From positions 1 through 45,150 of the IMG/VR virus record IMGVR_UViG_3300039210_000142: 45,150 nucleotides of DNA; one strand, 5' to 3'. A program made the translations under genes and the position numbers. Under the pieces are notes generated by a model that worked only from the letters and a program-made list of their open reading frames with translations, did not search any database and was not told the origin of the DNA. This DNA comes from a virus. Shown here in pieces: positions 1 through 45,150 of the stretch. Position 1 is the first letter of the stretch. Each line of letters starts with the position of its first letter.

Positions 1-98
1 CTGGCTCCGACTTCGATGCCGCAGCTCGCGCGGCCCGGATCAAACCCGAGCGCGCGTTGAAGCTGCTCTCCCACCCAGACGTCCGCCCACTCCTGACC
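1..98. repeat. Terminal direct repeat, left copy
   Basis: These 98 bases are identical to 45051-45148 at the other end of the window. The reading frame of a small gene (44978 onward) continues through the repeat into position 110. This is what an assembled circular or circularly permuted phage genome looks like when the contig overlaps itself. The last two bases of the window (45149-45150, cc) disagree with bases 99-100 (aa) and are probably assembly-end noise. A true short terminal repeat cannot be excluded from sequence alone. Confidence 0.9.
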
Positions 99-110
99 AA
101 GGCTGCGTGA
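3..110 (+). CDS. C-terminal part of small HTH-like protein (junction-spanning gene)
   Basis: This is the 3' part of a 59-residue protein whose start is at 44978; the join runs through the 98-bp end repeat. The full product is small and basic: an Arg-rich N-terminus, then a helical stretch with DFDAAARAARIKPERALKLL, which reads like the recognition part of a helix-turn-helix. It ends with a TGA at 108-110, just before the next gene. Its place directly upstream of the terminase block suggests a DNA-binding or packaging accessory role, but this is inference and no family is recognised with certainty. Confidence 0.7.
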   Translation, partial: GSDFDAAARAARIKPERALKLLSHPDVRPLLTKAA

Positions 111-113
111 CCG

Positions 114-299
114 ATGCCCCTAACGCCGATCCGGCTCGTCGACATCCCGCTCCCGCAGCGCATGAGCGCAGCACGGCAAGCAGCCCGCGACTGCCACACG
201 CCACGCGAGGTACACGAGGTCATGGTGGCTGCACTCTGGCCGTCCGAGACGACGTACTGGCTGCGCGCCGAAGCGGTCGAAGCACGTGCCGCGGCCTAG
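114..299 (+). CDS. Hypothetical protein, 61 aa
   Basis: A small ORF starting with ATG a few bases after the preceding stop and overlapping the next gene by 14 bases, in keeping with the close packing of this strand. The product is Ala/Arg-rich and probably helical ([20 protein letters not shown] segment in the middle). No motif or family is recognised. Support comes from position and lack of a competing frame. The region between the HTH-like gene and the HNH nuclease has no better explanation. Confidence 0.55.
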
Positions 300-615
300 A
301 ACGCTGCGGACGTGCTCGACGCCCGGCTGTCCTTCCTTGACGGACGGCGGGAAGTGCTTGAAGCACCGCCGCGAAGCCCAACGTGCAGCCGACGCTCAGC
401 GCCCGTCATCCGCGGGCCGCGGGTACGGCCCGGATCATCAGCGGCTCCGGCGGAAGTGGGCGCCCTGGGTAGCCGCCGGCGGCGTGATCTGCCCGCGCTG
501 CACGCTGCCGATCTTGCCGGGCCAGCTCTGGGACCTCGGTCATGACGACCTTGACCGTTCGCGCTACACCGGGCCCGAGCACGCCGCCTGCAACCGCGCC
601 ACGAAGTCTCACTGA
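286..615 (+). CDS. HNH endonuclease (packaging-associated type)
   Basis: The 109-residue product begins with a zinc knuckle (CSTPGC, then CLKH) followed by a basic stretch with [13 protein letters not shown]. It then has CPRC near residue 68, a LGHDDLDRS segment supplying the first His of the HNH fold, and [10 protein letters not shown] at the end supplying the Asn/His part. Small HNH proteins placed just before the terminase genes are known to act with the terminase in DNA packaging in many siphoviruses. The GTG start at 286 overlaps the upstream gene. One of five HNH-type nucleases in the genome. Confidence 0.85.
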
Positions 616-685
616 TCCATCCCGACGCGAGAGAAGGACAGGCCCCATCCCCGGTTCGAGGCCGGGCGCGTCAACTCCACCCCCA

Positions 686-721
686 CGCCCGCGAGGGCGG
701 TCACTCCACTCTGGAGGAAGC
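686..721 (+). promoter_or_regulatory. Hairpin plus GGTCACTCCAC leader before small terminase
   Basis: A 5-bp stem (CGCCC/GGGCG, 686-690 and 695-699) closed by a GCGA tetraloop is followed by a G-TCACTCCAC segment and then GGAGGAAGCA just before the ATG at 722. Nearly the same arrangement (5-bp stem, 4-base loop, GGTCACTCCAC, GGAGGAAGCA) occurs at 5251-5288 before the scaffold gene. This shows a repeated 5' leader rather than an isolated ribosome site. Function (translation control, RNA stability or protein binding) is unknown. Confidence 0.6.
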
Positions 722-1123
722 ATGGCACCTGCCCCTAAAGCTCCGGGCGCTCGCGTCCGGCGAAACACGAACCAACCGCAGTGGAAGCATCTCGCCGCCG
801 CCAGGCCCGCCACCCCGCCGCCGGCGCCGGAACACTGGTCGGATTGGCGCAAGGAATGGTGGCGCGCGATCTGGCGCTCCCCGATGGCCGTGCTCTGGAT
901 CGAGTCCGACGTGTTCAACCTGCTCGACCTCGGCGAGATCATGGAGCTGCCGAAGAAGAGCGCTGAGCACTACGGCGAGATCCGACAGAAGCTCTCGCAC
1001 TACGGTCTCACCCCCGCCTCGCGAAAGACGCTGTTCTGGGACGTGCCGATCGAGGGCGAAACCGTCGAGGAGAAGAAGGACGACGACAACGACGACAACG
1101 TGCGGCGACTTCGCGCGGTCTAA
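722..1123 (+). CDS. terS: Terminase small subunit (P27-like)
   Basis: A 133-residue protein that would recognise phage DNA and recruit the large subunit. The C-terminal half carries the P27-type pattern: EIMELPKKSAEHYGEIRQKL, then GLTPASRKTLFW, followed by an acidic tail (EEKKDDDNDDN). The N-terminus is Pro/Ala/Arg-rich. The frame is open further upstream to 542. The strong GGAGG at 713-717 just ahead of ATG 722 and the family length both favour the start at 722. The large terminase follows within 4 bases. Confidence 0.82.
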   Translation: MAPAPKAPGARVRRNTNQPQWKHLAAARPATPPPAPEHWSDWRKEWWRAIWRSPMAVLWIESDVFNLLDLGEIMELPKKSAEHYGEIRQKLSHYGLTPASRKTLFWDVPIEGETVEEKKDDDNDDNVRRLRAV

Positions 1124-1126
1124 CCC

Positions 1127-2800
1127 GTGGCCTCGCCGCGGTGCGTGGAATGCGACGGCGACACGTGGACGCGCGAAGGCCGCTGCAAAGCCTGTCTCGT
1201 GTTCCCGACGCTCGGGCACGCCGTCGCACGCTTCATCGAGGCGAACTGCGCCATCCCTGACGGCGACCACGTCGGCGAGCCGTTCATGCTCACCGACGAG
1301 CAGTACCGGTTCCTGCTGAACTTCTACCGTCTCGACCCGGCAACGAAATGGAAGGTCGACAAGAAGGATCCGCGCGGCTCCGGCTGGGTGCTCCCGTTCG
1401 TCTACTACCGCGGCGCGCAGCTCGTCCGACCGCAGAAGTGGGGGAAGGGGCCGTTCGCCGCCGCGATCGTCTGCGCGGAAGCTGTCGGGCCGGTCCGCTT
1501 CGACGGCTGGGACGAGAACGGGCATCCGGTCGGCAAGCCGTGGGAGACGCCGCTGGAACAGATCACAGCCGTCTCGGAGGATCAGGCCGCGAACGTGTGG
1601 CGGATGCTCGTCCCGATGATCCAGCTCGGGTCGATCGCAGCCGATGTTCCCGACACCGGCCAGACGCGGATCAACCTTCCCGGCGGCGGTCGCATTGAGC
1701 CGGTCACGTCGTCGGCGCGCTCTCGGCTCGGCCAGCCGATCACGTTCGCGGTGCAGGACGAGACGCACTCATGGCTGGAACGCAACGGCGGCCTCCTGCT
1801 CGCCGACAACCAGCGGCGCAACCTCGAAGGGATGCAGGGCAGATTCCTCGAGATCACAAACGCGTGGGATCCGCGCGAGAACTCGGTCGCGCAGAAGACC
1901 GCCGAGTCTGGCGAGCCGGGCGTCTACCGCGACGACGTCGACCCAGGCCCGGGGTCAGTCCGCAACAAGGCCGACCGCCGCAGGATGCTCAAGAAGGTCT
2001 TCGGCGACTCGTGGTGGGTCGACCTTGACCGCATCGACGGCGGCATCCAAGCGCTGCTCGCCCGCGGCGAAGGAGCCCAGGCAGAGAGGTTCTTCCTCAA
2101 CAGGAAGCTCGCCGGCGAGGACGCCGCCTTCGACGGCGACCGCTGGGACGACTTGGCCGTGAAGCCGCACCTCGACGCCGACCCCAAGGCCGTCCAGGTT
2201 GTCGGCGTGGACGGTGCCCGCATCGACGACTGCCTCGCTGTCATCGCTACGCAGGTCGTGACGGGCTACCAGTGGGTTGTCGGGATCTGGTCGCGGCCCG
2301 CCGACGCCGGACCCGACTACGAGCACCCGCTCGGCGAGGTTGACGCCACGATGGTTCAGCACCTCAAGGACTTCCCGAACACCTGGCGCGTCTACGTCGA
2401 CCCGGGATACAGCGGCGGCTCCGGCAACATCATGCCGCTCCTCGAGAAGTGGCAAGGCCGCTGGGGCGAGAAACGCATTGTTCCGTGGGAGATGACGGGG
2501 CAGCGGAACAGGCAGGTAACGAAGGCCGTCGCGAACCTCGCCGAGGCAATCATCAGCGGAGAAATCTCCCACGACGGAGACGAGACGTTCACCGCCCACG
2601 TGAAGAACGCGCGCCGCAAAATGGTCAACGTGTTCGACGAGAACGGCCGCAGGATGAGCACTGTTTCCAAGGATCGCCCAGGGTCGCCTCGCAAGATCGA
2701 CGCCGCGTGTGCGGCCATCCTTTCGTGGGAGGCGCGCGGCGACTGCATCGCCGCCGGCGAGGACGAGGCGAAGAGCAACCGCACATTCAGCTTCACCTAA
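1127..2800 (+). CDS. terL: Terminase large subunit
   Basis: A 557-residue ATPase/nuclease that translocates DNA into the prohead. A zinc ribbon-like N-terminus (C6, C9, C19, C22) precedes the ATPase domain, which has RPQKWGKGPF as the Walker A-like segment near residue 105 and FAVQDETH with D211/E212 as Walker B. The RNase H-like nuclease domain shows VVGVDGARIDD, YVDPGYSGG and the late KIDAACAAIL segment. The GTG start lies 4 bases after the small subunit. The N-terminal Cys pairs are an extra seen in some actinophage terminases. Confidence 0.95.
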   Translation: MASPRCVECDGDTWTREGRCKACLVFPTLGHAVARFIEANCAIPDGDHVGEPFMLTDEQYRFLLNFYRLDPATKWKVDKKDPRGSGWVLPFVYYRGAQLVRPQKWGKGPFAAAIVCAEAVGPVRFDGWDENGHPVGKPWETPLEQITAVSEDQAANVWRMLVPMIQLGSIAADVPDTGQTRINLPGGGRIEPVTSSARSRLGQPITFAVQDETHSWLERNGGLLLADNQRRNLEGMQGRFLEITNAWDPRENSVAQKTAESGEPGVYRDDVDPGPGSVRNKADRRRMLKKVFGDSWWVDLDRIDGGIQALLARGEGAQAERFFLNRKLAGEDAAFDGDRWDDLAVKPHLDADPKAVQVVGVDGARIDDCLAVIATQVVTGYQWVVGIWSRPADAGPDYEHPLGEVDATMVQHLKDFPNTWRVYVDPGYSGGSGNIMPLLEKWQGRWGEKRIVPWEMTGQRNRQVTKAVANLAEAIISGEISHDGDETFTAHVKNARRKMVNVFDENGRRMSTVSKDRPGSPRKIDAACAAILSWEARGDCIAAGEDEAKSNRTFSFT

Positions 2801-2808
2801 GGAGCCGC

Positions 2809-4245
2809 ATGGCCGATCCCGCAGCCCAGAGCCCATTGTGGTGGCTGAATAAGCTCGCCGCCGAACTCGCGAAGCGGCAGTCCAAGATGCAGCTCTTCGA
2901 CGCGTACTACCGCGGCGACCACCCTCTCCCGTTCCTGACGAAGGCGCACGACTCGAAGATGCGCGACGAGTTCCGGCAGTTGCTCGAGGACTCCCGCTCG
3001 AACTTTATGCGGCTCGTCGTCGACGCCGTCGAGGAGCGGCTGAAGGTCTCAGGGTTCCGGCTCTCGGCGGAGACGGACGCGGTCGCTGACAAGCCGAGTT
3101 GGGACATCTGGCAGGCCAACGGCTTCGACGCCGAGTCGCAGTCCGTGTTCGCGGAGGCGCTCGTGAAGGGCGTCGCCTACCTGTCCGTGTGGGCTGACAC
3201 CGACAAGGACGGCTACCCCGACATCGCTGTCGAGGATCCGACGCAGACGATCGTCGGCTACCAGCCGGGCTCGAACTTCCGGCAGCGCGCAGCCGCCCTG
3301 AAGATGTGGGTGGACGACTGGACGACGATGCGGCGCGCCAACGTGTACCTGCCTGACGGCATCTACAAGTTCCAGTCGAAGCCGTCCGACATCTCCACTC
3401 GCAGCACGTCGACCGAGGCTTCGATGGCGTTCGATGAGCGGCCCCAATGGGTCGAGCTGCCCGACGAGTTCGTCTCGAACCCGCTCGGAGTCGTCCCGAT
3501 CATTCCGTTGCGTAACCGGCCGCGCATCCTCTGCGAGGGTGAGTCCGAGCTGGCCGACGTGTACCGGATCCAGAACGGCATCAACGGCTTCCTGTTCCTG
3601 CTCGCGCTCGCGGGCTACATGGGCGCGCACAAGCAGCGCTGGGCCGTCGGCCTCACGATCATGGAGGACGAGAGGACCGGCAAGCCGAAGGAGCCGTTCG
3701 ACGTCGACGTCGGAAAGCTCTGGGTGTCTGAGAACTCCGAGGTGAAGTTCGGCGAGTTCTCACAGACCGACCTCGCCGGCTACATCAGTGCGATCGAGCA
3801 GAAGGTGACGCACATCGCCGTCACGACGAGGATGCCGAAGCACTACCTGCTCCCGGAGGGGCAGGAGCCGTCCGGGGACGCGCTCCGCGCCGCAGAGGCC
3901 GGACTCGTCAAGAAGGTCGAGCGCAAGCAGCGCCCGTTCGGGGAGGGTCTCGAGGAGGCGATCCGGCTTGCGCGCCGGTTCGCCGGTGAACCTGACTCGC
4001 CGGTCGACTCTGAGGTTGTGTGGGCGGACGCGCAGACCGACTCTGCGGCGGTGACCGCTGACGCCACGATCAAGATTTTTGCGGCAGGACTCATCCCGTT
4101 GGAAGCCGCGCAGTCGCTGCTCGGATTCAGTCAGACGGAAATCTCGCGCTTCGCGTCGATGCGGGCTGGGGACATGCTGATGCGGCAGCTCATGGCGCCG
4201 CCCGCACCCGCCTCGGCGCCTGACGCGCCGACGCCCGCCGCATGA
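2809..4245 (+). CDS. Portal protein (SPP1 gp6-like)
   Basis: A 478-residue portal that would form the dodecameric ring at the capsid vertex through which DNA passes. The N-terminal pattern, AYYRGDHPLPF, EDSRSNFMRLVVDAVEERL and GFRLS, is typical of the SPP1 gp6-like portals of actinophages. Later parts include PLRNRPRILCEGESEL and the clamp-region stretch SGDALRAAEAGLVKK. The start at ATG 2809 follows GGAG (2801-2804). The reading frame is open well upstream, but the length and the N-terminus match this start. It ends by ATGA overlap with the next gene. Confidence 0.93.
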   Translation: MADPAAQSPLWWLNKLAAELAKRQSKMQLFDAYYRGDHPLPFLTKAHDSKMRDEFRQLLEDSRSNFMRLVVDAVEERLKVSGFRLSAETDAVADKPSWDIWQANGFDAESQSVFAEALVKGVAYLSVWADTDKDGYPDIAVEDPTQTIVGYQPGSNFRQRAAALKMWVDDWTTMRRANVYLPDGIYKFQSKPSDISTRSTSTEASMAFDERPQWVELPDEFVSNPLGVVPIIPLRNRPRILCEGESELADVYRIQNGINGFLFLLALAGYMGAHKQRWAVGLTIMEDERTGKPKEPFDVDVGKLWVSENSEVKFGEFSQTDLAGYISAIEQKVTHIAVTTRMPKHYLLPEGQEPSGDALRAAEAGLVKKVERKQRPFGEGLEEAIRLARRFAGEPDSPVDSEVVWADAQTDSAAVTADATIKIFAAGLIPLEAAQSLLGFSQTEISRFASMRAGDMLMRQLMAPPAPASAPDAPTPAA

Positions 4246-4520
4246 CCACCGACGACGCTGCCCGCGCCGTCCACGAAGCGATCGGCGGCTACCTCGACGA
4301 GGGCGAGATCGTCGTCGCCTGGACGCTCACGATCGACGTCGCTGGCCCTGACAACGTGCGCTACCTCGCGCATCGCGCGGGAGGCGGCATCGACGGTTCG
4401 GACGGGCCGATGGTCTGGACGGCGCTCGGGATGCTGCGCGCGAGCCTCGGCGTCGCCGAGCGGCAACTGGAGGGCTGCACGGTCGACCCGGAGAACGACG
4501 ACGAGGACGCGGACGCGTGA
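4242..4520 (+). CDS. Hypothetical protein between portal and MuF, 92 aa
   Basis: Starts by ATGA overlap with the portal stop and ends by GTGA overlap with the MuF-like gene, so it is translationally coupled to both. The product has a compact core (GGYLDEGEIVVAWTLTIDV, then VRYLAHRAGG) and a very acidic C-terminus (ENDDEDADA). Comparable small proteins with a WT-like strand and an acidic tail occur at this place in other actinophages, but I do not know a function. A minor head or chaperone role is only inference from position. Confidence 0.75.
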   Translation: MTTDDAARAVHEAIGGYLDEGEIVVAWTLTIDVAGPDNVRYLAHRAGGGIDGSDGPMVWTALGMLRASLGVAERQLEGCTVDPENDDEDADA

Positions 4521-5236
4521 GCGTCCCGGCGCCCCCCTCGACCCCGCTCGACCACGCCTACCAGATCCAGCGTCAGCGGCTCTCACAGGCCGTCACCGCA
4601 GCTGCAACGGCCATCTGGGCGCGCGCCTACCAGGACAGGCAGCGGTCGATCTCTCAGACAGTCCAGATCGTCACCGTCGGACAGAAGCACGTCGTCGCGC
4701 TCGTCGACGCGTATTTCGCCGCGAAGATGTTGCAGGCGACCGGCTCGGGCACCGTAAAGGGACTCGACCCGGCGCTCTACACCATCGGCGTGTTGCGCGG
4801 CGTCGCCGCTGACGTCGTCTACGCCAGGCCGTTCGGCGCTCTCGGCGCGGCATTCAACGCGGGCGCCGACAAAGCCCAGGCCGTCGACTCCGGGCTCGCC
4901 GCACTCACGAAGCTCGCCGCCACGGATCTGCAGCTCGCGCAGACGCACTCGGCGCGCGACTGGATGAGTTCGGAGGCCACGATCGTCGGCTGGCGGCGCG
5001 TGCTGAACGGCGCGAGCAGTTGTCCGCTCTGCACAGCCGCGTCGACGCGCACCTACCGCACGTCCGACCTGATGCCGATCCACGAGCACTGCGACTGCAC
5101 CGTCGAGCCCTTGTGGGGCGAACACGCAGTCGCGTCGGTCGGTACCACGGTTCGCGTCGAGAACGACCCCGAGTTGGGGCCGAGGTTGCTAGCGGATTCT
5201 TGGTCGTCGGTCGGCCCGCGCCTCATCACTAGCTAG
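4517..5236 (+). CDS. MuF-like minor head protein
   Basis: A 239-residue protein of the kind encoded next to portals and thought to be a minor capsid or DNA-ejection protein. It is alpha-helical through residue 150, then shows the family signature SCPLCTAASTRTYRTSDLMPIHEHCDC, split here as CPLC near residue 170 and HEHCDC near residue 195, a probable metal-binding pair. The GTG start overlaps the upstream stop. No C-terminal toxin or enzyme fusion is present; the protein ends soon after the HCDC motif. Confidence 0.85.
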   Translation: MSVPAPPSTPLDHAYQIQRQRLSQAVTAAATAIWARAYQDRQRSISQTVQIVTVGQKHVVALVDAYFAAKMLQATGSGTVKGLDPALYTIGVLRGVAADVVYARPFGALGAAFNAGADKAQAVDSGLAALTKLAATDLQLAQTHSARDWMSSEATIVGWRRVLNGASSCPLCTAASTRTYRTSDLMPIHEHCDCTVEPLWGEHAVASVGTTVRVENDPELGPRLLADSWSSVGPRLITS

Positions 5237-5250
5237 TTCGCGAATCCCAC

Positions 5251-5288
5251 GGCGCTCAAGCGCCGGTCACTCCACAAGGAGGAAGCAC
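5251..5288 (+). promoter_or_regulatory. Hairpin plus GGTCACTCCAC leader before scaffold gene
   Basis: A GGCGC/GCGCC stem (5251-5255, 5260-5264) with a TCAA loop is followed by GGTCACTCCAC (5265-5275) and a strong Shine-Dalgarno, AAGGAGG, then GAAGCA before ATG 5292. It is the second copy of the arrangement at 686-721. The hairpin bases differ between the two copies while the pairing is kept, which argues for a selected structure. Confidence 0.6.
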
Positions 5289-5291
5289 GCC

Positions 5292-5927
5292 ATGCCGGAC
5301 CCCGATCCGACTCCGACCCCTGCGCCCGATCCGAAGCCCGCACCTGATCCGGCTCCCGAGCCCGCCAAGACGTTTACGCAGGCGGATGTCAATGCCCTGC
5401 TAGTGCGCCAGAAGCGCGCTTTTTTGACCGGCCAGGACGACGGAGCTTTTTCCGTCCCGAACGAGTTCAAGCAACTGCACGAGTATCGGAAAAAGGCCGA
5501 AGAGTTCGACAAGCTCGAAGAGGCGAACAAGACGGAGCTCGAGAAGCAGACCGCCCGCGCCGACAAAGCCGAAGCCGACGCCCTGAAGGCGACCGAACGC
5601 GTCAAGGAATCGACGCTCCGCTCGGCGATCATCGCCGAGGCCGCGAAGCGCCAGGTCGTCGACCCGGACGCCGCAGTCGCACTGCTCGACCGGGCATCGC
5701 TGGAGCTCGACGACACCGGCAACCCAACCAACATCTCGAAGGCGATGGACTCGCTTCTGAAGTCCAAGTCGTACCTGGTCGGGGCCGCCAAGGGCGACGC
5801 GGATCAGGGAGCACGCACGGGCGGAGCAGACCAGCTCGGCCGCGAAGCGCTCAAGACCATGAGCCCGGAGGAGATCACGAAGGCCACCCGTGAGGGTCGC
5901 TTCAACCATCTCCTCACGGGCGCGTAA
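5292..5927 (+). CDS. Scaffolding protein
   Basis: A 211-residue protein expected to direct prohead assembly and leave before DNA entry. A Pro/Asp-rich N-terminal leader (PDPTPTPAPDPKPAPD) is followed by FTQADVNALLVRQK, a long charged coiled coil (residues about 60-110, EEFDKLEEANKTELEKQTARADKAEAD split across heptads) and a helical C-terminus ending REGRFNHLLTGA. That composition, its place directly before the coat gene and the strong ribosome site fit a scaffold. Identity rests on architecture and position rather than a catalytic motif. Confidence 0.85.
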   Translation: MPDPDPTPTPAPDPKPAPDPAPEPAKTFTQADVNALLVRQKRAFLTGQDDGAFSVPNEFKQLHEYRKKAEEFDKLEEANKTELEKQTARADKAEADALKATERVKESTLRSAIIAEAAKRQVVDPDAAVALLDRASLELDDTGNPTNISKAMDSLLKSKSYLVGAAKGDADQGARTGGADQLGREALKTMSPEEITKATREGRFNHLLTGA

Positions 5928-6022
5928 CAGCACCAGCTTTTCACCATGGGGACGGCCGCCATCAGGCCGGACACGCCGCATAGCCGGCGGATCCAACAAC
6001 CAATTCAAGAAAGGCGAACCTG

Positions 6023-6874
6023 ATGGCAATCGTCCAGTTCGTACCGGAGCTGTGGTCACCGAACATCCTGACCAACCTCCGCGCCAAGCTCGTCTACGGC
6101 GGCCTCGGCAACAACGACTATGAGGGCCTGATCTCCCAGATCGGAGACACCGTCCACATCACGTCGTTCACCGATCCGGCAGTCCGGTCGTACACGAAGA
6201 ACTCGAACATCTCGTGGGATCTGCTGACGGACGCCACGCGCGCCCTGCTGATCGACCAGGGCGACTACTTCGCGTTCACCGTCGACGACATCGACCGTCG
6301 GCAGGCGTTCCCCGGCTTCGTCGCCGCGGCGTCGAAGGGCGCGGCGTACAACCTCGCGTTCAACGTCGACGACTACATCTCGGACATCCTCATCGCCTCC
6401 GCCGACGCGACGGCGCAGGACCTCGGCGCGCAGGCGTGGGACATCTCCGACAACAGCGCGTACAACTTCATCGTCGCGTTCCGAACGAAGCTGAACCGGG
6501 CGAACGTGCCGATGGAAGGCCGCTGGATCGTCGTGTCGCCCGAGCTGTACGCGGCACTGCTCCAGGACGTCCGGTTCATCAACGCCGCCGCATCGGGCGA
6601 CCAGTCGAACCAGGCGCTGCGCGAGGGCTTCGTCGGACGGATGGCCGGCTTCGACGTGTTCGAGTCGAACACGGTCTCCGAGCCGACCGCCGGCACGTAT
6701 CACGTGCTCGCCGGCTCGCCGATCGCGTTCACGTACGCCGACCAGATCCTCGAGACCGAGGCTGTCCGGCTGCAGAACCAGTTCGGCGACGGCATCCGCG
6801 GCCTGCACGTGTACGGGGCCAAGGTCGTCTACCCGACGGCAGTCGTGCTCGCGTCGGTCACCGTCCAGGCGTAA
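6023..6874 (+). CDS. Major capsid protein
   Basis: A 283-residue coat protein. It begins MAIVQFVPELWSPNIL and continues with a GDTVHITSFTDPAVRSY segment typical of the P22 gp5-like / HK97-fold coat group of actinophages. It then has DDYFAF-type strands (GDYFAFTVDDIDRRQAF), VVSPELYAALLQD and a C-terminal GAKVVYPTAVV strand. It lies directly after the scaffold with a 95-base gap holding an AAAGG ribosome site. Length is normal for the family with no delivery or protease domain fused. Confidence 0.92.
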   Translation: MAIVQFVPELWSPNILTNLRAKLVYGGLGNNDYEGLISQIGDTVHITSFTDPAVRSYTKNSNISWDLLTDATRALLIDQGDYFAFTVDDIDRRQAFPGFVAAASKGAAYNLAFNVDDYISDILIASADATAQDLGAQAWDISDNSAYNFIVAFRTKLNRANVPMEGRWIVVSPELYAALLQDVRFINAAASGDQSNQALREGFVGRMAGFDVFESNTVSEPTAGTYHVLAGSPIAFTYADQILETEAVRLQNQFGDGIRGLHVYGAKVVYPTAVVLASVTVQA

Positions 6875-6906
6875 CCCGCCGCATCGACAGCCAAAGGAGA
6901 TTCACG

Positions 6907-7113
6907 ATGGCAAAGAACACCCAGGACGCCGAGGCGCGTTCGGTGGGAACGTCCCGCTCGGTGCAGGCCCTCGGGCAGATCCAGGATCAGCTCGACGGCA
7001 AACACGGCCCCGGTCAGATCAAGACGGGCGTCAACGCCCCGATCGAGCGCACGAAGGCCGACGACGAGCTGCTGAAGGTGCTCGAAGACGAAAACGCGAA
7101 CCGGCTCGCCTGA
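6907..7113 (+). CDS. Hypothetical small protein after capsid, 68 aa
   Basis: Starts at ATG 6907 after AAAGGAG (6893-6899), a good ribosome site. The product is hydrophilic and Lys/Asp/Gln-rich (VQALGQIQDQLDGKHG, then KADDELLKVLEDE), with no membrane segment or Cys motif. It sits where a head decoration or head-completion gene is often found, but nothing in the sequence proves that. The frame is open far upstream; the ribosome site decides this start. Confidence 0.72.
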   Translation: MAKNTQDAEARSVGTSRSVQALGQIQDQLDGKHGPGQIKTGVNAPIERTKADDELLKVLEDENANRLA

Positions 7114-7117
7114 GCTG

Positions 7118-7885
7118 GTGAACGTCTGTCTTGTCAGCCCCGCGTGGGGCCGGTTCGACGTGACCCGGATGGTGCTCGCTGAGCGCCGCTGGATGTGCGA
7201 CGAACTGGCCCTGCGCGGGCTGCAAGTCACATCGGTGATCGTGGCCGACGACGAGAACCTCGAGATCGCCGAGGAGTACGGCTTTGACACCGTCGAGATG
7301 GGAAACCTCGACCTCGGCGCCAAGTTCAACGCCGGGTATCGGTACGCGGCCGGGCAGGGCGCGGACGTCTTCGTCCACTGCGGCTCGGACGACTGGATCC
7401 ACCCGGACGCGTTCAACATCCTGGCCGAGACCAACCTCAACGCCGAAGCACCGATGCCGGATCCGACGCCGGGAAACCCGGTCGTGTGGCGGCGCTCACC
7501 GTCGATGGTGTCGCAACGCCGGATCCTGCTCGTCGACCTCTCCCGCGGCCAGGCGCAACGCTGCTTCGTGCATGGCCGCTACGGGTGCATCCCGTGGATG
7601 ATCCCGCGGAAGGCGTTGCAGCCGGAGGGGTTCGCGCCGATCGGGCCGGGCCACATGCGCGGCATCGACGGCGCCCTCGTCCGCGGACTCACGGCCCGCC
7701 CGACCTTCGTGTTCCAGGACGCGCCGGACGAGTGGTGCGTCGACTTCAAGTCCGCCACGAACGTGACGCCGTACCGCGGTCTAGCGTCCGCGCTCGGTGT
7801 CGGTGACGAAGAGGACGCGTGGCCGATGCTCGCCGAGTTCTACCCCGAGCACCTGATCGACATGGCGCGCTCGCTCGCCGCATGA
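7118..7885 (+). CDS. Glycosyltransferase-like protein (GT-A fold)
   Basis: A 255-residue protein that opens with a strand and loop typical of family 2-type GT-A transferases (VCLVSPAWGRFDVTRMVLAERR), then VTSVIVADDENLEIAEEYG and the DXD-like FVHCGSDDWIHPDAF near residue 90. This Asp pair would bind the divalent ion and nucleotide sugar. The C-terminal part has PRKALQPEGFAPIGPGHMRGIDG, an acceptor-type loop. GTG start 4 bases after the previous gene. First gene of an island of carbohydrate-active-like genes between capsid and connector. Donor and acceptor are unknown. Confidence 0.72.
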   Translation: MNVCLVSPAWGRFDVTRMVLAERRWMCDELALRGLQVTSVIVADDENLEIAEEYGFDTVEMGNLDLGAKFNAGYRYAAGQGADVFVHCGSDDWIHPDAFNILAETNLNAEAPMPDPTPGNPVVWRRSPSMVSQRRILLVDLSRGQAQRCFVHGRYGCIPWMIPRKALQPEGFAPIGPGHMRGIDGALVRGLTARPTFVFQDAPDEWCVDFKSATNVTPYRGLASALGVGDEEDAWPMLAEFYPEHLIDMARSLAA

Positions 7886-7913
7886 GAACGGCCCCCGTTT
7901 CCGAGGGCCGTTC
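7886..7913. terminator. Bidirectional hairpin terminator candidate
   Basis: A perfect 9-bp stem GAACGGCCC/GGGCCGTTC (7886-7894 and 7905-7913) starts at the base after the glycosyltransferase stop codon. It lies between that rightward gene and the end of the leftward gene at 7939, where a bidirectional terminator is expected. There is no T-run on either side, so intrinsic strength is uncertain. Confidence 0.6.
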
Positions 7914-7938
7914 TGTCGCGACGAGAGGCGGAGACTTG

Positions 7939-8325
7939 TCACGGTTCCCGCATCGCCGCAACCTTCGGTCGCCCCGTGAACTCGTAGGTGAGCGGTTGAG
8001 CGTCCGGCCCCATCGTGAAAGAAAGACTCCCGAGGAGGATCTCAGCCTCATCTCCGTCCTGGAGCCTCAGCGTGACGGGCACGTTGGCGTCGAACGGCCC
8101 GATGGTTGGATTCCAGTCGCCGCGCAGAAGACGAGCCTCACACTCAAACGTGCCGCGCCACTCCGGTAGACCGAACACGAACCTACCGGGGCGATAACTC
8201 GGATCGTGAGCAGCGGCAAGTGGACTGACATCAAGGGAGTGACGCTCGCGGTGAACGTCCCACCGTGCGACTCCTTCGACCGCAACGTCGCCCTGAATAG
8301 CTAGGGCTAGCTCGTCGAACTCCAT
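7939..8325 (-). CDS. Hypothetical protein on opposite strand, 128 aa (moron candidate)
   Basis: Reads leftward within the otherwise rightward structural region. The start is clear: on the minus strand TAAGGAGGTACGAG precedes the ATG at 8325. The product looks mainly beta-strand (RYRPGRFVFGLPEWRG-like stretch, DANVPVTLRLQDGDEAEILL, PLTYEFTGRPK) and lacks signal peptide or membrane helix. It is bordered by a hairpin terminator at its 3' end and a short divergent gap at its 5' end, the arrangement of an independently expressed inserted cargo gene. No family recognised; function unknown. Confidence 0.75.
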   Translation of the reverse strand: MEFDELALAIQGDVAVEGVARWDVHRERHSLDVSPLAAAHDPSYRPGRFVFGLPEWRGTFECEARLLRGDWNPTIGPFDANVPVTLRLQDGDEAEILLGSLSFTMGPDAQPLTYEFTGRPKVAAMREP

Positions 8326-8371
8326 CTCGTACCTCCTTACTAGGGAACCGTGACGCTGGGGAGTCTACTAC

Positions 8372-9007
8372 GTGAACATCACGCTCGGCGCGCACCCGGA
8401 CTGCATCGCCGCGCCAGAGTGCGCCGCCCTCGCCGGGCCACTCCACGCTCAGCTTTCGACAGGCCAGTACGACTGGCCCGCCTCGATCCTCCAACTCGAC
8501 GACATGGACGGGTACCTCGCGGCGCACCGGACAGCCCGGAAGCGCGCGCAGCACGCCCGCATCCTCGGCTACACGTTCCGAGAGTTCGCCCGCGAACTGC
8601 ACATCGACGAAATCCACGCGATCAACGTCAGCCTGCCCGAACGGCAGGGCCGACCGATGAGCGCCGGCTACCTCGAACGTCCGAGCTTTTCGCCGTTGCC
8701 CGTCTACCCGTGCGCGCGACACGCGATCCGCACCTACGGCGTCTTCTCCCCCGGCGGTGATCTCGTCGCCTACATCGTCCTGTACGTGTGCGGCGACGTC
8801 GCGATGGTGAGCCAGATCCTCGGTCACGCCGCGCACATGAAGAGCGACACGATGTACCTCCTGACGCTCGAAGCGTTCCGGGAGACGCTTGCGACGTCCG
8901 GGCCGGTGGTCGGGAGCTACAACAGACACGACTCGGGAACCGACGGCCTGCGCTACTTCAAGGAGCGTCTCGGCTTCCAAGCGGAGAGGGTCGCATGGAT
9001 CCTGTGA
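8372..9007 (+). CDS. GNAT-like acyltransferase-type protein, 211 aa
   Basis: The C-terminal part carries a GNAT-like course: a strand with GVFSPGGDLVAYIVLYVCGDVAMVSQ (in two runs), a helix after GHAAHMKSD, then YNRHDSGTDGLRYFKERLGF, the usual closing of an acyl-CoA-type acceptor protein. The N-terminus (residues 1-90) is less clear. Neighbouring genes are glycosyltransferases and a deacetylase-like protein, so acyl or aminoacyl decoration of a sugar or of a virion protein is plausible but unproved. GTG start preceded by GGGGAG at 8 bases. Confidence 0.6.
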   Translation: MNITLGAHPDCIAAPECAALAGPLHAQLSTGQYDWPASILQLDDMDGYLAAHRTARKRAQHARILGYTFREFARELHIDEIHAINVSLPERQGRPMSAGYLERPSFSPLPVYPCARHAIRTYGVFSPGGDLVAYIVLYVCGDVAMVSQILGHAAHMKSDTMYLLTLEAFRETLATSGPVVGSYNRHDSGTDGLRYFKERLGFQAERVAWIL

Positions 9008-9633
9008 GCGTGGCCGTCGTCACCTGCGTCTACGGCGAAGACCACGCACGATTCCTGCCCGCATGGATCGCATCGGTGCAGGCCCTCAACCGTCCACCCG
9101 ACGAGATCATCGTCGCCGCCGACCGCGACTACGACATTCCCGGCGTCCAAGTGCTCGCCTCTGCCTGCACTTGGCAGTATCCGCAGGCGCACTACATGCA
9201 GCGGGCGGTCCTCGCGGCGGAAACCGACTGGGTCTGGATCATGGGCGTCGACGACACTGTGATGCCCGACGGACTCGACGGCATCGAGGATGTGGACGCG
9301 GACGTGTGGCAGCTCGGCTACCTCCGCTCCGACCGCGTCTACTACGTGCCGCCGCAACTCGCCGCGGCCACCTATCTCGCCTCGGACGGCAACTGCTTCG
9401 TCGGTGCGAGCGCCGTCCGCGCTGACGCGTTCCGGCGCTGCGGCGGCTTCCCTGACATCGCCCTGGAGGACTGGGGGCTGTGGCGGCGGATGGCACGCGC
9501 GGGATGCAGCTTCGAGTCGTCTGACCGCGCCCACTTCAACTACCTGCTCGGCCCCCGGACGCGCGGAGCAATCGAGCTTGGCGGCGACGCCAGGCCGGGG
9601 CACGTCAGAGAGATGCTTGCGAGTGAACGCTGA
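8995..9633 (+). CDS. Glycosyltransferase family 2-like protein
   Basis: A 212-residue GT-A protein. It begins SVAVVTCVYGEDHARFLPAWI, has DEIIVAADRDYDIPG, then the metal-binding region WVWIMGVDDTVMPDGLDG (DD near residue 85), and the acceptor region GGFPDIALEDWGLWRRMAR, whose ED is the usual catalytic-base position of family 2 enzymes. Start at ATG 8995 follows GAGAGGG; an in-frame GTG at 9004 overlapping the upstream stop is an alternative. It looks intact, with all key acidic residues visible. Confidence 0.82.
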   Translation: MDPVSVAVVTCVYGEDHARFLPAWIASVQALNRPPDEIIVAADRDYDIPGVQVLASACTWQYPQAHYMQRAVLAAETDWVWIMGVDDTVMPDGLDGIEDVDADVWQLGYLRSDRVYYVPPQLAAATYLASDGNCFVGASAVRADAFRRCGGFPDIALEDWGLWRRMARAGCSFESSDRAHFNYLLGPRTRGAIELGGDARPGHVREMLASER

Positions 9634-10078
9634 GATCGCGCCCGCAGGCCCGTACCCCGCCGAGATTTTCGACGGCGCGCGGTCCGCCCTCTTCCTCTTC
9701 GGGGCAGGCTTCCTCGGCGCAAACGATGCCGTCTACGCGATGCGGGCTGGAGTGCCGGGAACCGTCATTGACCTCGATCGCGGGAAGCTCGACGAGATGC
9801 GCCCGCTCTATCCCGAGTCCTGGACGTTCGTCTATTGGGACGCGTTCGCGTGCATCACCGGCTGCCGGCCGCGTAGCTGGGATGTCGTCTCCGCCGACCC
9901 GTTCACTGGCGAAGCGGCCGACCGTTGCCTGTCGATGCTGCACGAGCTCGCCGGGCTCGCCTGTCGCGCGCTCACGCTCACGATCACGCCCACTACGCCC
10001 GCGCAGAGTCTGGACGGCTGGGAGGCGACGACCATGAAACGAACCCGTCTCGCGGACTGGCTCGTGCTCACGCGATGA
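9623..10078 (+). CDS. Rossmann-fold protein, possibly a reduced SAM methyltransferase
   Basis: A 151-residue product with LFLFGAGFLGANDAVYAM followed by VPGTVIDLDRGKLDEM, which reads as a nucleotide-binding glycine loop and an acidic residue at the end of strand 2. Later strands are DVVSADPFTGEAADRC and ALTLTITP. This is the layout of a class I methyltransferase without a clear catalytic motif. GTG start 11 bases inside the preceding gene's end. It sits between a glycosyltransferase and a deacetylase-like gene, so a sugar-modifying or accessory role is possible. Confidence 0.5.
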   Translation: MNAEIAPAGPYPAEIFDGARSALFLFGAGFLGANDAVYAMRAGVPGTVIDLDRGKLDEMRPLYPESWTFVYWDAFACITGCRPRSWDVVSADPFTGEAADRCLSMLHELAGLACRALTLTITPTTPAQSLDGWEATTMKRTRLADWLVLTR

Positions 10079-10782
10079 ACGCGTCCGACCTTGAACGGCT
10101 CGACACGCTGCTGCTAGCACCGGCGCGCGCCGTCGTCTCCATGCGCGAGGTCTTCCTCGGCGCGCGAGACGCAGACGTGGTCGGTATGCGCCACGACGTA
10201 GACGACAATCCCGGATCTCTCGCAACCGCCGTGCGGATCGCGATGTGGGAAGCGGAGCACGGCTACCGCTCCACCTACTTCATGCTCCACACGGCGTCGT
10301 ACTGGCAGGACGAGGCCACGCTCCGCCGATCGCTCGAACAGATCGCCGGACTCGACCACGAGATCGGGATCCATGCCAACTCGCTCGCGGAGGCGTTGCG
10401 GTACGGCGGCGACCCCGACGACATCCTCCAATGCGCCATCGACCAGCTACGCAGCTACGGCTACCCGGTCACGGGAGTTGTCGGCCACGGCGACCCGCTC
10501 TGCCGCCAAGCAGGCTTCATAAACGGCGAGATGTTCCTGGAATGTCCACGGCCCGAGATGGGCGAACCTGGCCGCGTCGTCACGTACGCCGGTCGGCGGG
10601 TGAGGCTTGCGCCGCGTCCGCTCGCCGACTTCGGGCTTGCGTACAACGCGATCTGGCTGCCGCGGGGACGCACTCTCTCGGACTCGGGCGGCGTCTGGAA
10701 CGTGCCACCGGAGACGCTCGCGGGCGGGCTGGGACAACTCCACATCTTGCAGCACAGCGACTGGTGGGCTGCGGCCCTCTAA
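10075..10782 (+). CDS. Polysaccharide deacetylase-like protein
   Basis: A 235-residue protein with the shape of a NodB-type carbohydrate esterase: GMRHDVDDNPGSL near residue 38 (the DD metal/catalytic motif), RSTYFMLHTASY, then HEIGIHANSLAEAL (H-x-x-x-H-like position), VVGHGDPLC and the C-terminal LHILQHSDWW. It lacks a signal peptide, so it would act inside the cell or within the virion. ATG start by ATGA overlap. It closes the enzyme part of the island; the next gene has its own strong ribosome site. Confidence 0.68.
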   Translation: MNASDLERLDTLLLAPARAVVSMREVFLGARDADVVGMRHDVDDNPGSLATAVRIAMWEAEHGYRSTYFMLHTASYWQDEATLRRSLEQIAGLDHEIGIHANSLAEALRYGGDPDDILQCAIDQLRSYGYPVTGVVGHGDPLCRQAGFINGEMFLECPRPEMGEPGRVVTYAGRRVRLAPRPLADFGLAYNAIWLPRGRTLSDSGGVWNVPPETLAGGLGQLHILQHSDWWAAAL

Positions 10783-10795
10783 GGAGGACACGAAA

Positions 10796-11188
10796 ATGGC
10801 AGTTGGACTTGCAAGCGGTATCGCGAACAGCATTCTGAACGCGTTGGGGAGCGCGACGGCGTGGACGCTGCCGGTGGCGTTCTATGTGAAGTTGCATACG
10901 GCTGATCCTGGGGCGGCGGGTGCGACGGCTGCGGCGGCGAACACGACGCGGAAGGCTGCGACGTTCTCGGCGGCGGCGGCAGGGTCTAAGACCACGTCGG
11001 CGGATCTGGCATGGACGAACGTGCCGAACGCCGAGACGTACTCGCATGTGTCGTTCTGGGATGCCGTGGCGGCGGGCAACTTCCTCGGCTCCGACGACCT
11101 CGCGGTGCCGCGCACCGTCGCTATCGGCGACAACTTCACGATCTTGGCGGGCAGCGTGACGTTGGCGCTGGCACCTGTCGCGGCCTGA
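10796..11188 (+). CDS. Tail-fibre or head-decoration type protein, 130 aa
   Basis: Begins after TAAGGAGGACACGAAA, one of the strongest ribosome sites in the window. The sequence has YVKLHTADPGAAG, a start pattern known from small phage tail-fibre/decoration proteins, then a Thr/Ala-rich middle and AETYSHVSFWDAVAAGNFLGSD, typical of their second beta domain. Codon choice (many G-ending Ala and Thr codons) looks different from the neighbours. Its position between capsid and connector genes is unusual for a tail fibre and more compatible with a head-exposed protein. Confidence 0.68.
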   Translation: MAVGLASGIANSILNALGSATAWTLPVAFYVKLHTADPGAAGATAAAANTTRKAATFSAAAAGSKTTSADLAWTNVPNAETYSHVSFWDAVAAGNFLGSDDLAVPRTVAIGDNFTILAGSVTLALAPVAA

Positions 11189-11616
11189 TGGCTATCTACG
11201 CACTCGCGCAGCGCACATCGAATGTCACGACCGCCGCCGCCGCCTGGGAAGTCCGCACCGCTGCAACGGACAGACCGAAGATCATGGAGATCGGCTTCAC
11301 ACTGGTTACGGCTGCCGCGACCGTGATCGGTCTTGGCCGCCCGGCCGCAAGCGGGATCACCCCCACCACGCCCGTGACTGTGCTCGCCGAGGACACCGGA
11401 GACCCCGCCGGAACCGTTACTGCCTGCCTGGCCAGCGCGACCTTGCCGACTGTGCCAGCGCAGTTTCTACGTCGGGCGGCGTTCCCCGGGACGATCGGTG
11501 CAGGCATCGTATGGACGTTCCCGCGCGGACTGGTTATCCCCGTCTCGTCGAGCATCGTGCTCTGGAACATCCTGGGTGGCGCCACGCTTGATGCCTGGGT
11601 TGTCGTAGACGAATGA
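11188..11616 (+). CDS. Hypothetical virion protein, 142 aa
   Basis: Coupled to the preceding gene by a TGATG overlap and to the next by ATGA. The product is predicted mostly beta: MEIGFTLVTAAATVIGLGRP, then a Pro/Thr-rich linker, then GIVWTFPRGLVIPVSSSIVLWNIL and DAWVVVDE. That is the pattern of a compact beta-sandwich as found in phage decoration or fibre proteins. No Cys or catalytic motif is seen. Membership of a surface-protein set with the genes on both sides is inferred from order and composition. Confidence 0.62.
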   Translation: MAIYALAQRTSNVTTAAAAWEVRTAATDRPKIMEIGFTLVTAAATVIGLGRPAASGITPTTPVTVLAEDTGDPAGTVTACLASATLPTVPAQFLRRAAFPGTIGAGIVWTFPRGLVIPVSSSIVLWNILGGATLDAWVVVDE

Positions 11617-12704
11617 GCGGTCTGCTCGGCGCCGCACGGCCGATTGCGTCATCGGCTGTCATGGCGCGAGGATGGTCGGCGGTACATCTACTGCCCGCGA
11701 TCGCGCCCGGCACCGCGACCGACTACTTCGGCGTCTCCAGCGTCGATCTCGCCGCCACGATCACGACGGCCGGAACCCGCGACACGTTCGCCGCGTCTTC
11801 GGTGACGGAGACAGTGACCGCCACGACCTCTGGCACGCTGGGCGCATTCGGCGTGGCGAGTGCGCCGTTCACGTTCGGAGTTACTACCGCCGGCACGCGC
11901 GCCACGTTTGGCGTCTCGACTACATCGCTCGCTGTCGGCGTCTCGACCGCCGGGATGCGCGACACGTTCGGCGTTTCAAGCACCGGCATAACCGCCACCG
12001 TCACAACAGCCGGCACGCGCGACACGTTCGCCGCTTCGACGTCCACTCTCACGCTCGGCATCACCACGGCGGGAACCCCGACGAAGTTCTCCTCCTCGTC
12101 CGTCGCGCTGGCGTTCGGCGCCTCGACTGCCGGGGTGCCGACGAAGTTCGCCTCCTCCTCGACACCTGTCGCGTTCACCGCGACGACCGCCGGGCAACTC
12201 GGCGCCAACGGGGCAAGCTCCCAGACGCTCACCCTCAACATCACCACCGACGGCACCGTCACAGCCGGCGGCGCGACGACCTACTACGGCGCAGCCAGCC
12301 TCACCATCACCGCGCTCGCGACAACGGCGGGCGCACCAACGAAGTTTGCATCCTCGACGTCGCCGTTTGCGTTCGCCGCGTCCACGGTGGGGCAACTCGG
12401 CGCGTTCAGCACGGCGACCGTCGCTCTCGCGTTTTCGATCACGACGGCGGGCACGCGCGGTGTCTCGGGCGAGGCGAGCCTCCCGATCACCTGGACGGCG
12501 ACCGCCACCGGCAGCTCGAGCAAGGACGGCAACGCCAGCCTGACCGTCACCGTGACGTTCACCACCGCCGGTTTCGCCACGAAGCCGCCGCCGGTCACGA
12601 GCCTTCCCGGCCTGATCCTGCACCCCGCAGCCGCCTCGGGAGCGCCCGTCCACTCCGCCGCCGGCGCGACCGTCCACCCGCGAACGGGAGAAGTGACCGC
12701 GTGA
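11613..12704 (+). CDS. Repeat-containing Ser/Thr-rich fibre-like protein, 363 aa
   Basis: After a short N-terminal part, residues 39-324 are about fourteen copies of a 20-residue unit of the type FGVSSxxxxxxxTTAGTRDT, alternating small residues and beta-branched residues, with one copy lengthened to 26. The C-terminus (SLPGLILHPAAASG, then ATVHPRTGE) is different and may be an attachment or capping part. The regular alternation suggests a beta-solenoid or stacked beta fibre. Ser and Thr crowd each repeat, offering many O-glycosylation sites next to glycosyltransferase genes. Confidence 0.78.
   Translation: MSGLLGAARPIASSAVMARGWSAVHLLPAIAPGTATDYFGVSSVDLAATITTAGTRDTFAASSVTETVTATTSGTLGAFGVASAPFTFGVTTAGTRATFGVSTTSLAVGVSTAGMRDTFGVSSTGITATVTTAGTRDTFAASTSTLTLGITTAGTPTKFSSSSVALAFGASTAGVPTKFASSSTPVAFTATTAGQLGANGASSQTLTLNITTDGTVTAGGATTYYGAASLTITALATTAGAPTKFASSTSPFAFAASTVGQLGAFSTATVALAFSITTAGTRGVSGEASLPITWTATATGSSSKDGNASLTVTVTFTTAGFATKPPPVTSLPGLILHPAAASGAPVHSAAGATVHPRTGEVTA
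11727..12584 (+). repeat. About fourteen imperfect 60-bp tandem repeats coding 20-aa units
   Basis: In-frame repeats within the fibre-like gene, recognisable from the recurring DNA for ACxGCCGGxACxCG (TTAGTR) and TTCGxCxxxTC (FxxSS). Copies have diverged at synonymous and non-synonymous positions, so the array is old rather than a recent expansion. Unit length is constant except near 12240-12290. Confidence 0.75.
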
Positions 12705-13585
12705 TCGTCAACCTGACCGGCTACATCCCCGCAGCCCGCTACGACGCGCTGCCGTGGACGCACGCACGCCTCGAAGAGGCCAGCTCGGCCGGTGGCCCAT
12801 GGACGGCCGCCGAGACGTTCACGCTCTCCCCCGTTGACGCCGACCCATCCCAGCCGGCGTCCCGTTCGTTCACGACGACGCTCGCGACCCTCACCGCAGG
12901 CTGGTACCGCGTCGTCTGGACCGACGCCGCGATGCTGGAGTCTGCGACGGCGCCCGTCCAGAACGTCCTGCCGTTCGCGTCCACGGACGAGTTCGCCGCC
13001 CGGCTCGGGCTCACCTTGACCGCCGCCGAGGAAACCCGTGCCGAGCAGCTCCTTAAACTCGCGACCGGGTTTATTCAGCAGGAGACCGCCCAGACGATCA
13101 GTCTCGTCACCGCCGACACGCTGACCGTCCGCAGCACCTATGCCGAGCGCTACCGGCTGCCGGAACGGCCCGTCCTTTCAGTCTCCTCCGTCTCGCTTAC
13201 GCCGCAGGGTGGCACGCCGACCGTGATCGGCACGGACACGTACTACCTCGACGGTGACGACCTCGTCCGCGCCTCGTTCCCGATCCACTATCAGCAGTTC
13301 TTCACGAACTGGACGCGCGGCTGGCTCGGCCCGCTGTTCGAGATGACCATCGTCTACACACACGGCTTCGCTGTCGTCCCGGAGATCGTGAAAGCGGTCT
13401 GCATGGAGATGGTCGTCCGCGTCTGGATAAATCCGGGCGCTGTCGCCCGCGAGACCGTCGGGAACGTCTCGACGGTTTACGACAACATGCGTTTCAGCCC
13501 GACCGGCCTGCTGATGACCGACGTCGAGCGCGAGCTGATCACCTCGATCATCCGCCGCCAGTCCGGAAGCCTGACGCTCCGGTGA
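12701..13585 (+). CDS. Head-tail connector (gp6-like) with extra N-terminal beta domain
   Basis: A 294-residue protein. From about residue 92 it has the usual connector course: STDEFAARLGLTLTAAEE, LLKLATGFIQQETAQ, then the YRLPERPVLSVSSV and TVIGTDTYYLDGDDL strands and the helical end DVERELITSIIRR. Such proteins sit under the portal and extend the DNA channel. Residues 1-90 (ARLEEASSAGGPWTAAETF, LTAGWYRVVWTDA) look like a fibronectin- or Ig-like domain, not part of the usual short connector. GTG start overlaps the upstream stop. Confidence 0.82.
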   Translation: MIVNLTGYIPAARYDALPWTHARLEEASSAGGPWTAAETFTLSPVDADPSQPASRSFTTTLATLTAGWYRVVWTDAAMLESATAPVQNVLPFASTDEFAARLGLTLTAAEETRAEQLLKLATGFIQQETAQTISLVTADTLTVRSTYAERYRLPERPVLSVSSVSLTPQGGTPTVIGTDTYYLDGDDLVRASFPIHYQQFFTNWTRGWLGPLFEMTIVYTHGFAVVPEIVKAVCMEMVVRVWINPGAVARETVGNVSTVYDNMRFSPTGLLMTDVERELITSIIRRQSGSLTLR

Positions 13586-13935
13586 GTCTCGTCGCCGCCC
13601 GTCTCAGCCTGATCCACAGATGTACGATCGAGCGCGGCTCTTCGTCACCGGACGAATGGGGCAACCCTGGACCGCCGACATGGAGCGCTCACCTCTCGGA
13701 TCAGCCGTGCCGTACATGGGCGACCGCAGGCCGAGAAGTCGTCACGGACACGACCACCGTCGTCGTCGTCGAGGACGTCCGGCTGATCCTCCCGCTCGGC
13801 ACCGACGTGACGGAGCAGGACAGGGTCGCTTCGGTCACCTATCGCGGCGACACGGTGCAGGCCGGGCCGCTCGGCATCCGGGCGGTGCTCGTCAACCAGG
13901 ACCACATCGAACTCCTGCTCGTGAGGGTGGCGTGA
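13582..13935 (+). CDS. Head-tail joining / stopper protein
   Basis: A 117-residue protein starting LVAARLSLIHRCTIERGSSS, followed by WGNPGPPTWSAH and REVVTDTTTVVVVEDVRLIL, the beta-barrel course of phage head-closure proteins that hold packaged DNA after terminase leaves. GTG start within the upstream stop (GTGA). Its position after the connector and before the tail-completion genes agrees with that role. No unusual feature. Confidence 0.8.
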   Translation: MSLVAARLSLIHRCTIERGSSSPDEWGNPGPPTWSAHLSDQPCRTWATAGREVVTDTTTVVVVEDVRLILPLGTDVTEQDRVASVTYRGDTVQAGPLGIRAVLVNQDHIELLLVRVA

Positions 13936-14081
13936 TGGTGCACCTGCGTGCGTGGCGCCGCCGTCAGCGGTCGCATGTGCTCTTCGTCTCGGTGCCCGTG
14001 CCCGGCTCGACGATCGTCGCGTCCGGTTTGCGCCTAAGCCAGCGCCTACGGATGATCGAGGTGTCCCGATGCTCTCTGTGA
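13935..14081 (+). CDS. Small basic ORF, 48 aa (uncertain)
   Basis: Starts by TGATG overlap with the stopper gene and runs into the first bases of the next gene. The product is Arg-rich at the start (HLRAWRRRQRSH) and has a hydrophobic middle (VLFVSVPVPGSTIVASGL). Nothing recognised. It fills what would otherwise be a 133-base gap in a region without gaps, which is the main reason to list it. Confidence 0.4.
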   Translation: MVHLRAWRRRQRSHVLFVSVPVPGSTIVASGLRLSQRLRMIEVSRCSL

Positions 14082-14770
14082 GCGCCGTCATCGTCACGCG
14101 CGGCGACGTGCCCCTCGACCAGATCCTCGACACGTTCCAGCCGGTCACCGAGATCGACGAGATCATCGTCTACGACAACTCGAAGGAGCGTGACGAGAAA
14201 ACGTGGGGCCGCCACGTCGCGCTCGCCCGCTGCCGCAACCGTCTCATCTACTCCCAGGACGACGACATCGTCCACGAGCCCGACACGATCCGCCGCATCA
14301 TCGCCGCCCACCATCCCGGCTCGATCAGCGGCTGCATGTGGGAGGAATGGAGCGACGGCGCCACCGTCCAGGGCATCGAGGGCGGCTACTCAGACCTCGC
14401 GTTCCCCGGCGCCGGCAGCATCTACGACCGCGAAACCCCGCTCGTCGCCGCGGCCCGCTACCTCGAGCACCATCCGCTCGACGACTTCTTCCGCGTCTGG
14501 TGCGACGCCATCATCGGGATCATCGCGCCCACGGTCTGGCTCGACGATCGCTTCGAGGTGCTCCCGTGCGCCGACAGTCCAAACCGGATCTGCAACCTCC
14601 CGGACGCCCACATTCAGAAGCGCGAAGCGATCCACCGTGCCCGCGCCGTCCGCGATTACGCGCATGGCCCGCTCGTCCCGAAGCGCGACGCACTCACACT
14701 GGCGCTGGAGGAGGAAGACGTGATTCTCGGACGCGTCGATCGTGACCTCGCGCGGCTCGGGAACACCTGA
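14069..14770 (+). CDS. Glycosyltransferase-like protein between stopper and tail completion genes
   Basis: A 233-residue protein with VSAVIVTRGDVPLDQIL, EIDEIIVYDNSKERD and then CRNRLIYSQDDDIVHEPDTI near residue 65, an expanded DXD-type acidic motif for nucleotide-sugar and metal binding. GCMWEEWSDG and ILPCADSPN-like loops follow. The start at ATG 14069 is chosen because the GT-A fold begins immediately after it; the frame is open back to 13952. With the two genes at 7118 and 8995 this makes three GT-A-type proteins in the structural region, which is unusual. Confidence 0.75.
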   Translation: MLSVSAVIVTRGDVPLDQILDTFQPVTEIDEIIVYDNSKERDEKTWGRHVALARCRNRLIYSQDDDIVHEPDTIRRIIAAHHPGSISGCMWEEWSDGATVQGIEGGYSDLAFPGAGSIYDRETPLVAAARYLEHHPLDDFFRVWCDAIIGIIAPTVWLDDRFEVLPCADSPNRICNLPDAHIQKREAIHRARAVRDYAHGPLVPKRDALTLALEEEDVILGRVDRDLARLGNT

Positions 14771-14940
14771 TGGTGAAGCTTGGGACTATCTCGATTCTCG
14801 ATGTGCGATTCGCGCAGGAGGTAATCATGCGCGCCTATGACCTGCTCTGTGCCTGCGAGGAAGCGGACGCGATGCTTCTCACGGACGAGATCAAGGATGC
14901 GGCCGTCGAGTTCCGCCGGGTCGCTGAGGAACACCGCTGA
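14770..14940 (+). CDS. Small hypothetical protein, 56 aa (or 37 aa)
   Basis: Two starts compete. ATG 14770 overlaps the upstream stop (TGATG) and gives 56 residues. ATG 14827 is preceded by AGGAGGT at an ideal spacing and gives 37 residues (MRAYDLLCACEEADAMLL onwards). The shared part is a helical acidic peptide. The stop is coupled to the next gene by TGATG. Function unknown; the strong internal ribosome site may instead serve the short form only. Confidence 0.55.
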   Translation: MVKLGTISILDVRFAQEVIMRAYDLLCACEEADAMLLTDEIKDAAVEFRRVAEEHR

Positions 14941-15290
14941 TGGCGAACCGAGCGTCACTCGATTGGGACGGCGACAAGCTGCTCGCCCGTGTCGCGGAGG
15001 CTGCGCGCGTCTCGATTAACGAGACGCTGCGTGAGACCGACGCCGTCGCATCCTCCTCCCACTGGTGGCACAACCGCACCGGCTACGGCGAGGCACACAT
15101 CCTCGTCGAGGAAGCCAAGGTCGAGGGGACGCGCGTCAGCGGCAAAGTCGGCGCGACCTACAGCGGCCAGAAGGGCGTCCGCTCCGCTTTTTATCTCTTG
15201 TTCGCCGAGTATCGGACACCGTGGCTTCGACCGGCCGGGGATCGTGTCTTCCCAACGCTCGCATCGAAGATCAGACGGAGGCTCGGATGA
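14940..15290 (+). CDS. Tail completion / neck protein (HK97 gp10-like)
   Basis: A 116-residue protein with DGDKLLARVAEAARVSINET at the N-terminus, a middle HNRTGYGEAHILVEEAKVEG, and the end YLLFAEYRTPWLRPAGDRVF followed by a basic tail. This is the course of the HK97 gp10-like family that connects the head stopper to the tail tube. Gene order (stopper, this gene, terminator, major tail) agrees. Started by TGATG and ended by ATGA overlap. Confidence 0.8.
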   Translation: MANRASLDWDGDKLLARVAEAARVSINETLRETDAVASSSHWWHNRTGYGEAHILVEEAKVEGTRVSGKVGATYSGQKGVRSAFYLLFAEYRTPWLRPAGDRVFPTLASKIRRRLG

Positions 15291-15637
15291 GCACAGGCGA
15301 CACCACGCAGGGACGGCGCCTTGCAGTGGGCGTCTGGGACGACCCCGAGCAGCCGCAGCTCCGCGGCCAGGCGAAGCTCACCCAACCGAGGGAGCCGGGC
15401 GACTACTGCGGCCCGATCGTCGGCTACACCGGTGAGCGGCCCGCCGTCTTCTTCATGCTCCCCGTTCCGGCGGATCACCCCGATGCCGGCGTTCGGCACG
15501 TCGCCTCGCCGCCGCACGACCCGTTCGTCGAGGAGGCCGACGGGACGCTGACGATCTCGCCGTCGATCCTCGCAGTGCGACCCGAGGGGAACGGCTGGCA
15601 CGGCTACCTCGAGCGCGGCGTCTGGCGGCAGGTGTGA
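15287..15637 (+). CDS. Hypothetical protein, 116 aa
   Basis: ATGA start, GTGA end, so part of the coupled head-tail block. The product has AVFFMLPVPADHPDAG in the middle and finishes TLTISPSILAVRPEGNGWHGYLERG in two motifs, a strand-turn-strand ending with WHGYL that I have seen as the closing part of several small phage proteins of unknown function. No enzyme motif is evident. Its position suggests a virion or assembly role, but this is not a standard member of the head-tail set. Confidence 0.65.
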   Translation: MSTGDTTQGRRLAVGVWDDPEQPQLRGQAKLTQPREPGDYCGPIVGYTGERPAVFFMLPVPADHPDAGVRHVASPPHDPFVEEADGTLTISPSILAVRPEGNGWHGYLERGVWRQV

Positions 15638-16053
15638 GCGTCGACCCGATCGCAGCCGTCCGCACTGTCCTGCTTGCCGACACCGCCGTTGCCGCTCTCG
15701 TCTCGACGCGCATCTACGGCGGAGAAGTCCCCGCGAGCGCGAGTCCGACGATGCCCCGCGCCTGCATCGTTCTCAACGCCGCGGGCGGCCCCGAGAACCC
15801 CGGCGGCGGCTACCAGCAATACGGAAACACTCGTCTCGACGTCTTCTGTTATGGCGCCACCCTAAACGAGTCGTGGGCCGTGTATCTCGCCGCCTATACG
15901 GCGTTGAAGCAGATGCGCCGACAGGTCGTCTCGTCGGTGCTGCTCCACTCGGCGTCGGTGTCGTCGAAGGGCGCCACCGCCAGAGATCCCTTGACGCAGT
16001 GGCCCACCACTCTGAGTTCGTGGCTTGTGCTCGCCGCCGAGATCGCCGCCTAG
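15634..16053 (+). CDS. Tail terminator protein
   Basis: A 139-residue protein with DPIAAVRTVLLADTAVAALV, STRIYGGEVPASASPTMPRA and LDVFCYGATLNESWAVYLAAY, the alpha/beta course of the tail-terminator (DUF3168-like) group that caps the tail tube at the head-proximal end and stops polymerisation. Coupled by GTGA to the upstream gene. Next gene follows after 24 bases with its own ribosome site. Confidence 0.75.
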   Translation: MSVDPIAAVRTVLLADTAVAALVSTRIYGGEVPASASPTMPRACIVLNAAGGPENPGGGYQQYGNTRLDVFCYGATLNESWAVYLAAYTALKQMRRQVVSSVLLHSASVSSKGATARDPLTQWPTTLSSWLVLAAEIAA

Positions 16054-16077
16054 TTCCACTTCTGAGAAGGAGAACGG

Positions 16078-16455
16078 ATGCCCCGTATCAGGTTCGACGG
16101 GCCGGGCCATGTGCTGCACGCGTTCGGCAGGACCGTCCTACTCGGCCAAGAGGCCGAGTTCGGCAAGAAACAGACGCGTGTGCTGCGCGGCCAGGCGTAC
16201 CTCCAGATCGCCGTCGACGGGAGGATCCTGCCGCCGCTGCCGCCGCTCACCCTCGACGTCAGCAGACCGTCCGTGTACGGCAGCCGCAGACAGTGGGTCG
16301 ACTACGCGGGAAAGCAAGGCGTCGCTGTCAGTGACGGAATGACCCGCGAAGAGATCGTTGCCGCCGTCGACGCCACAGACGTCGACGAGCAGCCGCAGCC
16401 CGAGGCCGGAAGCGGCGAGGGGCAACCCATCCATCCCGACAAGAAGGAGAACTAG
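16078..16455 (+). CDS. Hypothetical protein with HeH-like C-terminal helix pair, 125 aa
   Basis: Preceded by GAGAAGGAG. The N-terminal two thirds is of unknown fold (GHVLHAFGRTVLLGQEAEF, then LRGQAYLQIAVDG). Residues about 85-105, QWVDYAGKQGVAVSDGMTRE plus EIVAAVD, look like the short helix-extended loop-helix found in several phage tail proteins, followed by an acidic, Pro/Gln-rich tail. It sits directly before the major tail protein. A tail-tube accessory is possible. Confidence 0.65.
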   Translation: MPRIRFDGPGHVLHAFGRTVLLGQEAEFGKKQTRVLRGQAYLQIAVDGRILPPLPPLTLDVSRPSVYGSRRQWVDYAGKQGVAVSDGMTREEIVAAVDATDVDEQPQPEAGSGEGQPIHPDKKEN

Positions 16456-16457
16456 CT

Positions 16458-17051
16458 ATGCCAGCTCCAATGGAGGTAGTTGCCTCACCGCTCACGATCT
16501 ACCTGGCGCCCGTCGGGTTTGCGTTCCCGGCGATCAACGCCGTCCCGATCGTGACGTCCGGTTGGGCGAAGCTCGGCACCGCGGGAACGAACAACTACGA
16601 CGGCTCCGGTGTCACCGTCTCTCACAGCGAGACCGTGGACAACTTCGTGCCGGCCGGGTCGACGATGCCGACGAAGCAGTTCCGGACCGCGGAGTCGTTC
16701 GAGATCAAGCTGAACCTCGTCGACGTTTCTCCGACGCAGTACGCGAAGGTGATGAACGACGCGACTGTTACGACCGTCGCCGCTAGCGCGGGTGTGGCCG
16801 GACAGAGCTGGTTCAGCCTGTTCCGCGGCATCAACGTCAACTCGTTCGCGGTGCTCGCCCGCGGCCAGTCGTCCGTCGACAACGCCCTGACGTTGCAGTA
16901 TGAGTTCTCGAAGGCGTTCGTGTCGGTCAACGGCGACGTCGTCTGGAACAAGGGCACCCCGGCGATGCTGCCCGTCTCGATCCTCGCGGTCCGGGCTTCC
17001 GACAGCGACGTGATGGTCTGCCGCATCCAGACGGCCGTCCCGACGTCCTAA
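16458..17051 (+). CDS. Major tail protein
   Basis: A 197-residue tube protein expected to form stacked hexameric rings. It has IYLAPVGFAFPAI and VTSGWAKLGTAG near the start, SHSETVDNFVPAGSTMP, FEIKLNLVDVSPTQYAKVM and a C-terminal strand AMLPVSILAVRASDSDVMVC. This is the ordinary pattern of siphovirus tube subunits. Ribosome site AAGGAG lies 12 bases upstream. It is immediately followed by the chaperone pair and tape measure gene, the conserved order. Confidence 0.87.
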   Translation: MPAPMEVVASPLTIYLAPVGFAFPAINAVPIVTSGWAKLGTAGTNNYDGSGVTVSHSETVDNFVPAGSTMPTKQFRTAESFEIKLNLVDVSPTQYAKVMNDATVTTVAASAGVAGQSWFSLFRGINVNSFAVLARGQSSVDNALTLQYEFSKAFVSVNGDVVWNKGTPAMLPVSILAVRASDSDVMVCRIQTAVPTS

Positions 17052-17055
17052 CCCT

Positions 17056-17265
17056 ATGGCTGACCAGGCCGCCACAGCCGCTCTGACAAAGGCAGCTTCA
17101 GCCCTCCACGCCGCAGCGCGCGACCACAAGCTCCGCGAGGGGCAGCATCGCAAGCAAGCCCGAGCCCTGATGTGGCAACTCGGGCAGCTCCGCGTCTTCT
17201 GCGCGGAGCACGGCATCGACCTCATCGAAACCAGCACAGACCCCGAAGGAAAGGGCCACAGCTAA
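17056..17265 (+). CDS. Small helical protein, 69 aa
   Basis: Starts 5 bases after the major tail gene and ends by TAATG overlap with the chaperone. The product is almost wholly helical and Ala/Gln-rich (ALTKAASALHAAARDHKLRE, QHRKQARALMWQLGQL). It stands between tube protein and chaperone, where an extra small gene is sometimes present. No family recognised. A regulator or chaperone of tail assembly is inference only. Confidence 0.68.
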   Translation: MADQAATAALTKAASALHAAARDHKLREGQHRKQARALMWQLGQLRVFCAEHGIDLIETSTDPEGKGHS

Positions 17266-17681
17266 TGGGCAACGTTCTCGACCTCTCCGCGGTATTCGAC
17301 CGCGACACGGTGAAGATGCCGGATGGCACCGAATACGAACTTCGCAACCAGCAGGAGTTCGGGATCCTCGACGACCATCACCTGCGGACGTTGATCGACA
17401 AGATCACGAGCCTGAACGCGGTCGCCGAATCCGAGGACGACGCGGTGAAAGCGGCGGCACTATTGCAGGAGCTCGCGGCGATGCTCGTCGTTGATCTTTC
17501 CGTCGACGTTCCGGACTGGGCGAGCGTGCAAATCTTCCAGTTCTGGGTGGCCCGCGCGCAGGGTGAAGCACCGGCGGACCCTCCGAAGCCGCGGCGGACT
17601 ACGGCCGCATCGTCCCGCGGCTCCAAGCGTTCTACGGCGGCGACCCGGAAGCCTGGCTCGAAGTCCCGGCGTACCTCCTGA
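17265..17681 (+). CDS. Tail assembly chaperone, short form (G-like)
   Basis: A 138-residue product in frame 0, with LRNQQEFGILDDHHLRTLID and a helical middle, then a low-complexity Arg/Ser-rich end (RTTAASSRGSKRSTAATRKP) that looks like translation past the point where the functional reading frame leaves. In lambda-like phages this gene makes a short form and, by ribosomal slippage, a long fusion with the next frame; both chaperone the tape measure protein. The -1 frame here opens at 17567. Confidence 0.82.
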   Translation: MGNVLDLSAVFDRDTVKMPDGTEYELRNQQEFGILDDHHLRTLIDKITSLNAVAESEDDAVKAAALLQELAAMLVVDLSVDVPDWASVQIFQFWVARAQGEAPADPPKPRRTTAASSRGSKRSTAATRKPGSKSRRTS

Positions 17682-17944
17682 GGGTCTACTCCGTGATGCT
17701 GCCGCAGTTGCGGGCTGAACGCCAGCTCGACGCGATCGAGGCCGCATCGGTGCCGCACATGGACAAGGCTGGGCACCGGGACACGATCCGGCGTCTCACG
17801 CAGCAGATCGGCGGCGAGCAGGTGAGGGCGCGGTCAGCGTCTGAGGCGCTCGCGACGGCCGGCATCCCGATCGAGTACGTCACCGCAGACGGCACCCCCG
17901 CAGGCGACGGGACAGGTCAGGACGAGACGGAGGGGCACACGTGA
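17567..17944 (+). CDS. Tail assembly chaperone, -1 frameshift extension (T-like part)
   Basis: In the -1 frame the sequence is open from just after a TGA at 17564-17566 to the TGA at 17942-17944. It reads DYGRIVPRLQAFYGGDPEAW, then LEVPAYLLRVYSVMLPQLRA, the recognisable start of the chaperone extension. There is no good start codon before that conserved part; the first ATG (17693) would delete it. So expression as a fusion with 17265 onward by -1 slippage is the simplest reading. It overlaps the tape measure start by GTGA. Confidence 0.8.
   Translation, partial: STGGPSEAAADYGRIVPRLQAFYGGDPEAWLEVPAYLLRVYSVMLPQLRAERQLDAIEAASVPHMDKAGHRDTIRRLTQQIGGEQVRARSASEALATAGIPIEYVTADGTPAGDGTGQDETEGHT
17576..17585 (+). 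other. Candidate -1 ribosomal frameshift site
   Basis: The shift must occur between 17567 and 17678, where both frames are open. The best local candidate is GGACCCTCCG, where a tRNA-Pro reading CCT could re-pair on CCC one base back. The natural-looking sequence switches here: frame 0 becomes Arg/Ser-rich after it and the -1 frame becomes chaperone-like. It is not a perfect X-XXY-YYZ heptamer, so the exact site is uncertain. Confidence 0.45.
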
Positions 17945-20900
17945 GCGAATCTCTTGGCCGCGCGACCTTAGAGCTAACAGCGAACCTGGCGCCGTTCGAG
18001 ACGAACATGAAGGCCGCGAACCGGACGGCCGACTCGATGCAGCACGCGCTCGACTCGCTCGCCGCCGTATCGAAGATAGCCGAGGATGCACTCCAGCGGG
18101 TGAAGATGAAGCCCGGCCAGGGTGCCGAGTCGGCGTCGGTCGAGGACAAGATCAAGGGCTCCGTCGGTCGCGTCGGGCGTGCCGCATTGGACGCGGCCGA
18201 CCATCTCGGCAAGGTCAAGCTCGACTCGAAGAACGCGGCCGAGACGGTCGCCTCCGGCGACATCATCGACCGGAAGCTGAAGAACATCACCGGCAACGCG
18301 AACGAGGCGCGCCGGTCACTCGAGTCGGTGCGGGTCGCGTCGGCCGGGAACCCCGGTGCGGGTGTCGGCCCGTTCGGCTCCGGCTTCGGCCGGATCGGCG
18401 TGCTGGGTGCCGCGATCGGCGGCGGCGCACTCCTCGGCCCGGCCGCTGGCCCGGGCGCGCTCGGCCTGCTCGCCGCGATTCCCGCGCTCGCCGGGACCGC
18501 GGGCGGAGCGATGGGGACGCTCGTGCTCGCGTTCCAGGGGCTCGGGAAGGCGATCGGTGGAGACAAGAAAGCCTTTGACGCGCTGCTGCCGGTGCAGCAG
18601 ACGTTCGTGCAGATGGTTCGCTCGCTCAAAGGCGAACTGGACAAACTCAAGACGGTCGCCGCCTCGACCATGTTCCCCGGCCTGACCGCGGGTCTGAAGA
18701 GCGCACTGTCGCCGGGCACGCTGGGCGCGGTCTCGACGGCTGTCGGCGAGTTCGGCCGCGCGATAGGGCAGGCGGGCGCGACGTGGGGCCGCTACTTCGG
18801 CTCCGCCGAGTTCCAGAGCCTTTTCGGGCCGCTCATGGCCGCGGGCGCCCGGAACTTCTCCACGATGTCCGACACGGCGCTGCGGCTCTTCGACGCGCTC
18901 GGCGTATTGGGCCGCGCCGCGATCCCGCTGACGGAGTGGATGGTCAAGGGAGTCGACGCGGGCGCGCGCTGGGCCGACTCGTTCCTGCTCGCGAAGTCAG
19001 CTTCCGGCGGACTAGCTAGCGCACTCGACGAAGCCAAGACGTCGCTGCGGCTTGTCGGGCTGCTGTTTGCGTCGCTCGGCAAGGCCGTCTACGAACTCGG
19101 CGCCGCGCTCTACCCCGTCTCGAAGATCGCGGTGAAGGATCTCACGGACGGCTTCAACGCGCTCGCCGGGATCATCAAGCACAACCAGGACGGCATACGC
19201 GAGTTCGTCGGCGGTGCTCTCGACGCGCTTGTATCCACCGTCAAGGGGGCCGCACCGATAGTCACCACTCTGGCCCACGGCCTAAAGGCCGTGGTCGATG
19301 CGATCGGCGGCTGGAAGACTGCGTTCGAGATCGTCATTGGCGGATTTCTCGCTGTGAAGTTCCTCGCGCTCGGCCGCGCCGTCGCCGCAGCATTCGCGGT
19401 GATCGTCGACACGAACCCGATTCTGCTTGCGCTGAGCGGTATCGCTCTCGTCGCCGAACTCGTCATCACACACTGGAAAACAGTGAGGACGTGGTTTGTC
19501 GAGTTCGGCGACTGGCTGAGGATCTGGGCCGACAATCAGGCCCTCGGCGTCGTCGAGCCGTTCTCGCATCTCCCCGGCATCCTCGGTGGCTGGGCGCGGA
19601 CCGCGAAGGACGCGATCTTGCAGAACCTCTCCGACGCAAAGGCACATCTCGCCTACGAGCGCGCCGGTGCCGCGAGTGGTAACGCATATGGGGCGGCGTT
19701 CGCAGCGGCCGCATCGAGCGCCACCTATTTGCAGGTCGGAGATAAGGCTCCCGCCGGGTACAAGCCTGGCAGCTACGGCTCGCAGCCGTCAACGCGCGTG
19801 AACCCTGGTGGCTTCACGCCAGGGAAGTCGCAGATCCCGAACGCGTCGTACACACAGCAGGAGGTGTACAAGCTCCTGCTCGCGAACGGCGTCCCGCGCG
19901 ACGTCGCCACGAACCTCTCGATCATCTCGGCCAAGGGCGAAGACCCGAGCGGTTCCCCGTACGCCCTGAACAACAACCCGAAGACGGGCGACTACTCGGT
20001 CGGTCTCTTCCAGGAGAACTTCCTCGGCAAGATGGGCGTCGGTCGCGTCAAGCAGTACGCGCCGCAGTTCGGGAAATCGCCGACCACTCCTGTCGATCAG
20101 TTCGTCTCGTGGCTCGGCAAGCATCCGGCCGCACAGGCGCAGATCGCCTACCAGATCTACCAGTCGCAGGGATACGGCGCGTGGACAACGGCTGCCGGAC
20201 TCGGCATCACGGGCGGTGGCACTACCACCTCCCCATATGGGGCGCTGCCACCCTGGCCGAAGAACGTCCCGGCCGTCCCGTCGCTGCCCGCCTGGAAGGG
20301 CGCGACCCAGGCGACGATCACCACCGCGCTCGGCGCCGTAGCGGCAACCCTCAAGGGCATTCCGACGACCCTCGATCCTGTCGAGAAGAACGCCGTCTCC
20401 CACATCAAGGCGCTGAACACGGCGCTGCGGATCCACATGAGCGCGGCCGACCTCGCGAAGGACCAGGTCGCACTCAGGAAGTGGGGCAAGGTTCTCAGCA
20501 CCGAGATCACGAAGAACGCGACCGCCGCGACGGCCGCCGCGAAGAAGCACGCCGCGGCATTGAAGCAGGCGCTCGCCGAAACGACCACGATCAGCGACTA
20601 CCGGCAGACGCTCTCCAACTTCGGGGCCGCGTTGCGGACCACGCTCGACCAGACGCTCGGGATCCCCCAGACCTATGCCACCCCGAAGGCCCTCGCGGCG
20701 GCGGAGGCGGGGGCGGAGAAGATCAACAAGCGGATCGCCGCGGGCTTCTATAAGAACGCGACGACGTTGAAGGCCGCGACCGACCAACGCGACCTGCTGC
20801 TGCAAACGATCGAGGACGGGCTAACCGGGTTGGAGGCTGCCGTCGAGAAGGCCAAGGTTCCGTACGAGTCAGCGTGGGCGAAGCTCGCGGGCGCAGCCGA

Positions 20901-22296
20901 TGCGGCGTTCGGGACGAACACGCAGAGGCATCTCGCAGTCATGCAGGCCGCGCTCTCGAAGTTCCAGTCGTCGATGGCGCAGCTCAACTCGTCGGCGGGC
21001 GGCGCGTTCGCGAAGAACACGCAGACGCGGCTCGCGGAGATGGCAGCGTCGGCCGCTCAGTCTCTGAAGGACATGCAGATCACCGTCGCCGGGTTCGGGT
21101 TCCTGTTCGGCGGCTCGATCACGAAGACCCCGGCGGAGCAGGCACTCGCGGACTTGCAGGCGGGCCAGCAGAACGACCAGTTGCAGCAGTCGCTGACGGA
21201 TGCGCAACAGGCCGTCACGGACGCTCGAAACGCCTCCCTCGTCTATGACTCCACGACGGGTCTCACGACCGTCAACGTCAACAACGTGGCGCTGATCGCG
21301 GCGCAGAAGCAGTTGGCGGCCGCCCAGCTTGCGATCACGGAGTCCAGCCTCCAGACGCAGGCAACGGCGGAACGCACCGCCGCCGACGCGCAGCTCGCGA
21401 CGGCGCAGACGGCCTACCAGGCTCGCGCCGACGCGGAGCAAACCGCGTACACGGACCAGCGGGCGATTCAAGGGTCGGCGCTCGACGACCAGGTCGCCGC
21501 AATCGTCGCGGCGATGACCGACGGTACGACGTCGACCTCGGACGGGCTCACGGCGATCAGCAAATTGTGGACGGACGCCGGTATCGACATCTCCACGACC
21601 GCCGGCGAGATCGGCGGCACAATCTACGCCTCGCTCGGCGACGCTATCAAGTCGATGGTCGGCAGCATCGACGGCTCGACGACGGCCGCCCAGACCGCGT
21701 ACACGGATCAGCGGACGCTGTTGCAGGCGGCGATGGACGATCAGGCCGACATCATCAAGGGCGCGTTCGAGGCTGGACAGATCACGGCCGCCACCGCGTT
21801 CGACGAGCTGAAGAAGCTCTACGGCGACAACGGCATCGACCTCGCCAGCCTGTCGGTCGACATCGCTGGCACGATCTACAACGGAGTAGCCGCGTGGACG
21901 GCCCCGATCATGCAGCTCATGGACGACCTGATGGCGAAGATCGCTGCGACGCAGCAGGCGCTCGGGTTGCCGGTGACTGCGGTGGTGACGAGTTCGCCCA
22001 TGCTCGGGGCGGCCCCTGGAATGGGCGCCCGCGGCGGCACGTTTATCCCGATGGCTGCCGGCGGCATGGGCCGCGTCACGATCCCGACCTTGTTTCTCGC
22101 GGGCGAGGCAGGCCCGGAGGATGTCGCGTTCTCCGGTGCCGGTAAGAGCTTCGGCCGGGCGAACAACTCGGGTGGACAGCCGACCGTCATCGTCAACTTC
22201 AACGGCTGGACGGGCAACGAGGCCGAAGCCGGGATGCAGGTCGCAAAATCAATCCAGAAGCTGAACATGCGCGGCTACACGTTCGGGTTCGCATGA
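17941..22296 (+). CDS. Tape measure protein with embedded lysozyme-like domain
   Basis: At 1451 residues the longest gene; its length would set tail length. Order: helical N-terminus, Gly/Ala-rich hydrophobic stretch (about 155-200), further helices, strongly hydrophobic segment (about 455-505), then residues about 637-752 with YTQQEVYKLLLANGVPRDVA, DYSVGLFQENFLG and AQIAYQIYQSQGYGAW, a lysozyme/transglycosylase-like domain that would open peptidoglycan during injection. Long helices follow. Two related 70-residue units with QTAYTDQR sit near residues 1166 and 1250. GTG start overlaps the chaperone stop. Confidence 0.92.
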   Translation: MSESLGRATLELTANLAPFETNMKAANRTADSMQHALDSLAAVSKIAEDALQRVKMKPGQGAESASVEDKIKGSVGRVGRAALDAADHLGKVKLDSKNAAETVASGDIIDRKLKNITGNANEARRSLESVRVASAGNPGAGVGPFGSGFGRIGVLGAAIGGGALLGPAAGPGALGLLAAIPALAGTAGGAMGTLVLAFQGLGKAIGGDKKAFDALLPVQQTFVQMVRSLKGELDKLKTVAASTMFPGLTAGLKSALSPGTLGAVSTAVGEFGRAIGQAGATWGRYFGSAEFQSLFGPLMAAGARNFSTMSDTALRLFDALGVLGRAAIPLTEWMVKGVDAGARWADSFLLAKSASGGLASALDEAKTSLRLVGLLFASLGKAVYELGAALYPVSKIAVKDLTDGFNALAGIIKHNQDGIREFVGGALDALVSTVKGAAPIVTTLAHGLKAVVDAIGGWKTAFEIVIGGFLAVKFLALGRAVAAAFAVIVDTNPILLALSGIALVAELVITHWKTVRTWFVEFGDWLRIWADNQALGVVEPFSHLPGILGGWARTAKDAILQNLSDAKAHLAYERAGAASGNAYGAAFAAAASSATYLQVGDKAPAGYKPGSYGSQPSTRVNPGGFTPGKSQIPNASYTQQEVYKLLLANGVPRDVATNLSIISAKGEDPSGSPYALNNNPKTGDYSVGLFQENFLGKMGVGRVKQYAPQFGKSPTTPVDQFVSWLGKHPAAQAQIAYQIYQSQGYGAWTTAAGLGITGGGTTTSPYGALPPWPKNVPAVPSLPAWKGATQATITTALGAVAATLKGIPTTLDPVEKNAVSHIKALNTALRIHMSAADLAKDQVALRKWGKVLSTEITKNATAATAAAKKHAAALKQALAETTTISDYRQTLSNFGAALRTTLDQTLGIPQTYATPKALAAAEAGAEKINKRIAAGFYKNATTLKAATDQRDLLLQTIEDGLTGLEAAVEKAKVPYESAWAKLAGAADAAFGTNTQRHLAVMQAALSKFQSSMAQLNSSAGGAFAKNTQTRLAEMAASAAQSLKDMQITVAGFGFLFGGSITKTPAEQALADLQAGQQNDQLQQSLTDAQQAVTDARNASLVYDSTTGLTTVNVNNVALIAAQKQLAAAQLAITESSLQTQATAERTAADAQLATAQTAYQARADAEQTAYTDQRAIQGSALDDQVAAIVAAMTDGTTSTSDGLTAISKLWTDAGIDISTTAGEIGGTIYASLGDAIKSMVGSIDGSTTAAQTAYTDQRTLLQAAMDDQADIIKGAFEAGQITAATAFDELKKLYGDNGIDLASLSVDIAGTIYNGVAAWTAPIMQLMDDLMAKIAATQQALGLPVTAVVTSSPMLGAAPGMGARGGTFIPMAAGGMGRVTIPTLFLAGEAGPEDVAFSGAGKSFGRANNSGGQPTVIVNFNGWTGNEAEAGMQVAKSIQKLNMRGYTFGFA

Positions 22297-22634
22297 TCGG
22301 CGGCTGGCGCCCAGGCTTCACGTCGGGAGACATCACCGCCGCGATGAAGTTGAAGGATCACGCCGCCGAGCTCGCCGCGCACGCGCTCACGTTGGCCGAC
22401 CACACGACCGCGGAAGCCGACCACACGACCGCGCTGGACGACCACGCGGCCATGCTCGCCGCTCACACGACCGAGTTGGGCGACCACGCGGCCGAGATTG
22501 CCGCGCACGCGCTTAAGTTGGCCGACCGTACAGCCGTAGAAGCCGACCACACGATCGAGCTCGCGGACCACGCAACCGCGATAGCCGCCGTCCAGATCGC
22601 ACTCGACAAGCTCACCCCGGGCAAGACCGCGTGA
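22293..22634 (+). CDS. Histidine-ladder coiled-coil protein, 113 aa
   Basis: From residue 20 to 97 the sequence is an unbroken series of heptads in which every first position is Leu/Ile/Glu and every fourth is His: His at 23, 30, 37, 44, 51, 58, 65, 72, 86 and 93, with Arg at 79. That puts histidines at core d positions, as in a trimeric fibre whose core binds ions. A 42-residue (six-heptad) duplication is visible (DHAAELAAHAL and DHAAEIAAHAL). It lies between the tape measure and the first minor tail gene, so a tail-tip or fibre shaft is likely. Confidence 0.75.
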   Translation: MIGGWRPGFTSGDITAAMKLKDHAAELAAHALTLADHTTAEADHTTALDDHAAMLAAHTTELGDHAAEIAAHALKLADRTAVEADHTIELADHATAIAAVQIALDKLTPGKTA

Positions 22635-22638
22635 CTAG

Positions 22639-23928
22639 ATGAGCTTCCCGGTTTTCGTCGACGAAGTCGCCCTCGCGTCTGACCCGTTCGACAGTGTGCA
22701 GGTGTGGACTGACCTGTCCGTCCGGACGCGGCTGCGGTCGTGGTCGCGTGGCCGCCAGACGGAGGGCGTCCGACCCGACACGGGCCGCTCTAGTACGACG
22801 TTCGAGAACACCGATCGGGCGCTCGACACGGAGAACGCCGCGAGCGTGTACTACCCGAACGTGCTGCCGATGCGCCGCATCCGGTCCCGCGCGAGCCTCG
22901 ACGGGGTCACCTGGTATGACCTGTTTACGACGTTCGTTGATCCGCTGCAAGGCTGGCAGATCGTCCAGGACTCGCCCGGCTACGCGGAAGTCGTAGCGAC
23001 CGCGAACGACGGCTTCGACGTGCTCTCGACCGCCCAGTTCACGGAGCTCGACAGCTTCCCGCAGGAGACGGTGGGGGCGCGCATCAACGCGATCCTCGAC
23101 CTGTTCAACTGGCCTGCCGGGACATCGGTCGGCTGGACGCTCGGAGACGCTGTACATGGGCTCCTCGGCACATCCACGTGGCTCGACTTCCTGCCTCTCG
23201 GGCGCAGCATCGACGCAGGCCCGACGGTCATCCAGGCCGCCCCGGCAGGCACGCTGACAGGCCAGTCCGCCTTGGATCAGATCCAGGCTGCGGCCGACAC
23301 AGAGGACGGCGTGTTCTTCTTCGACGGGCGCGGCACCCCCGTCTTCCACGACCGCTACCACGACCTACTGAACACGCGGTCGGTCACGTCGCAGGCGACG
23401 TTCTGCGACGCCGCTAACCTCAGCGGCGGCGCGTTCCTCTACACGTCGTTGACGCCCTCTTCGTCGCCGGTCGTCAACGACTATCTCGTCACGCGTGCGG
23501 GAGGCGTCCAGACCGAGGCGCTCGACACCGCGTCGATCGGCCGCTACCGGCGCCGATCCACAACGCTCAGCACGCTCCACCTGACCGACCTCGAGGCGCT
23601 CGATTATGGCCGGTACAAAGTCATCCACACACGCGACCCGCACCGCCGCTACGACGACATGACGATCACCCCCGGCGCCGACTCCGCCGTCTGGCTGATC
23701 CTCTTCCAGTTAGGTATCGGCGACAGGATCACGGTCATGTGGTCGCCGCCTGGTGGCGGCGCCGCGGACACCCGGAACATGTTCATCGAGGCGGTCAGCT
23801 TCGACGTCGGCCCCGGCGTCGAAGCGACAGTTAAATACAGGCTGTCACCCGGCAGCCAGTCGATGGGATGGGCACTCGGAGACGCCGTCCATTCGCTTCT
23901 CGGTCAAACGACGACCGTGGTTTATTAG
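22639..23928 (+). CDS. Minor tail protein (distal tail / hub type)
   Basis: A 429-residue protein following the tape measure, where distal-tail and hub proteins lie. It includes WTDLSVRTRLRSWSRGRQTE and TGRSSTTFENTDRALDTENA, a start pattern common in actinophage minor tail proteins, then DGVFFFDGRGTPVFHDRYH and a C-terminal FIEAVSFDVGPGVEATVKYR. A motif of the form GW-LGDAVH-LLG occurs twice, near residue 167 and near the C-terminus about 412. ATG start 4 bases after the previous stop. Confidence 0.8.
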   Translation: MSFPVFVDEVALASDPFDSVQVWTDLSVRTRLRSWSRGRQTEGVRPDTGRSSTTFENTDRALDTENAASVYYPNVLPMRRIRSRASLDGVTWYDLFTTFVDPLQGWQIVQDSPGYAEVVATANDGFDVLSTAQFTELDSFPQETVGARINAILDLFNWPAGTSVGWTLGDAVHGLLGTSTWLDFLPLGRSIDAGPTVIQAAPAGTLTGQSALDQIQAAADTEDGVFFFDGRGTPVFHDRYHDLLNTRSVTSQATFCDAANLSGGAFLYTSLTPSSSPVVNDYLVTRAGGVQTEALDTASIGRYRRRSTTLSTLHLTDLEALDYGRYKVIHTRDPHRRYDDMTITPGADSAVWLILFQLGIGDRITVMWSPPGGGAADTRNMFIEAVSFDVGPGVEATVKYRLSPGSQSMGWALGDAVHSLLGQTTTVVY

Positions 23929-23960
23929 CCAGCCCCCTCGAATCTCGGAGGTTCCTCTTC

Positions 23961-24383
23961 ATGTCTGACATCCTCTCTTGGGAGGGCCACTTCGGTGCGC
24001 GTACGCTGCACGAGCACGTTGTGCGCCACCCGTCGTCGGTTGGCGACCGCACGCCGCCCGCGCCGGGTGTGTCTCTCGCACAGAAAACGGTTGCTCGCGT
24101 CAGCGGCGGCTTCTGGGTCGCTGACTGCCCGACGGATGGCTGCGCAGGCGCCGAGCTCGCGAGCTTCGAGGCGCCATTCTTCTTCTGCTGCGAGTGCCGC
24201 AACGCCGCATTCGACCACAAGGCCGTCCAGGTCGTGGTGCCGACCGCGAAGAAACGCGCCGAGATCGAGGCGTGCCTGACCGTGCGGCCTGCACCGGCGA
24301 CCCGGAACTGGCTGCCGACCGAGACGGTCGCGACCCTGCGCGCCGAGAACCTCGCCCACAGCGTCACAGAGAGAGAGGCATAA
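23961..24383 (+). CDS. Zinc-knuckle protein in minor tail region, 140 aa
   Basis: ATG at 23961 after CGGAGG at suitable spacing. The product has an N-terminal LSWEGHFGARTLHEHVVRHP, then WVADCPTDGCAGAELASFEA and FFFCCECRNAAFDHKAV, giving four or five Cys arranged as a probable zinc site. The C-terminus is helical (RNWLPTETVATLRAENLA). Small Cys-knuckle proteins appear at this point in some related phages; function unknown. Could be a tail-tip component or a regulator. Confidence 0.68.
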   Translation: MSDILSWEGHFGARTLHEHVVRHPSSVGDRTPPAPGVSLAQKTVARVSGGFWVADCPTDGCAGAELASFEAPFFFCCECRNAAFDHKAVQVVVPTAKKRAEIEACLTVRPAPATRNWLPTETVATLRAENLAHSVTEREA

Positions 24384-24386
24384 GCC

Positions 24387-24707
24387 ATGGCGTGGACAGT
24401 CCCGGTGACGCAAGTGACTGGCGTGCTTATTACGGCGGCGATCTGGAACGCACAGGTGACCAACAACGCCGCCTACCTCCACGGCGACGCCGGCACGATT
24501 GACCTCGCTACGGGTGGCTACCTCCATGTACCCGGCGGTCTGTCGGTTGGTACCAACAACCGCGCCGACGCGGGCACCCTGTTCATCGACACGGTCGCTG
24601 CCCCCAGTACTCCTGCGACCGGCGCGAAAATCTACGTTGACACGGCGGACAACAAGCTCAAGGTCAAGGGTTCGTCCGGCACCGTCACGATCCTCGCACT
24701 GCCGTAA
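24387..24707 (+). CDS. Tail-tip or fibre protein, 106 aa
   Basis: Starts 4 bases after the previous gene. The pattern VTGVLITAAIWNAQVTNNAA followed by GLSVGTNNRADAGTLFIDTV and KIYVDTADNKLKVKGSSGTV is that of short phage fibre or tail proteins with a repetitive beta course. It is the last structural gene before the structured intergenic stretch, so it probably ends the late operon. No chaperone or receptor-binding motif is recognised. Confidence 0.65.
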   Translation: MAWTVPVTQVTGVLITAAIWNAQVTNNAAYLHGDAGTIDLATGGYLHVPGGLSVGTNNRADAGTLFIDTVAAPSTPATGAKIYVDTADNKLKVKGSSGTVTILALP

Positions 24708-24712
24708 GCGAG

Positions 24713-24911
24713 CTGGCCGCCGTGTGGAAACGGGGCGCGTCGGCCAGGGGGTCGTCCACGCCCCGGGTTTTCAACGTCTGGCCGGTCTCCTCTGTTGCGC
24801 GCCTCGGACTTGCGACCGGGACGTCACGTAGCGGCCGTCACCTGTCGCGCTGAGGCTTCGCACCTTGGCAACACGGATGACGCTGCGAAGGCCGACGGAG
24901 AGACCGGCCAG
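24713..24911 (+). other. Structured intergenic element with nested and alternative inverted repeats
   Basis: This 237-base gap (24708-24944) has no convincing ORF but several pairings. CTGGCCG at 24713-24719 pairs with CGGCCAG at 24741-24747. CTGGCCGGTCTC at 24778-24789 pairs with GAGACCGGCCAG at 24900-24911, enclosing a smaller CTTCGCA/TGCGAAG stem (24856-24862, 24884-24890). As both halves share CTGGCCG/CGGCCAG, two exclusive folds are possible. It may be an RNA control element for the lysis genes or a small RNA. It does not fit a tRNA. Confidence 0.5.
24731..24771 (+). terminator. Candidate terminator after the structural operon
   Basis: CGGGGCG (24731-24737) can pair with CGCCCCG (24759-24765), followed at once by GGTTTTC. 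It lies 24 bases beyond the last structural stop codon and before the endolysin. The loop is long (21 bases) and overlaps the CTGGCCG pairing described for this gap, so termination might be conditional. Confidence 0.4.
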
Positions 24912-24944
24912 TTACACCACCTCTTTCCGGAATAGGAGACGCTA

Positions 24945-25766
24945 ATGCTGCTCAGAGAGAAGCTCGTCCAGGCCGAGCTGGCCGCCGCACGCCTCAACAT
25001 CCGCGAGGTCGGCTCGAACAACCACGGCCCCTGGGTCAAGAAGTTCCTCGCCGAGGTCGGACTGCCGGAGGGGTACGCGTGGTGTGACGCTATGCAGAGC
25101 TACTTCGAGCATCAGGCCGCGGGCCGCAAGCTGAAGATCGAGTCGGCATCGGTAGCGCAGACCTACAACACCGCGAAGGGACTCGGCTGGCTTGTCGGCC
25201 CTGGCATGTCGTCGCAGCTTTTCCCGAAGCCGGCAGACCGCAATCCGAATCCGCAGCGCGGCGACCTCGGCTGCATCAACTGGAACGGCCCCGGGCCCCC
25301 GTTCGCAGACCACATCATCCTCGTCGTCGCCGCGGTGTCGCTGCCCGGCTACTGGAAGCTCCAGACAGTCGAGGGGAACACGTCGAGCGGCCTCGCCGGT
25401 TCGCAGGGCGACGGTGACGGCGTGTTCCTGCGCACGCGCCTGATGCGCAAGGGCACGGTCGCGTTCGTCCGCATCCCCGGGTACGTTCCTGATCCGGTCC
25501 CGGCACGCCCGAAGCCGCGTCCGAAGACCGCTCCGCCGCCTCATGCCGCCACGAACTCGACCTCGAAGCTGGGCGACCGCGGCGACCGCGTCCGCACGCT
25601 GCAGCGGCTGTTGAAGCACGCCGGGTTCCGGGTCACGGTCGACGGTGTCTTCGGCAAGGCAACCCTCGCGAGCGTGCGTGCGTTCCAGAAGCGGCACGGA
25701 TTGAAGGCGGATGGGATTTGCGGCCCAAAGACGGCTGCTGCACTCAACAAGGCCGCCGGGCTGTGA
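24945..25766 (+). CDS. Endolysin: CHAP-like peptidase plus peptidoglycan-binding domain
   Basis: A 273-residue lysin. Residues 1-180 are a CHAP/NlpC-P60-like cysteine peptidase or amidase, with the nucleophile in YAWCDAMQSYF (C47), the His in FADHIILVV (H123) and the third residue in TVEGNTSSG (E143/N145). A Pro/Arg-rich linker (PDPVPARPKPRPKTAPPP) leads to a PG_binding_1 domain with LGDRGDRVRTLQRLL, VDGVFGKATLASVRAFQ and DGICGPKTAAAL. No signal peptide, so export should depend on a holin. AGGAG at 8 bases from the ATG. Confidence 0.9.
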   Translation: MLLREKLVQAELAAARLNIREVGSNNHGPWVKKFLAEVGLPEGYAWCDAMQSYFEHQAAGRKLKIESASVAQTYNTAKGLGWLVGPGMSSQLFPKPADRNPNPQRGDLGCINWNGPGPPFADHIILVVAAVSLPGYWKLQTVEGNTSSGLAGSQGDGDGVFLRTRLMRKGTVAFVRIPGYVPDPVPARPKPRPKTAPPPHAATNSTSKLGDRGDRVRTLQRLLKHAGFRVTVDGVFGKATLASVRAFQKRHGLKADGICGPKTAAALNKAAGL

Positions 25767-26209
25767 GCGCCGCGGCGGCACAGATCCCGTCCGGCTGGAC
25801 GTGCGACACGTACGCGATCCACGCCGACTCTCTGCGTCATGCCGACAAGGAGTTTCAGGCGGAGCGCGACCGGCGCTACGGCGAGGTGGCGCTCGAACGC
25901 GAGAAGGCCCTGAAGATCAAGGAGACGGCCGACCTCGCCGCGCTCGGGTTGGCCCGCGAGATCCAGGACTACAAGGACGACAAGGCGTATCAGCAGACCG
26001 AGCGGACGAACATGGAGCGCGGCCAGTACGCGACCCAGGCCGACCTCGCGGCAGCCATCGGGAAGATCGAAGCGGCGCTCGGGCCGGTGCTCCAGTTCGT
26101 TGCGGGGCAGAGGGGCCGCACGCAAGGGATCGGCGTAAGTGCCAACGTCGTCGTCGTCGTGTTCGGCATGTTCCTGACGATCGTCGGCCTCTACCTCGCA
26201 ATGCACTAG
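25763..26209 (+). CDS. Coiled-coil membrane protein, holin candidate
   Basis: A 148-residue protein coupled to the endolysin by GTGA. Residues 20-75 form a charged helix (FQAERDRRYGEVALEREKAL, KETADLAALGLAREIQDYKD), and residues 120-146 are one transmembrane helix (GVSANVVVVVFGMFLTIVGL). This architecture is common just after actinophage endolysins and is usually called holin-like. Start at GTG 25763 by the overlap; the frame is open slightly upstream. Confidence 0.75.
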   Translation: MSAAAAQIPSGWTCDTYAIHADSLRHADKEFQAERDRRYGEVALEREKALKIKETADLAALGLAREIQDYKDDKAYQQTERTNMERGQYATQADLAAAIGKIEAALGPVLQFVAGQRGRTQGIGVSANVVVVVFGMFLTIVGLYLAMH

Positions 26210-26222
26210 AGAAGGAGAACCC

Positions 26223-26309
26223 ATGCTCGCCGCATCCGGACTCACGCTCTCCGGCGTTGCCGTCGTGATCCTGATCGTCGCCCTGCTCGTCGTCATCGTG
26301 CGTCGTTAG
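26223..26309 (+). CDS. 28-aa membrane peptide in lysis cassette
   Basis: A very small gene with an unmistakable ribosome site (GAGAAGGAGAACCC then ATG). The product is one hydrophobic helix (GVAVVILIVALLVVIV) ending RR, positive-inside. It stands between two other membrane genes of the lysis cassette, each preceded by the same GAAGGAGAACCC leader, so it is probably translated. It may be a pinholin, antiholin or lysis regulator. Confidence 0.7.
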   Translation: MLAASGLTLSGVAVVILIVALLVVIVRR

Positions 26310-26321
26310 AAGGAGAACCCC

Positions 26322-26540
26322 GTGACCCAGCATCCGAACACTGTCGCCGCCGGATTCGCCGGAGGCTTCGGCACCCTCGCCGTCTACCTGCTCAACAAGT
26401 ACGCCGGCACCCACCTGAACGCCGCCTCCGCCGCTGGCATCGCGACCGCCGCAGCATCGGCAGTCCTCTTCGTCGGCAAGCGGGGTATCCGCGGCACCCT
26501 CGCCGACATCTGGCACGGCAACAAGCCGAAGCACGCCTGA
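26322..26540 (+). CDS. Holin-like two-helix membrane protein, 72 aa
   Basis: GTG start after AGAAGGAGAACCCC. The product has two hydrophobic segments (VAAGFAGGFGTLAVYLL and AASAAGIATAAASAVLFV) and a charged C-terminus (GKRGIRG, NKPKHA). Size and two-helix form fit class II-type holins that permeabilise the membrane for the endolysin. Third membrane gene in a row here, so which one acts as the pore is not certain. Confidence 0.75.
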   Translation: MTQHPNTVAAGFAGGFGTLAVYLLNKYAGTHLNAASAAGIATAAASAVLFVGKRGIRGTLADIWHGNKPKHA

Positions 26541-26547
26541 CGATGCC

Positions 26548-26739
26548 ATGCAGGATGCGGGCGTCCAGGACGAGGAGGCCGTCCGCGTGTTTCACTGGCG
26601 CGTCCGCCGCTTCCTCGACCTCGGCTTCACGCTGCGGCAGGCCCGGACGCTCGCAGGCGGTGAGGCTGAATGGCACAACGCCGAGAAGCTGCTCGGACGT
26701 GGCTGTTCCCGCGAGACGGCTTTCGACCTACTGAGCTAG
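26548..26739 (+). CDS. Small hypothetical protein, 63 aa
   Basis: Starts 8 bases after the holin-like gene. The product is helical with RVFHWRVRRFLDLGFTLRQA and a C-terminal GRGCSRETAFDLLS. The pattern of alternating basic and hydrophobic residues is like that of small proteins seen at the end of actinophage lysis cassettes, but I know no function. It is followed by a strong hairpin terminator, closing the rightward late operon. Confidence 0.7.
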   Translation: MQDAGVQDEEAVRVFHWRVRRFLDLGFTLRQARTLAGGEAEWHNAEKLLGRGCSRETAFDLLS

Positions 26740-26764
26740 CCCATCCCGTTCGTCCCTATTTCCT

Positions 26765-26800
26765 GGCCCCTGCTAAGTCCCCTCGGACTCGGCAGGGGCC
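26765..26800. terminator. Strong bidirectional hairpin terminator
   Basis: A perfect 9-bp stem, GGCCCCTGC (26765-26773) with GCAGGGGCC (26792-26800), continues inward with AGTCC/GGACT (26775-26779, 26784-26788). It lies between the end of the rightward late operon and the end of the leftward lysogeny operon, so it can stop both. A CGTTGCTTCGTT stretch follows on the right. Confidence 0.75.
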
Positions 26801-26810
26801 GTTGCTTCGT

Positions 26811-27209
26811 TCAGCAGTGGTGATACCCGAGAAACGCTTTCCCGATGTCGCGAGCCACGATGGCTGGAGGCACCGGGCAGGTCGCGCCAGCAGTGCCGAA
26901 GTCGCGGATTGACCACGTCCCCGTCAGATACCCGTGGTGGACGACCGCAAGGGCGGATCCAATGTCCACCCCGTTCGCGTCGTAGCCCTCGATGCCGACC
27001 GCAGCCCAGCGCTTGTCGACCGTCGAGATCCGTAGCCCAAGCACTTTGATTCGCTTCATGACCGCGCAGCAGGACGATCTGTCTACGTACGCCCGGAGCG
27101 TGGTCAGGATCTGGCCGCGCTCAGCCAGGGTCGGCGCACGGTATGCCGAGGCTCCGCCTGCGAGCATGAGCGCGGCGAGTGCTGCGGCGATGATGGCTAC
27201 ACGCTTCAT
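26811..27209 (-). CDS. Secreted protein of the leftward operon, 132 aa
   Basis: The product starts with a clear signal peptide, MKRVAIIAAALAALMLAG plus GASA, with a cleavage point before YRAPTL. The mature part has SSCCAVMKRIKVLGLRISTV, a VDKRWAAVGIEGYDAN strand, GTWSIRDFGTAG and a closing C-PVPP-IVARDIG helix with a final HHC. Four Cys could form disulfides. Its ATG overlaps the stop of the membrane-protein gene at 27206. Co-expression with the repressor would make it a lysogenic-conversion or exclusion factor; that is inference. Confidence 0.8.
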   Translation of the reverse strand: MKRVAIIAAALAALMLAGGASAYRAPTLAERGQILTTLRAYVDRSSCCAVMKRIKVLGLRISTVDKRWAAVGIEGYDANGVDIGSALAVVHHGYLTGTWSIRDFGTAGATCPVPPAIVARDIGKAFLGYHHC

Positions 27210-27523
27210 CGCCACACCCGGTTCCGCTTCGGCCCCTCCTCGACTGTGTCCGCGGGAGCCTCTGCGGCGTTCACGATGGGAACTCGGGCCTGATGATCGA
27301 GCGCGCCCAGTTCTACCAGCCGGTCGAGCCTCGCCACCACCGTGTCCTCGCGGCTGGCGAGCATCCATAGGCCGCGGGCGATGAAGTAGACGCCTATCCC
27401 GTGGGCGAGCACCTGGAGCCAACTCTCGCCGCCCTGGACAACGCCGACGCTCTGCATCGTGAGCAGGTAGATGCCTGCGCCGATCGAGAGCAGTCCGGCG
27501 ACGATCTGAACGAGCTTGCCCAT
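27206..27523 (-). CDS. Two-helix membrane protein of the leftward operon, 105 aa
   Basis: Strong minus-strand ribosome site (GAAGGAGGCACCAC then ATG). Two transmembrane helices are seen, residues about 5-25 (VQIVAGLLSIGAGIYLLTM) and 40-60 (AHGIGVYFIARGLWMLAS), followed by a soluble tail of 45 residues with a short charged helix. It lies downstream of the repressor on the same strand. A membrane protein expressed in lysogeny is a good candidate for superinfection exclusion. The 177 bases between it and the repressor (27524-27700) hold no gene I can support. Confidence 0.78.
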   Translation of the reverse strand: MGKLVQIVAGLLSIGAGIYLLTMQSVGVVQGGESWLQVLAHGIGVYFIARGLWMLASREDTVVARLDRLVELGALDHQARVPIVNAAEAPADTVEEGPKRNRVWR

Positions 27524-27700
27524 GTGGTGCCTCCTTCGGGGGATTCTTCGCTCATTGTGAACCGTTTGCCTCCCGGCAGCCGTAGAGTCGTGCTCTGCGG
27601 CCCGTGCACTTCGAGGACGGGCAGGGGTTGGACGAGCATCACCACGAAAGGCTACGACGGGAGCGAGAGATCGTCCAGCTCCGGGCCGAGGTCGCCGAGC

Positions 27701-28099
27701 TCAGCCGGATCGTCCGAGGAGCTCCGCGACCATCTCGCGCAACTCTCCGACTTCTCCCCGCAGCGCCGCTAGCTGATCCTCCCCCGTAGACCCCGCCACC
27801 TCTGGCTCGGTGGTGCCAACAAGTTCGCCCACGTCGATTTCGAGTTTGTCGGCGATCTCCTGGAGGTTCCGCCAGGCAGGCACGCGGATGCCCCCCTCCC
27901 AATCCTGGTAGGTGCGGAGAGTCACGCCGAGCATCTCGGCCATCCTCGGCTGCGGGAATCGGCGCGCGCTGCCGCCTCCACGCCTCTCGCGCTCGGCGAG
28001 CAACCGTTCGGCCAGACGCTCGCGTATGCGTGCCTCGTCGAGAGCCATCTCAAGAAGGAAGGTAGATAGGACGCGAGCCGGTGTCGCCGAAGTTTGCAT
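27701..28099 (-). CDS. HTH repressor (Cro/CI-type, immunity repressor candidate)
   Basis: A 132-residue protein with a basic helical N-terminus (DEARIRERLAERLLAERE), then an XRE-type helix-turn-helix (FPQPRMAEMLGVTLRTYQDW, residues about 50-75, and GGIRVPAWRNLQEIADKLEI), then a leucine-rich coiled tail (LAALRGEVGELREMVAELL) for dimerisation. No peptidase domain, unlike lambda CI. The start at 28099 agrees with a promoter-like TTGCAC-N17-TATCGT just upstream; ATG 28048 is an alternative. Divergent from a Cro-like gene. Confidence 0.83.
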   Translation of the reverse strand: MQTSATPARVLSTFLLEMALDEARIRERLAERLLAERERRGGGSARRFPQPRMAEMLGVTLRTYQDWEGGIRVPAWRNLQEIADKLEIDVGELVGTTEPEVAGSTGEDQLAALRGEVGELREMVAELLGRSG

Positions 28100-28107
28100 G
28101 AAATCTA

Positions 28108-28142
28108 GTTGCACGATAGGCGATAACGTGTTACGGTGCAAC
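28108..28142. promoter_or_regulatory. Overlapping divergent promoters and operator of the lysogeny switch
   Basis: GTTGCAC (28108-28114) and GTGCAAC (28136-28142) form an inverted repeat around a smaller palindrome TAAC-GT-GTTA. Rightward reading: TTGCAC (28109-28114), 17 bases, TACGGT (28132-28137), with transcription expected at about the GTG start 28144. Leftward reading: TTGCAC (complement of 28136-28141), 17 bases, TATCGT (complement of 28113-28118), starting just before the ATG at 28099. Each -35 box overlaps the other promoter's -10, so the two should exclude one another. Confidence 0.62.
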
Positions 28143-28143
28143 C

Positions 28144-28389
28144 GTGTCGCGAAACAAAACACGCAATCGCACGTCGGCTGAAGCCTTCGCCGAACGGCTA
28201 AAGCAGGTTCAAAAGGAGCGCGGACTCACGAATGAGGACGCTGCCCGCGAGCTCGGTGTCGGGCTCCGCCTCTACCAGATGTGGCGGGCCGATCAGATGC
28301 CCGGCATGAAGAACCTCGTTCGGCTCGCGCGCTTCTACGGCGTCAGCGTCGGTTGGCTCCTTGGCGAAGGAACCGAGGTCGCAGCGTGA
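28144..28389 (+). CDS. Cro-like HTH protein, 81 aa
   Basis: A short basic leader is followed by an XRE-type helix-turn-helix: AEAFAERLKQVQKERGLTNE, DAARELGVGLRLYQMWRADQ and MKNLVRLARFYGVSVGWLLG, covering nearly the whole protein. It is the first gene of the rightward early operon and opposes the repressor across the operator, the classic Cro position. The GTG start lies 7 bases after the predicted -10 box, so the mRNA is probably leaderless. It ends by GTGA overlap. Confidence 0.85.
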   Translation: MSRNKTRNRTSAEAFAERLKQVQKERGLTNEDAARELGVGLRLYQMWRADQMPGMKNLVRLARFYGVSVGWLLGEGTEVAA

Positions 28390-29015
28390 CCGAGACGATC
28401 AGGATTCCGCTCGGCCCTTCCGGCAAGCCCGTCGCGTGGTCGACCATCGACCTCGACATGTACGAGCAGATCATCGCTCACCGTTGGTACCTCGCCGGGC
28501 GCGGGTACGCGTTCCGCACGAACAACGGACGCTCGATCTTTCTGCATCGCGAGATCGTCGGCTTCGTTGAGTCGGAGTCGATCGACCACATCAACGGCGA
28601 CCAACTCGACAACCGTCGGGCGAATCTCCGGCCTTGCACGCAGCGAGAGAACTCGCTCGCTGGGAAGAGCGCAACGGTCTACCCGATGGTCGAGCAGATC
28701 CGCGAACTGCGGCTGGACGGCTGGACGAACGATGCCATCGCAGAGCATCTCGGCATCAGCACGGCATCCGTCGCGAAGTACGCCAAGGATCTGCCGCGAG
28801 CGCCGCATCCCAGCCTTGTCTGGACGCGCGATCGGATCGCGGACTTCTTCCGCGATTTTCACGCGGAGCATGGGCGGCTCCCGAGCCAGAGCGAACTCAA
28901 CGGGCAGGACGGTCGTCCGTGGTTCCCCGTGATCTATCGGCAGTTCTCCAGCGTCATGGAGGCTCGGGCATACGCCGGCTTCGGAGCGGTCGACTTTCGG
29001 AAGGCCGCGGCGTGA
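28386..29015 (+). CDS. HNH homing-type endonuclease with HTH segment, 209 aa
   Basis: Residues 20-95 form an HNH_3-like nuclease: IAHRWYLAGRGYAFRTNNG, FLHREIVGF, then SIDHINGDQLDNRRANLRPC with the HxN and Asn ligands, and TQREN. A helix-turn-helix follows (QIRELRLDGWTNDAIAEHLG, STASVAKYAKDL) and a C-terminal part with PSQSELNGQDG and FSSVMEARAYAGF, which reads like a second DNA-contact repeat. Free-standing HNH homing nucleases often sit in early phage operons. GTG start in the Cro stop. Confidence 0.82.
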   Translation: MTETIRIPLGPSGKPVAWSTIDLDMYEQIIAHRWYLAGRGYAFRTNNGRSIFLHREIVGFVESESIDHINGDQLDNRRANLRPCTQRENSLAGKSATVYPMVEQIRELRLDGWTNDAIAEHLGISTASVAKYAKDLPRAPHPSLVWTRDRIADFFRDFHAEHGRLPSQSELNGQDGRPWFPVIYRQFSSVMEARAYAGFGAVDFRKAAA

Positions 29016-29122
29016 GCGCTCTCGGTTGGATCCTCGTCGGCGTCGCCGTCTGGGTCGCCCTGTCTGTCCCGGCGGGTCTGCTGTTCGGGCGGATGCTGCG
29101 GCAGAACGGCGGCACGGACTGA
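29012..29122 (+). CDS. Single-helix membrane peptide, 36 aa
   Basis: GTGA start and TGATG end couple it to both neighbours. The product is one hydrophobic helix (LGWILVGVAVWVALSVPAGL) followed by a short basic tail (FGRMLRQNGG). First of a series of tiny membrane genes in the early operon (29122, 29700 and 35410 are similar). Function unknown. Confidence 0.65.
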   Translation: MSALGWILVGVAVWVALSVPAGLLFGRMLRQNGGTD

Positions 29123-29205
29123 TGACTCCCGCCGACTATCTCCTGATCGCGGGCACGCTCATGTTCCTCGTCGGCTGCGTCATCGTCTGGAACGAGACGC
29201 GCTGA
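29122..29205 (+). CDS. Single-helix membrane peptide, 27 aa
   Basis: Begins in the stop of the previous gene (TGATG) and ends in the start of the next (TGATG). The product reads YLLIAGTLMFLVGCVIVWNE, one transmembrane helix with an acidic-basic end. The exact tiling of this strand supports it despite its size. Confidence 0.6.
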   Translation: MTPADYLLIAGTLMFLVGCVIVWNETR

Positions 29206-29387
29206 TGGCGAGCCTCAGTCCTGAGTCCGTCCGTGCGCTCTACCTCGGCTACCCGCTCGAGATCACGGAGCGCGCGGTGACGGTGTTCACGCCCGAGGGC
29301 CGGAAGGTCGGACAGGCAGCCTCGATCGGTGGGGCACGCCGGCTGATCCGCGGCTATCGCAAACCACTCGGAAGGAGCACGACTTGA
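29205..29387 (+). CDS. Hypothetical protein, 60 aa
   Basis: TGATG start. The product has ESVRALYLGYPLEITERAVT, a strand-turn with VFTPEGRKVGQAASIGGARR, and a short basic end. The middle resembles a small beta-sheet domain with a conserved-looking GRKVG turn. No family recognised. Coupled to a TTG-started gene downstream. Confidence 0.65.
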   Translation: MASLSPESVRALYLGYPLEITERAVTVFTPEGRKVGQAASIGGARRLIRGYRKPLGRSTT

Positions 29388-29539
29388 CGACGCGCGAAGC
29401 CGAATGGGCCATGACCCTTATCCACGCCAAAGACGTGATCGTGGCAGCCACAATCCTCGTCGAGAACGAGGACGGCCCGACGCTTCACGACCTAGTTGAG
29501 TTGCAGGACGCGCTCAAAGTTCTGCGGGGCGAGGCATGA
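29384..29539 (+). CDS. Hypothetical helical protein with TTG start, 51 aa
   Basis: The start is decided by GGAAGGAGCACGAC immediately before a TTG at 29384, in the stop codon of the upstream gene. The product is a helical acidic protein (WAMTLIHAKDVIVAATILVE, LHDLVELQDALKVLRG). It ends by ATGA overlap. The TTG start is rare in this window. Function unknown. Confidence 0.6.
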   Translation: MTTREAEWAMTLIHAKDVIVAATILVENEDGPTLHDLVELQDALKVLRGEA

Positions 29540-29700
29540 GCGTCTGCATGAACTGCGGCCAGCCTGAGCAGCTTCACCGCGACGGATACGACCCCGAGTT
29601 CGACTGTCCCGGATTCCGCGACGAGCCCTCCGACGACGAGATGGCGAACCGGCCAGGCGTCGAAGGCGGAATCGCGTACGGCCTGGAATCGGCGTTCTGA
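29536..29700 (+). CDS. Small Cys-motif protein, 54 aa
   Basis: ATGA start, TGATG end. The N-terminus has CMNCGQPEQLHRDG and then FDCPGF, three Cys and a His that may bind zinc, followed by an acidic tail (DEPSDDEMA). One of many small Cys-pair proteins of the early operon. No further assignment. Confidence 0.62.
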   Translation: MSVCMNCGQPEQLHRDGYDPEFDCPGFRDEPSDDEMANRPGVEGGIAYGLESAF

Positions 29701-29792
29701 TGACCGCCGCGATGCTCTGGGTCTCGATCCTCGGCGGTCTCTGTGCCGCGATCCTCATGGCCGCGTACCTCATGCCCAGATTGATCCGATGA
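29700..29792 (+). CDS. Single-helix membrane peptide, 30 aa
   Basis: TGATG start, ATGA end. The product is a hydrophobic helix (MLWVSILGGLCAAILMAAYL) with a basic end (PRLIR). Support comes from exact coupling to both neighbours and strong hydrophobicity. Function unknown. Confidence 0.58.
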   Translation: MTAAMLWVSILGGLCAAILMAAYLMPRLIR

Positions 29793-30640
29793 GCGCGGTC
29801 GCACCTGTCATGGATTTGTCCTTCGCGCGTCTCTCGCATCTGGAGGAGCGGATCTCGGAGTCTGAGCACGGCGGCCTGCGGGCACGCTGGGAGTTCGGGC
29901 ACGAGTTGTTGCGCGCGCGGGACGGCAAAGGACGTCTGCCGAACGGTTACCTCGTAGCGGTGGCCGAGAAGACGAAGGCGAGCCGCGCGGAGATTGGCAA
30001 GCGGATGCAGTTCGCCGCGCGATTTGCGAGCGAAAAGGAACTGTGTAACGCCGTTACGCAGTTCGGCTCTTGGCACGCGATCGTCAATGAGGCGCTGCCC
30101 GCCCACGCCGAGGTCGAGCCGGTCGGAGAGATGCCGCCGCTCCCTGACGGCATCTACCGGACGATTTGCGCTGACCCGCCTTGGCAGTACGGCAACACCT
30201 CGACGAGAGGCGCAGCCGAAGACCACTACCCGACCATGTCCATCGAGAAATTGTGTGCGCTCGACGTCCGCGCGATGGCTGCCGACGAAGCGCACCTCTA
30301 CCTCTGGACGACCAACGGTTTCCTCCGCGAGGCGTTCGGCGTGATGGATGCGTGGGGGTTCGAGTACAAGACGACGCTCGTCTGGGCGAAGCCTCAGATC
30401 GGAATGGGCAACTACTTCCGGTCGTCGACCGAGTACGTCCTGTTTGGCGTGCGCGGTGGCTTGCGGACGGTCGACTGCAACCAGCGCAACTGGTTCGAGG
30501 CGAAGCGGACGCGCCACTCGAAGAAGCCCGCTCGGTTCTTCGAGTTGGTCGAGACGGCGAGTTCAGGCCCCTATCTGGAGATGTTCGCGCGTGAGCGCCG
30601 GCTGAACCCCGAATGGAGCTACTGGGGGAATGAGGCGTGA
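29789..30640 (+). CDS. MT-A70-type adenine methyltransferase with N-terminal helical domain
   Basis: A 283-residue N6-adenine methyltransferase. Residues 1-110 are helical, ParB/KilA-like in character (LSHLEERISESEHGG, AEKTKASRAEIGKRMQFAAR). From residue 120 the MT-A70 domain shows YRTICADPPWQYGN with the catalytic D129-P-P-W132, LYLWTTNGFLREAF, TLVWAKPQIGMGNYFRSSTE and HSKKPARFFELVE with PYLEMFARERR, in the order expected. No restriction partner is nearby, so it may protect the phage against host restriction or mark its own DNA. ATGA start. Confidence 0.9.
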   Translation: MSAVAPVMDLSFARLSHLEERISESEHGGLRARWEFGHELLRARDGKGRLPNGYLVAVAEKTKASRAEIGKRMQFAARFASEKELCNAVTQFGSWHAIVNEALPAHAEVEPVGEMPPLPDGIYRTICADPPWQYGNTSTRGAAEDHYPTMSIEKLCALDVRAMAADEAHLYLWTTNGFLREAFGVMDAWGFEYKTTLVWAKPQIGMGNYFRSSTEYVLFGVRGGLRTVDCNQRNWFEAKRTRHSKKPARFFELVETASSGPYLEMFARERRLNPEWSYWGNEA

Positions 30641-30945
30641 AGCGCCAGTTCCGAGCGGGTGCGGTTGGGCAGGCCGGTGGCGTCGAGTACCGCATCGTCC
30701 AGGGCAAGAAGCACCCGGACGACCTTCGCCTCGACTTGCGCGCCCGCGATTGGGTGCCGGTCGGGATGGCTCTCGGCTTTCTTCTGTCCGACTTCTTCAA
30801 CGAGAACGAGAATGTTCTCTACCCGCCGGAGCAAGGATTCAAGGGCGGGAAGATGTGGCTCGACTACCTCATCGGAGCGGCTGAGGCCGGATGGGAAGCT
30901 GCCGCTGACTTGCTGCGCGACCAGCGCGAGAGGCGGGCCGCGTGA
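30637..30945 (+). CDS. Hypothetical protein, 102 aa
   Basis: ATGA start and GTGA end. The product contains GGVEYRIVQGKKHPDDLRLD, a hydrophobic turn VPVGMALGFLLSDFFNENEN, and a C-terminal helix GAAEAGWEAAADLLRDQRER. It looks like a compact soluble alpha/beta protein. I recognise no family. Situated directly after the MT-A70 enzyme and co-translated with it. Confidence 0.68.
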   Translation: MKRQFRAGAVGQAGGVEYRIVQGKKHPDDLRLDLRARDWVPVGMALGFLLSDFFNENENVLYPPEQGFKGGKMWLDYLIGAAEAGWEAAADLLRDQRERRAA

Positions 30946-31157
30946 ACGACATGGATCTCGACGAGCTCCGCTGCAGGCACGCGGAAACGCAGACCGCCGT
31001 GAACGACGTTGCGGCACGGTTGGCGGATCTGGTCAGCGGCGGCCCGTACGACACAGCCACGGTCGCGCTGTCCCACGGCCTCGCGGCGAGCCTCACGCTT
31101 CTCCTGAAGCGCGAGAGGCTGCTGCGGCAGGCCATCAAGGCCGAGGTCAGCGGATGA
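30942..31157 (+). CDS. Small helical protein, 71 aa
   Basis: GTGA start, ATGA end. A helical protein (LDELRCRHAETQTAVNDVAA, VALSHGLAASLTLLLKRERL) without membrane segments or Cys pairs. Likely an oligomerising helical hairpin. Function not recognisable from sequence. Confidence 0.62.
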   Translation: MNDMDLDELRCRHAETQTAVNDVAARLADLVSGGPYDTATVALSHGLAASLTLLLKRERLLRQAIKAEVSG

Positions 31158-31426
31158 GCGCGCAACAGGATTGGCACGGTCCCCCCGGAGATGGCCACCG
31201 GGACTCCGCGGCTGCGCAGTCGCGGACTAGAGCCGATACCACGGGCGGTAAATCAGGACGACCGGATGAGGGCCGCCCGACCTTTGAGCCTCGCTTCATG
31301 CAGGACGAGACCTGGGGGCGCGAGATGCGCGCGCTCGACCTCGAACGCGAACGCCAAGACCGCGAGGACGAGCAGCGCGACCCCACCTATGCCGTCCGAG
31401 ACACGAGCGGAGGGACAGACGCATGA
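31154..31426 (+). CDS. Hydrophilic disordered protein, 90 aa
   Basis: ATGA start and ATGA end. The N-terminal half is Gln/Gly/Arg/Thr-rich and probably disordered; the C-terminal half has EGRPTFEPRFMQDETWGREM and a charged helix (LDLERERQDREDEQRD). Its position in the early operon between two unknown genes offers no clear hint. Composition is consistent with a true, translated small protein. Confidence 0.55.
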   Translation: MSAQQDWHGPPGDGHRDSAAAQSRTRADTTGGKSGRPDEGRPTFEPRFMQDETWGREMRALDLERERQDREDEQRDPTYAVRDTSGGTDA

Positions 31427-31836
31427 GCGTGGAAAGCGCCGCGCGCACGTTCAGAGACGAGATGGAGAGGCTCAACCTCGGCGTGACCATCAGCGTGCCC
31501 GGTCGAGACCCCGTCGTAATCACCGAAGCGAAGGAGACCACCGTGAGCGCAGTCCCCGTCCAGATCCCGCAGCAGCTCACCTTCGACATCGGCGGCGACG
31601 TCGCACGCCCCACCGGGGCTAGCTTCAACATCAGCGGCAAAGGCGACATCCGCAACCAGATGTTCATGGGCGACGACGTCACCTTGCGCGTCATCGCAGC
31701 CGACGGCGAGATCATCGCCGAGTTCGAGGGCGCCGTCACGAATGTCGCGTTCAAGAAGCACGCACAGACCGAGACCGAGGCGGAATGGGTCGAGCGCGCG
31801 CACACGATCAAGCTCGGCGACCGGGTCGACGGCTGA
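31423..31836 (+). CDS. Hypothetical beta-rich protein, 137 aa
   Basis: ATGA start and TGATG end. Residues 40-137 have repeated strands (PVQIPQQLTFDIGGDVARPT, GASFNISGKGDIRNQMFMGD, DVTLRVIAADGEIIAEFEGA) and end THTIKLGDRVDG-like. The GKGDIRNQMFMGDDVTLRVI course is typical of phage proteins encoded next to recombination or ssDNA-handling genes, but I cannot name the family. Co-translated with the following zinc-ribbon protein. Confidence 0.65.
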   Translation: MSVESAARTFRDEMERLNLGVTISVPGRDPVVITEAKETTVSAVPVQIPQQLTFDIGGDVARPTGASFNISGKGDIRNQMFMGDDVTLRVIAADGEIIAEFEGAVTNVAFKKHAQTETEAEWVERAHTIKLGDRVDG

Positions 31837-32816
31837 TGAGCGCAACCGAGATCGAGGGCGAGATCGTGAACGAGGAAACGCGCCACCTCCCGGCTGTCAT
31901 CGAGGGAGCGTCCCTGACGGTGACCCCGCAGGTGCAGGCCGGGGAGCTTGTCGCTCGGCTCGCGGTGATCGAGGAAGCGATGCGCACTGCGATGGTGCCT
32001 GGCGTCGACTACGGCGTTATCCCCGGCACAGACAAGCCCGCACTCTTGAAGCCAGGGTCGGAGAAGCTGGGCGCGCTCTTCCAGTTGGACGTGCAACTGG
32101 AGAACGAGAAGATCTGGCACGACGACGGCCACCTGACGGTGATCTCGAAGGCGATTGTCTGGCATCAGCCGACCGGGACACGGCTCGGCGCGGGCGAGGG
32201 CCTCTGCACGACGCGGGAGAGCCGCTACGCGTCCCGGAACGCCTCCCGGCGCTGCCCCGCCTGTGGCGTCGAGGCGATCATCAAAGGCAAGCAGGAGTAC
32301 GGCGGCGGCTGGGTCTGCTTCAAGAAGAAGAACGGCTGCGGCGCCAAGTACGCCGACGACGACCAGGCGATCACGTCCCAGGCGGTCGGGAAGATCCCGA
32401 ACCCGGATCTCGCGGACACCTACAACACGGTCGACAAGATGGCGTCCAAGCGTGCGCGCGTCGATGCGGTGCTGTCCGTCACCGGGGCGTCGGCACTCTT
32501 TACCCAGGACGTCGAGGACGCGGCAGCGCCCGAGCCTGTCTCGTCGTCCGGCGGAGACGTTCACGGCCTCCAGACTGCGCGCGCCGACTCGCTCTCCCGA
32601 GCCGACCGGATGCGCGAACGGATCTACGTCCTCGCCTCCGAAGCCGACGCAAAGCGTGACGTAGCCGCCGGCACCTCCCGCGCGGAGATTCTGGCGAAGC
32701 TCGGTGACGGTGCGAACGATGAGGAGCAGCTCGGGTTCATCGGCTCGGACGTGGCCGAGTGGATCGCTGAGGGCTGCAAGCAGCCGTTCCCCGACTTCGA
32801 GCCGACACCCTTCTGA
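31836..32816 (+). CDS. Zinc-ribbon recombination/ssDNA-associated protein, 326 aa
   Basis: The segment DYGVIPGTDKPALLKPGSEK near residue 57 is a conserved signature of a phage family often found beside recombinases and single-strand-binding genes. A zinc ribbon follows (C140, C143, then a CFKKKNGC pair near residue 165), then AVGKIPNPDLADTYNTVDKM and ARVDAVLSVTGASALFTQD, the C-terminal part of the same conserved core. The last 90 residues are less conserved. Role in DNA recombination or repair is inferred from the family context; no activity is shown. Confidence 0.65.
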   Translation: MSATEIEGEIVNEETRHLPAVIEGASLTVTPQVQAGELVARLAVIEEAMRTAMVPGVDYGVIPGTDKPALLKPGSEKLGALFQLDVQLENEKIWHDDGHLTVISKAIVWHQPTGTRLGAGEGLCTTRESRYASRNASRRCPACGVEAIIKGKQEYGGGWVCFKKKNGCGAKYADDDQAITSQAVGKIPNPDLADTYNTVDKMASKRARVDAVLSVTGASALFTQDVEDAAAPEPVSSSGGDVHGLQTARADSLSRADRMRERIYVLASEADAKRDVAAGTSRAEILAKLGDGANDEEQLGFIGSDVAEWIAEGCKQPFPDFEPTPF

Positions 32817-33181
32817 TGGCGGGCCAGCCGTACAGCAAGGAACAGCAACTCGCGCGCCAGGAGCGCACCTATCATCGCAAGGTCGCCTCGCCGAAGAAAT
32901 GGCAGGCGATCGCGGACGCGAAACAGGGGCCGTGCCGTTGCTGCCTCCTGCCGCCGCCGAACGAACTCCACCACATCATCACCCGCGCCCAGGGCGGCTC
33001 CGATGTCGCGGAGAACATCGCGCCGCTCTGCCACGGCTGCCACGGCTTCATCACGCGCCGCAACCAGCCGACCATCAAGGCGTTCCTCGCAAGCCTCACT
33101 GATGACGAGTACGCGTTCGCGGTGGAGAACGGCGGCGAGGACTTCTTCGAGCGGGCGTATGGGCTGAGGTACGACCGATGA
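32816..33181 (+). CDS. HNH endonuclease, 121 aa
   Basis: A basic N-terminus (ERTYHRKVASPKKWQAIADA) leads to an HNH fold with CRCC (residues 40-43), NELHHIITRAQGGSDVAENI containing the HH and the Asn, and APLCHGCHGFITRR with the last Cys pair and His. This is a complete set of metal-binding and catalytic residues. The C-terminal helix carries DDEYAFAVENGGEDFFERAY. Start in the upstream stop. May serve recombination or DNA degradation. Confidence 0.85.
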   Translation: MAGQPYSKEQQLARQERTYHRKVASPKKWQAIADAKQGPCRCCLLPPPNELHHIITRAQGGSDVAENIAPLCHGCHGFITRRNQPTIKAFLASLTDDEYAFAVENGGEDFFERAYGLRYDR

Positions 33182-33417
33182 GCGTCGCTGCGAAATGCGC
33201 GCGCTGCGATGACTACGAGCTCGTCGACGGTCCCGCCGGGATGCTCGAACCCTGTCCCGACTGCGGCCCCGAGATCGTCGTCTGCCCCGTTCACAAGCAG
33301 CGCGTGATGACGCGGGGTGGCGTGGTGGCGGGACGTTGCTGGGGCTGCTCGAACGAGGCCGCTGACGGGCTGCGCTGGTTGCGCGAGCATCCGATCCGGA
33401 AGCCGGTGCTCGCGTGA
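33178..33417 (+). CDS. Zinc-ribbon protein, 79 aa
   Basis: Three Cys pairs are seen: CARCDDYELVDG, CPDCGPEIVVC with PVHK, and RCWGCSNEAADG. This is the layout of a double zinc ribbon, perhaps a DNA- or RNA-binding adaptor. ATGA start and GTGA end. One of many Cys-pair proteins in this operon. Confidence 0.7.
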   Translation: MSVAAKCARCDDYELVDGPAGMLEPCPDCGPEIVVCPVHKQRVMTRGGVVAGRCWGCSNEAADGLRWLREHPIRKPVLA

Positions 33418-33692
33418 GCCTCCCCAATCTCACCGACGAGCAGGCCTGGACGCTGCTCTCCACGGATCCGCTCGCCTACATCCGGGAGCTCGCCTACGCG
33501 CACGCCGAGAAGTTCGGCGGGACGATGAGCGAGCCGGAACAGGAAGTCTCCCCCGTAGACCTGCCATGGCCGTCTAACGGGGTTCGCGATGACCGTGCTG
33601 CTGAGATGAGGCACGGCCCTGCTTCCGGCTCGCTCATCGTCCTTGACGACTACCGCTCCACGAAGGAGGCGCGATGCCCGAGGTCATTCTGA
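33414..33692 (+). CDS. Hypothetical protein, 92 aa
   Basis: GTGA start. The first 40 residues are helical (LTDEQAWTLLSTDPLAYIRE, LAYAHAEKFGG); the rest is Pro/Asp-rich, with SGSLIVLDDYRSTKEAR near the end. A similar SVTVLADYRARRES ending occurs in the protein at 33775, so the two probably share a C-terminal motif and are partial paralogues. It overlaps the next small gene by 19 bases. Confidence 0.6.
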   Translation: MSLPNLTDEQAWTLLSTDPLAYIRELAYAHAEKFGGTMSEPEQEVSPVDLPWPSNGVRDDRAAEMRHGPASGSLIVLDDYRSTKEARCPRSF

Positions 33693-33778
33693 TTGGAACG
33701 CCGCGCACCGAAACGAGTGATGCGGCCGATCGCCTGCTCGACGGGATCACCGTTGCGTTGCAGGATTTCGACTCGTGA
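33674..33778 (+). CDS. Very small protein, 34 aa
   Basis: Preceded by GAAGGAGGCGCG, one of the better ribosome sites of the early operon, and ended by GTGA overlap. The product (VILIGTPRTETSDAADRLLD, then ALQDF) looks like a short strand-loop-helix. The strong ribosome site is the main support. Function unknown. Confidence 0.6.
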   Translation: MPEVILIGTPRTETSDAADRLLDGITVALQDFDS

Positions 33779-33978
33779 CGGCCCGCACGGATTGGAGCGT
33801 CATCGAGCCTGACTCCGGCTTCCGGTTCCTCCATCGGTTCTTGGGGGAGCAGATAGCGCGGCTCGGCGGGACTGTCACGGAGGGGGAAAGACGCGCGGGT
33901 GAGTCCTCGAGGGTCTCCGCAACCTCTTCCCCCTCCGTGACTGTGCTCGCTGACTACCGCGCAAGGAGGGAATCGTGA
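33775..33978 (+). CDS. Hypothetical protein, 67 aa
   Basis: GTGA start and GTGA end. FRFLHRFLGEQIARLGGTVT resembles the helix of the protein at 33414, and both end in a LxDYRxxxEx motif (VLADYRARRES here). That suggests an old duplication with the 34-residue gene placed between the copies. Function unknown. Confidence 0.6.
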   Translation: MTARTDWSVIEPDSGFRFLHRFLGEQIARLGGTVTEGERRAGESSRVSATSSPSVTVLADYRARRES

Positions 33979-34106
33979 AGGGTCCGAAATCCGCTGCCCG
34001 GCTCGCTCGTCGCCGCAAGGCATTCGACGACAACGGTCTCGCGTCCAACGGTGCGTACAAGCGGCCCGGTTCGCTGAAGAAGCCTGCCGCGAAGGGGAAG
34101 CGATGA
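33975..34106 (+). CDS. Very basic small protein, 43 aa
   Basis: GTG start with AAGGAGGGAATC ahead of it. The product is Lys/Arg-rich (KGPKSAARLARRRKAFDD, then KRPGSLKKPAAKGKR), so nucleic acid binding is probable. It ends by ATGA overlap. Small basic peptides of this kind might compact DNA or alter host nucleoid proteins; no evidence beyond composition. Confidence 0.6.
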   Translation: MKGPKSAARLARRRKAFDDNGLASNGAYKRPGSLKKPAAKGKR

Positions 34107-34312
34107 CCCCCGGCATTTCATGGATCGCGATCGGCCTCGGCCTCCTTGTGCTGTATCTGCTCGTGTTTCGTCCCTGGCCGCACGAGGTGAGGGACAACGA
34201 GGTTGGCGCGACCGTCGCATGGCCCACTCCTTCCCCTGGGCTTGCGGATGCGACGGTCCGCGCCGGCATCTACGACTGGCAGGCCGATGGTTCGTTCGGG
34301 GATGCGGCGTGA
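34103..34312 (+). CDS. Single-pass membrane protein, 69 aa
   Basis: A hydrophobic helix (ISWIAIGLGLLVLYLLVF) is followed by RPWPHEVRDNE and a short soluble tail with GIYDWQADGSFGD. Type III-like topology (outside N-terminus, tail inside) is likely from the basic residues after the helix. ATGA start and GTGA end. Function unknown; one of a group of early membrane proteins. Confidence 0.65.
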   Translation: MTPGISWIAIGLGLLVLYLLVFRPWPHEVRDNEVGATVAWPTPSPGLADATVRAGIYDWQADGSFGDAA

Positions 34313-34584
34313 GCGACGTAGACACCATCCGGGAGTACATTTCCACAGGCGGCGGTTTCTCACGCAATCCGAGCCAGTCTGCCGCGCTTGCCGCTCTCGC
34401 CTCGCTCGAAGCCGACCTGGATGCGGTGTCGCATCTCTGTGACGCCCTCCGCGATGAACGCGACAGGGCTGAGGCTCGTGTCCGTCAGCTCGAAGCCGAG
34501 AATGACACGTTGCGCGAGATCAATACGGGGCTATATCGAGAGGTCAATCGGCTGGCCTCCGGAGACGCTGAGGCGACGACGTGA
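34309..34584 (+). CDS. Coiled-coil protein, 91 aa (paralogue of 39299-39955)
   Basis: A helical start (TIREYISTGGGFSRNPSQSA, ALAALASLEADLDAVSHLC) leads to a coiled coil with RDRAEARVRQLEAENDTLRE. The N-terminal residues and the EARVRQLE segment match those of the protein from 39512, with 22 identical bases at 34467-34488 and 39787-39808. So the two genes are paralogues 5 kb apart. Function unknown. GTGA start and end. Confidence 0.68.
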   Translation: MSDVDTIREYISTGGGFSRNPSQSAALAALASLEADLDAVSHLCDALRDERDRAEARVRQLEAENDTLREINTGLYREVNRLASGDAEATT

Positions 34585-34970
34585 GCGGTATCGACCTCAT
34601 CGCGGCCGAACGCCACCGGCAGATCGACAAGGAAGGTTGGACGCCAGAGCACGACGACGAGCACGAAGGCGAGGAGCTTGCGCTCGCCGCAGCCTGCTAC
34701 GCGATGCCCGACACGGCCTATCACGGCACGATGAACAACCGCCGCGTGGAGATCGAGGACGCCTGGCCGTGGAACGCCGAGGAGTTCAAAGGTGACCGCG
34801 ATGTGCGGGCGTGGGGCGGCACCGTTACCCGTCAGCGCGTTTTTTCTAGCGGGCGAACGCCCGAACACCGTCCTGGCGCACCGACCCTGTGCGATCTACG
34901 GATTCGGGAACTCGTCAAGGCGGGCGCGCTCATCGCGGCAGAGATCGACAGGCTCCAGAGGTTCTCGTGA
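34581..34970 (+). CDS. MazG-like/NTP-handling phage protein with internal insert, 129 aa
   Basis: The N-terminus, IAAERHRQIDKEGWTPEHDD, then EELALAAACYAM, and the C-terminus, RELVKAGALIAAEIDRLQRF, are those of a common phage family with a MazG-like helical core, thought to hydrolyse or bind nucleotides. Usually WPW...FK is followed almost directly by RELVKAG. Here about 36 Arg/Thr/Pro-rich residues (RAWGGTVTRQRVFSSG and on) lie between. That insert (about 34797-34905) looks unlike the rest and may be a late addition. Confidence 0.7.
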   Translation: MSGIDLIAAERHRQIDKEGWTPEHDDEHEGEELALAAACYAMPDTAYHGTMNNRRVEIEDAWPWNAEEFKGDRDVRAWGGTVTRQRVFSSGRTPEHRPGAPTLCDLRIRELVKAGALIAAEIDRLQRFS

Positions 34971-35039
34971 GGTTGCGCGCTACCCCATCGAGCAGCCAGG
35001 CGCAAGCCGCCACCGGTCTCGTCACCGATAATGGAGGAC

Positions 35040-35201
35040 ATGATGACCAAACAGCTGCAGGACGCGCTCCAAGCACTCAACAAGGCGGTCACGGACGAGG
35101 GGACGCACCCGGAGCACCACAAGCGGGTGCTGTGGGAGACCGAGCAGCGGTGGCCGTCCCTGATGGCCGCAGTACGCGCCGTGCTGGCCGCACAAACCTA
35201 G
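35040..35201 (+). CDS. Hypothetical helical protein, 53 aa
   Basis: The start is decided by TGGAGGAC just before ATGATG at 35040. The product (KQLQDALQALNKAVTDEGTH, VLWETEQRWPSLMAAVRAVL) is a natural-looking amphipathic helical protein. A longer frame from 34967 overlaps it wholly, but that frame is low-complexity over this interval. Ends inside the next gene. Function unknown. Confidence 0.6.
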   Translation: MMTKQLQDALQALNKAVTDEGTHPEHHKRVLWETEQRWPSLMAAVRAVLAAQT

Positions 35202-35413
35202 ACGCACCGCCCCTCACCGGTCTCCCCGAGACGCCCGATGTCCCTGCCGCCGTCCGGGAGGCTCTCGCCGTGCTCGCCTGGTACGCCGACGAGAAGAACT
35301 GGGAACGTCCCAGTGTCCGCGTCTCCTCGCTCTCAAAGGCGGCCTTCGAGGAAGGCGCCCGTGCTCGTGCTGCTCTGGCTCGTCTCGACGAGACACGAAA
35401 AGGAGTCGCATGA
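35150..35413 (+). CDS. Hypothetical protein, 87 aa, start uncertain
   Basis: The clear part is the C-terminal half: PDVPAAVREALAVLAWYADE, then FEEGARARAALARLDETRKG, a pattern seen in small phage proteins with a WYAD motif. The frame is open back to a GTG at 34967 overlapping the upstream stop; the GTG at 35150 is a compromise. The sequence between 34967 and 35200 in this frame looks like a shadow of the 53-residue gene. Function unknown. ATGA end. Confidence 0.5.
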   Translation: MAVPDGRSTRRAGRTNLDAPPLTGLPETPDVPAAVREALAVLAWYADEKNWERPSVRVSSLSKAAFEEGARARAALARLDETRKGVA

Positions 35414-35493
35414 ACGACATCATCATCGTGGCGGTCTTCTGCACCGCAATCGGGCTAGCGATCTACGCGATCGTCGGGATACTCGCCGGATGA
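35410..35493 (+). CDS. Single-helix membrane peptide, 27 aa
   Basis: ATGA start and ATGA end. The product reads IIIVAVFCTAIGLAIYAIVG, a single transmembrane helix with an N-terminal MND. Fourth membrane peptide of under 40 residues in this operon. AAAAGGAGTCGC before the ATG is a strong ribosome site and supports expression. Confidence 0.65.
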   Translation: MNDIIIVAVFCTAIGLAIYAIVGILAG

Positions 35494-35669
35494 CCGCCGA
35501 AGTTCTCTCCCGGTTGCTCAGCGGCAAAAAGGGCACGCGCCTCGTGCTCGCACGGGACGCCGCGGGTCTGCGGCTCGGCCAGCGCGTCAAGGCGGCCGGT
35601 GACTTCTACGAAGTGCAGGGACGCATCCTCCGAACCGGCGACGTCGTGCTCGCACCGTGGAAGACCTAG
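35490..35669 (+). CDS. Hypothetical protein, 59 aa, before integrase
   Basis: ATGA start. The product has LSRLLSGKKGTRLVLARDAA, GLRLGQRVKAAGDFYEVQGR and ILRTGDVVLAPW, a small beta-barrel-like course with basic residues, perhaps nucleic acid binding. It stands directly before the integrase, where excisionase genes often are, but I see no HTH or winged-helix pattern, so an excisionase role is speculation. Confidence 0.6.
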   Translation: MTAEVLSRLLSGKKGTRLVLARDAAGLRLGQRVKAAGDFYEVQGRILRTGDVVLAPWKT

Positions 35670-35670
35670 C

Positions 35671-36615
35671 GTGAGCGCGCTCGCGACACTTGGCGGCTAC
35701 CGGCCCCGCAGCGTAGAGTCCGACCCTCTGCGCGACTCCCGGCATCCCCATGCCAAGGCAGCGCGGGAACAGGCGGCCTGGCTGTCTTGGCTAGAGCTCG
35801 GAGGAACCGCCCCCGCCACCCTTTACAGGTACCAGTTGGCGACCGAGCGTCTCCTCGAAGCGTACCCCGACATGGACTTCGCGGAGTTCACGGACGCCGA
35901 GCTGCTGCACATCCTCAAAGGCTTCCCTCAGAAGAGTCGGGCTGTGCGGATGGCCGCCTACTCGTCCTGGTTCAAGTGGGCGTTGAAGACGCGGCGGATC
36001 CCGGTGAACCCGATGGACTACCTCCCCGACATCCGCCGTGCACCACAGCCGGTCATCGACATCTTCACCGTCGCGGAAGAGAACGCCCTCTGCTCGCTCC
36101 CCTCGCCTGACGGGCACCTGCTGACGGTCCTCTTCGAGGCGGGGTTGCGGAAGGCTGAGGCGATGAGCATCCGGCGCAAGCGGTTCAACTTCGACGCCGA
36201 AGAAGTCAACATCATCGAAGGGGCCAAGGGCGGCAGGCAGCGCGTCGTACCGATGAGCGCATCCCTCGCAAAGGCGATCACCGACCTGACCTGGCTTGAG
36301 GGGCTCGACCCGGACGACCACCTGTGGGCCACGCGACCGGGAGGCGGCCAGGCCAGGCGTGACCTGCCGATCGGTGAGACGTCGTTCGTGCGCTGGTGGG
36401 GACGCTGCATCCAGACGGCCGGCGTGCGCTACCGCAAGCCGCACACGACACGGCACACGTTCGCGACCCGATGGCGCCAACAGGGCCTCGCGCTCGACGA
36501 CCTCCAGTTGCTGATGGGCCACGCGTCGATCCAGACGACCTCGGACATGTACGTGCATACGAAGGTTGCCGATGTCGCGAAGCGGATGAAGGCGCTCGGA
36601 GGGAAAGGGTCCTGA
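35671..36615 (+). CDS. int: Tyrosine integrase/recombinase
   Basis: A 314-residue site-specific recombinase. The N-terminal arm- and core-binding region has GTAPATLYRYQLATERLLEA and SRAVRMAAYSSWFKWALKTR. The catalytic domain shows LFEAGLRKAEAMSIRRKRF (Arg I), GAKGGRQRVVPMS (Lys), HTTRHTFATRWRQQG (His-x-x-Arg), LLMGHASIQTTSDMYVH with the third His and the Tyr nucleophile. All catalytic residues are present. Indicates a temperate phage. GTG start 1 base after the upstream stop. It lies 7.3 kb from the repressor. Confidence 0.93.
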   Translation: MSALATLGGYRPRSVESDPLRDSRHPHAKAAREQAAWLSWLELGGTAPATLYRYQLATERLLEAYPDMDFAEFTDAELLHILKGFPQKSRAVRMAAYSSWFKWALKTRRIPVNPMDYLPDIRRAPQPVIDIFTVAEENALCSLPSPDGHLLTVLFEAGLRKAEAMSIRRKRFNFDAEEVNIIEGAKGGRQRVVPMSASLAKAITDLTWLEGLDPDDHLWATRPGGGQARRDLPIGETSFVRWWGRCIQTAGVRYRKPHTTRHTFATRWRQQGLALDDLQLLMGHASIQTTSDMYVHTKVADVAKRMKALGGKGS

Positions 36616-36724
36616 CTTCCTTGGCTCCCCATATGGGTTTGCGGGCGTTGTGGCGGGTTTCAGGGTCAACAGACCTGAGCACGGTAAAAAACGTTTCCGG
36701 CCGGGCGGCACCGAGGACGGCCGC

Positions 36725-37276
36725 GTGAGCCTCGTTGGTTTCAAGGCGCGGAACCATCCGCAGCAGCCGCGCAAGGACTCGGTCGATGACCGCTGGACGC
36801 CGCTCAATCTCTGGATTCCCTGGAACGACCGCTTCGGCTTCACACTCGATGTCGCCGCCTCCGACGAGAACTACCTCTGCCCGCGCTACTTCACGCTCGA
36901 GCACGACGGACTAGCGCAGTCCTGGAAGGGAGAGCGGGTCTGGTGCAATCCCCCCTTCTCCGACATGACTTCATGGGTACGGAAGGCGTGGGACGAGACT
37001 AGAACCGGACGCTGCGATCTCGTGGTGATGCTTGCACCTGCGAACCGTACCGAGCAGCCGTGGTGGCAGGTCTCGATCGAGCCATACCGCGACAAAGGCG
37101 GCGCACTCACGACCGAGTTTCTGCCGCGCCGGATCAACTTCGGTTCGCGCGACAACCTCGGCGCCTGGTCGGCGTCATCTGCGCCGTTCGGCTGCTGTCT
37201 CTTGATCTTCGATCGCCGCCCCCGTGAGGGCGAGGCCGTGTCCCCTTCAAGGAGAGCCGAGAAATCAGATGCCTAA
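36725..37276 (+). CDS. Dam-type DNA N6-adenine methyltransferase (phage family)
   Basis: From GTG 36725 a 183-residue protein (an upstream GTG at 36650 would add 25). It has DRWTPLNLWIPWNDRFGFTL, DVAASDENYLCPRYFT, EHDGLAQSWKGERVWCNPPF with the catalytic N75-P-P-F78, then WVRKAWDETRTGRCDLVVML and FLPRRINFG. This is the phage Dam family that methylates adenine. GAGG before the GTG and the fold boundary favour 36725. The 109 bases before it (36616-36724) contain a CCCATATGGG palindrome but no gene. Second of three methyltransferases. Confidence 0.88.
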   Translation: MSLVGFKARNHPQQPRKDSVDDRWTPLNLWIPWNDRFGFTLDVAASDENYLCPRYFTLEHDGLAQSWKGERVWCNPPFSDMTSWVRKAWDETRTGRCDLVVMLAPANRTEQPWWQVSIEPYRDKGGALTTEFLPRRINFGSRDNLGAWSASSAPFGCCLLIFDRRPREGEAVSPSRRAEKSDA

Positions 37277-37335
37277 GCGCCTGCTTCGTCATAACGCTCG
37301 CAATCGTTCTCGCCCCGGTAGCCCGGTCGGCACCC

Positions 37336-37689
37336 ATGCCGCCGGTCTCGTTCGTCGAGGCGATGCTCTGCGTCCACTCGGGCTGGCACTACACGGCGCA
37401 TCGACAGGGTGGCCCGCCGGGCTACGTGCTCTGGGGGCACGGCTACTGGCGCACCTGGAAGACGTACGGGAACGGCGAAGCAGGCTGGGACGCCTCGAAC
37501 TACGGCTACGGCGGTGGGCTCCAGATGGACTCCACCTTCCAGCGCACGTATGGGCCGGAGTTTCTGGCGCGGTACGGGCCTGCCGGTCGTTGGCCCGTCG
37601 CGGTGCAGATGCTTGTCGGGTGGCGCGGCTGGCTCCGGCAGGGGTGGGGCGCCTGGCCGACGACTTCGCGGGCGTGCGGGCTGCGGTGA
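37336..37689 (+). CDS. Transglycosylase/Rpf-like muralytic enzyme, start and signal peptide uncertain
   Basis: The core has GEAGWDASNYGYGGGLQMDS with a likely catalytic Glu, then FQRTYGPEFLARYGPAGRWP, VAVQMLVGWRGWL and a closing WPTTSRACGL, as in actinobacterial secreted transglycosylase-like proteins. ATG 37336 gives 117 residues. In the same frame upstream, CLSACFVITLAIVLAPVARS looks just like a signal peptide, but it has no usual start codon: an ATC at 37264 lies 9 bases after AGGAG, and the nearby ATG 37269 is in another frame. So a 1-base error, a natural frameshift or a rare start is implied. Confidence 0.72.
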   Translation: MPPVSFVEAMLCVHSGWHYTAHRQGGPPGYVLWGHGYWRTWKTYGNGEAGWDASNYGYGGGLQMDSTFQRTYGPEFLARYGPAGRWPVAVQMLVGWRGWLRQGWGAWPTTSRACGLR

Positions 37690-37693
37690 CGGC

Positions 37694-37927
37694 GTGACAC
37701 CGCGCAGCACTCGACTCGCCGCTCGCCTGTGGTGGGCGCTCCTGCCGTTCGCGGGATGGACGGCCTACCCGGATGAGCCGAACCCACCGCCGTGGTACGC
37801 GTACCCGCTGACGTGGCTGTGGAAGCTCGTGGGCAGGCTGCCCGGCTCCGCCCCGTTCGAGCCGATGCCGCCGATCGTGTGCGACTGCGACTACTGCCGG
37901 GGCCTGTCATCTCAGGTGAGCGCGTGA
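37694..37927 (+). CDS. Small membrane-associated Cys protein, 77 aa
   Basis: GTG start. A basic N-terminus (PRSTRLAARLWWALLPFAGW) gives a short hydrophobic segment; then a Pro/Trp-rich stretch (NPPPWYAYPLTWLWKLVG); then IVCDCDYCRGLSSQ, a three-Cys cluster. It could be a membrane-anchored metal-binding protein. GTGA end. No family recognised. Confidence 0.62.
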   Translation: MTPRSTRLAARLWWALLPFAGWTAYPDEPNPPPWYAYPLTWLWKLVGRLPGSAPFEPMPPIVCDCDYCRGLSSQVSA

Positions 37928-39063
37928 CCCCGTTCGTCCAGGACGCTGACTTCACGCTTCTCGTGGGCGATGCGCGCGAGGCCCTCGGCACGCTCGACGC
38001 TGACAGTGTTGACTGCGTCGTCACGTCCCCGCCGTACTACGCGCTGAGGGACTATGGCGTTGCGGGCCAGATGGGCGCGGAGGAGTCGCCGGCGGCATAC
38101 GTGGCGAGCCTCGTGTCGGTATTCGCGGAAGTGCGCCGCGTACTTAAGCCGACCGGGACCGTCTGGCTCAACCTGGGCGACTCGTACTCGACCAAGCAGA
38201 ACAGCGGCACCGGCTGGGACTCGTCGACGCTGACGAAGCCGGGCGGCCGCGCACGAAAGATTCAGGTAGCCCAGGAAGCGTCTATGGCGACGTCGCGGAT
38301 GCGCTACGACGTGCCCGAGAAGAACCTGCTCCTAATGCCCGCCCGCGTGGCTCTCGCGCTCCAGACGGACGGGTGGTGGGTGCGTCAGGACAACATCTGG
38401 TCAAAGCCGAACGCGCTGCCGGAAAGCGCAACCGACCGGCCCTCGCTCGCGCATGAGCACGTCTTCCTTCTGACGAAGAACTCCCGGTACACCTACGACG
38501 CCGCGGCCGTGAAGGAGCCAGCGAAGTGGGAACGCTGGGGCGATCAGACGACCCCGAAGAACAACCCCGGTCGAGCATCGTTTATCAAGCCACGCGGGAA
38601 GCAGGAGCTGCTCGCGGAGCACGCACCCGGCAGCGCCTCGCGGACGGTCGTGGGCTTCAATGCTCGCTGGGACGAGTCGATCGCGAACGGCGACGTCGCT
38701 CCCGACCGGAACCTCCGCTCAGTATGGGAGATTCCGACCGAGCCGAACACATGGGCCGCGTGCATCGACTGTGACGCCGTCTTCGATCGTTCGGTCTCGG
38801 CCGAGAATCACGAGACGGCAACCGGGCACAAGCTCGCGCCCCACTTCGCGGCGTTCCCGAAGAAGCTGGCCCGAACGTGCATCCTTGCGGGTTGCCCTGC
38901 CGAGGGCCTCGTCATCGACCCGTTCGCTGGCTCCGGGACGACTTTGCTTGAAGCGCGCCGACTCGACCGGCGCTGCATCGGCATCGAACTACGGCCCGCG
39001 TATGGGCGACTCATCGCCGCACGCATGGCGCAGCTCTCCCTTCTCGCGGAGCCTGCCGCGTGA
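37924..39063 (+). CDS. Beta-class DNA methyltransferase (N4-C/N6-A) with zinc-finger insert
   Basis: A 379-residue enzyme with the beta-class order: DSVDCVVTSPPYYALRDYG first (motif IV, T34-S-P-P-Y38) and VIDPFAGSGTTLLEARRLDR last (motif I, from D332). Between them are the target-recognition region (WSKPNALPESATDRPSLAHE, FLLTKNSRYTYD) and a C2H2-like insert with C280, C283, H297 and H303 (CIDCDAVFDRS, NHETATGH). GIELRPAYGRLIAARM closes the SAM site. All key residues are intact. Third DNA methyltransferase in the operon, again without a nuclease partner of its own. Confidence 0.9.
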   Translation: MTPFVQDADFTLLVGDAREALGTLDADSVDCVVTSPPYYALRDYGVAGQMGAEESPAAYVASLVSVFAEVRRVLKPTGTVWLNLGDSYSTKQNSGTGWDSSTLTKPGGRARKIQVAQEASMATSRMRYDVPEKNLLLMPARVALALQTDGWWVRQDNIWSKPNALPESATDRPSLAHEHVFLLTKNSRYTYDAAAVKEPAKWERWGDQTTPKNNPGRASFIKPRGKQELLAEHAPGSASRTVVGFNARWDESIANGDVAPDRNLRSVWEIPTEPNTWAACIDCDAVFDRSVSAENHETATGHKLAPHFAAFPKKLARTCILAGCPAEGLVIDPFAGSGTTLLEARRLDRRCIGIELRPAYGRLIAARMAQLSLLAEPAA

Positions 39064-39302
39064 TCGCTCCTCTGTGCGCTGTCTGCTCCAAGCCGCTCCC
39101 CGAGATCGCCGTCCAATACTCGGACCCGTACTGCTCGACCGAGTGTGCACGCGCCGACCACGGCTGCCCGCTCCCGGTCGTGCGTGCCCCCCGAGACAAG
39201 ACGTCGTGTGGCGCGTGCGGCTGCCCTTTGGATGTGCGGAACCCAGGATGCAAGGCGTGCCGGTCGCGGTTCGAGACACGGAAGCATCGGGCTACAGCGT
39301 GA
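39060..39302 (+). CDS. Zinc-ribbon protein, 80 aa
   Basis: GTGA start and end. Cys are arranged in pairs: CAVCSKPLPEIAVQ, YCSTECARADHGC, SCGACGCPLDVRN and GCKACRSRF. At least two zinc sites are likely, reminiscent of small transcription-factor-like or adaptor proteins. Basic C-terminus (RFETRKHRATA). Function unknown. Confidence 0.7.
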   Translation: MIAPLCAVCSKPLPEIAVQYSDPYCSTECARADHGCPLPVVRAPRDKTSCGACGCPLDVRNPGCKACRSRFETRKHRATA

Positions 39303-39955
39303 GCGCCCTACTCCTCGACGAGCACCCGCCCCGCCCCTTCGGGGAATCGTGCTGGATCAACGGGTGCTACCGCGACCGCCTCCTGGACGGTTTCCTTTGC
39401 GCACTGCACGCACCGCAGGCCGCGAGACGGGTGGCTGCGTTGCCGGAGGTTCCCGAACCTAATCGGGAAGATTCAGGAGGCCGCAGGGCGGCCCGTGTCA
39501 AAGGCGGCGGCGTGAGCGACACGGCCGCGATCAAGTATGCGCTTCGCCTGATCCGGAACAGCACGGCCGAACAGGACGCGCTTGCTGCTCTCGCCAGGCT
39601 CGAAGCCGAACAAGACGAAGCGATCCGCGATGCTGAAGCGTGGGCGTCTAAGTTCTGGCAGGCTGAACGTGAACGTGACGATGCGATGGAGACGATCGTG
39701 GCACTTCGCGACGACTCCGAGCACGATGTCGCGGGCCTCGACGCGTTGGCTGCGGATGTGCTCCGTGAGCATGCTCTCGCGGAGGCGGCTGAGGCTCGTG
39801 TCCGTCAGTTAGAAGAAGTCCTGGAGCCGCTGATTCACGAGGCTTCCAAGGCTTGCACGGAGCCGCGCCGCTTCCATGAGAACGAGGATGCGCGTCAACA
39901 GTCGCTCTCCCAAGCGATCGCCCGCGCTCGTCGCCGCCAGAGGACTGCCGCGTGA
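39299..39955 (+). CDS. Zinc-knuckle plus coiled-coil protein, 218 aa (possibly two genes in one frame)
   Basis: From GTG 39299 the frame reads a knuckle SCWINGCYRDRLLDGFLCAL with H next, a linker (VPEPNREDSGGRRAARVKGG), and from GTG 39512 a coiled coil (MSDTAAIKYALRLIRNSTAE, LRDDSEHDVAGLDALAADVL, EARVRQLEEVLEPL) paralogous to the gene at 34309. No stop lies between, so the protein may be a fusion, or 39512 may be an internal start giving the coiled-coil form alone (147 residues). Which is used cannot be told from sequence. Confidence 0.62.
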   Translation: MSALLLDEHPPRPFGESCWINGCYRDRLLDGFLCALHAPQAARRVAALPEVPEPNREDSGGRRAARVKGGGVSDTAAIKYALRLIRNSTAEQDALAALARLEAEQDEAIRDAEAWASKFWQAERERDDAMETIVALRDDSEHDVAGLDALAADVLREHALAEAAEARVRQLEEVLEPLIHEASKACTEPRRFHENEDARQQSLSQAIARARRRQRTAA

Positions 39956-40140
39956 GCGACGTGAGGCAGATTGGGGAGGCGACCGCTTCGCAGTCACCTG
40001 TGTCAAGGGCGGAGTGTCTGCATTGTGGTGCGCTCGGCTACCCCGACGATCTGTACTGCTTGGCTTGCGGCTTCACCGCCGAAGAAGCGCGGGCCGCTCT
40101 CACACGGGCTGCCCCGCAGCCTCCGAGGTCTACGCCTTGA
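39952..40140 (+). CDS. Small zinc-ribbon protein, 62 aa
   Basis: GTGA start. The N-terminus (TASQSPVSRAE) is nearly the same as that of the next gene (TASQSPVSKAH) and is encoded by a 30-base near-identical repeat. The rest is a single zinc ribbon, CLHCGALGYPDDLYCLACGF, followed by a helix (AEEARAALTRAAP). Function unknown. Confidence 0.65.
   Translation: MSDVRQIGEATASQSPVSRAECLHCGALGYPDDLYCLACGFTAEEARAALTRAAPQPPRSTP
39981..40010 (+). repeat. Start-proximal 30-bp repeat, copy 1
   Basis: Thirty bases beginning GACCGCTTCGCAGTC and ending TGTCAAGGGC, 28 of 30 identical to 40199-40228. It lies 29 bases inside the coding region, right after the start. The core GTGTCAAAGGC also occurs at 39495-39505 and, inverted, at 40872-40882. 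Confidence 0.65.
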
Positions 40141-40178
40141 CCCTCGTCGCCTTCCCCAACCCGTACGAGGAGGTCTAG

Positions 40179-40694
40179 ATGTCTGAGATTCCGGAGTCGA
40201 CCGCTTCGCAGTCGCCTGTGTCAAAGGCACACGAATCGCTGTTCTCGGCCCGCTGTCAGCCAATCATCGAAGCCGCGCACCTACTCGTTGAGGACTATTG
40301 CGAGCGGGCCGTTTTGGAGGCGGAAGTGTTCTCTCTCTGCGCCGAAATCGCGGTTCTTGCTGGCGCGCTTGGTAGTGCTCCGCGCAAGTGGGTTGATGAC
40401 GATGACCTGTTCCGCAAGTATTCGGAGTGGCGGGATTATGTGTTGCTCCCGCTAGAGGACGCGCCACAGCAAGACCCCGTCACCGGGGCAGCGCAGGGAG
40501 GCCCGGCTGGGCAAACAGGGGCCTCACCTTTCAAGGTCGTACCGAACCCGGAATGGATCGGTCCACACGAGGACTGGTTCTGCGCGTGCCGGGAGAGCTA
40601 CGGCGACGTCCTGCGCCCCGCCTCGATGCATCTGTGCCCGTCGTGCCGAACAACCGCGCCGTGGATGACGTGGGAGTTGCGACGTGGGGCATAA
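40179..40694 (+). CDS. Hypothetical protein with C-terminal Cys motif, 171 aa
   Basis: ATG after ACGAGGAGGTCTAG, a strong ribosome site. After the repeated SPVSKA start it has a helical region (IIEAAHLLVEDYCERAVLEA, VFSLCAEIAVLAGALG), an acidic WVDDDDLFRKYSEWRDYVLL, then a linker and a C-terminal EDWFCACRESYGD with LCPSCRTTAPWMTWEL, a zinc ribbon. It overlaps the next small gene by 11 bases. No family recognised. Confidence 0.68.
   Translation: MSEIPESTASQSPVSKAHESLFSARCQPIIEAAHLLVEDYCERAVLEAEVFSLCAEIAVLAGALGSAPRKWVDDDDLFRKYSEWRDYVLLPLEDAPQQDPVTGAAQGGPAGQTGASPFKVVPNPEWIGPHEDWFCACRESYGDVLRPASMHLCPSCRTTAPWMTWELRRGA
40199..40228 (+). repeat. Start-proximal 30-bp repeat, copy 2
   Basis: Second copy of the repeat at 39981-40010 with two substitutions, starting 20 bases after the ATG at 40179. 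Both copies code for TASQSPVS followed by K/R-A, so it may be a duplicated gene start, or a DNA element that happens to be coding. Confidence 0.65.
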
Positions 40695-40845
40695 AACTAC
40701 GCTGCGGCATTACCGCGAAGTGCGCAGCAAGTTCGGCCGCCGCGTCGCGATCCAGTCCCTAGTCGCCGTTCGGCGCTGGAAGAGGGCGGCCCGACGTGGG
40801 TTGTCCGCCGAGCGTTTCCACGGCATCCGAAAGGGTCGACTGTGA
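40684..40845 (+). CDS. Very basic small protein, 53 aa
   Basis: GTG start overlapping the previous gene by 11 bases and ending by GTGA overlap. The product (HKTTLRHYREVRSKFGRRVA, VRRWKRAARRGLSAERFHGI, RKGRL) is strongly positive and helical, so nucleic acid binding is likely. It fills the only gap between the genes on either side. Function unknown. Confidence 0.6.
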   Translation: MGHKTTLRHYREVRSKFGRRVAIQSLVAVRRWKRAARRGLSAERFHGIRKGRL

Positions 40846-41231
40846 ACGGGCTGCGAACCACGCTTCGCGTCGCCTTTGACACGGGGCGCTCTGCGCCCTC
40901 CAACGTTGTCACGGGCAGCTTCCCGTCGCCGTTCAGGCTCACGGTCCGTCGTCAGTGCCGAACCTGCCGAGACTGGGTCTCGATCGACTTGTGCAACGGT
41001 GCTGAGGCCCCGCGTGAGGGCTGGTATCGGTGCTCGGCCTGTCATGCGACGCCGGAGGCTACGGAGGGGCGTGTGCTGGCTCTCGTGGCCCCGCAGCAGC
41101 CGTTAACGGAACGGCCCACCGAAGTGGGCCATCCGCAAACGGTTTCCCGTTCCACCTCCGCAATCACGGATTGGCGACATCGTAGCGCTGATGTGCGTCC
41201 ACAGCAGCCGTTGGGAGATGAGGCGGCGTGA
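40842..41231 (+). CDS. Zinc-ribbon protein, 129 aa
   Basis: GTGA start and end. The N-terminal half has FRLTVRRQCRTCRDWVSIDL and EGWYRCSACHATPE, a four-Cys zinc ribbon; the C-terminal half is Gln/Pro/Ser-rich and looks disordered (VAPQQPLTERPTEVGH). A perfect hairpin, GGCCCAC/GTGGGCC with a CGAA loop, lies within the disordered coding part at 41113-41130. Function unknown. Confidence 0.65.
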   Translation: MNGLRTTLRVAFDTGRSAPSNVVTGSFPSPFRLTVRRQCRTCRDWVSIDLCNGAEAPREGWYRCSACHATPEATEGRVLALVAPQQPLTERPTEVGHPQTVSRSTSAITDWRHRSADVRPQQPLGDEAA

Positions 41232-41539
41232 GAGCGGCCGGACGGCGGAGGCGCTATGTGCCGATGGACGTGGACGTGGCGTTCGGTCGGACGGGCATCC
41301 TGCTCGAAGTCGTCATTGAGCGAGAGCGCCAGGACGCAAAGTGGGGCGGCGTTCCCGGCTTCGAGCGCCGCGACGACCACACGTATGCCGCGGTGCTCGG
41401 TGAGGAGTTCGGCGAGTGCTGCAAGGCATGGCTAGAACGCGACATGGTGGGCTTGCGCGCGGAGCTACTCCAGACGGCGGCTGTCGCGGTCGCCTGGGTC
41501 GAGGAGCTTGACAACGGAGGAATGGTTCCCCGTGGCTGA
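41228..41539 (+). CDS. MazG-like nucleotide pyrophosphohydrolase, 103 aa
   Basis: The pattern EVVIERERQDAKWGGVPGFE, then TYAAVLGEEFGECCKAWLER with the acidic residues that hold magnesium, then LRAELLQTAAVAVAWVEELD is that of small phage MazG-type all-alpha NTP-PPases, which hydrolyse nucleoside triphosphates or alarmones. One residue of the second EE pair is kept (EEFGE). GTGA start and short overlap with the next gene. Second protein of this type after 34581. Confidence 0.75.
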   Translation: MRAAGRRRRYVPMDVDVAFGRTGILLEVVIERERQDAKWGGVPGFERRDDHTYAAVLGEEFGECCKAWLERDMVGLRAELLQTAAVAVAWVEELDNGGMVPRG

Positions 41540-42161
41540 GCGTCCTGTCCCGGCCCGTCCCACGACCGCAGCCAGCCCCTTCCGGGTCTACTCACTGGAG
41601 GAGTGCGGCAAGGACGGCTACCCGCTTGTCTGGCACGAGACGATCAAGCACGAGGTGCGAGCGCAGGCGGGCCACCGATGCATCCGCTGTCATCACCCGT
41701 ACTTCATCAAGCACGAGGGCAACGTCACGTCGACCGCCGGGCATCAGCGCATCCTTCCCTCAACAGGGGAGTATGTGCAGGTCTCGCGTTGCGACGACGA
41801 GTGCAGGCACGGCGGTCCGGTCATCTACTGGACGCCGCGCACGGGCTGGGGCGACTACGACGGGCCGGACGCGTCGATTGCTAACGAGGTTTACGCCGTC
41901 TGGCGCGTCCTCACGGTGCATCACCTGAACGGCGTCAAGGCCGACTGTCGATGGTGGAACCTCGTCTCGCTCTGCCAACGCTGCCACCTCCGCGTGCAGC
42001 GCGTCGTGCTCATGGAGCGCGTCTGGCCGTGGGAGCATTCGGAGTGGTTCCGGCCGTACGTCGCGGGCTACTACGCCCACGTCTACCTCGGTGAGGATCT
42101 GACGCGCGAAGAAGCGGAAGTGCGCCTGGACGAGTTGCTTGCGTTGGAGCGTGCAGCGTGA
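41532..42161 (+). CDS. HNH endonuclease, 209 aa
   Basis: The N-terminal half has a Cys pair and an insert with further Cys/His (HRCIRCHHPYFIKHEGNVTS, RCDDECRHGGPVIYWTPRTG). The HNH core is LTVHHLNGVKADCRWWNLVS and LCQRCHLRVQRVVLMERVWP, with HH, Asn and the last Cys/His ligands. The C-terminus is Trp/Tyr-rich (WEHSEWFRPYVAGYYAHVYL). GTG 41532 with GGAGGA upstream is chosen; TTG 41508 would add eight residues. Complete catalytic residue set. Confidence 0.82.
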   Translation: MAERPVPARPTTAASPFRVYSLEECGKDGYPLVWHETIKHEVRAQAGHRCIRCHHPYFIKHEGNVTSTAGHQRILPSTGEYVQVSRCDDECRHGGPVIYWTPRTGWGDYDGPDASIANEVYAVWRVLTVHHLNGVKADCRWWNLVSLCQRCHLRVQRVVLMERVWPWEHSEWFRPYVAGYYAHVYLGEDLTREEAEVRLDELLALERAA

Positions 42162-42346
42162 GAGCGGCCGGGAAGACCTACGCGCAGGCGTCCGAGCACA
42201 AGTGGGCTGAGTGGCAGGTCCCGCCGGTGCTCTGCCCCACGTGCGGCAAGCGGGTCACGCTCAAGGACGCCTTCTTCGGCAGCCACGCCCTCGGAACTTT
42301 TCACGCTGAACACGCCCCCTACGCAACACGAAAGGACAACGCATGA
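42158..42346 (+). CDS. Small Cys/His protein, 62 aa
   Basis: GTGA start, ATGA end. The core VLCPTCGKRVTLKDAFFGSH with LGTFHAEHAP has CxxC and several His, so one zinc site is probable. The N-terminus is helical (YAQASEHKWAEWQV). Function unknown. Confidence 0.65.
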   Translation: MRAAGKTYAQASEHKWAEWQVPPVLCPTCGKRVTLKDAFFGSHALGTFHAEHAPYATRKDNA

Positions 42347-42531
42347 GCGCCAACCCTCACCGGTACGTCTGGAGACGCTATCTCGGCGTGACGGTTACGC
42401 ATGGAGAACGGTGGCGCGACGGTTGGAGCGTCGGTCGGCTCGACTTCCACCGGATGAGCAATCGCGCATGGTTCGTCCGCTCGCACGCGCTTCGGCTCGG
42501 CCACTGGTTCTTCATCTGGGGCAAGTCGTGA
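42343..42531 (+). CDS. Hypothetical Trp/Arg-rich protein, 62 aa
   Basis: ATGA start. A product with RYVWRRYLGVTVTHGERWRD, GWSVGRLDFHRMSNRAWFVR and HWFFIWGKS, unusually rich in Trp, Arg and His, with a strand-like alternation. It could be a small beta-sheet nucleic-acid-binding protein. An ATGA/GTGA-coupled neighbour on each side supports its being real. Confidence 0.6.
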   Translation: MSANPHRYVWRRYLGVTVTHGERWRDGWSVGRLDFHRMSNRAWFVRSHALRLGHWFFIWGKS

Positions 42532-42557
42532 GCGACCAACAACAAAGGGAACACAGC

Positions 42558-42830
42558 ATGAGCACGCCCGCACCCGCAGCACCCGCCAAGAAGACGGCCA
42601 AGACGATCTACGTCGTTCTCCGCGAGCTCGACCCGACCGAGCCTCGTGCGCCCGGCTGGATCCTCCACAACGAGTCCTGCCGAGCGGCGAGCGCTGAGGC
42701 CGCGATCCGGCTCAGCATCGCCGATGAGAACCCCGGCACCTACGTCGCCATTCCGTCACGTTCGTGGAAGCCGATCAAGGTCACAGTGACCCGACAGACG
42801 GTCATCAAGCTCGGCGGGTCTGTGGCGTAG
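42558..42830 (+). CDS. Hypothetical protein, 90 aa
   Basis: ATG 42558 follows AAAGGGA; an in-frame GTG at 42528 overlapping the upstream stop would add ten residues. After a Pro/Ala/Lys leader (TPAPAAPAKKTAKT) it has IYVVLRELDPTEPRAPGWIL, ASAEAAIRLSIADENPGTYV and IPSRSWKPIKVTV, a small alpha/beta course common in phage early proteins of unknown function. It ends one base inside the next start. Confidence 0.65.
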   Translation: MSTPAPAAPAKKTAKTIYVVLRELDPTEPRAPGWILHNESCRAASAEAAIRLSIADENPGTYVAIPSRSWKPIKVTVTRQTVIKLGGSVA

Positions 42831-43171
42831 TGAGCTGGCTTCGCATTGATGACGGGTTCGCCGACCACCCGAAGATCGGCGTCCTCACGGACAAGGAGTT
42901 TCGCGCCTGGGTGAAGGTGCTGTGCTACTGCGCGCGCTACCGAGACCCCACGGTGGACGCAGCGACCATCGCCGCTGTCAACGGGCTCACCGCGGCGATG
43001 GTGGCGCGTTACGCCACGCTCGGACTGCTCGACGCGCACGGAGAATCACAGGTCATCCATGACTGGGCAACCTACGCTCCGAAGGACCCGAGCGGGGCCG
43101 ATCGTCAGGCGAAATGGCGGGCGTCGCGTAACGGTGACGTGGCCAAACTCGTAACGGATTCGCTGGCGTGA
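42830..43171 (+). CDS. Replisome organiser / helicase-loader N-terminal type protein, 113 aa
   Basis: The start SWLRIDDGFADHPKIGVLTD is the WLRIDDGF signature of actinophage replication-initiator or replisome-organiser proteins. It is followed by FRAWVKVLCYCARYRDPTVD, a winged-helix-like core, and VIHDWATYAPKDPSGADRQA. These usually recruit host helicase to the phage origin. It ends at 43171, shorter than related proteins I know. Sequence beyond in another frame (DGVTRTVTESSLTC) resembles the expected repetitive tail, so a small frame change may have truncated it. Confidence 0.75.
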   Translation: MSWLRIDDGFADHPKIGVLTDKEFRAWVKVLCYCARYRDPTVDAATIAAVNGLTAAMVARYATLGLLDAHGESQVIHDWATYAPKDPSGADRQAKWRASRNGDVAKLVTDSLA

Positions 43172-43344
43172 TGGCGTTACGCGCACCGTTACGGAATCGT
43201 CTCTCACGTGTAGGTGCGCGCGGGCGTCTCCGTCCCGTCCCGTTTAAAGACCCTAAGGCTGTTACGTCTCAAGAGACGTCGAGCGCGCGTGACGCTGACG
43301 AACAGCCTCAGGATTGCGAGACACGAAAGGAAGACACGCAGTGA
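43171..43344 (+). CDS. Small basic protein, 57 aa (uncertain)
   Basis: TGATG start with the replisome-organiser stop and GTGA end, so it tiles exactly. The product is Arg-rich in its first half (LRAPLRNRLSRVGARGRLRP) and acidic later (SARDADEQPQDCETRKED). Alternatively this interval is the 3' tail of the upstream gene in a shifted frame. Function unknown. Confidence 0.5.
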   Translation: MALRAPLRNRLSRVGARGRLRPVPFKDPKAVTSQETSSARDADEQPQDCETRKEDTQ

Positions 43345-43568
43345 CCGATCTCGTCCACGAACTGACGCGCTTGCAGTACGACCTGACCGGATTCCAGGCA
43401 CGACTCACGGAGGTAAAGCGCCAGGTCGCAGCACTCAACCCCACACCCCACGAGCAACGCTTCGTCTGCCCCGTCTCGTACTGCGGACTCCACAAGACCA
43501 CGCAGCAGCAGCTCGATGAGCACCTCGTCGACGTCCACGGCCGCGAGCGGATAGAGGTTGGAGGATGA
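43341..43568 (+). CDS. C2H2 zinc-finger protein with coiled coil, 75 aa
   Basis: GTGA start, ATGA end. An N-terminal coiled coil (LVHELTRLQYDLTGFQARLT, EVKRQVAALN) is followed by a single C2H2 finger: CPVSYCGLHKTTQQQLDEHL then VDVHG, with C-x4-C and H-x4-H spacing. This is a eukaryotic-like finger occasionally found in phages, probably for DNA or protein contacts. Function unknown. Confidence 0.7.
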   Translation: MTDLVHELTRLQYDLTGFQARLTEVKRQVAALNPTPHEQRFVCPVSYCGLHKTTQQQLDEHLVDVHGRERIEVGG

Positions 43569-43675
43569 CCGACTCAGAGACGGGTGGGGTAGTACCACTA
43601 GACCTTTGCCCTACAGACCGCTGGGCTCAGCAGCTAGGGGTCTGTACGGGTTCTCGGGGTTGGGTGGGGGCCTGA
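43565..43675 (+). CDS. Very small protein, 36 aa (uncertain)
   Basis: ATGA start and TGATG end. The product (DSETGGVVPLDLCPTDRWAQ) has no recognisable motif. The competing possibility is that the next gene starts upstream at 43558. The exact coupling on both sides is the only support. Confidence 0.4.
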   Translation: MTDSETGGVVPLDLCPTDRWAQQLGVCTGSRGWVGA

Positions 43676-44379
43676 TGGGGCGCCGCGCCCAGATCGTGCG
43701 GTTGCTCGATGTGAGGTTCGAGGGCTTCCCGGACGTGCATCGTCGGTTCTTCGGAGCCTCCACCGGGTTCGTGCATCGGACCCGCGCCCCGCAGGTTTGC
43801 CCCGTCTGTGAAGGGGTGGAATCGTTCGGATGCGCGGGCTGCGGCGGTCGCGGCGAGGTCGAAGTGCTGCGCGAGCGCGACCCGTACGCCGTCGACAAGA
43901 TCCAGCCGTACGGCATCACCCCGGATCGCCGCGAGGCCGAAGCGGCGCGGGACAGGCAGATCGTGGCGCTCGGGCGGCAGACGCGGCCAGCGCGCGACGT
44001 CGACGAGGCGGCAGAGGCTGACCGCGACCCGTGGCCGTGGGAACGCGCCCGTGCCCGCCTCTACCGCGACTACCACCTCAAGGCCCTAGACCTCGCGTTG
44101 GAGCAACTTCACCTGTCCTGGCCCGGCTTGAGCGCCTACAGCAACGCAGGCTTGGACTTCCTCGACGCCCGGTTGCCCGACCCGCTCCGCGCCCCCGCCG
44201 CGCCGTCGCCGGTCGTGAGCCCGCCACCGAACGGACGGGCGGCCGGTGGAGCGGCACTGAGCCGCCGAGATGCTGCGATCCGGTCGGCTATCGACGGGGG
44301 CGCACCGACCGCGCACGTCTCGGCGTCGTTCGGGCTCTCGATTTCGCAGGTGAACAAGATCGCGGGCAAGGCCGCATGA
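43675..44379 (+). CDS. DnaJ-type zinc-motif and HTH protein, 234 aa
   Basis: TGATG start. Residues about 40-65 hold CPVCEGVESFGCAGCGGRGE, a CxxC-x-G/CxxCxGxG motif like half of a DnaJ zinc centre. The middle is charged and helical (PWPWERARARLYRDYHLKAL, DLALEQLHLSW). The C-terminus is a helix-turn-helix (RRDAAIRSAIDGGAPTAHVS, ASFGLSISQVNKIAGKA). A regulator of late transcription or a replication factor would fit, but neither is shown. ATG 43675 is preferred to 43558. Confidence 0.68.
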   Translation: MGRRAQIVRLLDVRFEGFPDVHRRFFGASTGFVHRTRAPQVCPVCEGVESFGCAGCGGRGEVEVLRERDPYAVDKIQPYGITPDRREAEAARDRQIVALGRQTRPARDVDEAAEADRDPWPWERARARLYRDYHLKALDLALEQLHLSWPGLSAYSNAGLDFLDARLPDPLRAPAAPSPVVSPPPNGRAAGGAALSRRDAAIRSAIDGGAPTAHVSASFGLSISQVNKIAGKAA

Positions 44380-44444
44380 GTCCGTCCGATGCCGCTGCGA
44401 TCCTTGCGGGTGCGCGCTGCGAAGTACCTTTGCGCGCCAATTGA
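44376..44444 (+). CDS. Possible 22-aa peptide
   Basis: ATGA start in the previous stop; reads SPSDAAAILAGARCEVPLRA and ends at TGA 44442-44444. It may be nothing more than chance, but it lies where the coupled series continues before the next gene's strong ribosome site. Confidence 0.25.
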   Translation: MSPSDAAAILAGARCEVPLRAN

Positions 44445-44501
44445 ACGTCCTTGGGCTACCCGCGTTTTGTGAACGCGCTCAGGTGCCCCGGAGGTGACAC
44501 G

Positions 44502-44972
44502 GTGACCGATCTGTTCGTCTACGGACGGGACTCGGCCGTCGCGCGGCGCCACTTCTCGCAAGTTCAGAAGGGGCGCTGCGCGATCTGCCATGACATGACG
44601 CGGCGCCTCGTTCTCGACCACGAGCACAGCGAGGAGAGCCTCGTTCGGGGCCTGCTCTGCGATAGCTGCAACTCGGCGTTGGGCTTCTTGAAGGACTCGC
44701 CGGAAGCTCTGCGGAACGCGATCGCGTATTTGGAGCGTCACAACGAGCGAAACGCGGCTTACCGGGACACGGCTGATTGCCTCGAGCGGCGGATGCGCGT
44801 CACACGCGATCTAGCCGCACGCCCGGGACGCTGGATGGCAAAGCCCGAGCGCGAGCGCCTGGTGCGCGAAGGCGTACTCGCTGGCGAGACGAATCAGCAG
44901 ATTGCTGACCGGCTAGACCTGAGTGTCGCGACCGTCTCGCGTGTCGCCGCGCGAGTCTCAGATCCGAAGTGA
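44502..44972 (+). CDS. Endonuclease VII-like HNH nuclease with C-terminal HTH, 156 aa
   Basis: The start is decided by GGAGGTGACAC before GTG 44502; the frame is open further upstream. Residues 20-85 are an endonuclease VII-type HNH: KGRCAICHDM, RLVLDHEHSEESLVRGLLCD, SCNSALGFLKDSPEALRNAI, with two Cys pairs around zinc and the DHEH catalytic segment. The C-terminus has an HTH (VREGVLAGETNQQIADRLDL, SVATVSRVAARV). The T4 enzyme resolves branched DNA before packaging. Just upstream of the packaging genes across the junction. Confidence 0.85.
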   Translation: MTDLFVYGRDSAVARRHFSQVQKGRCAICHDMTRRLVLDHEHSEESLVRGLLCDSCNSALGFLKDSPEALRNAIAYLERHNERNAAYRDTADCLERRMRVTRDLAARPGRWMAKPERERLVREGVLAGETNQQIADRLDLSVATVSRVAARVSDPK

Positions 44973-44977
44973 CCGTC

Positions 44978-45150
44978 ATGGCCGACACGGGCAGACCACG
45001 CGCGGCCGAGTCCGAACGCCGTCGCTGCGAGTTCCTGCGTCTCGTCGCCGCTGGCTCCGACTTCGATGCCGCAGCTCGCGCGGCCCGGATCAAACCCGAG
45101 CGCGCGTTGAAGCTGCTCTCCCACCCAGACGTCCGCCCACTCCTGACCCC
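44978..45150 (+). CDS. N-terminal part of small HTH-like protein (continues at 3-110)
   Basis: ATG 44978 starts a 59-residue product, which begins ADTGRPRAAESERRRCEFLR and continues LVAAGSDFDAAARAARIKPE. It runs off the end; joined through the 98-bp repeat to position 110 the gene is complete. Before the terminase genes, a small basic HTH protein may bind the packaging site. Its clean continuation is the best proof that the window is a full circle. Confidence 0.75.
   Translation, partial: MADTGRPRAAESERRRCEFLRLVAAGSDFDAAARAARIKPERALKLLSHPDVRPLLT
45051..45148. repeat. Terminal direct repeat, right copy
   Basis: Exact copy of bases 1-98. Removing one copy gives a circular unit of about 45,050 bp. 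Confidence 0.9.

What the first reader, a model, noticed from the sequence alone, without database searches (positions are those of the whole stretch)
7118..12704. Glycosyltransferase/esterase/repeat-fibre island inserted between capsid and connector genes
In standard siphovirus order the head-tail connectors follow the capsid gene. Here 5.6 kb intervenes with two GT-A-like transferases, a GNAT-like protein, a Rossmann protein, a NodB-like deacetylase, two beta-rich virion-type proteins and a Ser/Thr-rich repeat protein. A third GT-A-like gene lies at 14069. The simplest hypothesis is a dedicated system that builds and modifies a sugar on a capsid-surface fibre or decoration protein, possibly for adhesion or immune/receptor evasion. 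I do not know this exact combination as a described system.
Basis: partly seen in the sequence, partly recalled or inferred. Interest (0 to 1): 0.72.

Follow-up and report, generated by a model that had tools for sequence, protein, structure and literature searches.

The report
Travelling sugar-building genes beside phage capsid
In this uncultivated phage a block of sugar-handling enzymes sits between the shell-protein gene and the tail-attachment genes; nearly the same set recurs beside shell or tail-tube genes in dozens of other unstudied phages, so it is probably a portable kit for coating the virus particle with a sugar.

Summary
Between the capsid gene (6023-6874) and the head-tail connector (12701-13585) lie two glycosyltransferases (GTs), a weak GNAT-like protein, a Rossmann protein, a NodB-fold protein, a Gp80/GP4-type fibre protein, a beta-rich protein and a 20-residue-repeat protein. 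A third GT lies at 14069.

New here: GNAT, Rossmann, GTc, NodB and GTa (sometimes GTb) form a travelling cassette. Of 35 loci baited with NodB, 34 carry GNAT and 32 GTa. It occurs in three capsid lineages, usually beside the major capsid gene or a tail-tube-like gene. In 24 of 24 contigs with a recognised capsid gene, GTa is first or second after it. Forty capsid relatives without GTa have short gaps there. GTa is essentially virus-only, and the cassette was not found in 50,697 deposited phage records.

The capsid protein is homologous to Che8's, which is reported to be glycosylated, but Che8's GTs are unrelated by sequence.

The repeat protein is associated but dispensable. Acceptor and biological role remain inferred.

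The parts
6023..6874 (+). Major capsid protein, 283 aa, P22-coat-like / Che8-like; left border of the island and a candidate acceptor
   Evidence: PF11651 E 8.5e-9; profile matches 8e16 'Major capsid protein, gp6' E 1.6e-59; 37% identity to Che8 gp6
6907..7113 (+). Small 68-aa protein between capsid and GTa, function unknown
   Evidence: Coding score 37; conserved in L003; dN/dS 0.60
7118..7885 (+). GTa: GT-A glycosyltransferase, core gene of the site; invariant SD of the SDD motif
   Evidence: AlphaFold2 pLDDT 95.5; 6p61 E 1.4e-6 and other GTs; alignment A6; dN/dS 0.26-0.33
7939..8325 (-). Moron-like 128-aa minus-strand gene inserted between GTa and GNAT, which overlap in L030
   Evidence: Shine-Dalgarno AAGGAGGT 6-8 nt before ATG; found only in near-identical contigs; hairpin at 7885-7914, z -2.7
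8372..9007 (+). GNAT / Acetyltransf_6-like protein, candidate acyltransferase
   Evidence: PF13480 E 0.16, sub-threshold; highly conserved in 5 relatives
9004..9633 (+). GTb: GT2-like glycosyltransferase
   Evidence: phrog_9549 E 8.9e-7; PF00535 E 1.5e-4, just under cut-off; 45% identical orthologue in the cassette of L161
9623..10078 (+). Rossmann protein, methyltransferase-like motif pattern
   Evidence: Alignment A9, conserved LFxAxFLG...DxDxxKL...DVVSxDPFT; weak MTase profile matches in the L004 homologue, E 0.01
10075..10782 (+). NodB/CE4-fold protein, candidate carbohydrate deacetylase
   Evidence: AlphaFold2 pLDDT 92.5; 2vyo chitin deacetylase E 3.8e-4, 6h8l PdaC E 9e-4; invariant RHDVD
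10796..11188 (+). Gp80 / phrog_240 virion (fibre) protein
   Evidence: PF23140 E 3.3e-26; phrog_240 E 2.4e-27; phage GP4-type virion chain 8jou E 3.7e-17
11188..11616 (+). Beta-rich 142-aa protein of unknown function
   Evidence: No Pfam or PHROG match
11613..12704 (+). Repeat protein, period 20 aa, 33% Ser+Thr, probable surface fibre
   Evidence: Autocorrelation far above shuffles; syntenic 20-22 aa repeat proteins in L004, L030, L046, L047, L065
12701..13585 (+). Head-tail connector, right border of the island
   Evidence: Profile matches Che8 gp7 head-to-tail adaptor E 3.6e-35
14069..14770 (+). GTc: GT2-like glycosyltransferase displaced from the island
   Evidence: PF00535 E 3e-4; orthologues lie inside the island of L004, L030, L043, L045, L049

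Best explanation
A virus-restricted, mobile cassette of soluble enzymes (GTa, GTb, GTc, a GNAT-like acyltransferase, a Rossmann/methyltransferase-like protein and a NodB-fold deacetylase) that builds and trims a short glycan on an abundant protein of the phage's own particle during late infection. Shown: the genes, the GT-A and NodB folds, co-travel across capsid lineages, placement beside the capsid or a tail-tube-like gene, and purifying selection. Inferred: GTa attaches or extends the first sugar on a virion protein (capsid or tail tube most likely, the Gp80/repeat fibre next); GTb and GTc extend the chain; NodB removes an acyl group and GNAT re-acylates; the Rossmann protein may methylate. 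The biological role (shielding, adhesion, stability) is open.
For: GTa is first or second gene after the capsid gene in 24 of 24 contigs with a recognised capsid gene. The cassette recurs in capsid lineages phrog_2263 and phrog_10, beside a major tail protein (phrog_4574 E 8.5e-27 in L196) or directly after the capsid gene (L154). Of 35 NodB-baited loci 34 carry GNAT and 32 GTa. Relatives fill the same site with other sugar genes: WbqC, PIG-L, GT11, hexapeptide transferases, NAD-sugar epimerase, GDSL esterase, methyltransferases. The capsid is homologous to Che8's, reported glycosylated in PMC11256854 and PMC12363180; capsid and tail-tube C-termini are the reported glycan sites in mycobacteriophages (PMC12619734). 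GTa is in 1 of 84,980 cellular genomes, on a contig with a terminase gene. dN/dS 0.26-0.47.
Against: No biochemical or mass-spectrometric evidence. GNAT and Rossmann assignments are weak; the CE4 catalytic motifs of the NodB protein are not canonical. Adjacency could reflect an insertion hot spot or late-promoter use rather than substrate. No conserved acceptor motif is shown: the capsid ending VQA (13 of 17 GTa+ against 0 of 89 GTa-) is confounded by ancestry.
Confidence: 0.7

Rival explanations
1. The glycan is built specifically on the Gp80/repeat fibre: fibre genes are co-inherited with their own modifying enzymes.
For: Large non-enzymatic genes share the site in 7 of 10 GTa+ contigs and 0 of 40 GTa- contigs; the repeat protein is 33% Ser+Thr; gp80 and 20-aa repeat proteins also occur a few genes from the cassette in the second capsid lineage, e.g. 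L193, L196, L192.
Against: L067, L040 and L033 have GTa and no fibre at the site; a repeat protein was detected in only 10 of 25 well-flanked NodB loci (though flanks are limited); Ser/Thr richness is not conserved; the cassette stays with capsid or tail-tube genes when separated from the fibre.
Confidence: 0.25
2. Host-directed metabolism: the genes remodel the host envelope (serotype conversion, superinfection exclusion), an auxiliary metabolic island.
For: GTa also resembles GtrB, TarS and TarP structurally; the window has a tyrosine integrase; similar transferases are often read this way (discussion in PMC10955285).
Against: No membrane-spanning protein in the set (highest 19-residue hydropathy 1.83), so no flippase or membrane transferase; the genes lie inside the late structural operon and move with capsid or tail-tube genes; GTa is nearly absent from cellular genomes.
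Confidence: 0.15
3. DNA hypermodification: the transferases glycosylate modified bases of the phage genome.
For: Phage transferases are known to do this (Pyle et al. 2024, cited in PMC12619734).
Against: No thymidylate-synthase-type gene in the window, with positive controls in 9 of 14 genomes; placement with capsid and tail-tube genes. The Tet/JBP search was uninformative because no control rang.
Confidence: 0.05
4. The NodB protein and neighbours are particle-borne enzymes that act on host polysaccharide at entry.
For: NodB fold; neighbouring fibre genes.
Against: NodB is a compact single-domain protein without a fibre or capsid-binding domain, and travels with GT-A transferases, which need cytoplasmic sugar nucleotides (established GT-A biochemistry).
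Confidence: 0.05

Closest known systems
Mycobacteriophage virion glycosylation (Che8, Corndog, Myrna; Freeman et al. 2023, read through PMC12363180, PMC12619734, PMC11256854)
   Same: Phage-encoded transferases; homologous capsid protein and the same TerL-portal-scaffold-capsid-adaptor order in Che8; capsid and tail tube as the reported glycoproteins.
   Different: Che8 gp108-110 have no detectable homology to GTa, GTb or GTc and lie at the far right genome end; Che8 has no GNAT, NodB or Rossmann match among the proteins tested; its capsid gene is followed directly by the adaptor.
Chlorovirus PBCV-1 capsid glycosylation (PMC5408694)
   Same: Virus encodes most or all of the machinery that glycosylates its own major capsid protein in the cytoplasm.
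   Different: Large eukaryotic virus with an unrelated capsid; no homology tested or claimed.
Bacterial polysaccharide gene clusters (GT2, WbqC, PIG-L, hexapeptide transferase, epimerase) and, by chemistry only, Nod-factor synthesis
   Same: Same enzyme classes: transferase, deacetylase fold, acyltransferase, methyltransferase.
   Different: Analogy from general knowledge; no sequence membership, no membrane export genes, product and acceptor unknown.
Podophage GP4 fibre protein gp80 (PF23140, 8jou) and PHROG 240 head protein
   Same: The 10796-11188 protein is a member.
   Different: In deposited actinobacteriophages the same family lies among the minor tail genes; here between capsid and connector.

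Membership tests
Mycobacteriophage (Che8-type) virion glycosylation | Phage-encoded glycosyltransferases | tested here: met
   GTa GT-A fold; GTb, GTc GT2-like
Mycobacteriophage (Che8-type) virion glycosylation | Transferases homologous to Che8 gp108-110 | tested here: not met
   No profile match at E up to 10
Mycobacteriophage (Che8-type) virion glycosylation | Capsid of the family shown to be glycosylated in Che8 | tested here: met
   Capsid homologous, E 5e-81 and 37% identity; homology does not show modification
Mycobacteriophage (Che8-type) virion glycosylation | Glycan covalently bound to capsid or tail tube | not testable with these tools
   Needs mass spectrometry
GT-A / GT2 glycosyltransferase (GTa) | GT-A fold | tested here: met
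   53 PDB matches at E 0.001 or better, the top ones glycosyltransferases
GT-A / GT2 glycosyltransferase (GTa) | Acidic DxD-type metal/sugar-nucleotide motif | tested here: met
   GSDDW: G89, S90 and D91 invariant in 35 sequences
GT-A / GT2 glycosyltransferase (GTa) | Pfam PF00535 gathering score | tested here: not met
   18.6 bits against 23.3; so not filed as Pfam GT2, only as GT-A
CE4 / NodB deacetylase | NodB fold | tested here: met
   2vyo E 3.8e-4, 6h8l E 9e-4, 2c71 E 3.5e-3
CE4 / NodB deacetylase | Motif 1 TFDDG | tested here: not met
   RHDVD(D) instead, invariant; hence NodB-fold, not a confirmed CE4 member
CE4 / NodB deacetylase | Motif 2 HxxxH metal ligands | tested here: not met
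   HEIGxHxN: the second His of the motif is absent; another invariant His at 138 could substitute
GNAT acyltransferase | Significant family match | tested here: inconclusive
   PF13480 E 0.16; no structure predicted (cap reached)
Gp80 / PHROG 240 | Pfam gathering score | tested here: met
   92.6 bits against 27
Phage DNA hypermodification cluster | Base-hydroxylating or thymidylate-synthase-like gene in the genome | tested here: inconclusive
   Thymidylate synthase family absent, controls positive; Tet/JBP search had no positive control

The most novel reading that the evidence does not exclude
A virus-restricted, mobile five- to six-gene pathway that makes an unusual, de- and re-acylated amino-sugar glycan on capsid and tail-tube proteins and is exchanged as a unit between unrelated phage capsid lineages: a second, genetically independent route of phage virion glycosylation, common in uncultivated phages but unseen in culture collections.
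Probability: 0.4. Interest if true: 0.78.

Novelty: new variant of a known kind. Interest (0 to 1): 0.62.

Why it matters
Phages are not typically thought of as glycosylated; the proven cases I could read about are mycobacteriophages, and Che8's transferases are unrelated to these. A compact cassette that follows capsid and tail-tube genes across lineages gives a clear gene set to express and assay, and a marker for finding glycosylated virions in metagenomes. It also warns against reading such transferases as host-metabolism genes.

Tried and rejected
Searching 50,697 deposited phage records with GTa, GTb, GTc, GNAT and NodB and with two relatives' versions gave one weak partial hit, so named relatives could not help. 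Host assignment through bacterial genomes failed: only one Acidimicrobiia MAG contig carries GTa, and searches of 396 phylum and 395 class genomes gave otherwise only partial matches. The idea that the Ser/Thr-rich repeat is the conserved acceptor was dropped because relatives keep the period, not the composition. A capsid C-terminus ending VQA is found in 13 of 17 GTa+ capsids of the 283-aa class and 0 of 89 GTa- ones, but GTa+ capsids fall into nearly one clade, so shared ancestry explains it as well. Corndog's record was not in the collection and the Freeman paper itself was not held. Promoter and terminator scans were no better than shuffles. Sequence searches of the PDB gave nothing useful for NodB, GNAT or the Rossmann protein.
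Full report
What the window is. The window is a whole IMG/VR virus record of 45,150 bases with one late operon in siphovirus order: terminase, portal, MuF, scaffold, capsid, [island], connector, stopper, tail terminator, major tail protein, tape measure. It also has a tyrosine integrase and three DNA methyltransferases. TerL, portal, scaffold, capsid and adaptor are homologous to those of mycobacteriophage Che8, in the same order. The best solved relative of the capsid profile is the 273-aa 'Major capsid protein, gp6' of entry 8e16 (E 1.6e-59), which has the length of Che8 gp6.

Checking the observation. GTa folds with high confidence (pLDDT 95.5) to a GT-A enzyme. GTb and GTc are GT2-like. 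The NodB-like protein has no family match but folds (pLDDT 92.5) like CE4/NodB deacetylases, best match chitin deacetylase family member 2vyo; its catalytic motifs are not canonical. The GNAT assignment rests on a sub-threshold match. The Rossmann protein has methyltransferase-like conserved columns, with only weak profile matches in one homologue. Gp80 is a solid family member. The repeat protein has a 20-residue period far above shuffles. One gene was missed: a minus-strand 128-aa gene at 7939-8325 with its own Shine-Dalgarno sequence, which separates GTa from GNAT although these overlap in L030.

Is it an insertion? Capsid relatives were collected without regard to the island. In 40 without GTa in which a connector is recognised, the capsid-connector gap is 11-1302 bp; in 10 with GTa (some of them collected through GTa) it is 925-6441 bp. 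L006, whose capsid is 52% identical to the window's, has a 253-bp gap. The capsid tree puts the GTa+ phages of the window's capsid class in essentially one clade, so the contigs are not independent and the state is old within that clade.

What fills the site in relatives. L004, L030/L031, L041, L043 and L044 carry GTa, GNAT and NodB with the Rossmann protein and/or GTc. Other relatives keep GTa but have different sugar genes there: WbqC (L033, L039), a PIG-L-like deacetylase (L033), methyltransferases, a GT11 fucosyltransferase family member (L049), hexapeptide transferases (L040, L065, L056), a GDSL esterase, an NAD-sugar epimerase and an Asn-synthase-like gene (L056), and GT2 (L045). L067 has GTa alone. 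GTc, which in the window lies past two connector genes, is inside the island in L004, L030, L043, L045 and L049, which ties it to the set.

The genes travel together. Scans with the NodB and GNAT alignments brought in phages with a different capsid (phrog_2263) and a different gene order. There the order is capsid, fibre genes in some, connector, tail terminator, then GNAT-Rossmann-(GTb)-GTc-NodB-GTa, then a 135-139 aa gene that is a clear major tail protein in L196 (phrog_4574 E 8.5e-27) and only a weak match elsewhere (phrog_1407 E 1e-3 for the L043 homologue). A GTb orthologue, 45% identical, sits in the cassette of L161. In L154 a third capsid type (phrog_10) is followed directly by GTa-GNAT-NodB. 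Of 35 NodB-baited loci, 34 carry GNAT and 32 carry GTa; two of the three without GTa are cut off on that side. Among 25 non-redundant NodB loci with at least 3.5 kb on both sides, 24 have GTa, 24 GNAT, 20 Rossmann and 17 GTc (some of these were baited by GTa or GNAT). Thirty of 36 non-redundant loci have a cassette gene within two genes of a capsid or tail-tube-like gene. Pairwise distances of the five families correlate (r 0.40-0.74, none of 300 permutations as high), as expected if they are inherited together; shared phage ancestry contributes.

Virus restriction. GTa was found in 34 viral loci and in one of 84,980 bacterial and archaeal genomes, on a contig that also carries a terminase gene. 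NodB gave no full-length match in 395 genomes of that MAG's class. No deposited phage carries the cassette at the sensitivity used. Pairwise dN/dS of the cassette genes tested is 0.26-0.47, consistent with function.

Mechanism. The enzymes are soluble, lie in the late structural operon, and include several transferases plus probable deacylating, acylating and methylating functions. The most economical reading is a pathway that builds a modified glycan on an abundant virion protein as it is made. The two kinds of gene that flank the cassette, capsid and tail tube, are the two proteins reported glycosylated in mycobacteriophages (PMC12363180 and PMC12619734, citing Freeman 2023), and the window's capsid is a homologue of one of them. 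Shown: genes, folds, linkage, placement, selection. Inferred: sugar identity, acceptor, order of steps, biological role.

The repeat protein. Repeat proteins with a 20-22 aa period lie just before the connector in L004, L030, L046, L047 and L065 and in several phages of the second lineage, so fibre and cassette are associated. But three phages have GTa and no fibre at the site, one distant relative (L020) appears to have large non-enzymatic proteins downstream of its capsid gene and no GTa, and the Ser/Thr richness is highest in the window.

Verdict. The feature is real and coherent, and I found no description of this combination in the material I could search, but it is of a known kind: phage-encoded virion glycosylation. 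Membership in the Che8 system fails at the level of transferase homology and gene place; similarity of function remains likely but untested.

Noticed in passing
window 7939-8325 (-): Minus-strand 128-aa gene with strong Shine-Dalgarno and a nearby hairpin, inserted between GTa and GNAT, which overlap in L030: a moron-like insertion, found only in near-identical contigs.
   Followed up: partly
window 35671-36615: Tyrosine integrase (PF00589 E 5e-22), suggesting a temperate phage.
   Followed up: no
window 29789-30640, 36725-37276, 37924-39063: Three DNA methyltransferases of different families (MT-A70, Dam, N6_N4).
   Followed up: no
L041:5595-5756; L044:6124-6294; window 6907-7113: Small proteins sit between capsid and GTa; those of L041 and L044 are Lys/Gly-rich (KGKVTSTGK...GGKSMVQNLPKVSGKATGS). 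Function unknown, possibly internal head or decoration proteins.
   Followed up: no
capsid C-termini of GTa+ loci (window 6860-6871): Capsids of 13 of 17 GTa+ phages of the 283-aa class end in VQA, against 0 of 89 without GTa; nearly one clade, so possibly only ancestry.
   Followed up: partly
L033, L039, L062, L144: GTa relatives lie in other sugar clusters with WbqC-like and methyltransferase genes; L144 is an Acidimicrobiia MAG contig with a terminase gene, a hint at an actinobacterial host.
   Followed up: partly
L010:10904-11977: A Stealth-like (capsule phosphotransferase family, sub-threshold) protein directly follows the capsid gene in a phage without GTa: perhaps an independent use of the same site.
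   Followed up: no
L041:9087-10304; L044:8899-10338: Collagen-like (GPTGPT, GIQGIQ) fibre proteins directly after the NodB gene, in the place of the 20-aa repeat protein.
   Followed up: no
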